From: Thioalkalivibrio nitratireducens DSM 14787
GTDB lineage: Bacteria > Pseudomonadota > Gammaproteobacteria > Ectothiorhodospirales > Ectothiorhodospiraceae
Direction of reading: 5' to 3'
DNA: 64,000 bases
NCBI RefSeq assembly: GCF_000321415.2
Contig: NC_019902.2
Coordinates: 1,550,001 to 1,614,000 of the forward strand
The notes beneath the pieces are model-generated. The model ran no database searches and was not told where the DNA came from. It was given only the letters and a program-made list of their open reading frames with translations. This document shows positions 1 through 64,000 of the stretch, one piece after another. Each line of letters starts with the position of its first letter. Position 1 is the first letter of the stretch. The position numbers and the translations under genes are program-made.

Positions 1-1589
1 TGGGGGCCAAGACGGCGCGCGTGGAGCGCGACGGCGATGAAGTGGAAGTCCCGGTGAAGGCGCTGAGCATCGGCGACGTGATGATCGTGCGCCCGGGCGA
101 AAAGGTCCCCACCGACGGCGAAGTGGTCGAGGGCGAGAGTCATCTGGACGAATCGATCGCGACCGGGGAGTCCATTGCGGTTGCCAAGTCGCGCGGCGAC
201 CCGGTGCTGGGCGCGACCATCAACAAGGAGGGCCGCCTGAAGATCCGGGCCACCCGGGTGGGCGCCGACACCTTTCTCTCCCAGGTCATCCGGCTGGTTG
301 AACAGGCCCAGTCGTCGAAGGTGCCGATCCAGGAATTTGCCGACCGGATCACGGCGCGGTTCGTGCCGGTGGTGATCGTGATCGCGCTGGGCAGTCTCGC
401 GGCCTGGATGATTTTCCCCGAAACGCTGCGCCCGATTCTGGACTGGGGCGCGGGCTTCCTGCCGTGGGTCAACCCGGACGCCACCCCGGTGATCCTGGCG
501 ATCCTCGCCGCGATCGCGGTGCTGGTCATCGCCTGTCCCTGCGCCCTGGGGCTCGCTACACCCACGGCCCTGATGGTTGGCTCGGGCATGGGCGCCGAGC
601 GGGGCGTGCTGATCCGCTCCGGCGAGGCGATCCAGACGCTGAAGGACATCCGCATGGTGGTGCTCGACAAGACCGGCACCATCACCCGAGGCGAGCCGGA
701 GCTCACCGATGTGGTGGCCGCCGACGGCGACGATCCGGCGGTGCTGCGGCTCGCCGCCGCCGTGGAGAATGCCTCCGAGCATCCCCTGGCCCGCGCCGTG
801 GTGGAGGGCGCCAGGGCCCGTGGCGTGGAGATTCCCCCTGTGCAGGACTTCCAATCGGTCACGGCCCGCGGTGTCCAGGGCGCGGTGGACGGCCAAAGGA
901 TTCTGATCGGCAACCGGCGCCTGCTGGAGGAGTCCGGCATTGAGGGCCTGGACGCGCTGGACGATGATCTGGCCCGCCTGGAAGCCCGAGGTCGCACCGT
1001 TGTGCTGGTGGCCCGGGACGGGCATGCCGTCGGCATCGTGGCGGTGGCCGATGCGATCAAGCCCGACTCGAAGGCGGCGGTCGCGGCCATGCACGCGCTG
1101 GGTCTCAAGGTGGCCATGGTCACCGGCGACAACGAGCGGGCGGCGCGGGCGGTGGCCGACGAGGTGGGGATCGACGAGGTCCTCGCCGGGGTGCTGCCGG
1201 ACGGCAAGGTGGATGAGATCCGCGAGCTGCAGGCCCGGTTGGGCCCCCGCGTCGCCATGGTGGGCGACGGCATCAACGACGCTCCGGCCCTGAAGCAGGC
1301 CAACGTGGGCATCGCGATTGGTGCCGGCGCCGACGTGGCCATCGAGGCGGCCGACGTGACTCTGGTCTCCGGCGAACTCACGAAAGTGGTGGAGGCCATC
1401 CGCCTGTCCCGGGCCACCTTCGGCAAGATCGTTCAGAACCTGTTCTGGGCTTTTCTCTACAACGTTGCAGCCATTCCGATCGCGGCGATCGGGTTGCTGC
1501 ACCCGATGATCGGTGTGATCGCGATGGTCACGAGTTCGCTCTCGGTCATCGGCAACTCGGTGCTGCTGAAGCGTGCGCGGCTCCGGTAG
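1..1589 (+). CDS. copA: Copper-translocating P-type ATPase, 5'-truncated by window edge
   Basis: Exports Cu(I) (or Ag) across the inner membrane using ATP. The reading frame is already open at base 3, so the N-terminal metal-binding domain and first membrane helices lie outside the window. Visible in order: the actuator domain with TGES (about 165-176), a membrane segment, the ion-binding CPC motif at 534-542, the phosphorylated Asp of DKTGT at 666-668, the P-domain GDGINDAP near 1263-1287, and two C-terminal helices. A GTG at 21 is internal, not a start. CPC plus DKTGT identifies the P1B type; copper rather than another soft metal is inferred from overall similarity. The SHOCT peptide follows 47 bases downstream, probably in the same transcript. 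A second, complete CopA lies at 47182-49662. Confidence 0.93.
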   Translation, partial: GAKTARVERDGDEVEVPVKALSIGDVMIVRPGEKVPTDGEVVEGESHLDESIATGESIAVAKSRGDPVLGATINKEGRLKIRATRVGADTFLSQVIRLVEQAQSSKVPIQEFADRITARFVPVVIVIALGSLAAWMIFPETLRPILDWGAGFLPWVNPDATPVILAILAAIAVLVIACPCALGLATPTALMVGSGMGAERGVLIRSGEAIQTLKDIRMVVLDKTGTITRGEPELTDVVAADGDDPAVLRLAAAVENASEHPLARAVVEGARARGVEIPPVQDFQSVTARGVQGAVDGQRILIGNRRLLEESGIEGLDALDDDLARLEARGRTVVLVARDGHAVGIVAVADAIKPDSKAAVAAMHALGLKVAMVTGDNERAARAVADEVGIDEVLAGVLPDGKVDEIRELQARLGPRVAMVGDGINDAPALKQANVGIAIGAGADVAIEAADVTLVSGELTKVVEAIRLSRATFGKIVQNLFWAFLYNVAAIPIAAIGLLHPMIGVIAMVTSSLSVIGNSVLLKRARLR

Positions 1590-1636
1590 GCGTTACACAC
1601 GGGGTGGAGCCCCGAAGAATTCCGAGGAGGCAATGC

Positions 1637-1867
1637 ATGGGAGACGGTTTCGGGCATGGTTTCGGGGGCGGAGGCCTGTGGATGATTCTCGTCTGGCTGA
1701 TCCCCATTCTGCTGCTGGTCTGGGGTGTTGCGGCCTTCCGGGGCGGCTGGCGGGGCGGGGGTGACGGCGGAAACAGGAGCGCGCGCGAACTCCTCGACGA
1801 GGAGTACGCGAAGGGCCGGATCGACCGCGAGGAGTATCTCCGGCGCAAACGCGATCTTTCGGGATAA
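1637..1867 (+). CDS. Small membrane protein with SHOCT domain
   Basis: A 76-residue protein: Gly-rich N-terminus, one membrane helix (about residues 12-32), a Gly/Arg linker, then a C-terminal SHOCT-type helix-turn-helix (ARELLDEEYAKGRIDREEYL). SHOCT domains are short oligomerisation motifs found at protein C-termini; no catalytic role is known. The start at 1637 is chosen because a strong GAGGAGG ribosome site lies six bases upstream; an alternative ATG at 1633 is out of frame. Small SHOCT proteins next to copper ATPases are common in Proteobacteria, so a role with the preceding CopA is plausible but inferred. Confidence 0.8.
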   Translation: MGDGFGHGFGGGGLWMILVWLIPILLLVWGVAAFRGGWRGGGDGGNRSARELLDEEYAKGRIDREEYLRRKRDLSG

Positions 1868-2035
1868 CGGGTAACCGGCTGGAACAATCCACGAATACAC
1901 GCGATCCACAGGCGCAGGTACTGGGTCAGGAGAAGCGATTCCCGGTGATCCTTCTCCGTATCGACTTCGGCGTGCGTGCGCAGGCCGAGGGTGCGCGCCA
2001 CCTTCATGAACGATAGGTCTTGGGCGAGACTCCGG
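1868..2035. other. Gap between the SHOCT gene and the zeta-kinase module
   Basis: No gene is convincing here. On the minus strand an open frame running through about 1870-2050 encodes a rather protein-like stretch (ending LRLWIACIRG), out of frame with the small gene at 2036-2263. It could be the remnant of a lost downstream gene of the zeta-kinase operon, but I do not recognise it. Confidence 0.3.
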
Positions 2036-2263
2036 TTATCGCGGTTTCCCATACGGCGGCGCATCGGGATCCTGGATTTTGCTCTCGGCCGGAGCCTCTG
2101 GGGTGGGATGGATGTGTTCGAGTACACCATTGCGCACCACGACGATCGCCGTGCCGGTTCGTGCGGCGAGCTCCCGTGCGCGCCGCGCCGCGCGTAGCAA
2201 GGCCGCGTGCGAGTTGCGAAGGTCAGCGTTGGTCGCGGTCTCGATCGGTTTGGAATTGTTCAT
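2036..2263 (-). CDS. Small partner protein of the zeta-type kinase
   Basis: A 75-residue, mostly helical and basic protein of unknown function. Its ATG overlaps the stop codon of the upstream zeta-like kinase gene (ATGA arrangement), so the two are almost certainly translationally coupled. Residues 10-50 look like an amphipathic helix followed by a short beta segment (TGTAIVVVRNGVLEHI), and the C-terminus is Pro/Asp-rich. Known from the family: zeta/PezT-like kinases are often paired with a small neutralising protein. Inferred: this could be such an antitoxin, though it sits downstream, whereas classical epsilon/PezA antitoxins are encoded upstream, and it has no visible DNA-binding motif. 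Confidence 0.7.
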   Translation of the reverse strand: MNNSKPIETATNADLRNSHAALLRAARRARELAARTGTAIVVVRNGVLEHIHPTPEAPAESKIQDPDAPPYGKPR

Positions 2264-2781
2264 CGTTCGCTCCAGTCCAGCAGTTGCGGCAACTCGCCGG
2301 AGTTGTCGTACAGCACCCAGGCGTCAACCGCGGATGAGTAGCGGCGGGTGAAATTCTCCAGTCCAGCATCGAAGCGTCGGCGAATCACGGTTTCGGGGAC
2401 ATCGTGTCCGCCCTGTTTGACGCGCTGCGCCACGCGTGCGACCGCCTCGTCGGCGCTGGCCAGGCGCAGGAAGATCAGTTCGACCCGGTAGCCCGCTGTC
2501 TGCCACTGCCGGATGTGGCGCAGATAGCCCTTGCCCGACAGTGTGGTTTCGAAGGCGAAGCTCTGTCCGGTGTCGAAGTGCCGGTTCAGTTCGCGCAGCA
2601 TCAGTCTGCCGGCTTGCATGGCGGCGATCTCCGGTTCGAACGGAGAAAGCCCGGCGGCGATCAGGTCGGCATTGACGAAGATCGGACAGTCCGCCTCGTT
2701 CGGGAGAAACTCCCGCGCGAATGTGGTCTTGCCCGCCCCGTTCGGCCCGGCGATGATGATGACCTTGCGCTCCCGACTCAC
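2260..2781 (-). CDS. Zeta-toxin-family AAA/P-loop kinase
   Basis: A 173-residue P-loop protein. Walker A (GPNGAGKTTF) lies at residues 12-21, followed by FVNADLIAAGLSP, the Asp-containing substrate motif typical of zeta toxins, then FETTLSGKGYL and an Arg-rich lid (RVAQRVKQGGHDVPETVIRRRF). Zeta toxins phosphorylate UDP-N-acetylglucosamine and block peptidoglycan synthesis; many chromosomal relatives of this length have no proven toxicity. The start is a GTG at 2781, two bases after an in-frame TAG (2784-2786) of another frame. The gene is coupled to the 75-residue protein downstream. Whether this is an active toxin or a housekeeping small-molecule kinase cannot be told from sequence. Confidence 0.85.
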   Translation of the reverse strand: MSRERKVIIIAGPNGAGKTTFAREFLPNEADCPIFVNADLIAAGLSPFEPEIAAMQAGRLMLRELNRHFDTGQSFAFETTLSGKGYLRHIRQWQTAGYRVELIFLRLASADEAVARVAQRVKQGGHDVPETVIRRRFDAGLENFTRRYSSAVDAWVLYDNSGELPQLLDWSER

Positions 2782-2955
2782 CCCTATATCTCCAGCGCAT
2801 CAGGGATCGGTTTGTACAGAGATGCCTTCGCGGGCCGCACGCCCCCCAATCCGGCGGGCAGCATTGGCCACCTTACCACGGCTGCGAATGGAATCTTGTC
2901 CTCGGAGCTGCGACCGGCTGTGCTGCCGCTGCATTTTCTGCCGAGGTAGGCGGTA

Positions 2956-3459
2956 TTAATCTGGATCTTCCCGCGCAAGACTCAGGTATCTCTGCCCCAG
3001 GATCTGGCGGCGCGCGATCCATACCACCAGCGGCGGCAGAATCAGCCACTGCAACAATGGCGCGAGGCCGGTGCCCAACAGCGGGATCGTCGGCATCCGT
3101 TCCGCGTACTGCCAACGGTCGACGAGGACGGTGGCATGCCATTCCAGTGCAACCGTGATGACCACCCCCACCGCGATGAATCCCGCGATGGCGGCCTTGG
3201 CCGGTGCGAGGATCCAGTGTCTGTCCCGATATACCAGGGTCACCACCCAGAATGCGGCGAGCGTGATGACCGCGTCACCCAAGGCCGCACGGGCACAGAA
3301 CCGGACAGCGTCCCAGTGCGCCATCTCCGGCATGTCGGCAAACAGGGGTACCTGGAGAAACTCCCAGACGAAGTGCAACAGGAAGGCAATGACTGCAACG
3401 CTGGTCGCGCTCGAATCGAGCCATCGCCTGAACCAGAAAGGGTTTCGATGCTGCGTCAT
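2956..3459 (-). CDS. Four-helix integral membrane protein of unknown function
   Basis: A 167-residue protein with four predicted membrane helices (about residues 18-38, 58-78, 85-107, 123-147), a basic N-terminus and a charged C-terminal tail. The first helix carries a conserved-looking FLLHFVWEFLQVPLF segment with His and Glu inside the membrane. I do not recognise the family. The start at 3459 is supported by GGAGGGATG just upstream. It lies between the zeta module and the YtkA-like gene, all on the minus strand, and may share a transcript with the latter (170 bases apart). Confidence 0.75.
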   Translation of the reverse strand: MTQHRNPFWFRRWLDSSATSVAVIAFLLHFVWEFLQVPLFADMPEMAHWDAVRFCARAALGDAVITLAAFWVVTLVYRDRHWILAPAKAAIAGFIAVGVVITVALEWHATVLVDRWQYAERMPTIPLLGTGLAPLLQWLILPPLVVWIARRQILGQRYLSLAREDPD

Positions 3460-3629
3460 GTCATCCCTCCAGGTGAACAGCTACTGTAGGTGGTCGTGGA
3501 TGCCTCGCCTGCGGTCCCAGGGAAGCCTTTCGCCACCGCTTGTGTTCGCGGCCGGACAGGTGCGGGATCAGACAAACGGCAAGGCCTTCTGCGGTCGGCG
3601 TCGGCCCCGCTGGCCAAGGGGGCAGCTGT

Positions 3630-4148
3630 CTACTGAGGGACATTGAAGTCGAATAGGCCGGTGCCCTCGAGCAACTCGACATGCAGGCGCCAAAGGCCGG
3701 CCATGGGGAGCCGGGATTGCGCGAGATAAGATCCGGCTCCCGCTTGCGCCGCAGTCGGGCGCAGCACCTGCATCGCGTGTTCAGGCATGTCCAGGGCAAG
3801 CTGTAGAGGCCGCGCGGCCGGCACGGGCTCCCTACCTGCCTCGGTCACGTTGATGGCAATCCGGGCCTGGCGCCCGGCATCGATCGTGATCTGCCCCCTG
3901 ACATCCCAGGAGCCAACCGTTCCGGCGAACGCATGGCCGCCCTGTTCCAGGCCCGGTGCCGGCGCGATCGGTGCCATCGCGTTGAGCCGGGTCTGGTCGG
4001 GTATCAGGAAGGGCACGACGAAAAGGGCGCCCACAAGGAGCAGGAACCCTGCGCCGACACCGAGCGCAAGCATTCGAACACCCCGGGAAGGGCCCGCACT
4101 CGGAGTCGGTTCCGGCGTTTGGGTGGGTGAGTCGAATTCAGTCTTCAT
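3630..4148 (-). CDS. Membrane-anchored FixH/YtkA-like protein
   Basis: A 172-residue protein with a Pro-rich cytoplasmic N-terminus (1-24), one membrane helix (about 25-47) and a periplasmic domain (75-172) that looks like an immunoglobulin-fold YtkA/FixH module: GTVGSWDVRGQITID, a middle strand with PAARPLQLALDMPEHAMQ, and a final MAGLWRLHVELLEG. FixH-type proteins are linked to copper delivery to cytochrome oxidases, and YtkA-like domains resemble CopC. The frame is open far upstream to 4817, but that part has no protein-like character; ATG at 4148 is chosen because it begins directly before the anchor. Family assignment is by fold pattern only. Confidence 0.65.
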   Translation of the reverse strand: MKTEFDSPTQTPEPTPSAGPSRGVRMLALGVGAGFLLLVGALFVVPFLIPDQTRLNAMAPIAPAPGLEQGGHAFAGTVGSWDVRGQITIDAGRQARIAINVTEAGREPVPAARPLQLALDMPEHAMQVLRPTAAQAGAGSYLAQSRLPMAGLWRLHVELLEGTGLFDFNVPQ

Positions 4149-4776
4149 CGTCTGGCCCTCGGCAAGGAGAGTCAAAGGCATGGCCCGCAGGCATACGCTC
4201 CGCCCGATCGCTCGGTGCAAACGGGGCTCTCCGCGCGGCGTCCGTTGCAACCGGATTGCTCGCTGCAGGATCTCGTGCGAGTACCGGCGGCCACGTTCAT
4301 CCCCGGTACGTGCTGCGGAGCGAGCGGGTACCCCGGTCGTTCCGCGGTTCTCGAAGTCGGCGCCACCATGTTCGCGGCCCGAACGCAGGGGAGGATTTCC
4401 GGCCAAGACATTCTGCCATCCGGAACAGGGGCTGGCCGGTAAATTACAAAGATGTAACCCCGCGCTCAGCCCGACGTAATCATCGGCGGTGCACCATGCG
4501 ATATCGGATGATTGCGGAAGCTCCGCGGGACCCTCGGAATTGCCTTCCGTCGCAGGAAACGGGCCTCTCGCCGAGCGGACGCTCGAACATCCATCGGCCA
4601 GAGTCTGGGCGCCCGCACCCGTGCCCCTGGAAACACCAGGAATCTCAGCACCGGTGGAGTTTTCGGGATAATCTGGGTGGCGCCTTGCCTCGGAACGGCC
4701 TCCCTGTACACGAGCCGGGCGACGTGCGGGCGACCCCTTTGTCCGACCTCGAGCCCGACACCAACCCGGATTTCCG
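4149..4776. other. 628-base gene-free interval
   Basis: I see no gene I would defend here. Open frames in all directions give Arg/Pro/Ser-rich translations typical of high-GC shadows. The one distinct element is an inverted repeat TTACA-AAGA-TGTAA at 4444-4457, reported separately. The length suggests a decayed gene or a long regulatory region between the divergent genes at 4148 and 4777. Confidence 0.4.
4444..4457. promoter_or_regulatory. Inverted repeat TTACA-N4-TGTAA, possible metal-response operator
   Basis: A perfect 5-base inverted repeat with a 4-base spacer, set in an AT-rich patch of a GC-rich interval. It resembles the half-sites bound by CopR/CusR/PcoR-type copper response regulators. 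It is about 300 bases from either flanking start codon, further than usual. Function is inferred from resemblance and from the copper-related neighbours. Confidence 0.35.
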
Positions 4777-5556
4777 ATGCCCAGTAGCAAGACCCTCCGG
4801 CCCCCGCGGTCCGACAACGGTGGAATCGCGGTGCGCCCCTCCGGCGGGCAACCACACGCGCCCGCTTCAAGGGTCCGGTGGTGGTGGCTGGCCGTGGTGG
4901 GTCTGGCGCTGCTGGCCGGCGCCGGAGCCGTCGCACAGTTCGGTCCTTGGCTGCTCGGTTGGACGGCCGATTCCCAGGCAGCCCTGCGGCTCTGGGTGGA
5001 GGTCTGGCCGCTCGCCGCTGCGGTGACCTACGTGCTGGTGGTGACCGTGGGCAAGGTGACGCCGTTCCCGGGCGGCTTCCTGCTGATGTTCAGCGGCGGC
5101 TTCCTGTTCGGCCCGGGGCTCGGTTCGGTGTTGAGTGCGCTGGGCTCGGCGTTCAGCGCGGTGATGATCGCGGCCCTGGGGCGCCGGCTCTTCCAGGAAC
5201 CGATTCACCGGCGCTGGGGCGCGCGGCTCGCCTCCGTGACACCGGGCGTGACCGCGAACGGGTTCCATTTCATTCTCGCCGCCCGGCTGTTCCCGCTGGT
5301 GCCGGCCTGGGCTGTGAACATCGTGCCGGTGATCTTTCCCATCCCGCTCAACCGGGTCCTCCTCGCGACTTTCCTCGGTTTGCTGCCGCTGTCCTTCGTG
5401 GTGGCGACGCTGGGGCACCAGGTATCCAGCATCGCAGCGGCGGGCGAGTTCGCGCTGAGCGACGTGTTGACCCCGCAACTGCTGCTGGCCCTGGCCACGC
5501 TGGCGGCCCTGGCCCTGCTGGCCCCGCTGCTGCGGGCCCGACGCGCGCGGAGTTGA
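4777..5556 (+). CDS. TVP38/TMEM64-family (VTT domain) inner-membrane protein
   Basis: A 259-residue protein with an Arg/Pro-rich cytoplasmic N-terminus (1-33) and about six membrane segments. The family core is present at roughly 85-190: KVTPFPGGFLLMFSGGFLFG, then a glycine-rich helix, and FILAARLFPLVPAWAVNIV. This is the VTT domain (formerly SNARE-associated), shared with DedA and proposed to move or scramble lipids. ATG at 4777 is the only reasonable start; no strong ribosome site is visible. The cardiolipin synthase gene follows 95 bases downstream, which fits a membrane-lipid theme, though a promoter-like element between them suggests separate expression. Confidence 0.85.
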   Translation: MPSSKTLRPPRSDNGGIAVRPSGGQPHAPASRVRWWWLAVVGLALLAGAGAVAQFGPWLLGWTADSQAALRLWVEVWPLAAAVTYVLVVTVGKVTPFPGGFLLMFSGGFLFGPGLGSVLSALGSAFSAVMIAALGRRLFQEPIHRRWGARLASVTPGVTANGFHFILAARLFPLVPAWAVNIVPVIFPIPLNRVLLATFLGLLPLSFVVATLGHQVSSIAAAGEFALSDVLTPQLLLALATLAALALLAPLLRARRARS

Positions 5557-5607
5557 ATCCGGCCGGTCAAGCGCGCCTGCGCAAGACCGCGTTGGCGTGC
5601 CCTGGAC

Positions 5608-5613
5608 TAGAAT
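5608..5613 (+). promoter_or_regulatory. -10-like element TAGAAT upstream of cardiolipin synthase
   Basis: TAGAAT about 40 bases before the cls start codon matches the sigma-70 -10 consensus in five of six positions and resembles those before fumC and acpP in this window. No clear -35 is visible. Confidence 0.45.
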
Positions 5614-5651
5614 CCCCAAGTGCACGCGCAGCGAAACGAACGGATGGGCCG

Positions 5652-7115
5652 ATGAGCCGGCGCCCTGAAATGGCTGGTGCCGCTCGGCCTCGGCGCGGTC
5701 GGGTGCTGGCGCTGTTCCTGTTGCTGGCCCACCTGCTGGGCTTCGCGTCGTCGATCGATGCGCTGATGTCCACACGAACCCCGCAGGGGGCCGTCGCCTG
5801 GATCGTTTCGCTGAACGCGGTGCCGTATCTCGCGGTGCCCGCGTACTGGGTGTTCGGCCGCAACAAGTTCCAGGGTTACGTGATCGCACGCCGCGACGTG
5901 GATTCGGCACTGGCGCTGGCCATGGCGCCGAAGACCGAGGAACTTCGGGCCCACCGGTTCCATCCGGACGAGCCGGACAAGCATCTGCATGGCGTCGAAC
6001 GGCTGGCGAAGTGGCCGATGCTCAGTGGCAACGACGTCGAACTGCTGGTAGATGGCGAGGCGGCCTTCAACAGCATCTTCGAGGGGATCGACGCGGCCGA
6101 GCGCTACCTGCTCGTGCAGTTTTACATCGTGCGGGCGGATTCGGTGGGGCACGAGCTGCAGCGGCGGCTGATCGAGCGGGCGCAGGCCGGGGTCGAGGTG
6201 TACTTCCTCTACGACGAGATCGGCAGCTATCGGCTGCCGGCTTCCTATCTGCAGGCGCTGCGCGACGCGGGCGTGCACGTCCATTGGTTCCATTCGACGC
6301 GCGGGCGGGGCAACCGTTTCCAGCTGAACTTCCGCAACCACCGCAAGATCGTCGTCGCCGATGGCGAGCGCGGGTGGGTCGGCGGGCTCAACGTCGGCGA
6401 CGAGTACCTGGGACGGGATGCGCGCACCGGTCCCTGGCGCGACACCCACCTGCGTGTCGAGGGACCGGCGGCGCTGGCGCTGCAGTGGGTGTTCATCGAG
6501 GACTGGTACTGGGCGAAGGAGGAAATCCCGGACCTGCCCTGGGAGCCGGTGCGGCCGTCGGGGCATGGGGTGCCGGTCCTGATCCTGCCCTCCGGACCGG
6601 CCGACCGTTTCGAAACCGCCAGCCTGATGATGCAGCAGGCGATTCACGCGGCACGGGAGCGGATCTGGATCGCGAGCCCGTACTTCGTTCCCGACGAAGG
6701 TGTGCTCGGCATGTTGAAGCTGGCCGTGCTGAGCGGTGTCGATGTGCGGATCCTGATACCCGAGCGGCCCGACAACCGACTGACGTATTACGCCGCCTAC
6801 GCGTTCATCGGCCCTTTGCTCGACGCCGGTGTACGGGTCTACCGCTACCAGGCCGGGTTCCTGCATGGAAAATCGTTCGTCGTCGATGACGCCGGCGGCG
6901 CGGTCGGCACGGTGAACCTGGACAACCGGTCGTTCCGTCTGAACTTCGAGGTCACCGCGCTGGTGATGGACCGCGATTTCGCGGGCGAACTGGAGGCAAT
7001 GTTTGTCGCCGACTTCGCGCGTTCCCGGGAGATGACCCGCGCCGATATCGACTCCCAGCCGCTCTGGCACCGCGTCGCGTCCCGGGCTGCCTACCTCCTG
7101 GCTCCGGTGCTCTAG
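5652..7115 (+). CDS. cls: Cardiolipin synthase (phospholipase D family)
   Basis: Joins two phosphatidylglycerol molecules to cardiolipin at the inner membrane. The 487-residue protein has two N-terminal hydrophobic helices (about 17-38 and 48-68) and two PLD domains, each with an HKD motif: HRKIVVAD beginning at His230 and HGKSFVVD beginning at His405. Length and architecture match bacterial Cls. The frame is open far upstream inside the TVP38 gene, but ATG at 5652 is chosen since it precedes the first membrane helix and follows a TAGAAT promoter element. It is the last + gene before the convergent roxA. Confidence 0.93.
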   Translation: MSRRPEMAGAARPRRGRVLALFLLLAHLLGFASSIDALMSTRTPQGAVAWIVSLNAVPYLAVPAYWVFGRNKFQGYVIARRDVDSALALAMAPKTEELRAHRFHPDEPDKHLHGVERLAKWPMLSGNDVELLVDGEAAFNSIFEGIDAAERYLLVQFYIVRADSVGHELQRRLIERAQAGVEVYFLYDEIGSYRLPASYLQALRDAGVHVHWFHSTRGRGNRFQLNFRNHRKIVVADGERGWVGGLNVGDEYLGRDARTGPWRDTHLRVEGPAALALQWVFIEDWYWAKEEIPDLPWEPVRPSGHGVPVLILPSGPADRFETASLMMQQAIHAARERIWIASPYFVPDEGVLGMLKLAVLSGVDVRILIPERPDNRLTYYAAYAFIGPLLDAGVRVYRYQAGFLHGKSFVVDDAGGAVGTVNLDNRSFRLNFEVTALVMDRDFAGELEAMFVADFARSREMTRADIDSQPLWHRVASRAAYLLAPVL

Positions 7116-7206
7116 CACGGTGCCTGCTGCGGAATGAACAGGGGCACACGGTGCGCGGCGATCCCTGCTGGTGGTCGACTTTCCTGTTGACGCCACGCGA
7201 CCTTCG

Positions 7207-8394
7207 TCACCTAGCCTCGCCGGTGTCCGCAGGCTCGTCAGGCTCGATCTGTCCCGCGGCCAGCAGGTCGCGGAACACCGGAACGAGGCCCGGCAGGCGG
7301 GTGGCCCATTGCTCGGGGACCACGGTGTCGGCCTGGCAGAGCGATTCCGCCTCGTTGAGCGAAAGACCCGGAGCGGGAACGGCGTGTCCTGCGAGGAACA
7401 ATGTAGGGCCGTCGGGTCCGTCGATCCAGTAGCGGCGCAGCGAGGGGTCGAAGCGGTAGGCGATCTTCGGATCCCATCGGGGTGGCTCGCTCGCGGCATC
7501 GTCCGCCGTTTCCGGATCGGTGTCGCAGGTTTGCGGGCGCGTCAGGAACTCGCCGAAGAAGCGGTGCAGCGCGTCGGGTTCGGTGCGCAGCCGGGCCAAC
7601 AGGCCATCGCGCAGCGCGGCGAGGTCGTCGGCGCCGAGTTCGTGGGCATGGCGGGAGGGCTTGCGTGCGGAGTCGGTGACGAGTTCGGGGCCGACACTGT
7701 CCAGGCGGTCTTCGAGGAAGGCGCCGACGAGATCCCGCCAGGCCGGGGCGCGAAAGCCGATCGACCAGGTCATGCAGTCGTCGTCCAGCGCCATGCCCAG
7801 GTGCGGGATGCCCGGCGGCAGGTAGAGCATGTCGCCCGGTTCCAGCACCCATTCGGTGGTGGGGGTGAAGCTGCGCAGGATCGCGAGCGGCAGATCCGGC
7901 AGGCAGATCGGGGACTTCGGCGGCGGCTCCTGGATCTGCCAGCGGCGCCGGCCCTGTGCCTGGAACAGGAACACATCGTACGCGTCGATGTGCGGGCCGA
8001 CCGAGCCGTCCTGAACCGCGTAGGAGATCATCAGGTCGTCGCGGCGCCAGCGCGGGATGAAATCGAAGCGCTGCAGCCACTCGGGCCCCGGAGGCCAGTA
8101 CTGCTCCACTTCCGAGACGAGCAGGGTCCAGGCGGTTTCGGGCAGGTTTGCGAAGCGTTCGGGGCGGAACGGCCCGTACTCTACCTGCCAGTCGCGCCGG
8201 TCGGGATAGCCGATCACCAGTCGCGAGCGCACGTCCTCCTCGCAGGCCAAGCCGGCGAGGTCTTCGGCGTCGATCGGGTTCACGAACCCGGGGATGGCCT
8301 GGCGGATCAGCAGTGGGCACTGCTGCCAGTAGTCCCGCAGAAAGGCCTCCGGGGTCAGGCCTCCAAGCAGCGTCTCCGTGTCCACCGCGGCCAC
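7207..8394 (-). CDS. roxA: Ribosomal protein L16 arginine hydroxylase (RoxA/YcfD, JmjC-type)
   Basis: An Fe(II)/2-oxoglutarate-dependent oxygenase that hydroxylates an arginine of ribosomal protein uL16 in E. coli. The 395-residue protein carries the iron triad of the cupin/JmjC barrel: His135 and Asp137 (GPHIDAYD) and His198 (GIPHLG), followed by a C-terminal winged-helix region. It starts with GTG at 8394, four bases after the purB stop codon, so purB and roxA are probably co-transcribed. The neighbourhood matches E. coli, where ycfD lies close to purB, which strengthens the assignment. Confidence 0.9.
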   Translation of the reverse strand: MAAVDTETLLGGLTPEAFLRDYWQQCPLLIRQAIPGFVNPIDAEDLAGLACEEDVRSRLVIGYPDRRDWQVEYGPFRPERFANLPETAWTLLVSEVEQYWPPGPEWLQRFDFIPRWRRDDLMISYAVQDGSVGPHIDAYDVFLFQAQGRRRWQIQEPPPKSPICLPDLPLAILRSFTPTTEWVLEPGDMLYLPPGIPHLGMALDDDCMTWSIGFRAPAWRDLVGAFLEDRLDSVGPELVTDSARKPSRHAHELGADDLAALRDGLLARLRTEPDALHRFFGEFLTRPQTCDTDPETADDAASEPPRWDPKIAYRFDPSLRRYWIDGPDGPTLFLAGHAVPAPGLSLNEAESLCQADTVVPEQWATRLPGLVPVFRDLLAAGQIEPDEPADTGEAR

Positions 8395-8398
8395 CGGA

Positions 8399-9796
<1,398 letters not shown>

Positions 9797-9808
9797 TCAG
9801 GGCGAGCG

Positions 9809-9814
9809 ATTATA
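9809..9814 (-). promoter_or_regulatory. -10 element TATAAT of the purB promoter
   Basis: Read on the minus strand the sequence is a perfect TATAAT, 34 bases upstream of the purB start codon, in a setting TAC-TATAAT-CG. The -35 is not obvious. The 173-base interval is divergent, with fumC on the other strand. Confidence 0.6.
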
Positions 9815-9913
9815 GTACAGCCGGCGTTCGGGCCGTGCCGGGGGAGGGGGTTGCTGCCAGCACCTGGCGCAGATGGGACCCGTCCATCCGAAGCGGGCCT
9901 TCGACGCGCGGGC

Positions 9914-9919
9914 TAGAAT
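9914..9919 (+). promoter_or_regulatory. -10-like element TAGAAT of the fumC promoter
   Basis: TAGAAT ends 29 bases before the fumC ATG, with GGAGAGG as ribosome site between. A -35 is not clear. Confidence 0.5.
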
Positions 9920-9948
9920 GGCGGGCTTGACCCTGCCGGAGAGGAACG

Positions 9949-11328
9949 ATGTCGTCACCCACCGAAACGCGTATCGAACAGGACAGTCTGGGGCCGGTGC
10001 GGATCCACGCGGATGCGCTCTGGGGTGCGCAGACGCAGCGCGCGGTCGACAACTTCCGGATTGCCAGGCGGCCGCTGCCCGCGCCGTTCATCCGCGCGCT
10101 CGCCCAGATCAAGGCGGCCTGCGCCGAGGTGAATCTGGAACTGGCCCTGCTCGCGCCGGAACAGGTGGAGGCGATCGTCAACGCAGCCGATGCGGTCGCA
10201 TTGGGTCAGCACCCGGACGCATTCCCGGTGGACGTGTACCAGACCGGCTCCGGTACCAGCACCAACATGAACATGAACGAGGTGATCAGTCACCTCGCGG
10301 CCGCAGCCGGTACTCCGGTGCACCCCAACGACCACGTGAACCGGGGGCAGAGTTCGAACGACGTGATCCCGACCGCGATCCACGTCGCGGCGGCGCTGGA
10401 GATCGAGGACCGTCTGCGTCCGGCTCTGCGGCATCTGATCGCGACGATCGCGAAGCGCGAGCGCGAACTCGCCAGCGTGGTGAAGACCGGCCGCACGCAC
10501 CTGATGGACGCGATGCCGCTGCGCATGGAGCAGGAGCTGTCCGGTTGGCGCACACAGCTCGAGCTGGCCGAGACCCGGGTGCAGGATGCTGAGCGGCGGC
10601 TGTGCCGGCTGGCGATCGGCGCCACTGCGGTCGGTACCGGTATCAATGCGCCCGAGCATTTCGGGGAGAAGGTCGCCAAGCGTCTCGCCCAGCGCCTGGA
10701 ACTGCCGTTCGTACGCCAGCCGAACGGTTTTGCCGCGCTGTCGAGCCAGGACACTGCGGCCGAGCTTTCCGGCCAGTTGCGGGGGCTCGCCACCACGCTG
10801 CTGAAGATCGCGAACGACCTGCGCTGGATGAACTCCGGGCCGCTGGCCGGGCTCGGCGAGATCGCGTTGCCCGCGCTGCAACCGGGCAGTTCGATCATGC
10901 CCGGCAAGGTCAACCCGGTGATTCCCGAGGCGGTGATGATGGCCTGCGTGCAGGTGACCGGCCTGGATTCGGCGGTCAGCCTGGCCGCGCAGTCCGGCAA
11001 TTTCCAGTTGAACGTGATGTTGCCGCTGATCGCCGACAACCTGCTCACGCAGATCCAGTTGCTCGCAGACGCGATGGAGCATCTCGCGGACCGGGCGATC
11101 GCGGGATTCACCGTGAATCGCGAACGCCTCGAACAGGCGCTGGCGCGCAACCCGATCCTGGTGACCGCACTGAACGCGGAGATCGGCTACGAGGCCGGGG
11201 CGCGCATCGCGAAAAAGGCCTATGCCACCGGACGGCCGATTCTGGACGTCGCCGCCGAAGAAACCGGTATCGGCCGGGATCGGCTCGCGGAGCTGCTGGA
11301 TCCCGCACAGCTGACAGGGCCGCGCTGA
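9949..11328 (+). CDS. fumC: Class II fumarate hydratase (fumarase C)
   Basis: Interconverts fumarate and malate in the TCA cycle without an iron-sulfur cluster. The 459-residue protein is full length. The lyase superfamily signature GSSIMPGKVNPVIPEA is near residues 318-333, the substrate-binding GSGTSTNMNMNEV near 99-111 and KTGRTHLMDAMP near 181-192. ATG at 9949 has GGAGAGG at the right distance. It sits divergent from purB and faces the RND remnant. Together with acnA and icd it forms a loose TCA-gene cluster within 9.2 kb. Confidence 0.96.
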   Translation: MSSPTETRIEQDSLGPVRIHADALWGAQTQRAVDNFRIARRPLPAPFIRALAQIKAACAEVNLELALLAPEQVEAIVNAADAVALGQHPDAFPVDVYQTGSGTSTNMNMNEVISHLAAAAGTPVHPNDHVNRGQSSNDVIPTAIHVAAALEIEDRLRPALRHLIATIAKRERELASVVKTGRTHLMDAMPLRMEQELSGWRTQLELAETRVQDAERRLCRLAIGATAVGTGINAPEHFGEKVAKRLAQRLELPFVRQPNGFAALSSQDTAAELSGQLRGLATTLLKIANDLRWMNSGPLAGLGEIALPALQPGSSIMPGKVNPVIPEAVMMACVQVTGLDSAVSLAAQSGNFQLNVMLPLIADNLLTQIQLLADAMEHLADRAIAGFTVNRERLEQALARNPILVTALNAEIGYEAGARIAKKAYATGRPILDVAAEETGIGRDRLAELLDPAQLTGPR

Positions 11329-11384
11329 CCGAGTCCGCCTCCGTGCATTCGTTTGCGGGAGATGGGCAGGGGCGGGGCTTTGCT

Positions 11385-11410
11385 CCCCTTTCCCGCAAGC
11401 GGGAGAGGGG
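11385..11410. repeat. Intergenic stem-loop (possible dispersed repeat or fumC terminator)
   Basis: Twelve-base arms CCCCTTTCCCGC and GCGGGAGAGGGG with an AA loop pair with one G-U. The sequence type, 'cccctttcccgc aa gcgggagagggg' continuing into a G-rich gcgggggtgagg, resembles a dispersed intergenic repeat seen in many high-GC Proteobacteria. It also lies 57 bases after fumC and could end its transcript, though no T-run follows. Confidence 0.5.
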
Positions 11411-11462
11411 GCGGGGGTGAGGATGGGTGCAGTGTGGCGGGGCCGTGCACTTTTTCTTCCCC

Positions 11463-12476
11463 CGTGACCCACAGTGCGATCATCGCGCCCAGAACCGCGA
11501 CGACGACCGAGAGCAGGACGGCTGCAGGCATCGACCAGCTTTCGTACAGGGCTACGAGGAACAGGTAGGCGAACAGCACCGCCAGCGCGAGCACGATCAC
11601 CGTCTGCCCTCCGGCCTCCTTCTCCTGCAGCGAGGTGCCGGTCCATTCGAAGCCGAACCCTGTCGGCAGGGTTTCGTCCGAGAGCGTTTCCATCGCGGCC
11701 AGCGCGTCTCCGGAACTGCGTCCGGGGGCCGGGGTTCCGCTGATGCTCACGCTGCGGTAGTTGTTGTAGCGTTGCAGCAATTGCGGCCCCAGGATCAACT
11801 CGGGCTCCGCAAGCGCGCGCAGCGAAACCATCTCGCCCTGGTCGTTGCGGACGTGGATTCGAAACACGTCGTCAAACTGTGCGCGGTCCACCTCGTCGCC
11901 CTGCACATTGACCTGCCAGACCCGGCCGAAACGGTTGAAGTCGTTCACGTAGGCACCGCCCAGCGTCGTCTGGAGCGCGGCAAAGATGTCGCCGATCTGC
12001 ACGCCCAGGGCCTGCGCCTTGTCGCGGTCGATGTCCAGGAACACCTGCGGGTTGTCGGTCGCCCAGGTCGAGTACACCGCGTGCAGGTCCGGGTGCTGGT
12101 TGGCCGCGAACACCAGGCCGCGCATCGCCGCGGCCAGTTCGTCGGGTGAGCGCCCGAGCAGATCCTGGAGCTGATAGTCGAACCCGCCGCCGGTACCGAG
12201 GCCGACGATCGGCGGCAGGTTGAACGGCATCACCCGGGCCTCGGGGATCGCGTTCGCATCGGCCGCCAGTCGCGCGATCGCCGCGTCCACTCCCAGGTCC
12301 GCGGTCCTGCGCTCCTCGAACGGCTTCAGGCGGCCGATCAGGAACGCGCTGTTGGGTTGCACCGCGCCATCCAGGATGCTGAAGCCGGTGACGGACAGCA
12401 CATCCTGCACTGCGGGGTCGGCGCCCGCAATCTGCTCGACCTGCTGCACGACCTCCAGCGTACGGTTGACCGAGGC
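11463..12476 (-). pseudogene. Internal fragment of an RND (HAE1/AcrB-type) efflux pump
   Basis: About 338 codons of the minus strand encode a clean internal part of an AcrB-like inner-membrane efflux pump: ASVNRTLEVVQQVEQIAG, DVLSVTGFSILDG, QPNSAFLIGRLKPFEER, GGAYVNDFNRFGRVWQV, VSLRALAEPELILGP, then the membrane segment VIVLALAVLFAYLFLVALYE and SVVVAVLGAMIALWVTG. Complete pumps have about 1040 residues; here the porter-domain start and at least the last 150 residues are missing, and there is no start codon. Similarity stops abruptly at about 12476 (near the acnA end) and 11463 (near the stem-loop). The frame has stayed open, so the decay is recent or the deletion clean. It interrupts an otherwise conserved housekeeping block. 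Confidence 0.85.
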
Positions 12477-12560
12477 CGTTCTCCTGGCACGCGGGTAGCG
12501 CGTCCTGCCGCCAGGCCGGCTCGGGCCACGCTCGGGCCTGCCCGAAGGGGAACGAGCAGC

Positions 12561-12578
12561 CCCGTGCCGCGGCACGGG
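12561..12578. terminator. GC-rich perfect palindrome after acnA
   Basis: CCCGTGCCG/CGGCACGGG is an 18-base perfect palindrome 35 bases beyond the acnA stop codon. It could form a terminator-like hairpin for the minus-strand transcript, but no T-run follows. Confidence 0.35.
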
Positions 12579-12612
12579 CCGAACCGCCCGTGCACGGCGA
12601 CGACCGGCGGGA

Positions 12613-15363
<2,751 letters not shown>

Positions 15364-15379
15364 GAGGCGGGTTCCGTAT

Positions 15380-16009
15380 TCAGGTGTTGAGTCGGTGCAG
15401 CAGGTCACGGGCCTCGGAGATCAGCCGGTTGCGGCCGAACAGCAGCTTCCAGCGGGAGCCTCCGGCCTGACGCCAGAGGACCGCGGCGCGGATGCCCGCG
15501 AGCAGGGTCGCACGGATGCGTGCGGCGACACCCGGGTTGGAGAGGTGGGTCTGCTCGCCCTGCACGATGATCCGGGGTCCAAGCGAGGAGATGGTTTCCT
15601 GGTAGACCTCGGCGAGCCGCGCGATCACGCTTTCGTGGGCCAGGTTAAAGTATTCCACTTGGCGTTCCGCGCCCTGCAGCCCATCGCCGAGTGCCTGGAG
15701 CATCTCGGGCCGGGCCTGCAGCTTGCGTTCCAGGAAGATCAGGCCGATCGCATAGCGGGTGATCTCCATGTCCGGCGGCTTGCCGCCGGATTTCAGCTGG
15801 ACCTCGATGCGTTCGAGCCCGGTGCGCAGGTTGGCCTCGCCGCGATAGATCGCGGCGGGGGTTTCTGCGTCGAAGGCGAACAGGCTGCCGACGAGCACCT
15901 CGAATTCGTGCTCGTCGCAGTACCCGCGCCAGGCGAGATCCTTGACCACGGAGGCGGCCTGGAAGATCGCCGCCAGTGCCAGGGCTCGATTGTAGTCGCT
16001 GCGCTCCAA
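15380..16009 (-). CDS. hflD: High-frequency lysogenisation protein HflD (DUF489)
   Basis: A 209-residue, all-helical protein. In E. coli HflD is a peripheral membrane protein that binds lambda CII; its native role is unclear. Family features: [19 protein letters not shown] at the N-terminus, a middle helix [16 protein letters not shown], and [23 protein letters not shown] near the C-terminus. No ATG or GTG fits; a TTG at 16009 ([10 protein letters not shown]) gives the usual length of about 210, so a TTG start is proposed. It lies 38 bases after mnmA, the same mnmA-hflD pair as in E. coli. Confidence 0.88.
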
Positions 16010-16047
16010 GGGTGACCGTTTTCGCTTTGCGTGGAATCCGGGCGCTA

Positions 16048-17163
16048 CTATACCGGATCCGGGCTGCCGGACTCGCTGCAGGCCGCTCTGATCACGGCCC
16101 CGCCGAGACATTCCCGGTCGCGGTAGAACACGATCGACTGCCCCGGCGTGACCGCCCGCTGCGGGGTTTCGAACCGCACCTGCAGCTCGTTCGCGTCGAT
16201 CCGGGTGATCCGGGCCGCCTGCAGCGGCTGGCGGTGCCGGATGCGTGCGCTCAGCGGCGCGCCCACGGCGGGTGTCCCGAGGATCCAGTGGGGATCCACC
16301 GCGCTCAGGCCGGTGCTCAGCAGTAGCGGGTGGTCGGCGCCTTGCGCAACGATCAGGCGGTTGCCCGCGGTGTCCTTCCCGACCACGTACCACGGCGCAT
16401 CGCCGGCGCCTTCGACGCCGCCGATGCCCAGCCCCTGGCGCTGGCCCAGGGTGAAGTACATCAGGCCGGGGTGCTGCCCGAGCACCCGGCCTTCCGGGGT
16501 ACAGATCTCGCCCGGTGCTGCCCTCAGGTAGCGCGACAGGAAGTCGCGGAACCGCTTCTCCCCGATGAAGCAGATACCGGTGCTGTCCTTGCGCGAATGG
16601 TTTGGCAGTCCCAGCGCGCGTGCCTGGGCGCGGACGTCGGACTTCAGCCACTCCCCCAGCGGAAACAGCGCAGCGTGCAGCTGCTCCTGGTCCAGCCCGT
16701 ACAGGAAATAGGTCTGGTCCTTGCCTTCGTCCTCCGCGCGCAGCAGGCGGCTGCCGTGCCCCGTGTGCTGCACCGCCGCATAGTGGCCGGTGGCTACGTG
16801 CTCTGCACCCAGGCGCCGGGCGTGATCGAGCAGGGCCGGAAACTTGATCTCGCGGTTGCAGAGGATGTCGGGGTTTGGCGTGCGCCCGGCCTCGTATTCG
16901 TCGAGAAAACGCGCGAACACCCGGTGCCAGTAGTCGGCCGCGTAGTTCGCCTTGTGCAGCGGGATTTCCAGAATCCCGGCGACCTCGCGCGCCATGTCCA
17001 TGTCGGCCTCGGCCGCGCAGTACCCCGGCTCGTCGTCTTCCTCCCAGTTCTTCATGAACAGGCCCTCGACGACGTACCCGGCGTGCAGCAGTCGCGCTGC
17101 GGCCAACGCCGAGTCCACCCCACCGGACAGCCCGACGATGACCTTGCCGCGTCGCGAGTTCAT
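16048..17163 (-). CDS. mnmA: tRNA 2-thiouridylase MnmA
   Basis: Places sulfur on uridine 34 of tRNA-Lys, -Glu and -Gln, with sulfur delivered by the Tus relay. The 371-residue protein has the PP-loop SGGVDSAL (residues 13-20) and both catalytic cysteines: Cys102 ([12 protein letters not shown]) and Cys198 ([12 protein letters not shown]). The length matches the family. It lies between nudJ (58 bases) and hflD (38 bases) on the same strand, an order conserved in Gammaproteobacteria. Confidence 0.97.
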
Positions 17164-17221
17164 GCGTCGTCCCCGGCACGGGCCTTTGCATCCCGGCGCG
17201 AGGGGTTGCGGAAGGGCGGCA

Positions 17222-17674
17222 TCACGGTGCCCGAAACAGGGTGCCGACGGTGTCCAGCGGGAGCCGTACGCCTTGTGTGAACCTTTCCAGCGAACGCTGG
17301 ACCAGGGGGCTGCGCAATGGCCATTCTCGGACCTGGTCCGGAGTCAGCCAGTGTGTCGCGAGGATGGCCGGATCGCGGGCCGCAGTGTCGGGCAGTGGGC
17401 CGGTACGCCCGGTAAAGGCGACCCGGAGCGTCACCGCCCCGGTGGGGAGGGCCAGCAGGTCGCAGCCGAGCCAGGCCTCGGGCAGGAAGTCCAGGCCGGT
17501 CTCCTCGCGGACCTCACGGATCACCGCGGTGCGCAGATCCTCTCCCTCCTCGAGGTGCCCAGCCGGCTGGTTCAGCACATTCCGTCCGCCGTCGGCCTCC
17601 TCGACGAAGAGGAACCGGCCGGCATCCGCGATCACCGCCGCGACGGTGACGTGGCAGCGCAGACGTTCGGTCAT
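17222..17674 (-). CDS. nudJ: Nudix hydrolase NudJ-like
   Basis: A 150-residue Nudix pyrophosphohydrolase. The Nudix box runs from Gly39 to Leu61 (GHLEEGEDL..REVREETGL) with all the metal-binding glutamates. E. coli NudJ hydrolyses HMP-PP and nucleoside diphosphates or triphosphates. The frame is open to 17734, but ATG at 17674 (MTERLRCHVTVAAV) corresponds to the family N-terminus. The name rests on the position next to mnmA and hflD, which is the same as in E. coli; substrate is not readable from the sequence. Confidence 0.88.
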   Translation of the reverse strand: MTERLRCHVTVAAVIADAGRFLFVEEADGGRNVLNQPAGHLEEGEDLRTAVIREVREETGLDFLPEAWLGCDLLALPTGAVTLRVAFTGRTGPLPDTAARDPAILATHWLTPDQVREWPLRSPLVQRSLERFTQGVRLPLDTVGTLFRAP

Positions 17675-17763
17675 GAAACGTTCCGGATCCGGTAGGGCGG
17701 CATCATCCTGCACATGATAACGCGGGCAGGCCACCCCTGCCGTGAAGGGGATCGAGGTTCTAG

Positions 17764-17769
17764 TATAAT
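17764..17769 (+). promoter_or_regulatory. -10 element TATAAT of the icd promoter
   Basis: A perfect TATAAT with an upstream TAG, 37 bases before the icd ATG. The region 17 bases further upstream (CGTGAA) is a poor -35. Confidence 0.6.
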
Positions 17770-17806
17770 CGCCTCCGACTCACCCCTTCCGAGCACTGGA
17801 GCTGCC

Positions 17807-19090
17807 ATGGCCTACGAACACATCAAGATTCCCGCCGGCGCCGAGCCGATTTCCGTCGATGCCCATGGCGTACTGCAGGTTCCGGATCAGCCGATTGTCC
17901 CGTTCATCGAGGGCGACGGCATCGGGGTCGATATCACCCCGGTGATGCAGCGTGTCGTCGACGCGGCGGTCGAGAAGGCCTACGGCGGCAAGCGCAGGAT
18001 CGCCTGGATGGAAGTGTATGCCGGGGAGAAGGCCAACGCCGTCTACGGCGCGAACACCTGGCTGCCGGCAGAGACGCTGGACGTGGTGCGCGACTACGTG
18101 GTCTCGATCAAGGGGCCTCTGACCACGCCGGTCGGCGGCGGTATCCGCTCGCTGAACGTGGCCCTGCGTCAGCAGTTGGATCTCTATGTCTGCCTGCGTC
18201 CGGTTCGCTACTATCCGGGTACGCCGAGCCCTGTGAAGGAGCCGGAGAAGACCGACATGGTGATCTTCCGGGAGAACTCGGAGGACATCTACGCCGGAAT
18301 CGAATACGAGTCGGGTACGGCAGAGGCGCGCAAGATCATCGACTTCCTGCAGAACGAGATGGGGGTGACCAAGATCCGCTTCCCCGATACCGCGGGCATC
18401 GGGATCAAGCCGGTCTCCAGCGAGGGCACGAAGCGCCTGGTACGCAAGGCGATCCAGTATGCGATCGACAACGACCGCCGGTCAGTCACCCTGGTGCACA
18501 AAGGCAACATCATGAAGTTCACCGAGGGCGCGTTCAAGAACTGGGGCTACGAACTGGCACGCGAGGAGTTCGGGGCCGAGGAGATCGACGGCGGCCCCTG
18601 GTGCAGCCTGCGGAATCCGAAGACGGGATCCGAGATCATCGTCAAGGACGTGATCGCCGACGCGTTCCTGCAGCAGATCCTGCTGCGCCCCGACGAGTAC
18701 GACGTGATCGCCACGCTGAACCTCAATGGCGACTATATTTCCGACGCGCTCGCGGCGCAGGTGGGCGGCATCGGCATCGCGCCGGGTGCGAACCTGTCCG
18801 ACACCGTCGCGATGTTCGAGGCCACGCACGGGACCGCCCCGAAATACGCGGGCCAGGACAAGGTGAACCCCGGTTCGCTGATCCTGTCTGCGGAGATGAT
18901 GCTGCGGCACATGGGCTGGACCGAGGCCGCCGACGGGATCGTACGCGGGATGGGCGGGGCGATCAGCGCCCGGGAGGTCACCTACGACTTCGCGCGCCTG
19001 ATTCCCGGGGTCGAACCCGTGTCCTGCTCCGGCTTCGGCGCCGCGGTGATCGCGCGGATGGGTCCCGAGGATACATCCACTGGCCAGTAG
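17807..19090 (+). CDS. icd: Isocitrate dehydrogenase, NADP-dependent
   Basis: Oxidises isocitrate to 2-oxoglutarate and CO2 in the TCA cycle. The 427-residue protein matches E. coli Icd (416). The substrate loop [13 protein letters not shown] holds Ser115, equivalent to the regulatory serine phosphorylated by AceK in E. coli. [17 protein letters not shown] near residue 342 carries the Lys-Tyr pair typical of NADP rather than NAD enzymes. The frame is open to 17714, but ATG at 17807 has GGAG upstream and follows a TATAAT promoter. Divergent from nudJ, as in the E. coli neighbourhood. Confidence 0.97.
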
Positions 19091-19196
19091 TTCACGGAAG
19101 GGGGATAGAGTTTGCGGTCTATTTGTCTATGTCGAGTGACTCACCGAAGATGCAGTAGCGGCACCGAGGGGATGCCGGCGGGAAGCTGAAGCGACC

Positions 19197-19520
19197 ATGA
19201 CGGATCCAAAACACAGAACCGGCGTCGACGAGTCGATCGCCGTCGACGAATCCCGGCCGGAACTCAAGCCGCCCCGGAGATTCAAGGTCGTGCTGATCAA
19301 CGATGACTACACGCCGATGGAGTTCGTGGTCGAAGTACTGGAGACGTTCTTCGCCATGGACCGGGAGAGGGCAACGCGGGTGATGCTGCACGTGCATACC
19401 CGCGGCAAGGGCGTCTGCGGGATCTTCAGCCGCGATGTCGCGGAGACCAAAGTCGCGCAGGTCAACGACTACGCTCGCCACCACCAGCACCCACTGCTAT
19501 GTTCGATGGAGGAGGCCTGA
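19197..19520 (+). CDS. clpS: ClpS adaptor of the ClpAP protease
   Basis: Delivers N-degron substrates to ClpA. The 107-residue protein has a disordered N-terminus (1-24) and the ClpS core from residue 25: [21 protein letters not shown], the binding pocket for N-terminal Leu/Phe/Trp/Tyr, and [20 protein letters not shown]. It lies five bases before clpA, with which it must form an operon. The 106-base leader after icd holds no obvious promoter. Confidence 0.96.
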
Positions 19521-19525
19521 CCCCG

Positions 19526-21808
<2,283 letters not shown>

Positions 21809-21835
21809 CGCGGCTGCGCGCGGGGCTCCGCCCGC

Positions 21836-22054
21836 TTACTTGTTGCGGTAGACGATGCGACCCTTGGTGAGATCGTAGGGGGTCATCTGCACGATGACCT
21901 TGTCGCCGCGCAGGATGCGGATGTAGTGCTTGCGCATCTTGCCGGAGATATGGGCGGTGATCACATGCCCGTTCTCGAGTTCCACGCGGAACATCGTGTT
22001 GGGCAAGGTTTCGACCACGGTTCCCTCGAGTTCGATCTCGTCTTCCTTCGCCAT
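21836..22054 (-). CDS. infA: Translation initiation factor IF-1
   Basis: A 72-residue OB-fold protein that binds the ribosomal A site during initiation. The sequence is canonical from [11 protein letters not shown] to GRIVYRNK. Its position next to clpA is the same as in E. coli and many other Gammaproteobacteria. Confidence 0.98.
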
Positions 22055-22291
22055 GCAAGTCCTCTCTGATGTAATCCGGGATGCGACATTATGCGGATGC
22101 GCGCCCGGAACTCAAGAGAACCGGCGATCGCTGGCCCAAACGCGTGGCAGCAAGGCAGCGTCACCGGCACGCGCGTGCCGCAGGTCGGCGCCTCCCGTGC
22201 ACGCCGGGTGCGGTCCCTCTGCCAAGGGTTTGCCGCCCCGGATTTGATGGGCATACACTACGCCCACCTTGAGCGGCGTCGCAGGTCAGCA
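22055..22291. other. Divergent interval infA / fabD
   Basis: The 237 bases must hold promoters for both genes, but I could not pick a clear -10/-35 pair; CATACACTACG near 22251 is a possible + strand -10 region. I looked for a tRNA here, because E. coli has serW close to infA, and found none. Confidence 0.4.
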
Positions 22292-23233
22292 ATGGATACG
22301 CAGTGGGCAGTGGTGTTCCCGGGTCAGGGGTCGCAGTCGGTCGGCATGCTCGACGAACTGGGCCGGACATGGCCCGTAGTCCGCGATACCTTTCGCGAGG
22401 CATCCGATGCGCTAGGGGCCGATCTCTGGGACCTGACCCAGAACGGCCCGGCCGAACAGCTGAACCGCACCGAGAACACGCAACCCGCGATGCTCGCCGC
22501 CGGCGTTGCGGCCTGGCGTGTTCTCACGACCGAGGTTCCGGACATGCCGGCGCTGGCTGCCGGGCACAGCCTGGGAGAGTACAGCGCGCTGGTGGCGGCG
22601 GATGCGCTGGATTTCCCGGACGCGGTCAGGCTGGTGCGCGAGAGGGCGCTGGCGATGCAGGACGCGGTCGTGGAGGGTGCCGGCGCGATGGCGGCGATCC
22701 TCGGAATGGACGACGATGCGGTTCAGGCCTTGTGCGACGCGCAGGCCGGTGGCGAGGTGCTCGAGCCGGTCAATTTCAACTCGCCCGGGCAGGTTGTGAT
22801 CGCAGGTACCGCCGCGGCGGTCGATCGCGCGCTGGCGGCCGCGTCCTCCACGGGCGCCCGCAAGGCCGTGCGTCTGCCGGTTTCGGTCCCTTCGCATTGT
22901 GCGCTGATGCGCCCGGCAGCGGAACGCCTGCGCAGTGCGCTGCAGAGCGTCGATTTGCGCATGCCGCGTATTCCCGTGCTGCACAATGTCAGCGCCGCTC
23001 CGGTGGACAGCGTGGAGGCGCTGCGCGAGATTCTGGCGGAACAGCTCTATCGACCGGTACGGTGGGTCGAGACCGTGCAAGCGATGCGCGCCAGGGGAGT
23101 GCAGACGCTGGTCGAAGCTGGCCCGGGGCGGGTGCTGACAGGACTGGCGAAGCGTATCGACCGCGACCTCGCGCTACTGGAGATCAGCAACGCCGAGAGC
23201 CTGGCCAAGAGCGTGGCGGCCCTGCAGGCCTGA
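22292..23233 (+). CDS. fabD: Malonyl-CoA:ACP transacylase
   Basis: Loads malonate from CoA onto acyl carrier protein, the entry to fatty acid synthesis. The 313-residue protein has FPGQGSQSVGM at residues 9-19, the nucleophile Ser93 in GHSLGEYSAL, and the His in VPSHCALM (about 205). The frame is open upstream, but ATG at 22292 begins the usual N-terminus MDTQWAVVFPGQG. It opens a co-directional series with fabG, acpP and fabF. Unusually, fabH does not precede it; infA does. Confidence 0.97.
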   Translation: MDTQWAVVFPGQGSQSVGMLDELGRTWPVVRDTFREASDALGADLWDLTQNGPAEQLNRTENTQPAMLAAGVAAWRVLTTEVPDMPALAAGHSLGEYSALVAADALDFPDAVRLVRERALAMQDAVVEGAGAMAAILGMDDDAVQALCDAQAGGEVLEPVNFNSPGQVVIAGTAAAVDRALAAASSTGARKAVRLPVSVPSHCALMRPAAERLRSALQSVDLRMPRIPVLHNVSAAPVDSVEALREILAEQLYRPVRWVETVQAMRARGVQTLVEAGPGRVLTGLAKRIDRDLALLEISNAESLAKSVAALQA

Positions 23234-23283
23234 CCGGCCCGATCGCGTTCCATCACACGAGCATCGAGCAGAGAAAACGAGCG

Positions 23284-24021
23284 ATGACCGACAGGAAAGG
23301 GGCGGCCCTGATCACCGGCGCGAGTCGCGGGATCGGAGCCGCGATTGCAAGGCGCTTGGCCGAGGACGGCTGGCTGGTGATCGGCACCGCGACGTCGGCG
23401 CCCGGCGCCGACAGGATCTCCGCGGCGCTGGCCGACGTCGGCGGACGCGGTCTGGTGATGGACGTTATCGACGCCGCGTCGGTGCAGGCGGCGCTGAACG
23501 ACATCCAGGCGCGGGAAGGCACGATCGAGGTGTTGGTGAACAACGCCGGCATCACCCGCGACAACCTGCTGATGCGCATGAAGGACGAAGAGTGGGACAG
23601 CATCATCGACACCAACCTCACTGCGGCGGTGCGCCTGACCCAGAAGGTGCTGAAGCCAATGATGAAGGCCCGGAACGGCCGCATCATCCTGATCGGTTCG
23701 GTGGTCGGATCGAGCGGGAACGCCGGGCAGACGAACTATGCCGCTGCAAAGGCAGGGCTGGCGGGATTCGCCCGGGCGCTGGCCCGCGAGGTCGGCAGCC
23801 GCAACATCACCGTGAATACGGTGGCTCCGGGGTTCATCGACACCGACATGACGCGCGAACTCGGTGACGAGACCCGGGCGAAACTGCTCGAGGGAATCCC
23901 ACTCGGGCGTCTGGGCGCCCCCGAGGAGATCGCGGCCGCGGTCGCTTTTCTCGCATCCCGGGATGCGGGGTATATTACCGGCGAGACGCTGCATGTGAAC
24001 GGCGGCATGTTCATGCATTGA
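23284..24021 (+). CDS. fabG: 3-oxoacyl-[acyl-carrier-protein] reductase
   Basis: NADPH-dependent reduction of 3-oxoacyl-ACP. A 245-residue short-chain dehydrogenase with cofactor motif TGASRGIG (residues 11-18), NNAGITRD, and catalytic Tyr152/Lys156 in NYAAAKAG. Starts at ATG 23284, 50 bases after fabD. The C-terminus (GETLHVNGGMFMH) is typical for FabG. Confidence 0.97.
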   Translation: MTDRKGAALITGASRGIGAAIARRLAEDGWLVIGTATSAPGADRISAALADVGGRGLVMDVIDAASVQAALNDIQAREGTIEVLVNNAGITRDNLLMRMKDEEWDSIIDTNLTAAVRLTQKVLKPMMKARNGRIILIGSVVGSSGNAGQTNYAAAKAGLAGFARALAREVGSRNITVNTVAPGFIDTDMTRELGDETRAKLLEGIPLGRLGAPEEIAAAVAFLASRDAGYITGETLHVNGGMFMH

Positions 24022-24128
24022 CCACAGTGGTTCCCGGAACCGCAGGCCGCCGCTGACGCGGCCCGGTACCGGGTGGATCGTGCCCCGGCGCAGGCTGCAC
24101 TGTACTGGATCGCACGGGGGGTTTTCAC

Positions 24129-24134
24129 TAGAAT
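24129..24134 (+). promoter_or_regulatory. -10-like element TAGAAT upstream of acpP
   Basis: CACTAGAATGGCGC, 46 bases before the acpP start codon. A separate promoter would fit the very high expression of acyl carrier protein. The possible -35 (CTGGAT, 24105-24110, 18 bases away) is weak. Confidence 0.45.
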
Positions 24135-24179
24135 GGCGCTCGAAAATTGACCGCCATACACCCAAAGGGGATGTCGTAG

Positions 24180-24419
24180 ATGAGCAGCATTGAAGAACGC
24201 GTCAAGAAGATCGTGGTTGAGCAATTGGGCGCCAAGGAAGAGGACGTTACGGATTCCGCCTCTTTCGTCGAGGATCTGGGTGCCGACTCGCTCGACACCG
24301 TGGAGCTGGTGATGGCGCTCGAGGAGGAGTTCGAGACGGAAATCCCGGACGAACAGGCCGAGAAGATCACGACCGTGCAGCAGGCGATCGACTACATCAA
24401 GGCGCACATGAAGGACTGA
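24180..24419 (+). CDS. acpP: Acyl carrier protein
   Basis: Carries growing acyl chains on a phosphopantetheine arm attached to Ser37 in the canonical [10 protein letters not shown] motif. The 79-residue acidic protein has the standard four-helix sequence. Its place between fabG and fabF is the conserved one. Confidence 0.98.
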
Positions 24420-24520
24420 TCGAGGCCGGGTGCCGGCTTTTCCGATGGATACCGAAGCATGGGCCGCTCGCGAAGCCTCGGGGTGGCCCTTGTTTCATTC
24501 AGTTCTGAGGGAGAATTCAA

Positions 24521-25759
24521 TTGGCTAAGCGTCGTGTCGTGGTTACAGGTCTCGGGATCGTCTCCCCGGTGGGTTCCACTGTGGAAACGGCCTGGGCAAA
24601 TATCGTCGCCGGCAAGAGCGGGATCACGCCGATTGATGTCTTCGACGCCTCGGAAATGCCGGTCCGGATCTCCGGAGCGGTACGGGACTTCAATGCCGAC
24701 GATTACGTGCCCACGAAGGACCAGAAGAAAATGGACACCTTCGTGCTCTACGGTCTCGCCGCGGGCCTGCAGGCGCTGGAGGACTCGGGCCTGGACGTGA
24801 CCGACGCGAACGCCGATCGCATCGGGGTCGCGATCGGATCCGGCATCGGCGGTCTGCCGTACATCGAGCGCTCCTACGGGGCCTACCTGAAGGGGGGGGC
24901 GCGAAAGATCTCCCCGTTCTTCGTGCCCAGCGCGATCATCAACATGGTTGCGGGGAACCTGTCGATCATGCGGGGCCTGAAAGGGCCGAACATCTCCATC
25001 GTCTCGGCCTGCGCCACCGGCACCCACAACATCGGGGATGCGGCACGGATGATCGCCTATGGCGACGTCGACGCGATGCTGGCCGGCGGCGCCGAGATGG
25101 CCACCACTCCGCTGGGAATCGGCGGCTTCGCCGCTGCCCGCGCGCTGTCGACCCGCAACGATGATCCGGCGCGTGCCTCGCGCCCGTGGGACCGCGATCG
25201 CGACGGGTTCGTGCTCAGCGACGGGGCCGGCGTGCTGATGCTGGAAGAGTACGAACACGCCAGGGCGCGCGGTGCGCGTATCTACTGTGAACTCGCAGGC
25301 TTCGCCTGGAACTCCGATGCCTACCACATGACGCAGCCGTCCCAGGGGGGGGAAGGTGCGGCCGACTGCATGCTGAAGGCGTTGCAGGACGCCGGCATGA
25401 ACGCGGACGAGGTCGGATACATCAATGCCCACGGAACCTCGACGCCGGCCGGCGATCTGGCGGAGACCCTCGCGGTGAAACGCGCGCTGGGCGACCACGC
25501 GCAGCGGGTGCTGGTGAACTCCACCAAGTCGATGACCGGCCACCTGCTGGGCGCTGCGGGCGGCATCGAGGCATTGTTCTGCGCGCTGGCGCTGCATCAG
25601 AAAGTGTCGCCCCCGACCATCAACCTGGACCATCCCGGCGAGGGCTGCGACCTCGACTACGTGGCCCATGAGGCCCGGGACATGGATGCGCGGGTCGCGC
25701 TGTCGAACTCCTTCGGCTTCGGCGGGACGAACGGCACCCTGGTGTTCCGCACCCTGTAG
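24521..25759 (+). CDS. fabF: 3-oxoacyl-ACP synthase II
   Basis: Condensing enzyme that elongates acyl-ACP with malonyl-ACP. The 412-residue protein has the Cys-His-His triad: Cys164 in SACATGTHN, His in [11 protein letters not shown] and His in [11 protein letters not shown]. Translation starts at a TTG (24521), chosen because it gives the normal N-terminus [15 protein letters not shown] and has GAGGGAGA upstream; no ATG fits. A TTG start may lower its expression relative to acpP. Confidence 0.96.
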
Positions 25760-25767
25760 CCGGGTCC

Positions 25768-27075
25768 GTGTCCGTCCGGCCGCTCGCGACGGGCGCGGAT
25801 CTCCTGGCGCTGGCCCGCAGTCATCCCCGGCGTTATCCGCATCTGCTCGATACCGCGCTGATCGGGCAGGCGCCCGCGCGCTTCTCGATCCTGTTCGCGT
25901 TCCCCGGCGCGACCCTGACCGGCGACGCGGTGCTCGAGGGCCTCGCGCGGCTGGGCCCGTTCGACGAGATGCGCAGGCCGCAGCCCGCCCCCGGGCTTCC
26001 GTTCGCGGGCGGTTGGTTCGTCTACCTTGGGTATGAACTGGCCTGGTCGATCGAACCGTCGCTGGGCGCCTGCACGCCCGATCCCTGGCTGCCCAGTGCG
26101 GTGCTGACCCGTTTCCCGGCAGCGCTGATCCTGGACCATTGGCAGCGCCGGAGCTACTTCGTCGACGAGGACGACGATCCACAGCGCTGGGAGCAGGTGC
26201 GTTCCGACCTGGCGGACCTGCGCGACCGGAGCCCTGCGGAACTGCCCCCGCTGCAGGTCGACGAGGACGATCCGGAACAGTATCGGCGGGCGGTGCGGCG
26301 TGCCCTGCGCTACATTCGGGATGGTGACTGCTTCCAGGCCAACCTGTCCCGCGAATGGCGGATCCGATCGCCCACGCCATGGGATACCGCGGATCTGTAC
26401 GAGCGGCTTCGGCGGGCCAACCCGGCGCCCTTCGCCGCGTGGCTGCGCCTCCCCGGGGCCGAGATCCTCAGTTCGTCGCCGGAGCGCCTGGTCGGGGTGC
26501 GGCACGGCGTGGCGGAAGCCCGTCCCATCGCCGGCACCCGCCGCAGGGATGCCGACGCGACGAAGGACGATGCGCTGTCGAATGATCTCAAGGTCAATCG
26601 CAAGGAAATCGCGGAGCACGTGATGCTGGTGGATCTCGAGAGGAATGATCTCGGACGGGTCGCGGTTCCGGGCAGCGTGCGCGTGCCGGAGTTCATGACC
26701 ATCGAGAGCTACCGGCGGGTTCACCACATCGTGTCGTCGGTTCAGGGGCGGTTGCGGCCGGGATCGACTCCGGCCGATCTGGTGCGGGCCTGCTTTCCCG
26801 GTGGCACCATCACCGGCTGTCCGAAAATCCGCAGTATGCAGATCATCCGGGAACTCGAGCAGGGAGCGCCGCGGGGAGCGTATACCGGGTCCTGTGGGTA
26901 CATCAGCCGGCACGGATGGATGGATACCAATATCCTGATCCGCACGCTGGTGGTGCGGGGCCATGCACTGCGTTTCCGCACCGGAGCCGGAATCGTCGCC
27001 GATTCCGATCCCGAGGCGGAACTGCAGGAAACGCGGCACAAGGCCCAGGGTTTGCTGGACGCACTGACATCATGA
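25768..27075 (+). CDS. pabB: Aminodeoxychorismate synthase component I
   Basis: Makes 4-amino-4-deoxychorismate from chorismate for folate synthesis. The 435-residue protein has the chorismate-binding C-terminal domain: PIAGTRRR, DLERNDLGRV, FPGGTITGCPK and GAGIVADSDPEAELQET. E. coli PabB has a lysine in PIKGT that attacks chorismate; here the position is alanine, as in anthranilate synthase and a subset of PabBs. The name rests on the adjoining pabC, whose ATG overlaps this stop (ATGA). A salicylate or anthranilate synthase role is less likely given the operon. The start is GTG at 25768, eight bases after fabF. Confidence 0.88.
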   Translation: MSVRPLATGADLLALARSHPRRYPHLLDTALIGQAPARFSILFAFPGATLTGDAVLEGLARLGPFDEMRRPQPAPGLPFAGGWFVYLGYELAWSIEPSLGACTPDPWLPSAVLTRFPAALILDHWQRRSYFVDEDDDPQRWEQVRSDLADLRDRSPAELPPLQVDEDDPEQYRRAVRRALRYIRDGDCFQANLSREWRIRSPTPWDTADLYERLRRANPAPFAAWLRLPGAEILSSSPERLVGVRHGVAEARPIAGTRRRDADATKDDALSNDLKVNRKEIAEHVMLVDLERNDLGRVAVPGSVRVPEFMTIESYRRVHHIVSSVQGRLRPGSTPADLVRACFPGGTITGCPKIRSMQIIRELEQGAPRGAYTGSCGYISRHGWMDTNILIRTLVVRGHALRFRTGAGIVADSDPEAELQETRHKAQGLLDALTS

Positions 27076-27893
27076 CGATTCTGGTCAACGGCGAGGAGGG
27101 GAACCGGATCGACGCCCGGGACCGGGGACTGCAGTTCGGTGACGGCGTGTTCGAGACCCTGCGTCTGCACGGTGGCGTGCCTCAGTTGTGGAGTCGGCAC
27201 TGGGAACGCCTCTGCCTCGGGCTCGATCGGCTCGGAATTCCGCGAGTGCCGGAGCGTGCCTGCCTGGACGACCTGTCCCGGGTCGCCGCGGCTCCCCTGA
27301 GCTTGGCCAAGCTGATCGTCACGCGCGGGGTGGGTCCCCGCGGCTACGCGGTGCCGGCCCGGGTCCACCCGACCCGGATCGTGATCGGGGGTGACGCACT
27401 GTCCGGTGAACATGACCGGCCATGGCTGCATATCGGCGTCTGCGGGACGCGGACGGGCCACAACCCGCTGCCCGGGTGCAAACACCTGAACCGGATCGAG
27501 AATATCCTGGCGCGCATGGAGTGGGGCCCCGACTGGGACGAAGGCGTGATGCTGGACCGAAACGACCACGTCGTCTCCGGAACCCAGGGGAATCTGCTAC
27601 TGCTCGAAGGGCGAACGCTGGTTGCCCCGACGGTGCAGGAGTTCGGGATCGCCGGTACCCGCCGCGCGTGGGTGATGGAACGGGCTGCGCGTGCAGGCCT
27701 GCAGGTGCACGAGGCGCGGGTCGGCCTGCGCCGCGCGCGGGATGCCGACGCCGTGTTCCTCAGCAACAGCCGGATCGGCCTGCGGCCGGCCCGCTGGGTC
27801 GGGGATCATGCTACCCTCGCGGATCCGGCCGACGGGTCGGAATCGATGGCGCTGATGCTCGAGATTGGACACGAACTCAATGAGATGGCTTAG
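27072..27893 (+). CDS. pabC: Aminodeoxychorismate lyase
   Basis: PLP enzyme that releases p-aminobenzoate and pyruvate from aminodeoxychorismate. The 273-residue fold-type IV protein carries the PLP lysine Lys137 (GCKHLNRIEN) and the phosphate-binding EFGIAGTRRAWV. Translationally coupled to pabB by overlap; its end overlaps mltG by 14 bases. Fold type IV relatives include branched-chain and D-amino-acid aminotransferases, but the context settles the assignment. Confidence 0.93.
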   Translation: MTILVNGEEGNRIDARDRGLQFGDGVFETLRLHGGVPQLWSRHWERLCLGLDRLGIPRVPERACLDDLSRVAAAPLSLAKLIVTRGVGPRGYAVPARVHPTRIVIGGDALSGEHDRPWLHIGVCGTRTGHNPLPGCKHLNRIENILARMEWGPDWDEGVMLDRNDHVVSGTQGNLLLLEGRTLVAPTVQEFGIAGTRRAWVMERAARAGLQVHEARVGLRRARDADAVFLSNSRIGLRPARWVGDHATLADPADGSESMALMLEIGHELNEMA

Positions 27894-28908
27894 CCTCTTC
27901 ACGCTTTTTCTGCTGATTGCCGCGACGCTGGCCGGGGCACATCTGGTCACGCTTTATCACCAGCAGATGACGGCACCGCTCGATCTGGAGCAGGCCGAGG
28001 TTCTGCTGGTGGAGCCCGGCCAGGGCTTTCGCCAGATCGTCGGCGAGATGGAGGCCCGTGGCTGGGTCCGGTATCCCTGGATGGTCGAGATCCATGCGCG
28101 CCGGGCAGGGGTCGCGGACCGGCTCCAGGCGGGCGAATACGAGATCCTTCCCGGGCTGACGGTGACGGCGGTGCTCGACCGGATGGTGCGCGGCCAGGTC
28201 ATCCGGCATCGGCTGACGGTTCCCGAGGGGTGGACCGCACGGCAGTTCTTCGACGCTGTTCAAGGCCACCCGGCACTGCGGCCGTTGCCGGAGGGGACCG
28301 ATCTGGGCGCGCTGATGGCCGATCTGGGTCGGCCGGGCCAGCATCCGGAAGGCTGGTTTCTTCCCGACACGTACCTGTTCAGCCGCGACACCCCGGGGCA
28401 GCAGATCCTCCGGCAGGCGCACGAAGGTCTGACCCAGGTGCTGGATCAGGCTTGGCAAAACCGCATGGAGGATCATCCGGTCGAGTCGCCCTACGAACTG
28501 CTGATCCTGGCGTCGATCATCGAAAAAGAGACCGGGCAGCCCCAGGAGCGCGGCCTGGTGGCCGGCGTGTTCGTGAACCGCCTGCGCCAGGGCATGCGCC
28601 TGCAGACGGACCCGACCCTGCTCTATGCGCTGGAACCGGGGGAGACCCGGCTCACCCGCGCCGAGTTGCGGCGGGACCATCCGTATAACACCTACACCCG
28701 CGACGGCCTTCCACCCACTCCGATCGCGCTGCCGGGGAAGGCCTCGATCCTGGCCGCCGCACGGCCGACCGAGACCGACGCCCGGTTCTTCGTGTCGCGC
28801 AACGACGGCACCCATGAGTTCTCGCAGACCTACGCCGAACATCGCGCGGCGGTCATCCGGTACCAGCTCGGCGGTGACGCCAGCCGCTATGGCGGGGGGC
28901 AACGGTGA
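27880..28908 (+). CDS. mltG: Endolytic murein transglycosylase MltG
   Basis: Inner-membrane enzyme that cuts nascent glycan strands and helps set their length. The 342-residue protein has an N-terminal membrane helix (about 4-22), a LysM-like region (40-110) and the YceG catalytic domain with Glu215 in LASIIEKET, followed by [10 protein letters not shown] and [17 protein letters not shown] at 27880 places the helix right at the N-terminus; a TTG at 27865 is an alternative. It overlaps pabC and its stop overlaps the tmk start (GTGA). Confidence 0.95.
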
Positions 28909-29546
28909 GTCGCCGTTCCGGCGGGTTCGTGGTGCTGGAGGGGATCGAGGGCGCTGGCAAGTCGACCCAGCTCGAGCGCCTCGGGCGGCGACTGGCCGCC
29001 GCAGGGGCGGAGGTTGTCCGCACCCGCGAACCCGGGGGCACCGGGGCCGGCGAGCGGATCCGGGAGCTCCTGCTGGATCCGGCCCTCGGCGATATCGCGG
29101 CCGAAACGGAACTGCTGCTGATCTTCGCCGCGCGCGCGGAACACCTGCACCGAGTCATCCGCCCGGCATTGCAACGGGGGGCCTGGGTGCTCAGCGACCG
29201 TTTCACGGACGCGAGCTTCGCCTACCAGGGGGCAGGCCGCAGGCTCGGCATGGAGCGGGTCGAAGTGCTCGAGGCCTGGCTACAGGGGGGGCTGCGGCCG
29301 GACCTGGTGCTGGTCTTCGACGTCCCCGTGCGGGTCGGGCTGGAACGAGCGCTTGCGCGCGGCAAGCGGGATCGGATCGAGGGTGAGGACGTGGCCTTCT
29401 TCGAGCGGGCCCGCGAGGCCTACCGCACGCGCGCGGGTCGCGATGCCGATCGGTACCGTCTGATCGACGGCACCCCGGACCCGGAGACGGTGGAACGGGC
29501 GGTAGAACGGATCTGGAACGACTGGCTGGCGGACCGGTCCGGCTAG
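28905..29546 (+). CDS. tmk: Thymidylate kinase
   Basis: Phosphorylates dTMP to dTDP. The 213-residue protein has the P-loop GIEGAGKST (residues 12-20), the DR(F/Y) motif in [17 protein letters not shown], and a lid region with GKRDRIE. Starts with GTG coupled to the mltG stop. The pabC-mltG-tmk-holB order is as in E. coli. Confidence 0.97.
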
Positions 29547-29552
29547 CGCGCG

Positions 29553-30563
29553 ATGGATCCGGAGCGCCCATCGAATAATGGTTCCGGCGCGGCGTTCCCG
29601 CCCTGGCTAAAGGCCCCGCTCGGGCACCTGGCCGCGTGGACCCGGGGCGGGCGGCTGGCGTCGGGACTGCTGCTGGTCGGGCCCGAGGGAGTGGGCAAGG
29701 GTCTGCTCGCGCGCACCTTCCTGCAATGGGTGGCATGCACGGAATCCGCCGACACGAATCAGCCCTGCGGGGCCTGCAATGGCTGCCGGAGTTTCCTGGG
29801 TGGGAGCCATCCCGAAATCCTCGAGATCGTCCCGGAGGCACCGGGCAAGGAGATCCTCGTGGATGCAGTGCGGGAGGTGATCGACTTCCTGTCGCTCAGC
29901 CATGCCGGGCCGGCCAGGGTGGTGCTGATCTCCTCGGCGGAAAGCATGAACGCGAATGCCGCGAATGCCCTGCTGAAGACGCTCGAGGAGCCGCCGGCCG
30001 GCGCGACGCTGTTGCTGACCGCGACCCGCCCGGCACGCCTGCCGCCGACGATCCGCAGCCGCTGCCAGCCGCTCCGGATTCCCCACCCCGAGCACCGGCG
30101 GATGGTTGAATGGCTGAATGCGGGGGACAACGCGGAGCTCGCGGTCGACGAGGCACTTGCGGCCAGCATGAACCGACCGATGGCGGCTCGCGATCTGCTG
30201 CAGGATCCGGAGGCGATCGAGCGGTGGCAGCGCGATCGCGACGCGCTGAATGCGCTGCTGGAGAGCCGGTCACCGTTTCCGGTGATCGACCGCTTCACCG
30301 CCTGTGAGCCGGGTTCGCTGGTTCCACGCCTGCAGTGCCTGTTGGTGTCGGCCCAGCGCTGGCTGGTCACCGAGGAAGCGGATGCCTTCGGCCGTCTGTT
30401 CGACCCCGCCCAGCTGGCCGCGTTCGCGCAGGCGCACGGCCTGCGTGGTCTGGCGCGCCTGCTGCAGAGTTCACAGCGATGGCACCGGGAGATGGCGGCC
30501 GCCCTGAATCCGCAGCTGCGCTGCGAGGAGATCGTGCTCGCCTTGCATGGCCGCACGGCCTGA
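29553..30563 (+). CDS. holB: DNA polymerase III delta' subunit
   Basis: Part of the clamp loader. The 336-residue protein has a P-loop-like GPEGVGKG at 43-50, a zinc module with Cys62, Cys72, Cys75 and Cys78 (PCGACNGC), and the sensor region NALLKTLEEPP. Begins six bases after tmk. Confidence 0.95.
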   Translation: MDPERPSNNGSGAAFPPWLKAPLGHLAAWTRGGRLASGLLLVGPEGVGKGLLARTFLQWVACTESADTNQPCGACNGCRSFLGGSHPEILEIVPEAPGKEILVDAVREVIDFLSLSHAGPARVVLISSAESMNANAANALLKTLEEPPAGATLLLTATRPARLPPTIRSRCQPLRIPHPEHRRMVEWLNAGDNAELAVDEALAASMNRPMAARDLLQDPEAIERWQRDRDALNALLESRSPFPVIDRFTACEPGSLVPRLQCLLVSAQRWLVTEEADAFGRLFDPAQLAAFAQAHGLRGLARLLQSSQRWHREMAAALNPQLRCEEIVLALHGRTA

Positions 30564-30579
30564 GCGCCCGATGCGCATG

Positions 30580-30609
30580 TTGGCGAGCCGGGTAAAAAAC
30601 GATGATAAT
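30580..30609 (+). promoter_or_regulatory. Probable sigma-70 promoter of pilZ
   Basis: TTGGCG at 30580-30585 and GATAAT at 30604-30609 with an 18-base spacer, about 90 bases before the pilZ start. This suggests pilZ can be expressed apart from the upstream operon. Confidence 0.55.
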
Positions 30610-30699
30610 GGCGTTATTTCCTCCCGCTTCGGAGCAATGGCGAGTGGCGCCAGGCACCTGTACAGTGTTTGAAGCCCGGATCCGGTGGAGTGCTGCGGC

Positions 30700-31047
30700 A
30701 TGAGCACACCGACCGGGGGCCGGATTCTGACGCTCGCAATACGCGACAAGTCGGCGCTGTTTGCGGCCTACATGCCATTCCTGACCAATGGCGGTCTGTT
30801 CATTCCAACGGACAAGTCGTTCCGGCTCGGTGACGAGATCTTCGTGCTTCTGAGTCTGCTGGATGAACCCGAGCGCATCCCGGTTCCCTGCCAGGTCGTC
30901 TGGATCACGCCGGCGCGTGCCCAGGGCAACCGCGTGCGCGGCATCGGTGTGCAGTTCAGCAGCAGCGACAAGGGTGCGACCCGGCGCCTGATCGAGACCC
31001 ACCTCGGCGGTATGCTCCAGTCGACGGGGCGCACGCACACGCTCTAG
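30700..31047 (+). CDS. pilZ: Type IV pilus PilZ-domain protein
   Basis: A 115-residue single PilZ domain (LTLAIRDKSALFAAYMPFL, GGLFIPT, VCQVVWITP-like core, GIGVQF). The family member downstream of holB is the original PilZ, needed for type IV pilus biogenesis; it lacks the RxxxR c-di-GMP motif, and I see none at the N-terminus here. ATG at 30700 is preferred over 30685 because GGTGGAG precedes it. The usual next gene, tatD, is absent; instead a convergent gene follows. Confidence 0.9.
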   Translation: MSTPTGGRILTLAIRDKSALFAAYMPFLTNGGLFIPTDKSFRLGDEIFVLLSLLDEPERIPVPCQVVWITPARAQGNRVRGIGVQFSSSDKGATRRLIETHLGGMLQSTGRTHTL

Positions 31048-31149
31048 CGACTCGCTAGCGATTGGGCCAGGCGAGACGTTCGCATCACCCGATCGCGGCG
31101 CCAGCCGCACACCGTATCCCTACCGCTCACACGGCCACGCGGCCGCGGC

Positions 31150-32262
31150 TCAGCAGTGGTCGGCCACCCGTGCCAAGGCCTCGTCGAGCGCCGTGGGGGA
31201 CAGGTAGAAATGCGGCGAGAAACGGATTCCGCCGCCCCGTTGCGCGCAGAGCACACCCATTTCCTGCAGATGCTGGAACAGGAGCTCCGCGCTTCCGTGT
31301 GCGGGGAAGAACGTCAGGATGCCCGCATGCCGGTCGACCGGGGTCAGCACCCGGCAACCGAGGACCGTGAGTCCCTCGTACAGGTGCTGCCAATGCGCGT
31401 CGATCTGCTGCGCAATGCGCTCGAGCCCGGTGTCCAGCAGCAGCGACAAGCTGGCGTGCACGGCGTGGATCCCAAGCAGATTCGGACTGCCGGGTTCAAA
31501 GCGTCTCGCACCCGCTGCGGGTGTCAGCTCGTAGGTGATGAAGTCGCCCGAATCCGCCAACATGTGCCACCCGAATTCCTGCAACCGCAGATGGTCCCGG
31601 ATCTCCGGCCGCACGTAGAATAGCGCGATCCCCTCCGGTGCCAGCAGCCACTTGTGGGCGTCGGCCATCACGAAATCTGCATGCACGGCGTGGGCATCGA
31701 AGGGCAACGCACCCAGGTGCTGGATCGCGTCGACGCAGAACAGGATGTCGCGGCGCCGCAGATCCGTGCCCAGGCGCTCGATGTCCAGGCGCAAACCGCT
31801 GGCGAACTGCACCGCGCTGCAGGAAAGCAGCGCGGTATTGCGGTCACACGCCGCCAGCAACGCCACTTCGGGGCTTGGGTGGCTGTCCAGTGCAACCTCG
31901 CGCACCTCGAGCCCGAACCGCTCCGCGGCCATCAGCCAGACGATCCGGTTAGACGGGAACTCGCCCTTCGGGATCACGACATTCGCGTGCCGCGGCCAGT
32001 CCAGCCCGAAAGCGACCATCGACAGGGCCTCCGAGGTGTTCTTCACGAACGCGATGTCGTCGGCCGCCGTGGCACCGATCAGGCGCCGGCCCAGCTCCCG
32101 GGCTTGCTGCTGGACTTTCATCCAGGAGGCGTACTTCTGCGAACCCTGGACGAGATTCTCGTGCGCGAACGCGCTGACCGCGTCGGCCGTGCGCCGGGGC
32201 CAGGGGCCCACGGCCGCGTGGTTCAGATGGATGATGTCCTGATGGGGGAATTCGGGGTGCAT
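31150..32262 (-). CDS. Class V aminotransferase (cysteine desulfurase/CsdA-like fold)
   Basis: A 370-residue PLP protein. LNHAAVGPWPRRTADAV at the N-terminus and DAHKWLLAPEGIALFYVRP with PLP Lys204 define the class V fold; CVDAIQHLGAL holds the Asp and Gln that contact the cofactor. The loop that carries the catalytic cysteine in group I desulfurases is not apparent. Relatives are annotated variously as isopenicillin-epimerase-like, selenocysteine lyase or kynureninase-like. The substrate is unknown. ATG at 32262 with GGAG upstream is chosen over a more distal in-frame start at 32388. Convergent with pilZ. Confidence 0.85.
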   Translation of the reverse strand: MHPEFPHQDIIHLNHAAVGPWPRRTADAVSAFAHENLVQGSQKYASWMKVQQQARELGRRLIGATAADDIAFVKNTSEALSMVAFGLDWPRHANVVIPKGEFPSNRIVWLMAAERFGLEVREVALDSHPSPEVALLAACDRNTALLSCSAVQFASGLRLDIERLGTDLRRRDILFCVDAIQHLGALPFDAHAVHADFVMADAHKWLLAPEGIALFYVRPEIRDHLRLQEFGWHMLADSGDFITYELTPAAGARRFEPGSPNLLGIHAVHASLSLLLDTGLERIAQQIDAHWQHLYEGLTVLGCRVLTPVDRHAGILTFFPAHGSAELLFQHLQEMGVLCAQRGGGIRFSPHFYLSPTALDEALARVADHC

Positions 32263-32508
32263 CGGCGTCTCCGCGTGTGTCCGGGCCAAGCCTGTCAGAT
32301 TTCCGGCGCCCGTCAAGCCCGTCGGGCTGGCGAGCCGGGGTTGCCCTGGGTGCCTCGGCTTGCTAGTGTGCTTCGTCTGTTCTCGCAAAACAGTTTTGCG
32401 ACCAAACGCCGTGCCCGCCCGCTCGGGGCCAGGTATGCGCTCCGGCCCGGACGCTGCTCATGGCGTAGGTGTCCCGCCTTCATCACGTCTTTCTGAAGGA
32501 GGAACTGA

Positions 32509-33873
32509 ATGAACTCAGTTCTCAAGTTCTTTCGCGACCCCGACCTCGGGACCATCGAGACGCGCGGTTTCAAGGTGTTCAACGAGCGCACCCTCGACCG
32601 TATCGATGCGATCCGGCATCTGCCCGAGGAGATACAGTTCGACATGCGGGTGGTCGCGAGCGTACTCCCGTTCCGGGTGAACGAGTACGTGATCGACGAA
32701 CTGATCGACTGGTCGCGGGTTCCGGAAGACCCGATCTTCCAGCTGACCTTTCCCCAGCGCGAAATGCTGGCCCCCGAGGCGTTCGAACGCATGGCCGAAC
32801 TGCACCGCCAGGGCGCCGACCGCGCGCAGATCTCGGCACTGGCCTGGCAGCTGCGAGAGGATCTGAACCCGCACCCGGCCGGACAGTTGGAGCTCAACCG
32901 CCCGCGGGATCCCGAAGGGTCCGTGATCGACGGTCTGCAGCACAAGTACCGGGAAACCGTGCTGTTCTTCCCCAGCCAGGGCCAGACCTGCCACAGCTAC
33001 TGCACCTTCTGTTTCCGCTGGGCGCAGTTCGTCGGCGACAAGGGACTGCGCATCGCGTCCAACCAAGTCGAGCAGCTGCTCGGATACCTGCGGGCGCACC
33101 GCAACGTCTCCGATCTGTTGATCACGGGCGGCGACCCGATGGTAATGAAGACCCGAAACCTCGCCCAGTACCTCGAACCGCTGCTGGCGCCCGAATACGA
33201 TCACGTGCAGTCGGTTCGCATCGGCACCAAGGCCCTGACCTTCTGGCCCTACCGGTTCGTGACCGACAATGACGCCGACGACCTGCTCCGGATCCTGGAA
33301 CGGATGGTGGATGCGGGCAAGAATGTCGCGATCATGGCGCATTACAACCACTGGCAGGAACTGGATACTCCGATCGCCCGCGCCGCGATCCGGCGTCTGC
33401 GCGAGACCGGGGCGACCCTGCGTGCACAGGGGCCGCTGCTCGCGAACATCAACGACGATTCGGCGGTCTGGGCGCGCCTCTGGCGCGAACAGGTGAAGCT
33501 GGGGATCCACCCGTATTACATGTTCGTGGAACGGGACACCGGCGCACGCCGTTACTTCGAGGTGCCGCTGGCGCGGGCCTGGGAGATCTACCGGGACGCG
33601 ATGCAGTCCGTTTCCGGGCTGGCACGCACCGCCCGGGGGCCGTCGATGAGTGCCGGTCCGGGCAAGGTCGAGGTCCAGGGCGTGACCGAGATCCACGGCG
33701 AGAAGGTCTTCGTGCTCCGCTTCGTGCAGGGGCGCAACCCGGACTGGGTGCAACGGCCATTTTTCGCGCGTTTCGATCCGCACGCGACCTGGCTGGACCA
33801 GCTGCGACCGGCCTTCGGCGAGTCCCGGTTCTTCTTCGAGGACGAATTCGGATCGATGAAACCGGCCGCCTGA
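32509..33873 (+). CDS. KamA-family radical SAM protein (aminomutase-like)
   Basis: A 454-residue radical SAM enzyme related to lysine 2,3-aminomutase. The [4Fe-4S] cysteines are Cys161, Cys165 and Cys168 (CHSYCTFC), followed by ITGGDPMVMK and MAHYNHWQE, both close to KamA motifs. The likely PLP lysine is Lys386 in SAGPGKVEV. The region that binds the lysine substrate differs: where KamA has QCDLSEG this protein has FVERDTGARR, and the C-terminal Gly-rich PLP loop is shorter. Mutase activity on another amino acid is possible; so is EpmB-like function, but EpmB is shorter. An osmoprotectant importer follows 107 bases downstream. Confidence 0.82.
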   Translation: MNSVLKFFRDPDLGTIETRGFKVFNERTLDRIDAIRHLPEEIQFDMRVVASVLPFRVNEYVIDELIDWSRVPEDPIFQLTFPQREMLAPEAFERMAELHRQGADRAQISALAWQLREDLNPHPAGQLELNRPRDPEGSVIDGLQHKYRETVLFFPSQGQTCHSYCTFCFRWAQFVGDKGLRIASNQVEQLLGYLRAHRNVSDLLITGGDPMVMKTRNLAQYLEPLLAPEYDHVQSVRIGTKALTFWPYRFVTDNDADDLLRILERMVDAGKNVAIMAHYNHWQELDTPIARAAIRRLRETGATLRAQGPLLANINDDSAVWARLWREQVKLGIHPYYMFVERDTGARRYFEVPLARAWEIYRDAMQSVSGLARTARGPSMSAGPGKVEVQGVTEIHGEKVFVLRFVQGRNPDWVQRPFFARFDPHATWLDQLRPAFGESRFFFEDEFGSMKPAA

Positions 33874-33980
33874 ATCGAACCGGGTGCCCGTGCGGTCATT
33901 CGGGAGCGTGACTGCGGGCAACCCGCCGGCCGTGGCACACGGGTTTTGCCGGCACTGCCGGCTGGAGGGAGACGGTCATC

Positions 33981-35243
33981 ATGCCGAAGATCCGCATCCG
34001 TGATCTGACCAAGATCTTCGGGGAACCCGCGGGCCCGGCGCTGGAGCTGCTGGAACAGGGGTTCGCCCGCAAGGAGATCCTCGCGCGCACCGGTCTGACC
34101 CTCGGCATCGCGAACGTCTCGTTCGATGTCGACGAGGGCGAGATTGTGGTGGTGATGGGCCTGAGCGGCTGCGGCAAGTCCACGCTGATCCGCTGCATCA
34201 ACCGGCTGATCGAACCGACCGCGGGTTCGGTGGAGATCGATGGGCGCGATATCGCGCGGCTGAGCGATTCCGAGGTGCTGGAACTGCGCCGCAGCAAGTT
34301 CGGCATGGTCTTCCAGAATTTCGCGCTGTTCCCGCACAAGACGATCATCGATAACGTGGCGTTCGGCCTGGACGTGCAGGGGGCGACACCGGCAGAACGC
34401 GAATCCCGGGCGCAGGCATCGCTGGAGCAAGTCGGTCTGGACGGTTGGGAGCATGCCTATCCCGACCAGCTGTCCGGTGGGATGCAGCAGCGCGTCGGTC
34501 TTGCGCGCGCGCTGGCGGTGGATCCGGACATCCTGCTGATGGATGAGGCGTTCAGTGCGCTCGACCCGCTGATCCGGCGGGACATGCAACAGGAGCTGAT
34601 CGCATTGCAGGCCCGCGTGCGCAAAACCATCGTGTTCATCACCCACGATCTCGACGAGGCGCTGAAGCTCGGTGACCGGATCGTGCTGATGAAGGACGGA
34701 TACGTGGTCCAGATCGGAACCCCGGAGGAGATTCTCGAATCGCCGGCGAACCGCTACGTCGAGCGTTTCGTCGAGGATGTCGATAAGTCCCAGGTGCTGA
34801 CGGCCGCAACGGTGATGCGCGATGCCGGCGTGCTCGCCTTCCTGCACGAAGGGCCCCGCGCAGTACTGCACAACATGGAGCGGGCCAGCTACTCGAGCCT
34901 GCTGGTCCTGAACCGCGACAAGACCCTGGCCGGATACGTGCTTGCGGAGGACGCCGCCAGCGCGATCCAGCGGGGCGACCGCGACATCTCCGGCATCCTG
35001 CGCACCGACGGCCCCCGCGTCGGGCCCGGCGAGCCGCTGACGGAACTGATCAACCTGCTGGTGGATACGCGCATCCCGGTGTCGGTGGTCGATCCGGACA
35101 ACGGCCGCCTGCTGGGAACGGTGGTGCGGAGCAACGTGCTCGCGGCACTGGCCGACAGCCGGGGCAACGGCAATGGCAGTGGGCCGCCAGCGGAAGCGGG
35201 ATCCGAAGCAGGCGGGACCATCGACGAGGCACCGGCCGCATGA
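33981..35243 (+). CDS. proV: Glycine betaine/proline-type ABC importer, ATPase with CBS domains
   Basis: Energises uptake of quaternary-amine osmoprotectants. The 420-residue protein has Walker A GLSGCGKST (60-68), signature LSGGMQQRV (164-172), Walker B ILLMDEAFSALD, and C-terminal CBS domains (about 280-405) that sense ionic strength in OpuA. The ProV/OpuAA N-terminal extension (LELLEQGFARKEILARTG) is present. ATG at 33981 has GGAGGGAG upstream. The end overlaps the permease start by ATGA. The symbol follows E. coli; choice of substrate (betaine, proline, ectoine) is not settled. Confidence 0.93.
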   Translation: MPKIRIRDLTKIFGEPAGPALELLEQGFARKEILARTGLTLGIANVSFDVDEGEIVVVMGLSGCGKSTLIRCINRLIEPTAGSVEIDGRDIARLSDSEVLELRRSKFGMVFQNFALFPHKTIIDNVAFGLDVQGATPAERESRAQASLEQVGLDGWEHAYPDQLSGGMQQRVGLARALAVDPDILLMDEAFSALDPLIRRDMQQELIALQARVRKTIVFITHDLDEALKLGDRIVLMKDGYVVQIGTPEEILESPANRYVERFVEDVDKSQVLTAATVMRDAGVLAFLHEGPRAVLHNMERASYSSLLVLNRDKTLAGYVLAEDAASAIQRGDRDISGILRTDGPRVGPGEPLTELINLLVDTRIPVSVVDPDNGRLLGTVVRSNVLAALADSRGNGNGSGPPAEAGSEAGGTIDEAPAA

Positions 35244-36094
35244 GCCAGGAATTTCCGTTCGTGGGCAAGTTTCCGCTGGCCCGCTACATCGACCAGGGCC
35301 TGGACTGGCTGACCGATCAGTTCGCGTTCATCACGCGTGCGATCAGTACCGTGCTGGGCAACGGAGTGGAACTGGTCGTCGGCGTGCTGACCTTCCCATC
35401 GCCCTGGATCGTGATCGCAGTGTTCGCGGCACTGGCCTGGTATGTCGCCGGGCGCCGGGTCGGTATCGGCACCGCAGCCGGGCTGCTGTTCCTGTGGAAC
35501 CTCCAGCTGTGGCACGCGACGATGGAGACATTGACGCTGGTGATGTTCGCGACCGCGGTTGCCGTGGCCATCGCGATGCCGATCGGGATCCTGGGCGGGC
35601 TGTCGGAGCGCTTCCACCGCGCGATCATGCCGGTGCTGGACTTTATGCAGACCATGCCGGCGTTCGTCTACCTGATTCCGGCCATCCCGTTTTTCGGCCT
35701 TGGCCAGGTGTCGGCGATGTTCGCCACCGTGATCTTCTCGATGCCCCCGGCGATCCGCCTGACCACGCTCGGTATCCGGCAGGTGCCGCGGGAACTGGTC
35801 GAGGCGGCCGACGCCTTTGGTGCGACCCGGCGCCAGAAGCTATTCAAGGTGCAGTTGCCACTCGCGGTCCCCACGATCATGGCGGGGATCAACCAGACCA
35901 TCATGCTGGCCCTGTCGATGGTCGTGATCGCGGCGATGATCGGCGCGGGCGGCCTCGGCGGCGAAGTCTGGCGCGCGATCCAGCGCCTGCAGCCGGGCGC
36001 CGGATTCGAGGCGGGCATTGCGATCGTGATCGTCGCGATGATCCTGGACCGGGTGACCCAGCGGATCGGGCAGAAACGCAAGACCCACTCATGA
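35240..36094 (+). CDS. proW: Glycine betaine/proline-type ABC importer, permease
   Basis: A 284-residue integral membrane protein with about seven helices. The coupling motif EAADAFGATRRQKLFKVQLP (near 192-211) contacts the ATPase, and FMQTMPAFVYLIPAIPFFGLG is the characteristic ProW segment. Translationally coupled to proV by an ATGA overlap. E. coli ProW has a longer N-terminal tail; the short form here resembles OpuAB. Confidence 0.93.
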   Translation: MSQEFPFVGKFPLARYIDQGLDWLTDQFAFITRAISTVLGNGVELVVGVLTFPSPWIVIAVFAALAWYVAGRRVGIGTAAGLLFLWNLQLWHATMETLTLVMFATAVAVAIAMPIGILGGLSERFHRAIMPVLDFMQTMPAFVYLIPAIPFFGLGQVSAMFATVIFSMPPAIRLTTLGIRQVPRELVEAADAFGATRRQKLFKVQLPLAVPTIMAGINQTIMLALSMVVIAAMIGAGGLGGEVWRAIQRLQPGAGFEAGIAIVIVAMILDRVTQRIGQKRKTHS

Positions 36095-36114
36095 CGCACG
36101 CAAGGAGACAACCG

Positions 36115-36969
36115 ATGCGATTGAACCGAAGAACGAGCCTGGTGGCCATTGGCGGCCTGACCCTGGCGCTGGTCCTGGGCGCCTGTGCACCGCGCGATCG
36201 CGCGGAAACCATCGACCTGGTCTACGTGGAGTGGGCCAGCGAGGTCGCAAGCACCAACGTGATCCGGGTCGTGCTGGAGGAAGCCGGCTACGACGTGAAC
36301 ATGACCTCGGTCAGCGCTGCAGCGATGTGGCAGTCCACCGCGTCCGGGGACCAGGACGCCTTCGTCGCCGCGTGGCTGCCGACCACTCATGGCCACTACC
36401 TCGAGCAGGTGGCCGAGCGGGTCGAGGATCTCGGCCCGAACCTTGAAGGCACGCGCATCGGCCTGGTCGTGCCCGCGTATGTCGAGATCGATTCGATCGA
36501 GGAACTCAACGAGCACGCCGACCGCTTCGATGGCCGCATCATCGGGATCGATCCCGGTGCCGGGATCATGAGCACGACCGAGACGGCGATCGAGGAGTAT
36601 GGGTTGGCCCTGTCGCTGGTGGAGGGCTCGGATGCCACGATGACCGGAGTGCTGCGCGATGCGGTCCGCAACCAGGACTGGGTTGTGGTCACCGGCTGGA
36701 CTCCGCACTGGAAAGAAGGCCGTTGGGAGCTGAAGTACCTCGACGATCCGAAAGGCATCTACGGCGGCGAGGAGGCGATTCACACGATCGTGCGCGCCGG
36801 TCTCAGGGACGACATGCCAGAGGCCTACGCGATCCTCGACCGCTTCCACTGGACTCCGACCCAGATGGCGGAACTGATGGTGATGAACGAGGAGGGCGGC
36901 GATCCCTATGACAACGCGCGCGAGTGGCTCGACGCGAACCCGGAAATGCTGGAGCGCTGGCTGAACTGA
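36115..36969 (+). CDS. Glycine betaine/proline-type ABC importer, substrate-binding lipoprotein
   Basis: A 284-residue OpuAC-family protein. The N-terminus is a lipoprotein signal (basic start, hydrophobic core, LGAC with lipidated Cys24), which is odd for a Gram-negative binding protein, most of which are soluble, but known in this family. Aromatic residues expected to cage a trimethylammonium group are present: WASEV, MWQSTASGDQDAFVAAWLP, GWTPHW and FHWTPTQM. The ATG at 36115 follows AAGGAGA and lies 20 bases after the permease gene. It completes the three-gene importer. Confidence 0.92.
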   Translation: MRLNRRTSLVAIGGLTLALVLGACAPRDRAETIDLVYVEWASEVASTNVIRVVLEEAGYDVNMTSVSAAAMWQSTASGDQDAFVAAWLPTTHGHYLEQVAERVEDLGPNLEGTRIGLVVPAYVEIDSIEELNEHADRFDGRIIGIDPGAGIMSTTETAIEEYGLALSLVEGSDATMTGVLRDAVRNQDWVVVTGWTPHWKEGRWELKYLDDPKGIYGGEEAIHTIVRAGLRDDMPEAYAILDRFHWTPTQMAELMVMNEEGGDPYDNAREWLDANPEMLERWLN

Positions 36970-37089
36970 TCGTCGCCGGTCGCGGCCCTGCAACGGGGCC
37001 GCGATGCTTCCCCGCGCGGGACCGTCGGTGGCCGAGGCCCCGGCGATGTCCCTGCCGGCGCGACCTGCCGCCGGGGCGCGCCGGGTTGC

Positions 37090-37095
37090 TACACT
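37090..37095 (+). promoter_or_regulatory. -10-like TACACT directly upstream of bioA
   Basis: TACACT ends six bases before the bioA ATG, in the setting GGTTGC-TACACT-GTGCCC-ATG. A transcript starting seven bases downstream would begin at or next to the start codon, i.e. it would be leaderless. No -35 consensus is evident. Confidence 0.4.
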
Positions 37096-37101
37096 GTGCC
37101 C

Positions 37102-38460
37102 ATGGATTCCCGCACGCTGAAACGCCGCGACCTGGCGGCCCTCTGGCACCCCTGCACGCAGATGAAGGATTACGGCGAGGAGGGCAGCCTCCCGCTGCTG
37201 GCGATTCGTCGCGGCGAGGGGGTCTGGCTGGAGGACTTCGACGGCAGGCGCTACCTGGATGCGATCAGCTCCTGGTGGGTCAACCTGTTCGGACACGCGA
37301 ACCCGGTCATCAACGCGGCAATCCGCGACCAGCTCGACGAACTGGAACACGTGATCCTGGCCGGCTGCACCCACGAACCGGTGGTCCAGCTCTCGGAGCG
37401 CCTGATCGAGAAGACTCCGGAACCCCTGACGCGCTGCTTTTTCGCCGACAATGGCAGCGCGGCGGTCGAAGTGGCGCTGAAAATGAGCTTCCATTACTGG
37501 AAGAACCGCGGACACCCGGAGAAGCAGCGCTTCATCTGCCTGAGCAACAGCTACCACGGCGAGACGCTGGGCGCGCTGGCCGTGGGCGCGGTGGAACTGT
37601 ACCGATCGACCTACGCGCCGCTGATGATGCCGGTGATCACCGTACCGGCACCCGACTGCTTCGAGCGTGAGGCGGGCGAAACCTGCGCAGACGTGGCGCG
37701 GCGCCAGTTCGCGCATATGGAACGGGCGTTGGCCGAGCACGCCGACGAGACCTGCGCGGTGATCGTCGAGCCGCTGGTGCAGTGCGCGGGCGGCATGCGC
37801 ATGCACGACCCCGAGTATCTGCGGCTGCTGCGCGCGGCCTGTGACCGCTACGACGTGCACCTGATCGCCGACGAGATCGCGGTCGGCTTCGGGCGCACCG
37901 GAACGATGTTCGCCTGCGAACAGGGGCCGATCAGCCCCGATTTCCTGTGCCTGTCCAAGGGGCTGACCGGAGGCTACCTGCCGCTCGCGGTGGTGCTGAC
38001 GACCGACGAGGTCTACGACGCCTTCTACGACGACTACGAGCGGCTCAATGCGTTCCTGCACTCGCACTCATACACGGGCAACCCGTTGGCCTGCCGTGCA
38101 GCGCTGGCGACGCTGGACATCTTCGACCGCGAGCCGGTGCTGGAACGCAACCGGGAGCTGGCCCGACACATGGGCGAAGCACTGGCGCCGCTGCGCGAAC
38201 ATCCTCACGTCGCCGAGGTGCGCCAGACCGGCATGATCGCGGCGGTCGAACTGGTGCAGGACAAGTCGGCGCGCACGCCTTTTCCCTGGCAGGAACGCCG
38301 CGGGCTGCACATCTATCGCCACGGCCTCACCCGCGGCGCTCTGCTGAGGCCGCTGGGCAACGTCAGCTACCTGATGCCGCCGTACGTGATCACCCCGGAG
38401 CAGATCGACTTCCTGGTCGAAGTGATGCGCGAGGGCATCGAACGGGCAGTGCGCAGCTGA
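37102..38460 (+). CDS. bioA: Adenosylmethionine-8-amino-7-oxononanoate aminotransferase
   Basis: Biotin synthesis enzyme that uses S-adenosylmethionine as amino donor. The 452-residue class III aminotransferase has LWHPCTQMKDY (BioA-specific N-terminal motif), ISSWWVNLFGH, GSAAVEVALKMS, and PLP Lys286 in CLSKGLTGGYLPL. An in-frame GTG at 37096 is possible, but ATG at 37102 gives the usual start. No ribosome site precedes it; a TACACT -10-like element just upstream suggests a leaderless message. No other biotin gene is adjacent. Confidence 0.94.
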   Translation: MDSRTLKRRDLAALWHPCTQMKDYGEEGSLPLLAIRRGEGVWLEDFDGRRYLDAISSWWVNLFGHANPVINAAIRDQLDELEHVILAGCTHEPVVQLSERLIEKTPEPLTRCFFADNGSAAVEVALKMSFHYWKNRGHPEKQRFICLSNSYHGETLGALAVGAVELYRSTYAPLMMPVITVPAPDCFEREAGETCADVARRQFAHMERALAEHADETCAVIVEPLVQCAGGMRMHDPEYLRLLRAACDRYDVHLIADEIAVGFGRTGTMFACEQGPISPDFLCLSKGLTGGYLPLAVVLTTDEVYDAFYDDYERLNAFLHSHSYTGNPLACRAALATLDIFDREPVLERNRELARHMGEALAPLREHPHVAEVRQTGMIAAVELVQDKSARTPFPWQERRGLHIYRHGLTRGALLRPLGNVSYLMPPYVITPEQIDFLVEVMREGIERAVRS

Positions 38461-38780
38461 CGGTCACCACGCGGGTGGCCTTTGCGCCACCCCTGGGGCG
38501 CGCGTTCCGCCCGCCGCGAATAAACCGCCGCATGTAGGTGCAGTGGAAATCACCTGGCGAACCCCGTAGTCTGCGTCGCTGGCTGGCGCCTGCTCACGGT
38601 TTCCGAAGGGGGCGGGTTGTCCGGCATCGATCCCAGCTGCCCCGCTGATGCTGAGCCGTACCGGCTGCGGGCGGGCAGGGGCGGAACGCGCACCGGACCG
38701 GCCGGGGCGTCCGCTGCAGCACCGGGTTCGCCGGAGCAGGGCGGATCCCGGCGACGACCACGAGACCGACTGGAGGAGCG
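38461..38780. other. 320-base gap between bioA and the MoxR gene
   Basis: Contains a 7-base-pair hairpin (GGGTGGC at 38473-38479, GCCACCC at 38486-38492) that may end the bioA transcript, and a GGGCAGGG octamer at 38673-38680. The downstream half must hold the MoxR promoter; GGAGGAG at about 38772 is its ribosome site. No gene or riboswitch recognised. Confidence 0.45.
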
Positions 38781-39827
38781 ATGCGACCCGCGCATTTGCT
38801 GCAAGTGCTTGACCGCGAATTTGCCAGCACCGTGGAGGGACACCATACCCCGGTGATGCTCTGGGGCCCGCCCGGAGTGGGGAAGTCACAGATGATCGCG
38901 GAGGTCGCGACCCGTAACGAAGTGCCGCTGATCGATATCCGCCTGTCGCAGATGGAGCCCTCGGACCTGCGCGGGATCCCGTTCAAGAGCGGCGACCTGG
39001 TCGAATGGGCGGTGCCGTCGATGCTGCCGGACGCCGACCGGCAGGGTCCGTCCGGCGTCCTGTTCCTGGACGAAATCACCTCGGCGCCGCCGAGCGTGTC
39101 GGCCGCTGCCTACCAGCTGATCCTGGACCGCCGGCTCGGCGCCTATGAGGTGCCGCCGGGCTGGGCAATCTTTGCCGCGGGCAACCGCCAGGGCGACCGC
39201 GGGGTGACCTATACCATGCCGGCGCCGCTGGCGAACCGGTTCTCCCATTTTGAAGTCGAGCTGAACGTCGACGACTGGGCGGCCTGGGCCTACACGCGCG
39301 GGATCGACGACCGGATCATCGCCTTCATCCGCTTCCGCCCGGACCTGCTGTTCGAGTTCGACCCGGCGCACAACCCGGTGGCATTCCCGTCACCGCGCTC
39401 CTGGGAGTTTGCGCACCGGGCACTGCAGAAGTTCGAGGCGCATCCCGAACTGCTCAGCGGCTCGCTGCAGGCCTGCGTGGGGCAGGCGGCCGGAATCGAA
39501 CTCAACGCATTCATCGCCCATCTCGACCAGATGCCCGACCTGGACGCGATCGTGCGCGGCGAGTCCGTGGACGCGCCGCGCACGATCGACTTGCAGTACG
39601 CGGTCGCGGCGGCGCTGGTCGGCCGGGCGATCCGCGCCCGGGGAACCGCGTCGTCGGTCGAGGTGCAGGGGAACATCCTGAACTACGCCAGCACTTTCCC
39701 GCAGCGCGAGATGGGCATCATGATGGTGACCGACATGCACCGGGCACTGGGCGACGATCTGTTCTCGGTGCCGCAGTTCGCCGAGTGGTCGGAACGGGTC
39801 GCCGACCTGATGCTCTACGAGGCGTGA
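38781..39827 (+). CDS. MoxR-family AAA+ ATPase
   Basis: A 348-residue AAA+ ATPase. Walker A GPPGVGKS at residues 29-36, Walker B GVLFLDEITSAPP near 91-103, and the sensor-1 AAGNRQGDRG near 132-141. MoxR ATPases act as chaperones that insert cofactors or remodel complexes together with a VWA-domain partner, which here is the next gene, 16 bases downstream. Starts at ATG 38781 after GGAGGAGCG. Confidence 0.9.
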   Translation: MRPAHLLQVLDREFASTVEGHHTPVMLWGPPGVGKSQMIAEVATRNEVPLIDIRLSQMEPSDLRGIPFKSGDLVEWAVPSMLPDADRQGPSGVLFLDEITSAPPSVSAAAYQLILDRRLGAYEVPPGWAIFAAGNRQGDRGVTYTMPAPLANRFSHFEVELNVDDWAAWAYTRGIDDRIIAFIRFRPDLLFEFDPAHNPVAFPSPRSWEFAHRALQKFEAHPELLSGSLQACVGQAAGIELNAFIAHLDQMPDLDAIVRGESVDAPRTIDLQYAVAAALVGRAIRARGTASSVEVQGNILNYASTFPQREMGIMMVTDMHRALGDDLFSVPQFAEWSERVADLMLYEA

Positions 39828-39843
39828 ACGAACAGGGCGCGCG

Positions 39844-41103
39844 GTGGTGCTGAAACTGGACGTCGAGACCAAGCTGGCAGCGGCGCGTACGCGGCTGATT
39901 ATCGACAAGCCATTTCTGGGTGCGCTGGTGCTGCGTCTGCCGCTGCAGCCTGCGCGGCCGGACTGGTGCAAGACCACGACCACCGATGCCCGGAAGCTCT
40001 TCTACAACGTCGAGTATATCGAGCACCTGTCGCTGGCCGAGACCCAGTTCGTGCTGGCCCAGGAGGCGCTGCATTGTGCGCTGCTGCACTTCGCGCGCCG
40101 GGGACACCGGGTCAAGCACCTGTGGGATCTCGCCTGCGACTTCGCGATCAACCCGATCCTGATCCACGATGGCCTGACCGCGCCGCCGGGCGCGCTGTAC
40201 AGCCATGAATACGAGGGCATGACTGCCGAGGAGATCTATCCGTTCCTGGTCGACAACGAGAACGACTCGAGCAACGAGGAGACCCTCCACGACAGGCCCG
40301 AGGAACAGCAAAGCGGCAAGGGCGAGCAGCCGCCGCCGGAACAGCAGCAGGACGAGGATCAGGGCAAAACGCAGCGACCGCAGACCGAGACCGACGAGCA
40401 GGCCCAGCCTCAGGACGGCGTCGACGAGGATCGCGAGGGGGCCCACGAGCCGCCGCCGCTGAGCGCGCAGGAGCGCGAGACGCTCGAAGTCCAGTGGAAA
40501 CAGCGCCTCGCCGGGGCCGCGCAGCAGGCGATGCAGGCTGGAAAACTCAGCGGCGAACTCGCGCGGCTGGTCGACTACGTGTTGGAGCCCAGGCTGCCCT
40601 GGCGTATGCTGCTCGCGCACTACATGACCGCGCAGGCGCGTGATGACTACAGTTATACCCGGCCCTCGTCGCGCCGGGGCGAGCCCGCGATCTTCCCCAG
40701 CCTGCGCAGCCACCAGCTCGAGGTGGTCGTCGCGGTCGACACCAGCGGGTCGATCACCGGCGAGGAGATCGCCGAGTTCGTCTCCGAGATCGACGCGATC
40801 AAGGGCCAGATCCGGGCCCGCGTGGTACTGCAGGCTTGCGACGAGCGCCTCTGCCCGGATGGGCCATGGACCTTCGAGGCGTGGGAGACGCTCGAGGTGC
40901 CGGCATCGTTCACGGGCGGCGGCGGCACCGACTTCAAGCCGGTGTTCGAGTGGGCCGACCGGCTCGACCGGGCGCCGGATCTTCTGGTCTACTTCACCGA
41001 TGCCGAGGGTTCGTTTCCGCGGACGCCGCCACATTACCCGGTGATCTGGCTGGTCAAGGGCAAGGCCTCGGTGCCCTGGGGCCAGCGCGTCCAGCTGAAC
41101 TGA
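39844..41103 (+). CDS. VWA/metallopeptidase-like protein (DUF2201 type), partner of MoxR ATPase
   Basis: A 419-residue cytoplasmic protein. The N-terminal part (1-120) has a metallopeptidase-like helix with Glu74, His77 and His82 (QEALHCALLHF) but not a full HExxH. Residues about 138-215 form a strongly acidic Gln/Glu/Pro-rich linker. The C-terminal VWA-like domain has MIDAS residues Asp299, Ser301 and Ser303 (AVDTSGSIT), then GGGGTDFKP and FTDAEGSFP. The pair MoxR plus VWA protein is a known chaperone arrangement. Start is GTG 39844 (or 39847). The client may be encoded nearby (DsrS-like or rhodanese), which is inference. Confidence 0.88.
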   Translation: MVLKLDVETKLAAARTRLIIDKPFLGALVLRLPLQPARPDWCKTTTTDARKLFYNVEYIEHLSLAETQFVLAQEALHCALLHFARRGHRVKHLWDLACDFAINPILIHDGLTAPPGALYSHEYEGMTAEEIYPFLVDNENDSSNEETLHDRPEEQQSGKGEQPPPEQQQDEDQGKTQRPQTETDEQAQPQDGVDEDREGAHEPPPLSAQERETLEVQWKQRLAGAAQQAMQAGKLSGELARLVDYVLEPRLPWRMLLAHYMTAQARDDYSYTRPSSRRGEPAIFPSLRSHQLEVVVAVDTSGSITGEEIAEFVSEIDAIKGQIRARVVLQACDERLCPDGPWTFEAWETLEVPASFTGGGGTDFKPVFEWADRLDRAPDLLVYFTDAEGSFPRTPPHYPVIWLVKGKASVPWGQRVQLN

Positions 41104-41106
41104 GCC

Positions 41107-42237
41107 ATGCTGACGCCGGAAGACAGTCTGCGCCTGAACGTCCTGCTCAAGCAGGATCTGCGTGCGCTGCGCATCGACGAGGGCAAGATGACGGTGCACG
41201 CGCTGACCGGGCGCGGCGAGGCGCGCATCGTGCTGAACCCAAACTGCCCGGACGACAAATACCTGCGCCAGGTACGCGAGGTGATCTCGAGCGCGGTACT
41301 GGGTGTGCCACACGGGTACCCAGCCTACCTGAAACGCTGGACGCGCAGGGTAGGGCACGCGCGTACCGAGAGCCTGGAGGGCCTGCTCAAGCTGGGTGAA
41401 CCGGAAGCGCTGGCGGCCGTGGTGCATGCGAGCGGGCTGACCGACGAACTCGCCAGCCGCGCGTGGTGGCTGCTGCAGTCGTCGGACCATGCCCGGGCGA
41501 TGCTGCGGCGCGAGGCGGTCGTCAACGGCAGCATGGGGCGCGTGCTCGCCGATTTCCTGGTGGAATTTCTCGCCTACGAGGAACAGCCGGCGCAGATGGT
41601 GGAATCCGTACGCCTGGTGCTCCAGCCGGGGCTGATCGACGAGCCGGTGCGCCTCGACCTGTGGAAGAAGGGACAGCGCAAGACCGCCTACCGGGTCGGG
41701 TTCCTGAAGACCACCCCCGATACGCTGCCGCACGACCGGGTGCCACACCCGCGCCACGGTGACCTCGCCCCGGTGCTCGCGGTCGCGGCCGGGCAGGGCA
41801 ACGAGTTTGCGGCCCAGTTGCTGCGCAGCCTCGACGCTCCCGGCCAGGCCTACCTCGATACGGTGCGGCTCGCGTTGTCGAAATGCTCAGACCAGGGCGT
41901 GGTCGTACACCTGTTCGAGGCGATCGAGAATTACTTCGCCCCGGTCCGGCCCAGTGCGGCCGGACACCGCAGCATGGAGTATCTGATCGACGACGCCACC
42001 CGGATGGACGCCTGTGTCGCCGACCCGGAACGCTGCCGGCAGTTCCGGGAGTTGCGCAGCGCACTGCCCTCCGGGGACCAGCCGCTGCTCGAGAGCCTGC
42101 TGGTGATGGGACTGGTCGGCGAGCCGTTGCTGGCGCCGATCTTTGGCAACACCGATGCCGTGGGTTCGGGGCTGCGCATGGCGCTGGATCCGGTCACGCG
42201 TGGCCTGTTTCCGCACCTGGACCGCCTGTGTCCCTGA
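41107..42237 (+). CDS. dsrS: DsrS-like soluble protein (sulfur-oxidation associated)
   Basis: A 376-residue soluble protein without signal or membrane helices. I recognise it as resembling DsrS, encoded at the end of the dsr operon in purple sulfur bacteria and of unknown biochemical role in oxidation of stored sulfur. Characteristic stretches: MLTPEDSLRLNVLL, ALTGRGEARIVLNP, GYPAYLKRWTR, LVLQPGLIDEPVRLDLWKKGQR. No catalytic motif is visible. It starts three bases after the VWA gene, so it belongs to the MoxR-VWA operon rather than to a dsr cluster here. The assignment is from memory of the family. Confidence 0.55.
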   Translation: MLTPEDSLRLNVLLKQDLRALRIDEGKMTVHALTGRGEARIVLNPNCPDDKYLRQVREVISSAVLGVPHGYPAYLKRWTRRVGHARTESLEGLLKLGEPEALAAVVHASGLTDELASRAWWLLQSSDHARAMLRREAVVNGSMGRVLADFLVEFLAYEEQPAQMVESVRLVLQPGLIDEPVRLDLWKKGQRKTAYRVGFLKTTPDTLPHDRVPHPRHGDLAPVLAVAAGQGNEFAAQLLRSLDAPGQAYLDTVRLALSKCSDQGVVVHLFEAIENYFAPVRPSAAGHRSMEYLIDDATRMDACVADPERCRQFRELRSALPSGDQPLLESLLVMGLVGEPLLAPIFGNTDAVGSGLRMALDPVTRGLFPHLDRLCP

Positions 42238-42417
42238 CCGCAATGGTGCACTGGACGTTCTTGCGCGCGCGAGCCTCGGCGAGCGCGAAAGAGACCGGCA
42301 TCGGACAGCATACACGCAGTCCCGGGCAGTCGTGGTAGGGCACTGCAAGCCCTCGCCCGCGAGCGGCCCAGCGGCGCCGGCTGCGACTCACGACCTTCGT
42401 AACACGGGAATCATGCG

Positions 42418-42900
42418 ATGAAGAAGTACATGGATCTGGTCAACGACTGCTGCCGAAATGTGCCGGAGTTGATGCCGTGGGATCTCGACGAGAAACTTTC
42501 GGCCGAACCCGACACGCTGGTGGTCGATGTCCGCGAGCCCTACGAGTTTGACGCGATGCACATCGAGGGGTCGCTCAACGTGCCGCGCGGGATCATCGAG
42601 TCGGCTTGCGAGTGGGATTACGAGGAGACCGTGCCGGAACTGGTTCGGGCCCGCGACCGCGATGTCGTGCTCGTTTGCCGTTCCGGCAACCGCAGCCTGC
42701 TGGCCGGGGCGAACCTGAAACTGCTGGGCTACGAGAAGGTATTCAGCCTGAAGACCGGGCTGCGGGGGTGGAAGGACTATGAGCAGCCGCTGGTCGACCG
42801 CGAGGGGAACCCGGTCGACCTGGACGAGGCCGACGAATACTTCATGCCCCGGCTGCGTCCGGAGCAGCAGCGCCCGGCCGATGAGCCGGAGCCGCGATAA
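42418..42900 (+). CDS. Rhodanese-domain sulfurtransferase
   Basis: A 160-residue single-domain rhodanese. LVVDVREPYEFDAMHIEGSLNVP (start of the domain, about 34-56) and the active-site loop with persulfide cysteine Cys87 in CRSGNRS are intact; the C-terminal tail (about 125-160) is acidic and Pro-rich. Cytoplasmic. It would move sulfane sulfur. The 180-base gap to the DsrS-like gene allows a separate promoter, but the pairing suggests a sulfur-metabolic context. Confidence 0.9.
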   Translation: MKKYMDLVNDCCRNVPELMPWDLDEKLSAEPDTLVVDVREPYEFDAMHIEGSLNVPRGIIESACEWDYEETVPELVRARDRDVVLVCRSGNRSLLAGANLKLLGYEKVFSLKTGLRGWKDYEQPLVDREGNPVDLDEADEYFMPRLRPEQQRPADEPEPR

Positions 42901-43152
42901 CGATCATGCCGATCCGCGCCATCACCCCTGGACACAGTGGTCCGTGTGGCTTCCGTGGCTGCATTGTCACGCTGCCGGCCGCGCGCCCCGATGGGTGCTG
43001 CAGGGCAGGGCGCGGCCGGCCGCGGGTGGCGTGGTTGCCGGCGCCGAATGCCGCCGCGGGCCCGCGGGCAACGGTCCGCCTTTCCACCAGCGGCCGGTAA
43101 TGGCCGCCGATTCGTGGTACACCTGTGACCTGGACAGGAGAACGCAGTCGCG

Positions 43153-43821
43153 ATGAAACCATTCTCTGACAAGCCCGTGCTCTATTACGTGCACGACCCG
43201 ATGTGCAGCTGGTGCTGGGCGATGGCACCGGTGCTGGGGCAACTCCTGCGACGGCTGCCCCCGGAGATCGAGGTCCGCCGCCTGCTCGGAGGGCTGGCAC
43301 CGGACACGAACGAGCCGATGCCCGAGGAACTCCGCGAGATGGTGCAGTCCTCGTGGCGCCGAATCCAGCAGCACGTACCGAACACGAAACTCAACTTCGC
43401 GTTCTGGACAGAGTGCATTCCGCGGCGCGCCACCTACGCCGCCTGCCGAGCAGTGATCGCGGCCCGGAGCCAGGGGGGTACGTGGGAGGCTCCGATGAAC
43501 ACCGCGATTCAGCGCGCGTACTACACCCAGGCGCGCAACCCGTCGGACGAGGCGACACTGATCGCACTGGCCGGAGAGATCGGCCTGGAGGTGGCGCAGT
43601 TTCGCGAAGCGCTGCAATCGGAATCGGTGCAGCAGGAACTGGAAGCCGAGATCGCGCTGGCGCGGGAAATGGACGTCGAGAGCTTCCCGGCCCTGGTGTT
43701 TCAGGACGCGCGCGGGTATCGGCCCATCCCGATCGATTACCGGGATCCGGAGCCGATGCTGCAGGCGATCGCTACTGCCATGCGGAAGGCTGAGGCCCAG
43801 GCCGGAGCCCGCGCAACCTGA
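43153..43821 (+). CDS. DsbA-family thioredoxin-fold protein, cytoplasmic
   Basis: A 222-residue protein with a thioredoxin-fold and helical insert like DsbA/FrnE. The redox motif is Cys18-Ser-Trp-Cys21 in MCSWCWAMAP. The cis-Pro loop is ESFPALVF (about 178-185). There is no signal peptide, so it acts in the cytoplasm. Substrate unknown. GGACAGGAG precedes the ATG at 43153. It is followed nine bases later by the DUF2459-like lipoprotein gene. Confidence 0.85.
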   Translation: MKPFSDKPVLYYVHDPMCSWCWAMAPVLGQLLRRLPPEIEVRRLLGGLAPDTNEPMPEELREMVQSSWRRIQQHVPNTKLNFAFWTECIPRRATYAACRAVIAARSQGGTWEAPMNTAIQRAYYTQARNPSDEATLIALAGEIGLEVAQFREALQSESVQQELEAEIALAREMDVESFPALVFQDARGYRPIPIDYRDPEPMLQAIATAMRKAEAQAGARAT

Positions 43822-43830
43822 GGACGATCG

Positions 43831-44490
43831 ATGAACCTGTGGCTGCGAGCGCCGAATGCCGGGTCCGATGCCAGAAGAGCGGCGGTGTCCAGGCCACGCC
43901 GAATTCTCGAAGTCACCTTAATTATATCGGTCATCATTCTGATACAAGGCTGTGCTGCAACACCCGTTACGCCGCCAAAGGACGTGGTCGATCCCCGTGC
44001 GGTGTTCCTTCTGGACCACGGCCGGCATACCAGCCTGGTGGTGGCCACGCCGGCCGGCTCGATGGTTCGTTATGCGTACGGGGACTGGCGGTTCTATGCC
44101 GATCAGGACATGACACTCGGATCGGCGCTGGCGGCACTGTTCCTCAGGACACCGGCGACGCTGGCACGCCGGGAGTTGCGGGGACCGCCGGAGGCACCAG
44201 CGTTGCTGGCGCAGATGCGGGTGGGCGTCCAGGCGGTGTACCCGCTGGTGGTCTCCGGTGCCGATGCCGACCGCTTCCGCGATGAACTCGATACGCTGCA
44301 TGCGCGCGAACCTGAACGGCACCAGTACGTGGCGGTGTACGATCTCGTGTTCGCGCCGCACCCGGAGCCGTACACCTGGCGGAACAACTCGAACACCCGG
44401 GTGGCCCGGTGGCTGCGCGCGCTCGGGGCGGAGGTGCGCGGGCCGGCTCTGCTGTCGCGCTGGAAACTGCTCGAGCCGCTGGCGCAGTAA
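43831..44490 (+). CDS. DUF2459-like lipoprotein
   Basis: A 219-residue protein with a long basic N-terminus, a hydrophobic segment and a lipobox-like IQGC (Cys about 41). The mature part has HGRHTSLVV, YGDWRFYAD and NNSNTRVARWLRALG, which resemble the permuted papain-like DUF2459 family. The signal segment (43915-43955) is markedly AT-rich compared with the rest. Function unknown. A hairpin follows directly after the stop codon. Confidence 0.72.
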   Translation: MNLWLRAPNAGSDARRAAVSRPRRILEVTLIISVIILIQGCAATPVTPPKDVVDPRAVFLLDHGRHTSLVVATPAGSMVRYAYGDWRFYADQDMTLGSALAALFLRTPATLARRELRGPPEAPALLAQMRVGVQAVYPLVVSGADADRFRDELDTLHAREPERHQYVAVYDLVFAPHPEPYTWRNNSNTRVARWLRALGAEVRGPALLSRWKLLEPLAQ

Positions 44491-44499
44491 CGCATGGCC

Positions 44500-44515
44500 A
44501 GGCGCTGATGCGCCT
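44500..44515 (+). terminator. Hairpin after the DUF2459-like gene
   Basis: AGGCGC-TGAT-GCGCCT, a perfect six-base stem with a tetraloop, begins ten bases after the stop codon; a second one, CGCCTC-GAA-GAGGCG, is at 44532-44546. Neither has a clear T-run. Confidence 0.45.
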
Positions 44516-44780
44516 GTATCGACGCACCAACCGCCTCGAAGAGGCGCTCGTCCCGTCCGTCGAATCGCCCACACGCCGCGCCGTGGGGTCCAATGCCGAT
44601 ACCGATGGCACGCATGGCTTCAACCGCACAGGTGCATGTATCGGTGGCATGCACCCGATGCATCGCGGTGGAACGCACTCGAGCGCCGAACCGACGAGAG
44701 CACACGCGATATTCCGCCGGGAGATACTGAACGCGGCCATGGGAAGCGCTCGAAGGTCGGCCCCCGGCGTCCCGGAAATC
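44516..44780. other. Non-coding approach to the dif site
   Basis: No gene is supported on either strand. The translation of open frames is Ser/Arg/His-rich. The region contains only the second hairpin at 44532-44546 and leads into the dif site. Confidence 0.4.
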
Positions 44781-44808
44781 ACTTCGCATAATGTATATTA
44801 TGTTAAAT
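44781..44808 (+). other. dif: dif site (XerC/XerD chromosome-dimer resolution site)
   Basis: Left arm ACTTCGCATAA (XerC), six-base centre TGTATA, right arm TTATGTTAAAT (XerD). Centre and right arm are identical to E. coli dif as I know it, and the left arm differs only in its outer four bases, where E. coli and Pseudomonas also differ from each other. In bacteria with one circular chromosome, dif lies opposite the origin; XerCD, activated by FtsK, recombine two copies there to resolve dimers. The position between + genes on the left and - genes on the right, and the reversal of GGGNAGGG octamers, support a working terminus. Confidence 0.93.
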
Positions 44809-44811
44809 CTG

Positions 44812-44860
44812 GATTATCACGAAACCTCCTCTTCCAGCTTGCGGAGCTTCCGTGATAATC
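44812..44860. repeat. Inverted repeat next to dif
   Basis: Ten-base perfect arms GATTATCACG (44812-44821) and CGTGATAATC (44851-44860) flank a 29-base centre. It begins three bases after dif and is AT-rich like dif. It could form a stem-loop or bind a dimeric protein; it also lies beyond the 3' end of the minus-strand mtnP gene, so a transcription-stop role is possible. Not a known part of dif. Confidence 0.6.
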
Positions 44861-44907
44861 AGGTGTCGAATGGGGTGGCCTCCTCTGGCGGCAGGTATCG
44901 GACCCGT

Positions 44908-45657
44908 TCAGAGCTGGCCGATCACCTCGGGGAGCAGCTGCTTGACTCGCGCCATCCCGATTTCGAGGTTGCGCGCGATGTCATCCATCGTGATCAGGCC
45001 TTTCGAACGGCCCGCAGCCCAGTTTGCGACCACCGCGCAACATGCATAGCGCAGCTCCAGTTCCCGCGCCAGGGCCGTCTCCGGCATACCGGTCATGCCC
45101 ACCAGGTCGCAGCCGTCGCGTTCCAGGCGGTCGATCTCGGCGGCGGTCTCAAGGCGGGGCCCCTGGGTCGCCGCGTACGTGCCCTGCTCCACCGCCCCGA
45201 GGCCGAGCTCCCGCGACGCCGCAATCAGGGTCTCACGGAGCTCCTGGCTGTAGGGGTACGTCATGTCGACATGGGTCACGCCCTCCATCCCGTCACCCTC
45301 GAAAAAAGTGTGAAAGCGCGACCATGTGTAGTCGATGATCTGGTCGGGCATCGCGATCACACCGGGTGCCATCTCCACGGTAATGCCGCCAACCGCGGCG
45401 ATCGCGAGCACGGTTTCCACGCCGGCATTCCGGAGCGCCCAGAGGTTGGCCCGGTAATTCACCTGGTGTGGCGGAATCGTGTGCTGAGCCCCGTGACGAG
45501 GCAGGAAGATCACCTCGTGACCGTGGTACTGGCCGTAGGTCAGTGGCCCGGAAGGCTCACCGTAGGGGGTGTGCATCACCTCGCGGCGGGTGATTTCGAG
45601 ATCCCTGAGCCGGGTTAGCCCCGTGCCGCCGATGATCGCCAGACGTGCGTCGCTCAT
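44908..45657 (-). CDS. mtnP: S-methyl-5'-thioinosine phosphorylase
   Basis: Purine nucleoside phosphorylase family enzyme that cleaves methylthioinosine (or methylthioadenosine) with phosphate. The 249-residue protein has IIGGTGL (6-12), FLPRHGAQHTIPPHQVNYRANLWAL, and GMTGMPETALARELEL with Glu and Met of the ribose site. The base-recognition segment reads ANWAAG, as in the P. aeruginosa enzyme that prefers 6-oxopurines, in place of the aspartates of adenosine-type enzymes. Neighbouring hpt would reuse the hypoxanthine released. GAGAGGAAAG precedes the ATG. Confidence 0.9.
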   Translation of the reverse strand: MSDARLAIIGGTGLTRLRDLEITRREVMHTPYGEPSGPLTYGQYHGHEVIFLPRHGAQHTIPPHQVNYRANLWALRNAGVETVLAIAAVGGITVEMAPGVIAMPDQIIDYTWSRFHTFFEGDGMEGVTHVDMTYPYSQELRETLIAASRELGLGAVEQGTYAATQGPRLETAAEIDRLERDGCDLVGMTGMPETALARELELRYACCAVVANWAAGRSKGLITMDDIARNLEIGMARVKQLLPEVIGQL

Positions 45658-45824
45658 GCGCTTTCCTCTCGGGGCGTGCGCCCCGGCCTATGGAACGATG
45701 ATGCCCGGGTTGCGCCGCCGTCGGCCGGGACCGGGGGTGGTGACCGGCGGGCCTGCCGTACGCTGCCCGGCATCAGGCGCGGGGCATCGCAACGATCGGC
45801 GACGACGCTGCCTCCTTCGGGTAC

Positions 45825-46409
45825 TCAGGCTCCCCGCACCGCGAACACCCCGGGTGCATTGCGCAGGTAGTCATGGTAGTCCATGCCGTAGCCGAACAGG
45901 TATCGGTTCGGTGCCTGCAATGCCGCATGGTCTGCGATGATGTGCGGATCCCGTTTCGGGTTCGCCTTGTCGACCAGCACGACGCTGACGACCTGCTCGG
46001 CCCCTTCGTTCAGGCAATGCCTCCGGATCTCGTCGAGCGTGACACCTTCGTCCAGGATGTCATCGACCAACACGACCGTGCGACCGGATATCGGTGTCTG
46101 CGGTTGTGCCAGCCAGTGGAGCTGCGGCCCGCCGCGGGTCTTGCCCCGGTACCGGGTCGCGTGCAGGTAGTCGAGGTGCATCGGGAACGACCAGCGGGAA
46201 AGCAGGCCGCCCAGCAGCACCACGCAGCCGGTCATCACGCCGAGGACCAGCGGATTGCGCTCGGAAAGCACCTCGGCCGTGCTGGCAGCCAGGCGGTCGA
46301 TCGCGGTCTCCACCGCGTCGCGGCTGTGCAGGCAGTCGGCCTCGCGCAGGACGCGCCTGGCTTCGTCCGGAGAAATCAACGGAGTCTTCGTTCCCCCGGC
46401 CCCTCGCAC
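45825..46409 (-). CDS. hpt: Hypoxanthine(-guanine) phosphoribosyltransferase
   Basis: Converts hypoxanthine or guanine with PRPP to IMP/GMP. The 194-residue protein has the PRPP loop VVLVDDILDEGVTL near 112-125 and the base-binding DKANPKRDPHII and YLFGYGMDYHDYLRN near the C-terminus. The start is uncertain: GTG at 46409 is the longest option. With mtnP 167 bases downstream it forms a purine-salvage pair. Confidence 0.92.
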   Translation of the reverse strand: MRGAGGTKTPLISPDEARRVLREADCLHSRDAVETAIDRLAASTAEVLSERNPLVLGVMTGCVVLLGGLLSRWSFPMHLDYLHATRYRGKTRGGPQLHWLAQPQTPISGRTVVLVDDILDEGVTLDEIRRHCLNEGAEQVVSVVLVDKANPKRDPHIIADHAALQAPNRYLFGYGMDYHDYLRNAPGVFAVRGA

Positions 46410-46428
46410 GCGGCCGGGGGGTTGGGAT

Positions 46429-46797
46429 TCAGTAGGTGAAGGTGACGGTGTCGTCGTCCATCGCCTCGGAGATCACGTAGGCCCCGCCCACGGTCTCCTC
46501 GATCTCCGGGATCAGGTCGTCACCCCAGAGGTCCAGCGTCGGGGTGCAGACCTTGAAGGTGACGCCGGCCTCTGCGGCATCCTTGATGAAGTCGTACACC
46601 GACTTCGAGCTGCCCTCCTGCACGTACAGGTTCTCGGCGACGCCCTTTTTCGCGAGTTCGCCGGCGCGGCCGGTCAACACGACCTCGACCTCGTATTCCA
46701 TGGCCGCGGCGACGGTAGCCTGGAAGAACGGGGCACCGAGCTCCGAACCGTTGCGGGGATCGGTGTTGACCATCACGATGAGCAGTTTGTCGGCCAT
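46429..46797 (-). CDS. DsrE/DsrF-like family protein
   Basis: A 122-residue protein of the DsrE-like fold: KLLIVMVNTDPRNG at the N-terminus, a middle AMEYEVEVVLTGRAGELAKKG, and FKVCTPTLDLWG with Cys84 in the position where DsrE/TusD-like proteins carry the sulfur-accepting cysteine. Possible sulfur-relay or binding role; members outside the dsr operon are often uncharacterised. CTGGAGAG precedes the ATG and a TACAAT -10 lies upstream, so it can be expressed alone or with hpt (19 bases downstream). Confidence 0.82.
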   Translation of the reverse strand: MADKLLIVMVNTDPRNGSELGAPFFQATVAAAMEYEVEVVLTGRAGELAKKGVAENLYVQEGSSKSVYDFIKDAAEAGVTFKVCTPTLDLWGDDLIPEIEETVGGAYVISEAMDDDTVTFTY

Positions 46798-46824
46798 GAA
46801 GACTCTCCAGAAGTGAAGGTAGGC

Positions 46825-46830
46825 ATTGTA
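46825..46830 (-). promoter_or_regulatory. -10-like TACAAT upstream of the DsrE-like gene
   Basis: Read on the minus strand, TACAAT lies 27 bases before the start codon, with CTGGAGAG as ribosome site in between. No good -35. Confidence 0.45.
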
Positions 46831-47181
46831 CGGGAAGACACCCTCGCAGGGTGCACCCGGCGCGCCAAGGGTTGCACGATTGTAATGCGTCCACCGCGCA
46901 CCGGTTCTGGAACCCGTACCGGGCTTGCGGCAACCGGCGGCAGTTTCGACTCTGGCAGCCTTCGGCGCTGCGGGTATTGATGGAAATCATGTTCCCGACC
47001 GGTGCGGTGTTCCCGGCTCCAGAAGGGCACCAGCACTGCTGCAAATCGGCACGCCGGGGCCGACACGCCGCTTGTGCGAGACCCACCGGCCCCCAGAACC
47101 CCCAAGGTTCTGCCGCCAGACACAACCATCACGCGGGGCAGTACCGCCCGCGGCGCACCGGAGACGTACCAAACCCGCGCT
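46831..47181. other. 350-base gap between copA and the DsrE-like gene
   Basis: No gene supported. Open frames give Arg/Pro-rich shadows on both strands. The region may contain the copA 3' untranslated part and the DsrE-like promoter. Confidence 0.4.
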
Positions 47182-49662
47182 TCACGCCGGTGTGGGTGGC
47201 CGGAAGCGCTTCAGGCGCAGCGCATTGGTCACCACGCTGACACTCGAGAAGGCCATCGCCAGCGCCGCGAACATCGGCGACAGCAGCAGGCCGATGAACG
47301 GGTATAGGATCCCGGCCGCGACCGGCAGCAGGGTCGTGTTGTAGACGAAAGCCCAGAACAGGTTCTGCCGGATGTTGCGCAGCGTCGCCCGCGACAGCGC
47401 GATCGCGTTTGCGATCCCGAGCAGGTTGTCCGACATCAGCACAACGTCGGCCGACTCCATCGCCACGTCGGTGCCCGAACCGATCGCGATTCCGACCTCC
47501 GCCTGTGCCAGCGCAGGCGCATCGTTGATCCCGTCGCCGACGAATGCGACCCGTCGCCCACCCTGCTGCAGCTCCTGCAGCGCTTGCACCTTGCCGTCCG
47601 GCAGAACCTCGGCCACCACCCGGTCGATGTCGAGCTCGCGGGCGATCGCGTCGGCGGTGCCCCGGTGGTCGCCGGTGATCATGACCACCTCAAGGCCCTG
47701 TGCGTGCAGGCGCGCGACCGCGCTGCGCGCGCTCGCTTTCAGCGGGTCGGCGACTGCGAGCACGGCCGCGGCGTGTCCGTCAACGGCGACGAACAGGGGG
47801 GTTGCCGCACTCGCGGTGATCCGGGGGAGCGCGTCGGCAAGGCGCCGGGTATCGATGCCCTCCCCGGCCAGCAGGCGCGCCGAGCCGACCAGCACCGGGT
47901 GTCCTTCGACCTCGGCGCGGGCACCCTGCCCGACCTCTGCCGCGAACCCCTGCGCCGCAGCTGCCCGCAGACCCCGGTGTTCGGCCGCGCGCACGATCGC
48001 CCGCGCGATCGGGTGTTCGGAATGGGTCTCCACCGCGGCGGCAAGGCGCAGGATTTCGTCCGCGTCGAAACCGTCGGCGGTCTCGATGCCCATCAGCTCC
48101 GGCCGCCCCTCGGTCAGCGTGCCGGTTTTGTCCAGCGCGATCACTTCGACCGCTCGCAACGCCTGCAGTGCATCACCGCCGCGGAACAGCACGCCGATCT
48201 CCGCCCCCTTGCCGGTGCCGACCATGATCGACGTCGGTGTGGCGAGGCCCATCGCACAGGGGCAGGCGATGATCAGCACCGCCACTGCGTTCACCAGCGC
48301 GAGCGTCAGCGCCGGTGCCGGTCCGAACACGAGCCAGACTCCGAAGGTCAGCACGGCGATCGCGATCACCGCCGGCACGAAATAGCGCGTGACCCGGTCG
48401 ACCAGCGCCTGGATCGGCAGCTTGGATCCCTGGGCGGCCTCGACCATGCGGATGATCTGCGCCAGCACGGTATCGCTGCCGACGCGCGTGGCGGTGAACG
48501 TCAGGCTTCCCTGCCCGTTCACCGTGCCGCCAACGACCGGCGCCCCGGATTCCTTCAGCACCGGCAGCGGTTCTCCGGTGATCATCGATTCATCGACCCA
48601 GGAACTGCCCTCGACGACCTCCCCGTCGACCGGCAGCCGTTCTCCCGGGCGGACCAGCACCCGATCACCCGGCCGCAGCTGCGCCACGTCGATCTCCACG
48701 ATTTCGCCGGCACGGTGCACGCGCGCGGTGCGCGGACGCAGGCCCGCCAGCCTGCGGATCGCCTCGGAGGTCGCGCCCCGGGCCCTGGCCTCGAGGAATC
48801 GCCCGAGCAGCACCAGGGTGATGATCACCGCCGAGGCCTCGTAGTACACGTGCACCGTCCCCTCGGGAAGCCACCCCGGCAGGAAGGTCGCGACCACCGA
48901 GTACCCGTAGGCGGCCGAGGTTCCGAGCATCACCAGCGAGTTCATGTCGGGTGCAGCCTGGATCAGCGCCGGCCAGCCCTTGCGATAGAAACGCAGGCCC
49001 GGACCAAACTGCACCCCGGAGGCCAACACGAAGAACAGCAGGTACACGTTCCCGGTGCCCAGGGCATCGTGCACCGCATGCTGCAGTGCAGGAATCAGGT
49101 GCCCACCCATGTCGATCACGAAGATCGGCAGCGTCAGTGCTGCCGCCAGCGTCAGGCTGCGCTTCAGCGAGCGGTGTTCCGCGGCCCGCGCGGAGCGCTC
49201 CCGGTCGACCGGGTCCGGACCCGCCTCCGGCAGGCTGGCGTCGTAGCCGGCCGCGTCCACCGCTGCAAGCAGGTCGGCCGGAGCCACGAGGGCCGGCAGA
49301 TACCGTACCCGGGCGGTCTCCGCGGCGAGATTCACGTCCGCCTCGAGCACTCCCGGCAGCGCGCGCAACGCGTCCTCGACCCGCCCGACGCACGACGCGC
49401 AGCTCATGCCGCCCACCACGAGGCGGATCTCTTCGCTCCCGGGGTCGTAGCCGGCGGCAGCGACGGCCGCAACGACCGCCTGCGGGCTGGCGGTGCCGAG
49501 ATCGACGCTTGCCTGTCCGGTGGCCAGGTTGACGCTGGCACCCTGTACCCCGGGAACGGCACGAATCGCATCCTCGACCCGCGCCACACAGGACGCACAA
49601 CTCATCCCGCCGACCGGGAGTTCCAGTCGGACCGGGGGGTGATCGGCGGAGCGGCGGCCCAT
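47182..49662 (-). CDS. copA: Copper-exporting P-type ATPase with two HMA domains
   Basis: An 826-residue Cu(I) exporter of the inner membrane. Two N-terminal heavy-metal domains have GMSCASC with Cys22/Cys25 and Cys88/Cys91. Then eight membrane helices, ion site Cys467-Pro-Cys469, phosphorylation Asp511 ([13 protein letters not shown]), and [22 protein letters not shown]. It differs from the truncated ATPase at the left edge in the last helices and around CPC ([14 protein letters not shown] against CPCALGLATPTALM), so the two are paralogues, not a recent duplication. ATG at 49662. No MerR/CueR-type operator was found upstream. Confidence 0.96.
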
Positions 49663-49812
49663 GTCTCAGCGCCGCTCCCGGCATCCCGCGCCTGGTCGGG
49701 TCTTCACTGCGCAGCCTCCGGATCGGGTCGTAGCCTTTTTGGAACCGAGACGGACAGCGTCCGCCCCCGCTTCCGTCCGTAGACCACCTCCGGGGGGGCC
49801 GGCGCCCGGCGG

Positions 49813-50847
49813 TCAGGTGATGTAGGTGGGTTCGTGGTCGCCCAGTGCCAGCAACCGGGACTGTGCGGCCTCCATACGCGCGCGGTCCTCCGCCGCCGGG
49901 CGGGCACGCATGGCCTCGAGCCGGCGCTGCGTGTCGGGGTTCGGATCGCGTCCTTCCAACGTCTGCAGGATCTCGTCCGCCGCGGCGAAATCGTTGCAGA
50001 TCACGACCATGTCGCAGCCGGCGTACAGTGCCGCATGCGCCCGGTCGGCAGGCGAACCTGCGGCCCGGGCGCCGGCCATGCCCAGATCGTCGCTGAACAG
50101 CGCGCCGTCGAAGCCCCAGCGCATTCTCAGCAGGTCGTGCAGCCAGATCCCCGAGAAACCCGCGGGATTCGAATCCACGTCGGGATAGATGACATGCGCC
50201 GGCATGATGCCGCCCAGGCGCGGCAACAACGGGAGAAAGGCCGCGATGTCGTCGGCCTCGATTTCCGCGAACGGGCGCGGGTCCACCGGCACTTCCTCGT
50301 GCGAGTCCGCCGCGACGCCGCCGTGTCCCGGAAAATGCTTGCCGACCCCGGACATTCCGGCCTCGTCAAGTCCGTCCAGCAGATAGCCGCCGAGCCGGGC
50401 GATCACGTCCGCCCGATCATGAAAGGCGCGGTCTCCGATCACCTCGCTGATGCCAGCGTCGCGGTCGAGCACGGGGGTGAAGCTGAAATCCAGGCCCACT
50501 GCCTTCAGTTCCTGGGCAAGAAGCCATCCAGCATCCCGTGCCAGTTCCTGACCCCGGGGTGGATCGTAGGAGAACACGTCGCCGATGCGGCGCATCGGCG
50601 GCAGTTCGGTGAACCCCGTGCGAAAGCGCTGCACCCGCCCGCCCTCGTGATCCACCGCCAGCAGCAGTTCCGGCCGCCGCAGGGAGCGGATCGCACCGAT
50701 CAGTGCCCGGAGTTGTTCGGGGTCCTCGTAATTCCGGGTGAACAGGATGACGGCGCCCGTCGCTGGGTGCAGCAGGCGCTCGCGGTCTTCCGGGGTCAGT
50801 TCCAGACCCGTTATACCCAGCATCACCGGGCCCAGGAATTCGCTCAT
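49813..50847 (-). CDS. nagZ: Beta-N-acetylhexosaminidase NagZ
   Basis: Cytoplasmic enzyme that removes GlcNAc from anhydromuropeptides in peptidoglycan recycling. The 344-residue GH3 protein has KHFPGHGGV (Lys170-His175) with the flexible acid/base His, and nucleophile Asp253 in FSDDLGM. AVDHEGGRVQRFR is the sugar-binding segment. The frame is open to 50868, but ATG at 50847 gives the family N-terminus. Confidence 0.95.
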   Translation of the reverse strand: MSEFLGPVMLGITGLELTPEDRERLLHPATGAVILFTRNYEDPEQLRALIGAIRSLRRPELLLAVDHEGGRVQRFRTGFTELPPMRRIGDVFSYDPPRGQELARDAGWLLAQELKAVGLDFSFTPVLDRDAGISEVIGDRAFHDRADVIARLGGYLLDGLDEAGMSGVGKHFPGHGGVAADSHEEVPVDPRPFAEIEADDIAAFLPLLPRLGGIMPAHVIYPDVDSNPAGFSGIWLHDLLRMRWGFDGALFSDDLGMAGARAAGSPADRAHAALYAGCDMVVICNDFAAADEILQTLEGRDPNPDTQRRLEAMRARPAAEDRARMEAAQSRLLALGDHEPTYIT

Positions 50848-50935
50848 GGCTTCATACCGGGTTCGCACACGACAGAGTATCCAGTCTAGCGGGTTTTGCG
50901 CCGGCGGGCGCCCTCGCGGAACCGGATCACCGCCA

Positions 50936-51421
50936 TCAGCCGCCGCCAGTCAGGTGTTCCACCGTGCGCAGGCCGGGCCCGCGGAGCGCATAGGCCTTGC
51001 CAAAACCGAGCACCAGTTCCCCGGACAGCGCGTGCAGTTGAAACGCCTGGAAGTCCGGCAGCCCCTCGAGCAGGTTCAGGATACCGCCGAACCGTGCCTC
51101 GAGCGCCGCGAACGCGCCGGCCCGTATCCTGGCACCGGTCAGGCGTTCCGGCCGGCAGCGCAGCAGCATGCGTCTGCGCGCGTAGATCTGGCGGCAGTCC
51201 GCGGCATCCTCCAGCAGCAGGCAGGTGACCGGATGACCCGCCTCGAGCGCACGGTAATGCGCCGCCAACCGGCTCGAGACCACCACCAGGCCTTCCTCCA
51301 GCGATCCCGTAAACGGCAGGTGGCCGAGCGAAATGCCCTCGCCTGCTCCTGTCCCGATCACCAATCCGGGGACCGAGTCCAGGAGTCTTTCGGCCGCCCG
51401 GTGGATGTCGTGTTCGCTCAT
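50936..51421 (-). CDS. HugZ-like / pyridoxamine-phosphate-oxidase-fold protein
   Basis: A 161-residue protein with the FMN-binding split-barrel fold: PGLVIGTGAGEGISLGHLPF, EEGLVVVSSRLAAHYRAL, a middle VTCLLLEDAADCRQIYARRRMLLRC, and a short C-terminal FQLHALSGELVLGFGKAYAL. This pattern is that of the HugZ/HutZ haem-utilisation family, which binds or breaks down haem, rather than PdxH. It lacks the longer C-terminal part of HugZ. Function uncertain. Confidence 0.7.
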   Translation of the reverse strand: MSEHDIHRAAERLLDSVPGLVIGTGAGEGISLGHLPFTGSLEEGLVVVSSRLAAHYRALEAGHPVTCLLLEDAADCRQIYARRRMLLRCRPERLTGARIRAGAFAALEARFGGILNLLEGLPDFQAFQLHALSGELVLGFGKAYALRGPGLRTVEHLTGGG

Positions 51422-51605
51422 CGGTTCGCACCTCTGTTACCAAGACATCGGTTCGCGTCTCGGCGACCCGTAGAGCGGAAGCGCGCAGGGGCATCCGCCA
51501 ACGCTCCTACCGCCCCGGCGCCTGCGGCAACCACCGCGGCGCGGGAACGCCGGATGCCGGCCCTCGCCCTGTGAAGATCGCGCACAGCGCTCCGTTCCCA
51601 GCGCG

Positions 51606-53672
51606 TCAGGAACCCGTATGCAGCAGCGCGGCCTCCGGGCGGAACGCGCGTTCCTTCAGGTCCTGGATGCGGTCACGCAGCCGCGCGGCCTCCTCGAATT
51701 CGAGGTTGCGCGCCTTTTCGTACATCTCCTTCTCCAGGCGTTCGATCTCGCGAGTGGCATGGTCGGGGGTGTCGGCATACGCCGGGGGCGTCTCGGCCAC
51801 GCGACGGTCGCGCCGCCGCCCGGCCTGACGCGGATCGGCCCGTGCCTCGAGGATATCGGCGACCGCCTTGCGGATGCCCAGCGGCGTGATGCCGTGGCGC
51901 TCGTTGTGTGCCGTCTGTTTCTCGCGCCTGCGCTCGGTTTCCTCGATTGCCCGCTGCATCGAGCCGGTGACCGTGTCCGCGTACAGGATCGCCATGCCGT
52001 TCACGTTGCGCGCCGCGCGCCCGATGGTCTGGATCAATGAGCGCTCCGAACGCAAAAAGCCCTCCTTGTCGGCATCGAGGATCGCAACCAGCGAGACCTC
52101 GGGCATGTCCAGGCCTTCGCGCAGCAGGTTGATCCCGACCAGTACGTCGAACTCGCCAAGGCGCAGGTCGCGGATGATCTCCATGCGCTCGACCGTATCG
52201 ATGTCCGAGTGCAGGTAACGCACCCGTACGCCATGCTCGGACAGGTAGTCGGTCAGATCCTCGGCCATGCGCTTGGTCAAAGTGGTGATCAGCACCCGCT
52301 CGTTGCGCTCGAGGCGCAGGCGGATCTCGGACAGGCAGTCGTCGACCTGGGTGCTGGCCGGGCGCACCTCCAGCCTGGGGTCCAGCAGGCCGGTCGGCCG
52401 GACCACCTGTTCCACCACGGCCCCGGCGTGTTCCAGTTCATACGGCCCCGGAGTCGCGGAGACGTGGATCGTCTGCGGCTGCAGGTGCTCGAACTCCTCG
52501 AAGCGTAGCGGCCGGTTGTCCAGCGCCGACGGCAACCGGAAACCGTACTCGACCAGCGTCTCCTTGCGCGAGCGGTCGCCGCGGAACATCCCGCCGATCT
52601 GCGGTACCGAAACATGCGACTCGTCGATCACCAGCAACGCATCGGGCGGCAGATAGTCGAAAAACGTCGGTGGCGGCTCGCCGGCGGCACGGCCGGAAAG
52701 GTAGCGCGAGTAGTTCTCGATCCCGGAGCAGTAGCCGATCTCGAGGATCATCTCCATGTCGAACACCGTGCGCTGCTCCAGGCGCTGGGCCTCGACCAGG
52801 CGGTTCTCGTTGCGCAGGAAGTCCAGGCGTTGCTTGAGTTCCTCGCGGATCTCGTCCACCGCCGCAACCAGGGTCTCGCGCGGCGTCACGTAGTGGGTCT
52901 TCGGGTAAATCGTCAACCGCGGCACCGTGCGCAGGACTTCTCCGGTCAGCGGGTCGAAATAACTGAGCTTTTCGACCTCGTCGTCAAACAGCTCGATGCG
53001 CACCGCCTCGGCTTCCGATTCCGCCGGGTGAATGTCGATCACCTCGCCGCGCACGCGGTAGGTCGCCCGGCGCAGTTCCATGTCGTTGCGCGTGTACTGC
53101 AGCTCGGCCAGCCGGCGCAGGATTTCGCGCTGGTCCACCCGGTCGCCGCGCTTGATGTGCAGCACCATCGACAGGTACTTGCGGGGATCGCCCAGGCCGT
53201 AGATCGCCGATACGCTGGCGACGATGATCGCGTCGCGCCGTTCCAGCAGCGCGCGCGTCGCGGACAGGCGCATCTGCTCGATGTGGTCGTTGATCGATGC
53301 GTCCTTCTCGATGTAGGTGTCCGACGACGGCACATAGGCCTCGGGCTGGTAATAGTCGTAATAGGAAACGAAATATTCCACCGTGTTATGCGGGAAGAAC
53401 TCCTTCATCTCGCCGTAGAGCTGGGCCGCCAGCGTCTTGTTCGGCGCGAGGATGATCGTCGGCCGCTGCACCTGTTCGATCACGTTCGCGATCGTGAACG
53501 TCTTGCCCGAGCCGGTCACCCCGAGCAGCACCTGGTGCGCGAGGCCGGAGGCGATCCCGTCCACCAGGGCCCGGATCGCCTCCGGCTGGTCGCCGGCCGG
53601 CTGGTAACTCGACACGACCTCGAGCCGCTGGCCCGCTTCCGCCTTATCTTGCACGTCTGATTTCAGTATCAT
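51606..53672 (-). CDS. uvrB: UvrB, excinuclease ABC subunit B
   Basis: DNA damage verification helicase of nucleotide excision repair. The 688-residue protein has Walker [11 protein letters not shown] at 51-60, the beta-hairpin region [12 protein letters not shown], helicase motifs [13 protein letters not shown] and QTIGRAARN, and a C-terminal UVR motif ([24 protein letters not shown]) that binds UvrC. No good ribosome site precedes ATG 53672. Divergent from the aspartate aminotransferase gene, 58 bases apart. Confidence 0.97.
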
Positions 53673-53730
53673 TTCGCAGTGCAGCGACCAACGCTGCTTC
53701 CCTCATTCCAGTGCTTGCCAGAGGCCCGTC

Positions 53731-54918
53731 TTGGACATCCAGCTTTCCGAACGCGTTCAGCGCATCAAGCCCTCCCCTACCCTGGCGGTCAGCGCGCTTG
53801 CCGCGCAGCTCAGGTCCGAGGGCCGCGACATCGTCGGTCTCGGTGCCGGAGAGCCCGACTTCGATACCCCGGAGCATATCAAGCAGGGCGCGATCGATGC
53901 GCTTGCCCGCGGGGAAACCAAGTACACCGCGGTCGACGGCACCGCCGCGCTGAAGCAGGCGATCATCGCGAAGTTCGAGTACGACAACGGCTTCCAGTTC
54001 AAACCGAACGAGATCCTGGTTTCCTCCGGCGGCAAGCAGAGCATCTTCAACCTGGCACAGGCGCTGCTGAACCCGGGCGACGAAGTGCTGATCCCGGCGC
54101 CCTACTGGGTATCCTACCCGGACATCGCGCTGCTCGCGGACGCGACGCCGGTGTTTATCACCGCAACGCAGGAAAGCGGCTTCCGGATCAACGCCCAGCA
54201 GCTGCGCGCTGCGATCACGCCAAAATCGCGGCTGATCTTCATCAACAGCCCATCGAACCCGACGGGCGCGGCCTACAGTGCGGATGAACTCTCGGCGCTG
54301 GCCGAGGTGCTGCGTGAACACCCGAACCTCGTGATCGCGACGGACGACATGTACGAGCACATCCTGTTCGGCAGCGCGAAGTTCGTGAACATCCTGAACG
54401 TCGCGCCCGACCTGGCGCCGCGCACCGTGGTGCTGAACGGCGTGTCGAAGGCCTACGCGATGACCGGCTGGCGGATCGGCTACGCGGGTGGCCCGGCGAA
54501 GCTGATCGGCGCGATGAAGAACGTGCAGTCGCAGAGTACCTCCAACCCCACCTCGATCGCGCAGGCGGCTGCGGTCGTGGCTCTCAACGGCGACCAGCAG
54601 TGCGTGCGCGACATGTGCGTCGAATTCGAGAAGCGCGCCCGGCACGTCGTCGACGGCCTGAACGCGATCCCCGGTGTCGAATGCCTGATGCCGGACGGCA
54701 CCTTCTACTGCTTCCCGAGAGTAACCGGCGCGATGCAGGCCCGCGGCATCGCCGACGATATCGAGTTCTCGCGCCGTCTGCTCGACGACGTCGGTGTCGC
54801 TCTGGTTCCGGGCAGCGCGTTCGGCCTCGACGGCCACGTGCGCATCTCCTTCGCCACCAGCCTCGCCGTGCTCGACCAGGCGCTCGAGCGCATCGGCCGC
54901 TTCGCCCGCGGCGCTTGA
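53731..54918 (+). CDS. aspC: Aspartate aminotransferase (class I, subgroup Igamma)
   Basis: PLP enzyme transferring the amino group between aspartate and 2-oxoglutarate. The 395-residue protein has GAGEPDFDTPEHIK, SPSNPTGAAYS, and PLP Lys240 in NGVSKAYAMTGWRIGY; the final Arg of HVRISFATS binds the substrate carboxylate. The start is TTG at 53731 with AGAGG upstream; no ATG gives a complete N-terminus. Some relatives also act as prephenate aminotransferase; that cannot be excluded. tRNA-Asn follows 39 bases downstream, an amusing but common neighbour. Confidence 0.92.
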   Translation: MDIQLSERVQRIKPSPTLAVSALAAQLRSEGRDIVGLGAGEPDFDTPEHIKQGAIDALARGETKYTAVDGTAALKQAIIAKFEYDNGFQFKPNEILVSSGGKQSIFNLAQALLNPGDEVLIPAPYWVSYPDIALLADATPVFITATQESGFRINAQQLRAAITPKSRLIFINSPSNPTGAAYSADELSALAEVLREHPNLVIATDDMYEHILFGSAKFVNILNVAPDLAPRTVVLNGVSKAYAMTGWRIGYAGGPAKLIGAMKNVQSQSTSNPTSIAQAAAVVALNGDQQCVRDMCVEFEKRARHVVDGLNAIPGVECLMPDGTFYCFPRVTGAMQARGIADDIEFSRRLLDDVGVALVPGSAFGLDGHVRISFATSLAVLDQALERIGRFARGA

Positions 54919-54957
54919 CTCGCGGAGCGCCGGACTTTAGCATTCGCGGCTTCCCAA

Positions 54958-55033
54958 TCCCCGGTAGCTCAGTCGGTAGAGCGGGTGACTGTTAATCACT
55001 AGGTCGGCGGTTCGAGTCCGTCCCGGGGAGCCA
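54958..55033 (+). tRNA. tRNA-Asn (GTT)
   Basis: A 76-base cloverleaf: acceptor TCCCCGG pairs with CCGGGGA, D-loop AGCTCAGTCGGTAGAGC, anticodon GTT at 54991-54993 (tRNA position 34-36), T-loop GGTTCGAGTCC, discriminator G and encoded CCA (55031-55033). Confidence 0.97.
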
Positions 55034-55045
55034 AAACAAAGACTC

Positions 55046-55067
55046 AGGCCACCTTAACCGGCGGCCT
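55046..55067 (+). terminator. Rho-independent terminator after tRNA-Asn
   Basis: AGGCCACC and GGCGGCCT pair (one A-C mismatch) around TTAACC, followed by the T-rich TTGTTCGTTTCT. Thirteen bases after the tRNA. Confidence 0.65.
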
Positions 55068-55368
55068 TGTTCGTTTCTGGGGTCCGTGTAGCCAAGTCTC
55101 GCCCACACGCGCCTCCCGCGTAGCCAAGCGTTCACGATCTGCGTGTTGACGCCCAGATGGCCCGTGCGCACGCGGGCCGCTTCACTGCCAAATGCCCGAC
55201 CACGCCACCCCGCCGGTCCTGCACGGCTCCGAGCGGTCCATCGTGTTCTCGCGCATATGGCTGCCCGGAAGCCGAACGAAAGCGGCCTTCGGGGTTGTAT
55301 CCACCGGCTGCCCAACAAGGGAGAGGACTCTGCCCGCGGTGCCGGGCAAAGTCCTCGGCTCCCGGGTC
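55068..55368. other. 301-base gap after tRNA-Asn
   Basis: No gene supported. GTAGCCAAG occurs twice (about 55088 and 55119). I looked for a direct repeat of the tRNA 3' end, which would mark an integrated element, and saw none. Confidence 0.4.
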
Positions 55369-55995
55369 CTATTGGGCTGCCTGCAAACTCGCGTAGCTGT
55401 TCATCAGATTCCGATAATCCGGGATGTGTTCCGCGAACAGTGTCCCCAGGCCCTCTACATCGTTGCGCCAATCGCGATGCAGTTCACAGGCCACCCCGAA
55501 CCAGGTCATTAACTGCGCACCGGCGGCGGCCATGCGCTGCCACGCCGCGTCGCGGGTAAGGGCGTTGAACGTCCCGGAGGCATCAGTGACCACGAAGACC
55601 TCGTAACCCTCTTCCAGCGCCGAGAGCGACGGAAAAGCCACGCAGACTTCGGTGACAATACCGGCAATGATCAATTGCTTCCTGCCGGTGGCCCTGACCG
55701 CCTGCACGAACGCATCGTTGTCCCAGGCATTGATCTGACCGGGCCGTGCGATGTACGGCGCCTCCGGAAAGGTCTCCTTGAGCTCGGTCATCAAGGGGCC
55801 GTTCGGGCCGGACTCGAAACTCGTGGTCAGCACGGTCGGCAGTTCAAAGTACCGGGCAAGCGCGGCCAGGGCCAGGACATTGTTCCGGAACGTATCGGGA
55901 TTGAGATCGCGCACCAGCGACAGGAGCCCGGCTTGATGGTCCACCAGCAGGACGGCGGCATCGTCTTTGTTCAGTCGAACATAGGGTTTGGTCAT
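55369..55995 (-). CDS. ycaC: YcaC-like isochorismatase-family hydrolase
   Basis: A 208-residue cysteine hydrolase very similar to E. coli YcaC: AAVLLVDHQAGLLSLVRD with Asp19, YIARPGQINAWDN, and GIVTEVCVAFPSLSA with the nucleophile Cys118; TDASGTFN and TWFGVACELHRDWRND complete the match. YcaC forms octamers; its substrate is unknown. It lies downstream of the pirin gene on the same strand (78 bases), and both are divergent from a LysR regulator. Confidence 0.9.
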   Translation of the reverse strand: MTKPYVRLNKDDAAVLLVDHQAGLLSLVRDLNPDTFRNNVLALAALARYFELPTVLTTSFESGPNGPLMTELKETFPEAPYIARPGQINAWDNDAFVQAVRATGRKQLIIAGIVTEVCVAFPSLSALEEGYEVFVVTDASGTFNALTRDAAWQRMAAAGAQLMTWFGVACELHRDWRNDVEGLGTLFAEHIPDYRNLMNSYASLQAAQ

Positions 55996-56073
55996 GGCAG
56001 ATCTCCTCGTTGAGTTCCCCCAGTCGGGGGTAGAAAGGGCGGGCCAGTGGCTCGTCTGGCAAGCGTGTCGTCG

Positions 56074-56943
56074 TCAGCGCGAAGAGGACATGTGCCCGAA
56101 CCGACCGGCGTTGAAGTCGCGCACGGCCTGTGCAATCTCCTCGCGGGTGTTCATGACAAACGGGCCATGCCCGACGACCGGCTCGTTCAGCGGCTGGCCA
56201 CCGAGCAGCAGTACGACGCTGTCCTGGGCGGCCTCGAAGCCCAGCGTCGAGCCGTCGCGCTCCAGTACGGCCAGTTCCGCTGGGCCGACCGTCTGGCCGT
56301 CGACGCGGATCAGTCCGCTCAACACGAACAGCGCCGTGCTGTGCCCCGGTGGTAATTCGAGCGAAACGCGTCCACCGGCCTGAAGCCGCATATCCCAGAC
56401 ATTGATCGGCGTGAACGTGCGGGCCGCGCCTGCCGCCTCGCCGTACCGGCCGGCAATCACGCGCACGGTGCCGGCCCCGTCGGGAAGAGGAACCTGCGGG
56501 ATCTGGTCGTGCGTGATGCCCTGGTAGGCCGGCGCGGTCATCTTGTCGCTCGCCGGCAGATTGACCCAGAGCTGGATCATCTCGAAGGGGCCGCCACGCT
56601 GCGCGTAGTCGTCGCTGTGGAATTCCTCATGCAGAAGCCCCGATCCTGCGGTCATCCACTGCACGTCGCCGGTGCCGATGGTCCCTCCGGCCCCGGTCGT
56701 ATCCCGATGCGACACTTCGCCGTGATAGACGATGGTGACGGTCTCGAACCCGCGATGAGGGTGCGCGCCGACACCCCGTCGCCGGCTGGTGGGTTCGAAA
56801 TGGTGCGGACCCGCATAGTCCATCAGCAGGAACGGGGAAATCTCGTCCCCCAGGTCGTGGTAGGAGAAAACGGTGCGGACGGGGAATCCATCGCCGACCC
56901 AGTGGCCGCTGTTGCTGCGCTTGATGTAGGTGAGCTTTTTCAT
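56074..56943 (-). CDS. Pirin-family protein
   Basis: A 289-residue bicupin. The N-terminal metal site has HPHRGFETVTIVYHGEVSHRD and GLLHEEFH (three His and one Glu); the C-terminal cupin lacks a clear site. Bacterial pirins include quercetin dioxygenases (YhaK/YhhW), others are regulators. GGAGGCGCC precedes the ATG. Divergent from the LysR gene, with a shared 99-base regulatory region. Confidence 0.9.
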   Translation of the reverse strand: MKKLTYIKRSNSGHWVGDGFPVRTVFSYHDLGDEISPFLLMDYAGPHHFEPTSRRRGVGAHPHRGFETVTIVYHGEVSHRDTTGAGGTIGTGDVQWMTAGSGLLHEEFHSDDYAQRGGPFEMIQLWVNLPASDKMTAPAYQGITHDQIPQVPLPDGAGTVRVIAGRYGEAAGAARTFTPINVWDMRLQAGGRVSLELPPGHSTALFVLSGLIRVDGQTVGPAELAVLERDGSTLGFEAAQDSVVLLLGGQPLNEPVVGHGPFVMNTREEIAQAVRDFNAGRFGHMSSSR

Positions 56944-57004
56944 GGCGCCTCCTGTGTTGATGACTGCAACTCTAGCGATGCAGGGTTGCCGCCACTAGAT
57001 GGTA

Positions 57005-57023
57005 GAATTCTGAAACTCTATTC
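57005..57023. promoter_or_regulatory. LysR-type T-N11-A motif between pirin and lysR genes
   Basis: GAAT, eleven bases, ATTC: a T-N11-A box with inverted ends, 20 bases before the lysR start and 62 bases before the pirin start. LysR-type regulators bind such boxes between divergent genes. Confidence 0.5.
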
Positions 57024-57042
57024 ATCTGGTTGAACAATCGGC

Positions 57043-57933
57043 ATGGATCTCAACGAGAGCGCGGTGTTCGTGAAGGTGGTGCAAATGAAGAGCTTCAGCG
57101 CTGCCGCCCGGCAACTCGGCCTGCCGACGTCCACGGTGAGCACACGGGTTGCCCGCCTGGAGCGGCGGCTCGGCGTGACCTTGCTGCAACGCACCACCCG
57201 CCGGCTCAGTCTCACCGAACTCGGCGAGATCTATTTCCATCACGCAGCCGCCGGACTCGGACACATGCTCGAAGCGGAGGCCGCTGTGACGGCATCCATC
57301 GGCGAGCCAACCGGTCGGCTACGGGTAACGGCACCCACAGACCTTGGCGATACCATCCTGGTCGGCTTGCTCGAACGGCTGCGCAGATCCTACCCGCGTA
57401 TCGACGTCGATCTGTCCCTCACGGAAAGCTACCTGGACCTGGTGGCCGAGGGCGTCGATGTCGCCATCCGGGCCGGCGAGCTACGCGACTCGACCCTGAT
57501 CGCGAAACGGGTCGGTATCGCGTGTTGGGCACTGTTTTCGAGCCCGGACTATCTCGATGCCGCACCGCCGCTGGCATCACCACGGGGCCTTCGCCGGCAC
57601 CGTTGCCTCCAGTTCACGTCATTTGGTAAATCGCAATGGACACTATCGAATCGCAAGGACAGTGTGACTGTACCGATGGATGGCAACCTGATCGTCAATG
57701 ACCTGGGCGTGATTCGCCTGTTGACCCAGCGCGGGCAGGGAATCGGGATACTGCCCACCTACATTTGCCGCGAAGACATCGAAGCGGGAAGGCTGGTGAG
57801 GGTGCTCCCCAACTGGGAGGCCCGAGCGGATCCCGTCCATCTGGTCTATCCGCGCCAGCGTTTCGTGCCGCCCAAGCTACGGGCATTCATGGATGTTGCG
57901 GCCTCGGAACTGAGCGGGCTGCTCAACGGCTGA
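57043..57933 (+). CDS. LysR-type transcriptional regulator
   Basis: A 296-residue regulator. The winged helix-turn-helix is at residues 1-60 (FSAAARQLGLPTSTVSTRVARLERRLGVTLLQR), followed by the effector domain (about 88-290). It most likely controls the divergent pirin and ycaC-like genes and itself through the T-N11-A box. The effector is unknown. Confidence 0.94.
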   Translation: MDLNESAVFVKVVQMKSFSAAARQLGLPTSTVSTRVARLERRLGVTLLQRTTRRLSLTELGEIYFHHAAAGLGHMLEAEAAVTASIGEPTGRLRVTAPTDLGDTILVGLLERLRRSYPRIDVDLSLTESYLDLVAEGVDVAIRAGELRDSTLIAKRVGIACWALFSSPDYLDAAPPLASPRGLRRHRCLQFTSFGKSQWTLSNRKDSVTVPMDGNLIVNDLGVIRLLTQRGQGIGILPTYICREDIEAGRLVRVLPNWEARADPVHLVYPRQRFVPPKLRAFMDVAASELSGLLNG

Positions 57934-58189
57934 TCTCAGGGTGAGCAGCCGCAATCCAGTTTCATTCGCTTCGCCTCGGTGGGAAACGAATGCGAGGCTC
58001 TGCACGCGTACGGATAGTGCATCTGGGTGCTCTCTACCTCGTCCTTCTGCTGTGTGCCCTCGCCCCCGGTCACCGAGCAATGAAGTGGTCTACTTGTAGC
58101 GGACGCCTTTGTTGTGACTGATTCGGTAGGCTCAACCTGGGTCCAGGGCATGCCGCCCGACCAATGCTGCTGTTTGCAAGGAGACCGAG
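57934..58189. other. Non-coding gap upstream of the exported small protein
   Basis: 256 bases without a supported gene. Only AAGGAGA (58176-58185), the ribosome site of the next gene, stands out. Confidence 0.4.
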
Positions 58190-58549
58190 ATGCGGTCGCT
58201 GTTCTTGAGTGTTTTGCTCGCTCTTGCCGCCGTAATCGCGAGCGCGGCACAGGCGGAGCCGGTCGTCCGCGTCAACTTGGCCTCCGAAGAGATCAGCGCA
58301 GTGGCGATGGACGGCCACCAGGTCTGGCTCCGGCTCCGACCCACGGCGGTGAGCCGGCTCCAGGCGATCGCCCAGCAGCATCAGGGCGAGTTACTGGAAC
58401 TGACGGTGGCCGGGCACCAGGCGCTGAAGTTTCGGATCAACGAGCCCGTGGGCTCCGTCGGCATTCAGATCAATGACCCCGACCCGGTCCTGCGCCAGGA
58501 ACTGCTTGCCCTGCAGCATCAGCTCCTGCAGGGCGACGGTTCGCGCTGA
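58190..58549 (+). CDS. Small exported protein resembling the P1-head part of SecD
   Basis: A 119-residue protein with a Sec signal peptide (residues 1-22, cleavage near AQA-EP). The mature part (EPVVRVNLASEEISAV ... VWLRLRPTAVSRLQAIAQQHQG ... ALKFRINEPVGSVGIQI) follows the pattern of the periplasmic P1-head subdomain of SecD/SecDF, but stands alone without membrane helices. The resemblance is from pattern only. A strong AAGGAGACC ribosome site precedes the ATG. No operon partner. Confidence 0.65.
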   Translation: MRSLFLSVLLALAAVIASAAQAEPVVRVNLASEEISAVAMDGHQVWLRLRPTAVSRLQAIAQQHQGELLELTVAGHQALKFRINEPVGSVGIQINDPDPVLRQELLALQHQLLQGDGSR

Positions 58550-58821
58550 GCCCCACTTTCAGCTGCTCGATCCGGCCGCGGCCCGTTCCGTACCCAGCGC
58601 ACACACGCGGGTGCCGGGTTAGGTGTTGCGCCTTTTCGGTTCCTCGTCAACCCGAGTGGAATCCGGCCAGTGGCTGAGCCATGATCGGTACGGGATTCCG
58701 GACAGGAGCGAAGACATGCGCAGGACGAGAACCATCCGAATCGGCCACGGTCCGCAAAGGGCGCCCTCCGCTTGCGCATCACTGGCGGTACGGGGGCCGA
58801 TATCCACCCGAGGGGTCTGCG
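58550..58821. other. Gap between two small + strand genes
   Basis: 272 bases without a supported gene. The reading frame of the next gene is open from 58681, but that part has no protein-like features. Confidence 0.35.
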
Positions 58822-59199
58822 ATGGAATTCTTTGCCACTGCCCGCATTGGCGCTGACGCCGGCGGTCTCGAGCAACAAATCACGATAGAGCGTCTTCCCG
58901 ACTGGTGCGCCTCCATCGATACCGTGTTGGAACAGTCGGGTGACAGCGGCCGAATCTACTGCGTGTGGGGCGAATTCGTTGTGAGCCGGGAGACCATCCG
59001 CGGCGGCGTACGCTTCACCCTTCCGGGCTGTCCGAACGCGCTCGCCTGGACGATCACCACCGATTTGCCACCCGACCCGGACGCGGTGGTGATCCACTGC
59101 ACCATCAACCGCCGGGAGCATGACCCCGACTTCATCGAGACCATCGAGGCTTTCGTGGATGACTGGCGGCAGGGGCTCGAAGCAGGGATGAAGGCATAG
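58822..59199 (+). CDS. Hypothetical protein, 125 residues
   Basis: I do not recognise this family. It is soluble and acidic: MEFFATARIGADAGG, YCVWGEFVVSRETIRGGVRF, then DFIETIEAFVDDWRQGLE, which looks like mixed alpha/beta. No signal peptide or motif. ATG at 58822 with CGAGGGG upstream is preferred to an in-frame start at 58681. Isolated gene. Confidence 0.6.
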   Translation: MEFFATARIGADAGGLEQQITIERLPDWCASIDTVLEQSGDSGRIYCVWGEFVVSRETIRGGVRFTLPGCPNALAWTITTDLPPDPDAVVIHCTINRREHDPDFIETIEAFVDDWRQGLEAGMKA

Positions 59200-59256
59200 T
59201 GCCGACGCCTGCTTGCGCAGACCATCCTCTCCTGCCCCCGCCGCGCCCGTTTCGAA

Positions 59257-59757
59257 TCACGCGGCCTTTGCGTTCTCGCGCGTAGCAAGAATCAACCAGA
59301 GCAGGACGAGCGGGATCAGTATGTCGGACCACAGGGTCGGCCCGATATTGCCGAGCGCCAGATTGCCCGTGTTGATCACGTCGTAAAGATGCCCGGTCGC
59401 CGCGCCGATGAGGAAGATACCGTAGCCAAGCGAGGTCGCGATCAGAAAGCCGCGCGAGGCGAAGGGCGCGATCAGGCCGAGAATCCCGAAGGACAGATTC
59501 ATCAGGCCGAGCTCGGCGACAAAGGGGCTGTAGGCCCAGTCGAGATAGGCCGCGATGCTTTCGCCGGTAAAGATCTGCTTCAGCCCCGCCATGAACCCCT
59601 GCACGCCCACGCCGACGAACACGAGATGCTTCAGGAGGATCGGCCGATACCGCACCCCGATGTTCCGACGATGGTGCCACCAGAGCGCGGCGCTCACGGG
59701 CGGAATCAGCAGGAAAAGGATGTGGAACGCGGCGATGAACGAACCGTGGGAGGTCAT
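59257..59757 (-). CDS. DUF6790-like membrane protein
   Basis: A 166-residue integral membrane protein with four to five helices (about 5-25, 43-62, 80-100, 104-122, 138-158). The segment GESIAAYLDWAYSPFVAELGLMNLSFGILGL with an amphipathic start is the most distinctive. Probably of the DUF6790 family. It lies 57 bases downstream of the TMEM175-like gene on the same strand and could be co-transcribed. Confidence 0.72.
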   Translation of the reverse strand: MTSHGSFIAAFHILFLLIPPVSAALWWHHRRNIGVRYRPILLKHLVFVGVGVQGFMAGLKQIFTGESIAAYLDWAYSPFVAELGLMNLSFGILGLIAPFASRGFLIATSLGYGIFLIGAATGHLYDVINTGNLALGNIGPTLWSDILIPLVLLWLILATRENAKAA

Positions 59758-59814
59758 GGTCTGCTCCTTTTTCTTCGTCAGATTCGCGAGCGGCGGCGCG
59801 CGATGCTCCAGCCC

Positions 59815-60444
59815 CTATCGCGCGAAACGGCGCCTCAATGCCGACAGCGGTATCAGCGCGAGCCAGACATAAAGTGCGGCATCGGTGGAAAACGGCGCGA
59901 TCGCGATCGAGGCAGCGGCGACAAGCGGACCGCTGGTCAGGCTGACGCGCAATTGCCGGATGCGCAACCGCTGCGCCTCGTCGTGCCCCTGCCCCGCCAG
60001 CGCCGAGGTTAGGATCGCGATCAAGATCAGCCAGGCCGCGAGCAGTAGCCCGGAAAAGGTCGCGACCGCGACGGCATCGCCGGGGAAGCTGGTGAGGTTG
60101 CCGAGCGACCACGGCGTCAGCGTCACGGTCGCGAGAAAGGCGAGGTTGAGGACGTGAATGCCGGCGACGCCGCGCCCGATCCGCTCCAGCACCATATGGT
60201 GCAGCTTCCACAACAAGCCGACGATGAAGAACGAGACGGCATAGCTGCCGATCAAGGCCGCATTGCCGGCAATGACGTCGGTGAAACGCGCATCATGCGC
60301 GGCGTCCGGCAGTCGCAGTTCGAGGGCGAGCAGCGTCAGAACGATGGCGAAGACGCCATCCGACAATGCCTCCAGCCTGTGCGGCGCCGGCGAAAACCGC
60401 TCCTGCGCTGCCCCCTGCCCCGATCCGCGTAACCAGCCGAACAT
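59815..60444 (-). CDS. TMEM175-family potassium channel-like protein
   Basis: A 209-residue protein with six membrane helices. The first carries HRLEALSDGVFAIVLTLLALEL, the signature of TMEM175 channels (usual form R...FSDGVFAI; here Leu replaces the Phe before Ser-Asp). Bacterial TMEM175 proteins are tetrameric K+ channels. ATG at 60444 follows GAGGAGG; the longer frame to 60597 is ignored. Downstream neighbour is the DUF6790-like gene. Confidence 0.85.
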   Translation of the reverse strand: MFGWLRGSGQGAAQERFSPAPHRLEALSDGVFAIVLTLLALELRLPDAAHDARFTDVIAGNAALIGSYAVSFFIVGLLWKLHHMVLERIGRGVAGIHVLNLAFLATVTLTPWSLGNLTSFPGDAVAVATFSGLLLAAWLILIAILTSALAGQGHDEAQRLRIRQLRVSLTSGPLVAAASIAIAPFSTDAALYVWLALIPLSALRRRFAR

Positions 60445-60490
60445 GCCCCTCCTCACGCGCGCGGCCAGGCGGCGTCCCGTAGACGCCTCT

Positions 60491-61051
60491 TCAGTCGGCC
60501 CACAGGGCGTCCAGCGGAAACGAGATCGCGTCGAACGGCGGCAGTTGGACCGGGTTGTCGTTTTCCTGTGCGGCCCACAGCAGCCAGCGGCCGTCATGGT
60601 TCTCGAAAGCTTCCAGCGTCCGCAAATCGGGATCGATCAGCCAGGCATGACGCACCCCGGCCGCGGCATAGATCGGCAACTTCTCCATCCGGTCGACCCG
60701 CGCGGTCGACGCTGAGCGCACCTCGCAGACCCAGTCGGGCGCCAACTCGAACCAGGCCGTCTCCGGCAGACGCGGCAAACGTTCCCGGCACCAGCCCGCC
60801 AGGTCGGGGAGCAGAACACCCGCGCCGAGATGGAGCTCGGGCTCGTCGAGAATCCACCAGCCGCCGGGTCCGCCACGGCCCTTGTCGAACGGGCTCACCA
60901 GCTCGTCTCCCAGCGACGAACGGGCGTGGGCATGGCGTGGCGCCGGACGCGGATGGGTGACCAGTTGCCCGTGGATGATCTCCGCGACGAGGTGGTCGGG
61001 CACCTGAAGCAGATCCTCGTAGGTCGCGTCCTGGATTGCGGGCTGGTTCAT
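60491..61051 (-). CDS. Uma2-family putative endonuclease
   Basis: A 186-residue protein of the Uma2 family, with a restriction-endonuclease-like fold: EIIHGQLVTHPRPAPRHAHA, LLPDLAGWCRERLP with the acidic metal ligand, CEVRSAST as (D/E)-x-K-like strand lacking the usual Lys, and KLPIYAAAGVRHAWLIDP. Uma2 proteins are numerous in cyanobacteria and others; their role is mostly unknown. The start at 61051 has GAGG upstream. Confidence 0.85.
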   Translation of the reverse strand: MNQPAIQDATYEDLLQVPDHLVAEIIHGQLVTHPRPAPRHAHARSSLGDELVSPFDKGRGGPGGWWILDEPELHLGAGVLLPDLAGWCRERLPRLPETAWFELAPDWVCEVRSASTARVDRMEKLPIYAAAGVRHAWLIDPDLRTLEAFENHDGRWLLWAAQENDNPVQLPPFDAISFPLDALWAD

Positions 61052-61169
61052 CAGCGCCTCGTGGGACTTCGATGCCTGCTCCGAGCCTAACCTGACGGCA
61101 CGGGGCAAACAATCAACGGGGCGAGATGCGGGGCGCGGATCCATCACCCCCGGGGAACTGCCGCGGCCT

Positions 61170-62441
61170 TCAGAAGCTGTAGCGAGCCCGGAATTCCAGA
61201 CGCCAGTCGTTCTGTCGCTCGCCGAACTCGGTGTTCTGGCCGCCGGTGAGCGTCGCGAGACGCCCGCGCAGTTCCAGATTGGCGATTCCCGTGTAGCTCA
61301 GCTCCGGGATCAGCGAAGCGCTGCCGTCGTTCAGATTGACGATCGCTGTCCCGCCGACGGCCCAGTGCAGGAGATCCCAGGGTTCGTTGTTCCGCACCCG
61401 AAGATAGAGATAATCGCGCATCACCTGTGGTGCGCCGTAGCCGGACGCACGCGCCTGCGCGGCTCTGCGCTGTGCCCGGGGATCCTCCCCGCTCTCGCGG
61501 GCGAGATCGAAGAAATTCCGGATCTCCTGACGTGTGTAACCGGCGCCGTTACGGTAGTACTCGGCGATCCAGGTGGTTTCTCCCTGCGTCAGATAGCGCA
61601 GCCCGAGAAGTACATCGGTGGACCGGGCGTCGCGGCTGCCCAGCGTCCCGTCATCGTCCACGACCGTGAGCTCGCGCCGGCCGAATCCTGCCAGCTCGGC
61701 GTGCACCTCGAAATGCGGGGCGAGGTTTCGGGACAGCGCGATTCCCAATGCGCCGGGGCGGCTGCCGCTGGCACGGGCCGTCAGATGGATATCGGTATCA
61801 CGGTAGAGCAGATAGACGCGGCCCGCTGGGTTGAGCGCGCTGTCGGCACCGAAGTCCTCGTTCAGATCGTCGTTCACTGGCAGGATCAGCGGATTGAGCA
61901 CCAGCGTGCGCAGCGGCCCAGCGAAGCTCCGGACGTACTCAGCCTGCGCGAGCACGAATCCCTCGCGTGTGAGGTCCGGGTCCGTGGGATCCTTCGGTCG
62001 CTCCAGAAAGGCGACCGGGTTCCAGGCATAGCCGGTGCCCCAGCGCAGGGTCCGCTTGCCCATCTCTGCCGACAGCCGGTCGCTGGAGCGGTGGTTCAGA
62101 TAGAGTTCCTGCACCGTGACGTCGTCACCGCTGCCGAAGACGTCGTCCCGCCACTCGGCGTGCAGGCGGCCGTTCAGCGTGGTGTTGTCCCAGCGATACT
62201 GACCGGAGACGTTTCCGGTCGCGCGGTAACGCTGGAAATCGCGGCGCTGCCCGTCCGGGAAATTCAGGGCATACAGCGCGGAATCGCGGTCCAGCAGGAA
62301 ATGTTCAAACGTTCCCTGCAGATAGCCGGACACCTCGTAGGGCTTGCGTTCGTAGCGCTCGACATCGAAGTCGAACTCGAATTCGGCATGGCCAAGCGCG
62401 GGCAACAGGAACAGCAGGAGCCCAAGCCGCCCGTGCCTCAA
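61170..62441 (-). CDS. Outer-membrane beta-barrel protein (DUF1302-like)
   Basis: A 423-residue exported protein: signal peptide 1-19 (LPALGHA), then many alternating-hydrophobicity strands, and a terminal phenylalanine in FRARYSF, the signal for BAM insertion. GKRTLRWGTGYAWNPVAFLERP resembles alginate/DUF1302 type porins. Its ATG overlaps the stop of the LolA-like gene, so the two are coupled. It is the third gene of an operon with an ABC permease and a LolA-like carrier. Confidence 0.85.
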   Translation of the reverse strand: MRHGRLGLLLFLLPALGHAEFEFDFDVERYERKPYEVSGYLQGTFEHFLLDRDSALYALNFPDGQRRDFQRYRATGNVSGQYRWDNTTLNGRLHAEWRDDVFGSGDDVTVQELYLNHRSSDRLSAEMGKRTLRWGTGYAWNPVAFLERPKDPTDPDLTREGFVLAQAEYVRSFAGPLRTLVLNPLILPVNDDLNEDFGADSALNPAGRVYLLYRDTDIHLTARASGSRPGALGIALSRNLAPHFEVHAELAGFGRRELTVVDDDGTLGSRDARSTDVLLGLRYLTQGETTWIAEYYRNGAGYTRQEIRNFFDLARESGEDPRAQRRAAQARASGYGAPQVMRDYLYLRVRNNEPWDLLHWAVGGTAIVNLNDGSASLIPELSYTGIANLELRGRLATLTGGQNTEFGERQNDWRLEFRARYSF

Positions 62442-63193
62442 CGCCGCAGATCCCCGATCCTGGGCAGGTAGCTCAGCGAGAACACTTCATCCGGAAAATC
62501 GCGCCGGGCGATCCCGGAAAACAGCATCACCGAGCGATAGCCCCGCTGAAGCGGGCTGGTCGTTTCGAGCATCGCGGGCCGCACGATGCCGTCACCGAAA
62601 TCGGTGATCCGGCTGTACTCCAGCGTCTTGATCAGCAGGCCGGTGGCCGCGTAGGCCTCGATCTTCGCCGGAGTACGGGTCTGCTGGTCCACCCACATCT
62701 TCAGACGATCGTAGGCGACATCGGGTCCGCGGGCCTGGAGATCGAGCACGTACTGCTCCCCGTCGTCTTCAAGCAGGGTTGCGGTGTACTCGACGCTGAA
62801 ATCCAGGCGCAGAATATCGGTGTTGCTGAACACGCCACCGACGACCGACTGCAGGCTGGTGATCCGGATCGGCCTGCCGACATCGGGAATGTAAAGCCAC
62901 ATGTTGTCCCCGAGGCGCAGTGTCGACCGGCCGCGCTCGCTCGCGGGATCCAGGAACACCGCCGCCATGCTGTCGGCACCGCTGCGTACCGTGTACAGCA
63001 CGAACTCCCGCGAGCGACCGTCGGGTTCAACGTTGATGATCTTCCGATACATCTCCAGCGCACCCGGCTGCATGCGCTGGTCGACCTCCGCGAGCAGTGC
63101 ATCCGCGTCCACGGCCCAGAGCGGTCCGCAGCCGAGGATCGCGAGCAGGATAATGGCGGCAAAGCGGGCTCGGATCGATCGGATCATGCACAT
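62438..63193 (-). CDS. LolA-like outer-membrane lipoprotein-sorting protein
   Basis: A 251-residue periplasmic protein with a signal peptide (about 1-25). It has the LolA/LolB-fold pattern of the 'outer membrane lipoprotein-sorting' family: DGRSREFVLYTVRSGADSMAAVF, MWLYIPDVGRPIRI, YVLDLQARGPDVAYDRLKMWVDQQT, PAKIEAYAATGLLIKTLEYSRI. Such proteins often work with RND/MMPL or FtsX-type permeases to carry lipids. ATG at 63193 follows GGGAGAGG; a second at 63187 is possible. Ten bases after the permease. Confidence 0.85.
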   Translation of the reverse strand: MCMIRSIRARFAAIILLAILGCGPLWAVDADALLAEVDQRMQPGALEMYRKIINVEPDGRSREFVLYTVRSGADSMAAVFLDPASERGRSTLRLGDNMWLYIPDVGRPIRITSLQSVVGGVFSNTDILRLDFSVEYTATLLEDDGEQYVLDLQARGPDVAYDRLKMWVDQQTRTPAKIEAYAATGLLIKTLEYSRITDFGDGIVRPAMLETTSPLQRGYRSVMLFSGIARRDFPDEVFSLSYLPRIGDLRR

Positions 63194-63203
63194 GGTCCTC
63201 TCC

Positions 63204-64000
63204 CTACACATGCCGTAACGCGGTGTTCGGGTCCATTCGCGCGGCCTTCCACGCCGGCTGCAGACTGGCGGCCGCCGCGACCGCGACCACGATCGCGGCC
63301 ACCCACAGGATATCGCCGAGCGCCAGCGCGGGGGCCAGCACGATCTCCTGGCGCCCGAAAGCGAACTCTAAAGGCCAGACGTTCAGTAGACGGACCACCC
63401 CGAGGCTGATCAGCGTGCCGACGACAGTACCGGCCACGGCCAGCAGCACGCCCTCACCCACGAACAGTAAGAGGATCCGGCCCGGCGGCGTCCCGATCGC
63501 GGCAATCGTGCCAATCTCGCGCACACGCTCGTAGACCGACATGATCATCACGTTCATCACCGCAATCAGCACGATCCCGACCAGCATGATACGAATGAAC
63601 AGATCGAGCAGATCGATCATGCGCGCGATGTTTGCAAACGGCGTCAACTGATCCCAGGTGTGAACGGTCAGCAGCGGCTGCCCGCGCGGATTCACGATTT
63701 CGCCCAGCCTCTGTTCGAGACGGCGCGCCACACGCTCGGTCTGACCGGGATCCTGAAGCCGGACCGCGATCTGGTTCACTTCCGGCGCATCCATGCGCAG
63801 CAGCGCACGGGCATCATCGATATGCAGGTAGCCGTCCCGACCACCAGGCCCGGTCACCGCGTCGAGGACACCCTGCACGAGGAAGGTTCTCCCGTTCACC
63901 GAACCATCGACATTGGTCGCCACCAGCACCACCGTATCGCCCACCTGCACCCCCATGCCGCGGGCAAGCAGCTCCGGGAGCAGGAGCGCACCGGGCGCCA
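63204..64000 (-). CDS. ABC transporter permease of FtsX/MacB family, truncated by window edge
   Basis: The C-terminal part of a permease; the frame is open to the right edge. A periplasmic MacB-like domain (NQIAVRLQDPGQTERVARRLEQRL) is followed by the FtsX core: a helix near LVGIVLIAVMNVMIMSVYERVREIG, the EIGTIAAIGTPPGRIL coupling motif, and two more helices ending in LQPAWKAARMDPNTALRHV, a typical FtsX end. The ATPase is expected beyond the window, upstream. First visible gene of the operon with the LolA-like and outer-membrane proteins. Confidence 0.92.
   Translation of the reverse strand, partial: APGALLLPELLARGMGVQVGDTVVLVATNVDGSVNGRTFLVQGVLDAVTGPGGRDGYLHIDDARALLRMDAPEVNQIAVRLQDPGQTERVARRLEQRLGEIVNPRGQPLLTVHTWDQLTPFANIARMIDLLDLFIRIMLVGIVLIAVMNVMIMSVYERVREIGTIAAIGTPPGRILLLFVGEGVLLAVAGTVVGTLISLGVVRLLNVWPLEFAFGRQEIVLAPALALGDILWVAAIVVAVAAAASLQPAWKAARMDPNTALRHV

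Follow-up and report, generated by a model that had tools for sequence, protein, structure and literature searches.

The dif site and its neighbourhood

The window, the 64,000-nucleotide stretch of DNA analysed here, corresponds to G000:C1:1550001-1614000 of one 4,002,350-bp contig of Thioalkalivibrio nitratireducens DSM 14787. Among 14 reading frames scanned in the surroundings of dif (37096-53672), 11 match ordinary cellular families, including aminotransferase, AAA, VWA-like, rhodanese, DsbA-like, hypoxanthine phosphoribosyltransferase, heavy-metal ATPase, beta-N-acetylhexosaminidase, and UvrB families, and three match none. Two of the genes frame the locus of interest: a 219-aa protein is encoded on the plus strand (43831..44490), matching nothing in Pfam or NCBIfam at the thresholds applied and with 82.6% DNA identity in Thioalkalivibrio paradoxus ARh 1 (G011), and an S-methyl-5'-thioinosine phosphorylase gene (NF006599, above cut-off) lies on the minus strand (44908..45657). 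Between them are the 28-mer ACTTCGCATAATGTATATTATGTTAAAT (44781-44808, plus strand) and, directly beside it, a short MITE-like remnant (44809..44863).

We are highly confident that the 28-mer is the dif site of this chromosome, of the XerCD type. With arm boundaries set by the published 11-6-11 layout (PMC2731167), it is divided into a XerC-binding arm on the side of the 219-aa protein (ACTTCGCATAA, 44781..44791, plus strand, assigned by position and by homology to E. coli dif), the central hexanucleotide TGTATA (44792..44797, plus strand, the same as in E. coli), and a XerD-binding arm facing the phosphorylase gene (TTATGTTAAAT, 44798..44808, plus strand, identical to that of E. coli). The dif site of E. 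coli K-12, which is recombined by XerCD under FtsK, has the same 28-bp length and layout; we located it at NC_000913.3 1590750-1590777 on the minus strand, and 25 of the 28 bases are identical to those of the window's site. The mismatches fall at positions 1, 2, and 4, which are three outer bases of the XerC arm, and every base of the XerD arm, the centre, and the inner XerC arm is the same. This pattern fits the description of dif in PMC2731167, where the XerD arm and the inner bases are the best-conserved parts.

The site is also unique. A genome-wide scan for the 28-mer at up to three mismatches gave one match in 4,002,350 bp, with none for the reversed-pattern control; the same scan of the window returned this match alone (0 in 100 shuffles), and the dif arm was the only match to the XerD arm in the window at up to two mismatches. 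For the conserved 24-mer, about 6e-11 chance occurrences are expected in a genome of the same size and base composition. An earlier note on this DNA had placed a dif site at exactly these coordinates, with E. coli dif sharing its centre, its XerD arm, and the inner part of its XerC arm, and with one copy expected in the genome, and all of this is borne out; its own objection, that there might be several copies, fails. Its remark that gene-based pipelines usually skip such sites agrees with PMC2731167, according to which dif is usually missing from annotation, and with the NC_000913.3 record, which lists no feature over the K-12 site.

Chromosomal position, KOPS polarity and Xer machinery

The cumulative GC skew of the window reaches its maximum at 44510, 271 bp before dif, although the curve forms a broad plateau, some 3 kb wide (roughly 44.0-47.0 kb), and the exact distance is therefore partly luck. 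Across the genome, which was sampled by 40 spaced 10-kb samples, the skew has the expected sign in most samples: 13 of the 14 between dnaA and dif on the clockwise arm are positive, and 23 of the 26 on the other arm are negative. The position of oriC was taken from the best Bac_DnaA match, which is at 3,949,426 on the same contig as dif. Measured from dnaA, dif is located 41.2% round the circle, with replication arms of 1.648 and 2.355 Mb (41:59), and thus 353 kb (8.8% of the genome) off the antipode of dnaA. In the single-contig relatives G011, G034, and G033, the corresponding values are 48.5, 52.7, and 46.2%. In the stretch between dif and the antipode (1.595-1.948 Mb), all six samples still have negative skew (-0.013 to -0.053). 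Were the antipode the meeting point of the forks, this stretch would be copied by the clockwise fork, yet its skew stays negative; either the imbalance of the arms is young, or termination follows dif.

The octamer GGGNAGGG, which is of the KOPS type, converges on dif within the window, with counts in the two orientations of 9:0 on the left side and 1:7 on the right. When 39 samples are counted together with the window, its leading:lagging ratio is 83:22; this count leaves out one of the 40 samples, which contains a coding repeat array, and the per-arm sample counts made without that omission are 17:4 and 17:51. Among 56 patterns of the same composition, some of which are near-duplicates of each other, GGGNAGGG ranks second, and the first-ranked pattern has fewer counts (23:5).

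GAYACS-type octamers had topped the first leading-strand scan (e.g., 100:5), yet of the 40 samples only that at 100 kb contains arrays of them; these are absent from the window and reflect a repeat-coding frame. Because the arrays came from this single repeat-coding sample, it was removed and the octamer scan was redone. The sample has a feature of its own, namely an open reading frame of 833 residues or more, mostly Asp-Thr repeats (L210:1-2503; G000:C1:100001-102503), overlying tandem arrays of a 12-bp unit (138 units) and a 6-bp unit (50.5 units).

The genome encodes the proteins expected to act at such a site: XerD at 2.877 Mb (TIGR02225, 366.2 bits against a curated cut-off of 329.6), XerC at 67.9 kb (TIGR02224, 346.4 bits against a curated cut-off of 335.15), and an FtsK gamma domain at 3.017 Mb (FtsK_gamma, PF09397, E 4.4e-29). 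Three further tyrosine-recombinase genes, at G000:C1 1649363, 2958329, and 1694664 (L058-L060), have identical scores and frame lengths. L058 and L059 have an identical 2,295-bp stretch in common and are therefore likely to belong to a mobile element; L060 is on the other strand.

As in the E. coli system, a single dif copy is found together with a skew switch, an FtsK gamma domain, and converging KOPS. Two differences from E. coli, in addition to the three outer XerC-arm bases, are worth noting. A MatP profile search of the genome gave no match at E <=0.001, unlike in E. coli, and one matS-like sequence is present in the window. Moreover, given the E. coli replichore layout, the window's dif lies on the opposite strand relative to the clockwise leading strand.

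Taken with the comparison with relatives below, the skew switch and the converging KOPS lead us to infer that the dif region is the replication terminus. The earlier note had likewise called the region terminal and had expected dif at the skew extreme and opposite oriC. The first two expectations are supported, and its objection of a site far from the skew switch does not hold; the third is only approximately right, as the site is roughly opposite dnaA but displaced from its antipode by the distance given above.

A MITE-like remnant at the XerD arm

The remnant beside the XerD arm (44809..44863) consists of 49 bp with three terminal bases on each side. Its core is an inverted repeat (44812-44860) with 18-nt arms at 44812-44829 and 44843-44860, and its left terminal bases are CTG, versus CCT in most copies of the family, whose ends are CCTGATTATCACG. 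With three mismatches or fewer allowed, the arm occurs 128 times in the genome (once in the control). Among the 100 of these 128 matches listed, a hand count gave at least 39 facing arm pairs, the dif copy included. The elements delimited by these pairs are mostly near 274, 248, or 188 bp, whereas the dif copy retains the two ends only. In 21 longer copies (187-278 bp), the two ends both match the remnant; copies in the genome include L159-L178. A lone arm match with one mismatch lies elsewhere in the window (4656-4673), with no partner among the matches listed.

The size range given for MITEs is 70-300 bp (PMC3733652). The dif copy has the terminal inverted repeats and belongs to a family with many copies, but at 49 bp it is too short, and we regard it as a remnant, shortened by internal deletion; the other copies of the family that were examined measure 187-278 bp. 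Other (GTAG) repeats are described in PMC3733652 from two other Thioalkalivibrio strains.

The longer copies carry the marks of transposition: among 21 of them, the 8-bp target-site duplication is perfect in 14, matches at 7/8 in two, and at 1-4/8 in five. At the dif copy, the candidate left duplication TGTTAAAT (44801..44808, plus strand) coincides with the eight outer bases of the XerD arm. The candidate right duplication TGTCGAAT (44864..44871, plus strand) is identical to it at 6/8 positions, a similarity with a chance of 1.6% for such a spacing in the window. Next to dif, the intergenic sequences of the window and T. paradoxus align poorly, and the empty-site comparison is too weak to decide on a target duplication. 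The simplest reading is that the element inserted at the edge of dif and that its target duplication left dif whole. With a probability that we put somewhat below even, the element hit dif itself, with the outer XerD arm (TGTTAAAT) as its staggered 8-bp target, the duplication rebuilt a complete dif on one side, and the other copy then drifted to TGTCGAAT. In that case, transposition into an important site would have been neutral, since dif was restored by the duplication of the target. Either way, the remnant leaves the 28-mer intact, and we take it to be neutral.

An element against the XerD arm could also be a sign that the 28-mer is a non-functional relic, with dimer resolution taking place elsewhere or not at all. 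We consider this very improbable: the XerD arm, the centre, and the inner XerC arm are all intact, no further site in the genome comes within three mismatches, and XerC, XerD, and the FtsK gamma domain are retained. We take the site to be an ordinary chromosomal dif that is almost certainly functional.

Transposable elements next to dif have been described before. Insertion sequences of the IS1202 family (ISAjo2 group) target dif on its XerC side, where they insert at a distance of 5 bp from the arm and produce 5-bp duplications; their ends start with TGT (PMC10132070). The window resembles these cases in having the end of a transposable element within a few bases of a dif arm. Unlike the IS1202-family elements as described there, however, the window's element is on the XerD side, its family has 8-bp duplications and ends that are mostly CCT, and the copies are scattered over the genome; the combination of a 5-bp distance from the XerC arm and a 5-bp duplication is not found.

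The family has several copies in congeners too, where arm matches are numerous (18 in G011, 38 in G013, 61 in G017, and 33 in G027). The idea that the repeat family targets dif as a rule is not supported: the repeat abuts dif at none of 29 other loci, and the one flank match (L026) is about 830 bp away, within a check that covered the fetched flanks, some of them shortened by contig ends, with L179 and L180 left out. In T. paradoxus, unlike in the window, the 1.5 kb fetched on either side of dif contains no match to the repeat arm. Two other readings of the hairpin were also set aside. The strand at the hairpin folds better than most shuffles (z -2.7), but no terminator-like site was found in 44300-45100, and the hairpin is a repeat copy and not a transcription terminator. 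Compared with RNA families, it gave a single microRNA match, which was at chance level and fell far short of the gathering score.

The dif region in relatives and its proposed role

Exactly one match to the 28-mer at up to three mismatches was found in 43 of 57 relatives (own genome excluded), with no match in the other 14. Among congeners, 24 of 29 match, rising to 26 of 29 once the central six bases are left free; the dif centre in the genus is TGTATA, TACATA, or TGAATA. The three non-matching congener genomes are 80, 66, and 58% complete. One family-level relative (G032), whose genome is 98% complete, has no match with either a fixed or a free centre. For the class-level genomes, free-centre matches are about as many as those of the reversed control and are uninformative. 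The neighbourhood is conserved in the genus as well. In 25 of the 26 matching congeners, the exception being L179, the phosphorylase gene has its 3' end towards the XerD arm, across a gap of roughly 43-257 bp (937 bp in one); the gaps were counted from where the alignment stops and may be overestimated by a few bases. Outside the genus, this neighbour was seen at none of five family-level loci.

The closest comparison is with T. paradoxus ARh 1, which is described as a close species to T. nitratireducens and has a genome of 3,756,729 bp (PMC4653848). Its 28-mer is identical to the window's dif, and the same neighbouring genes are collinear along the window. This shared gene order bears on the possibility that the 28-mer is a dif-like attachment site left by a Xer-using integrative element, such as a filamentous phage or a genomic island, and not the native dif. 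Such elements do integrate at dif (PMC2731167), and a repeat copy does adjoin the site. Against this, there is no second site in the genome and no second XerD-arm match in the window at the mismatch levels given above, the gene order on both sides is common to T. paradoxus, the neighbours that match a family are cellular, and the 8-bp target duplications of the longer repeat copies are a trait of transposons. The single copy and the conserved neighbourhood largely refute an attachment site, to which we assign a near-negligible probability. The same gene order and the cellular Pfam and NCBIfam matches of 11 of the 14 frames scanned, with dif on the dnaA-bearing contig, give no sign of a plasmid or an integrated phage, a location that the earlier note had named as an objection to its reading as a chromosomal dif.

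The gene order around this native dif is inverted between the two species. When the window was compared with 200 kb around the T. paradoxus dif, 13 of the 15 blast blocks of at least 300 bp were inverted, 12 of them in one collinear series pivoting at dif and one a secondary match; the two same-direction blocks are cross-matches of 65-67% identity. The collinear inverted counterpart of the window is G011:C1:1797507-1872835. Because the blocks are inverted around dif while dnaA is on the plus strand in both genomes, the terminus is inverted relative to dnaA between the two species, with end points outside the window. The inversion is invisible in GC skew and KOPS because both are mirror-symmetric around dif, and it may be related to the 41:59 arms of T. 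nitratireducens.

KOPS converge on dif in all four relatives tested, with counts of 29:3 and 2:16 in G011, 19:2 and 0:19 in G034, 8:3 and 0:9 in G029, and 4:2 and 0:8 in G033. In three of these four, dif and the skew maximum of the fetched stretch are less than 5 kb apart. In G034 (L225-L228; G034:C1:1787001-1867000), the skew is reversed within 40 kb on each side of dif, and the KOPS polarity is as expected.

By analogy with E. coli, the site would take part in the resolution of chromosome dimers. An odd number of crossovers would join the sister chromosomes into a dimer, and septal FtsK would track along the DNA, in a direction set by KOPS octamers, until reaching dif. There, the FtsK gamma domain would activate XerD, and XerC and XerD would swap strands between the two dif copies, turning the dimer into two monomers. 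The binding of XerCD, the control by FtsK, and the recombination at this particular dif are all carried over from E. coli.

Nothing here alters current knowledge of Xer recombination, and similarity, single copy, and skew position have already served to locate dif in many genomes (PMC2731167, 2009; PMC3025954, 2011). A literature search combining Thioalkalivibrio genomes and dif sites returned no paper, and the genus does not appear in the main text of PMC3025954, although the site may still be listed in supplementary tables. The comparison with T. paradoxus shows clearly how a region can be inverted around dif while its GC skew and KOPS polarity look unchanged. More generally, dif marks the terminus in a Thioalkalivibrio chromosome and helps to orient analyses of skew, KOPS, and rearrangements.
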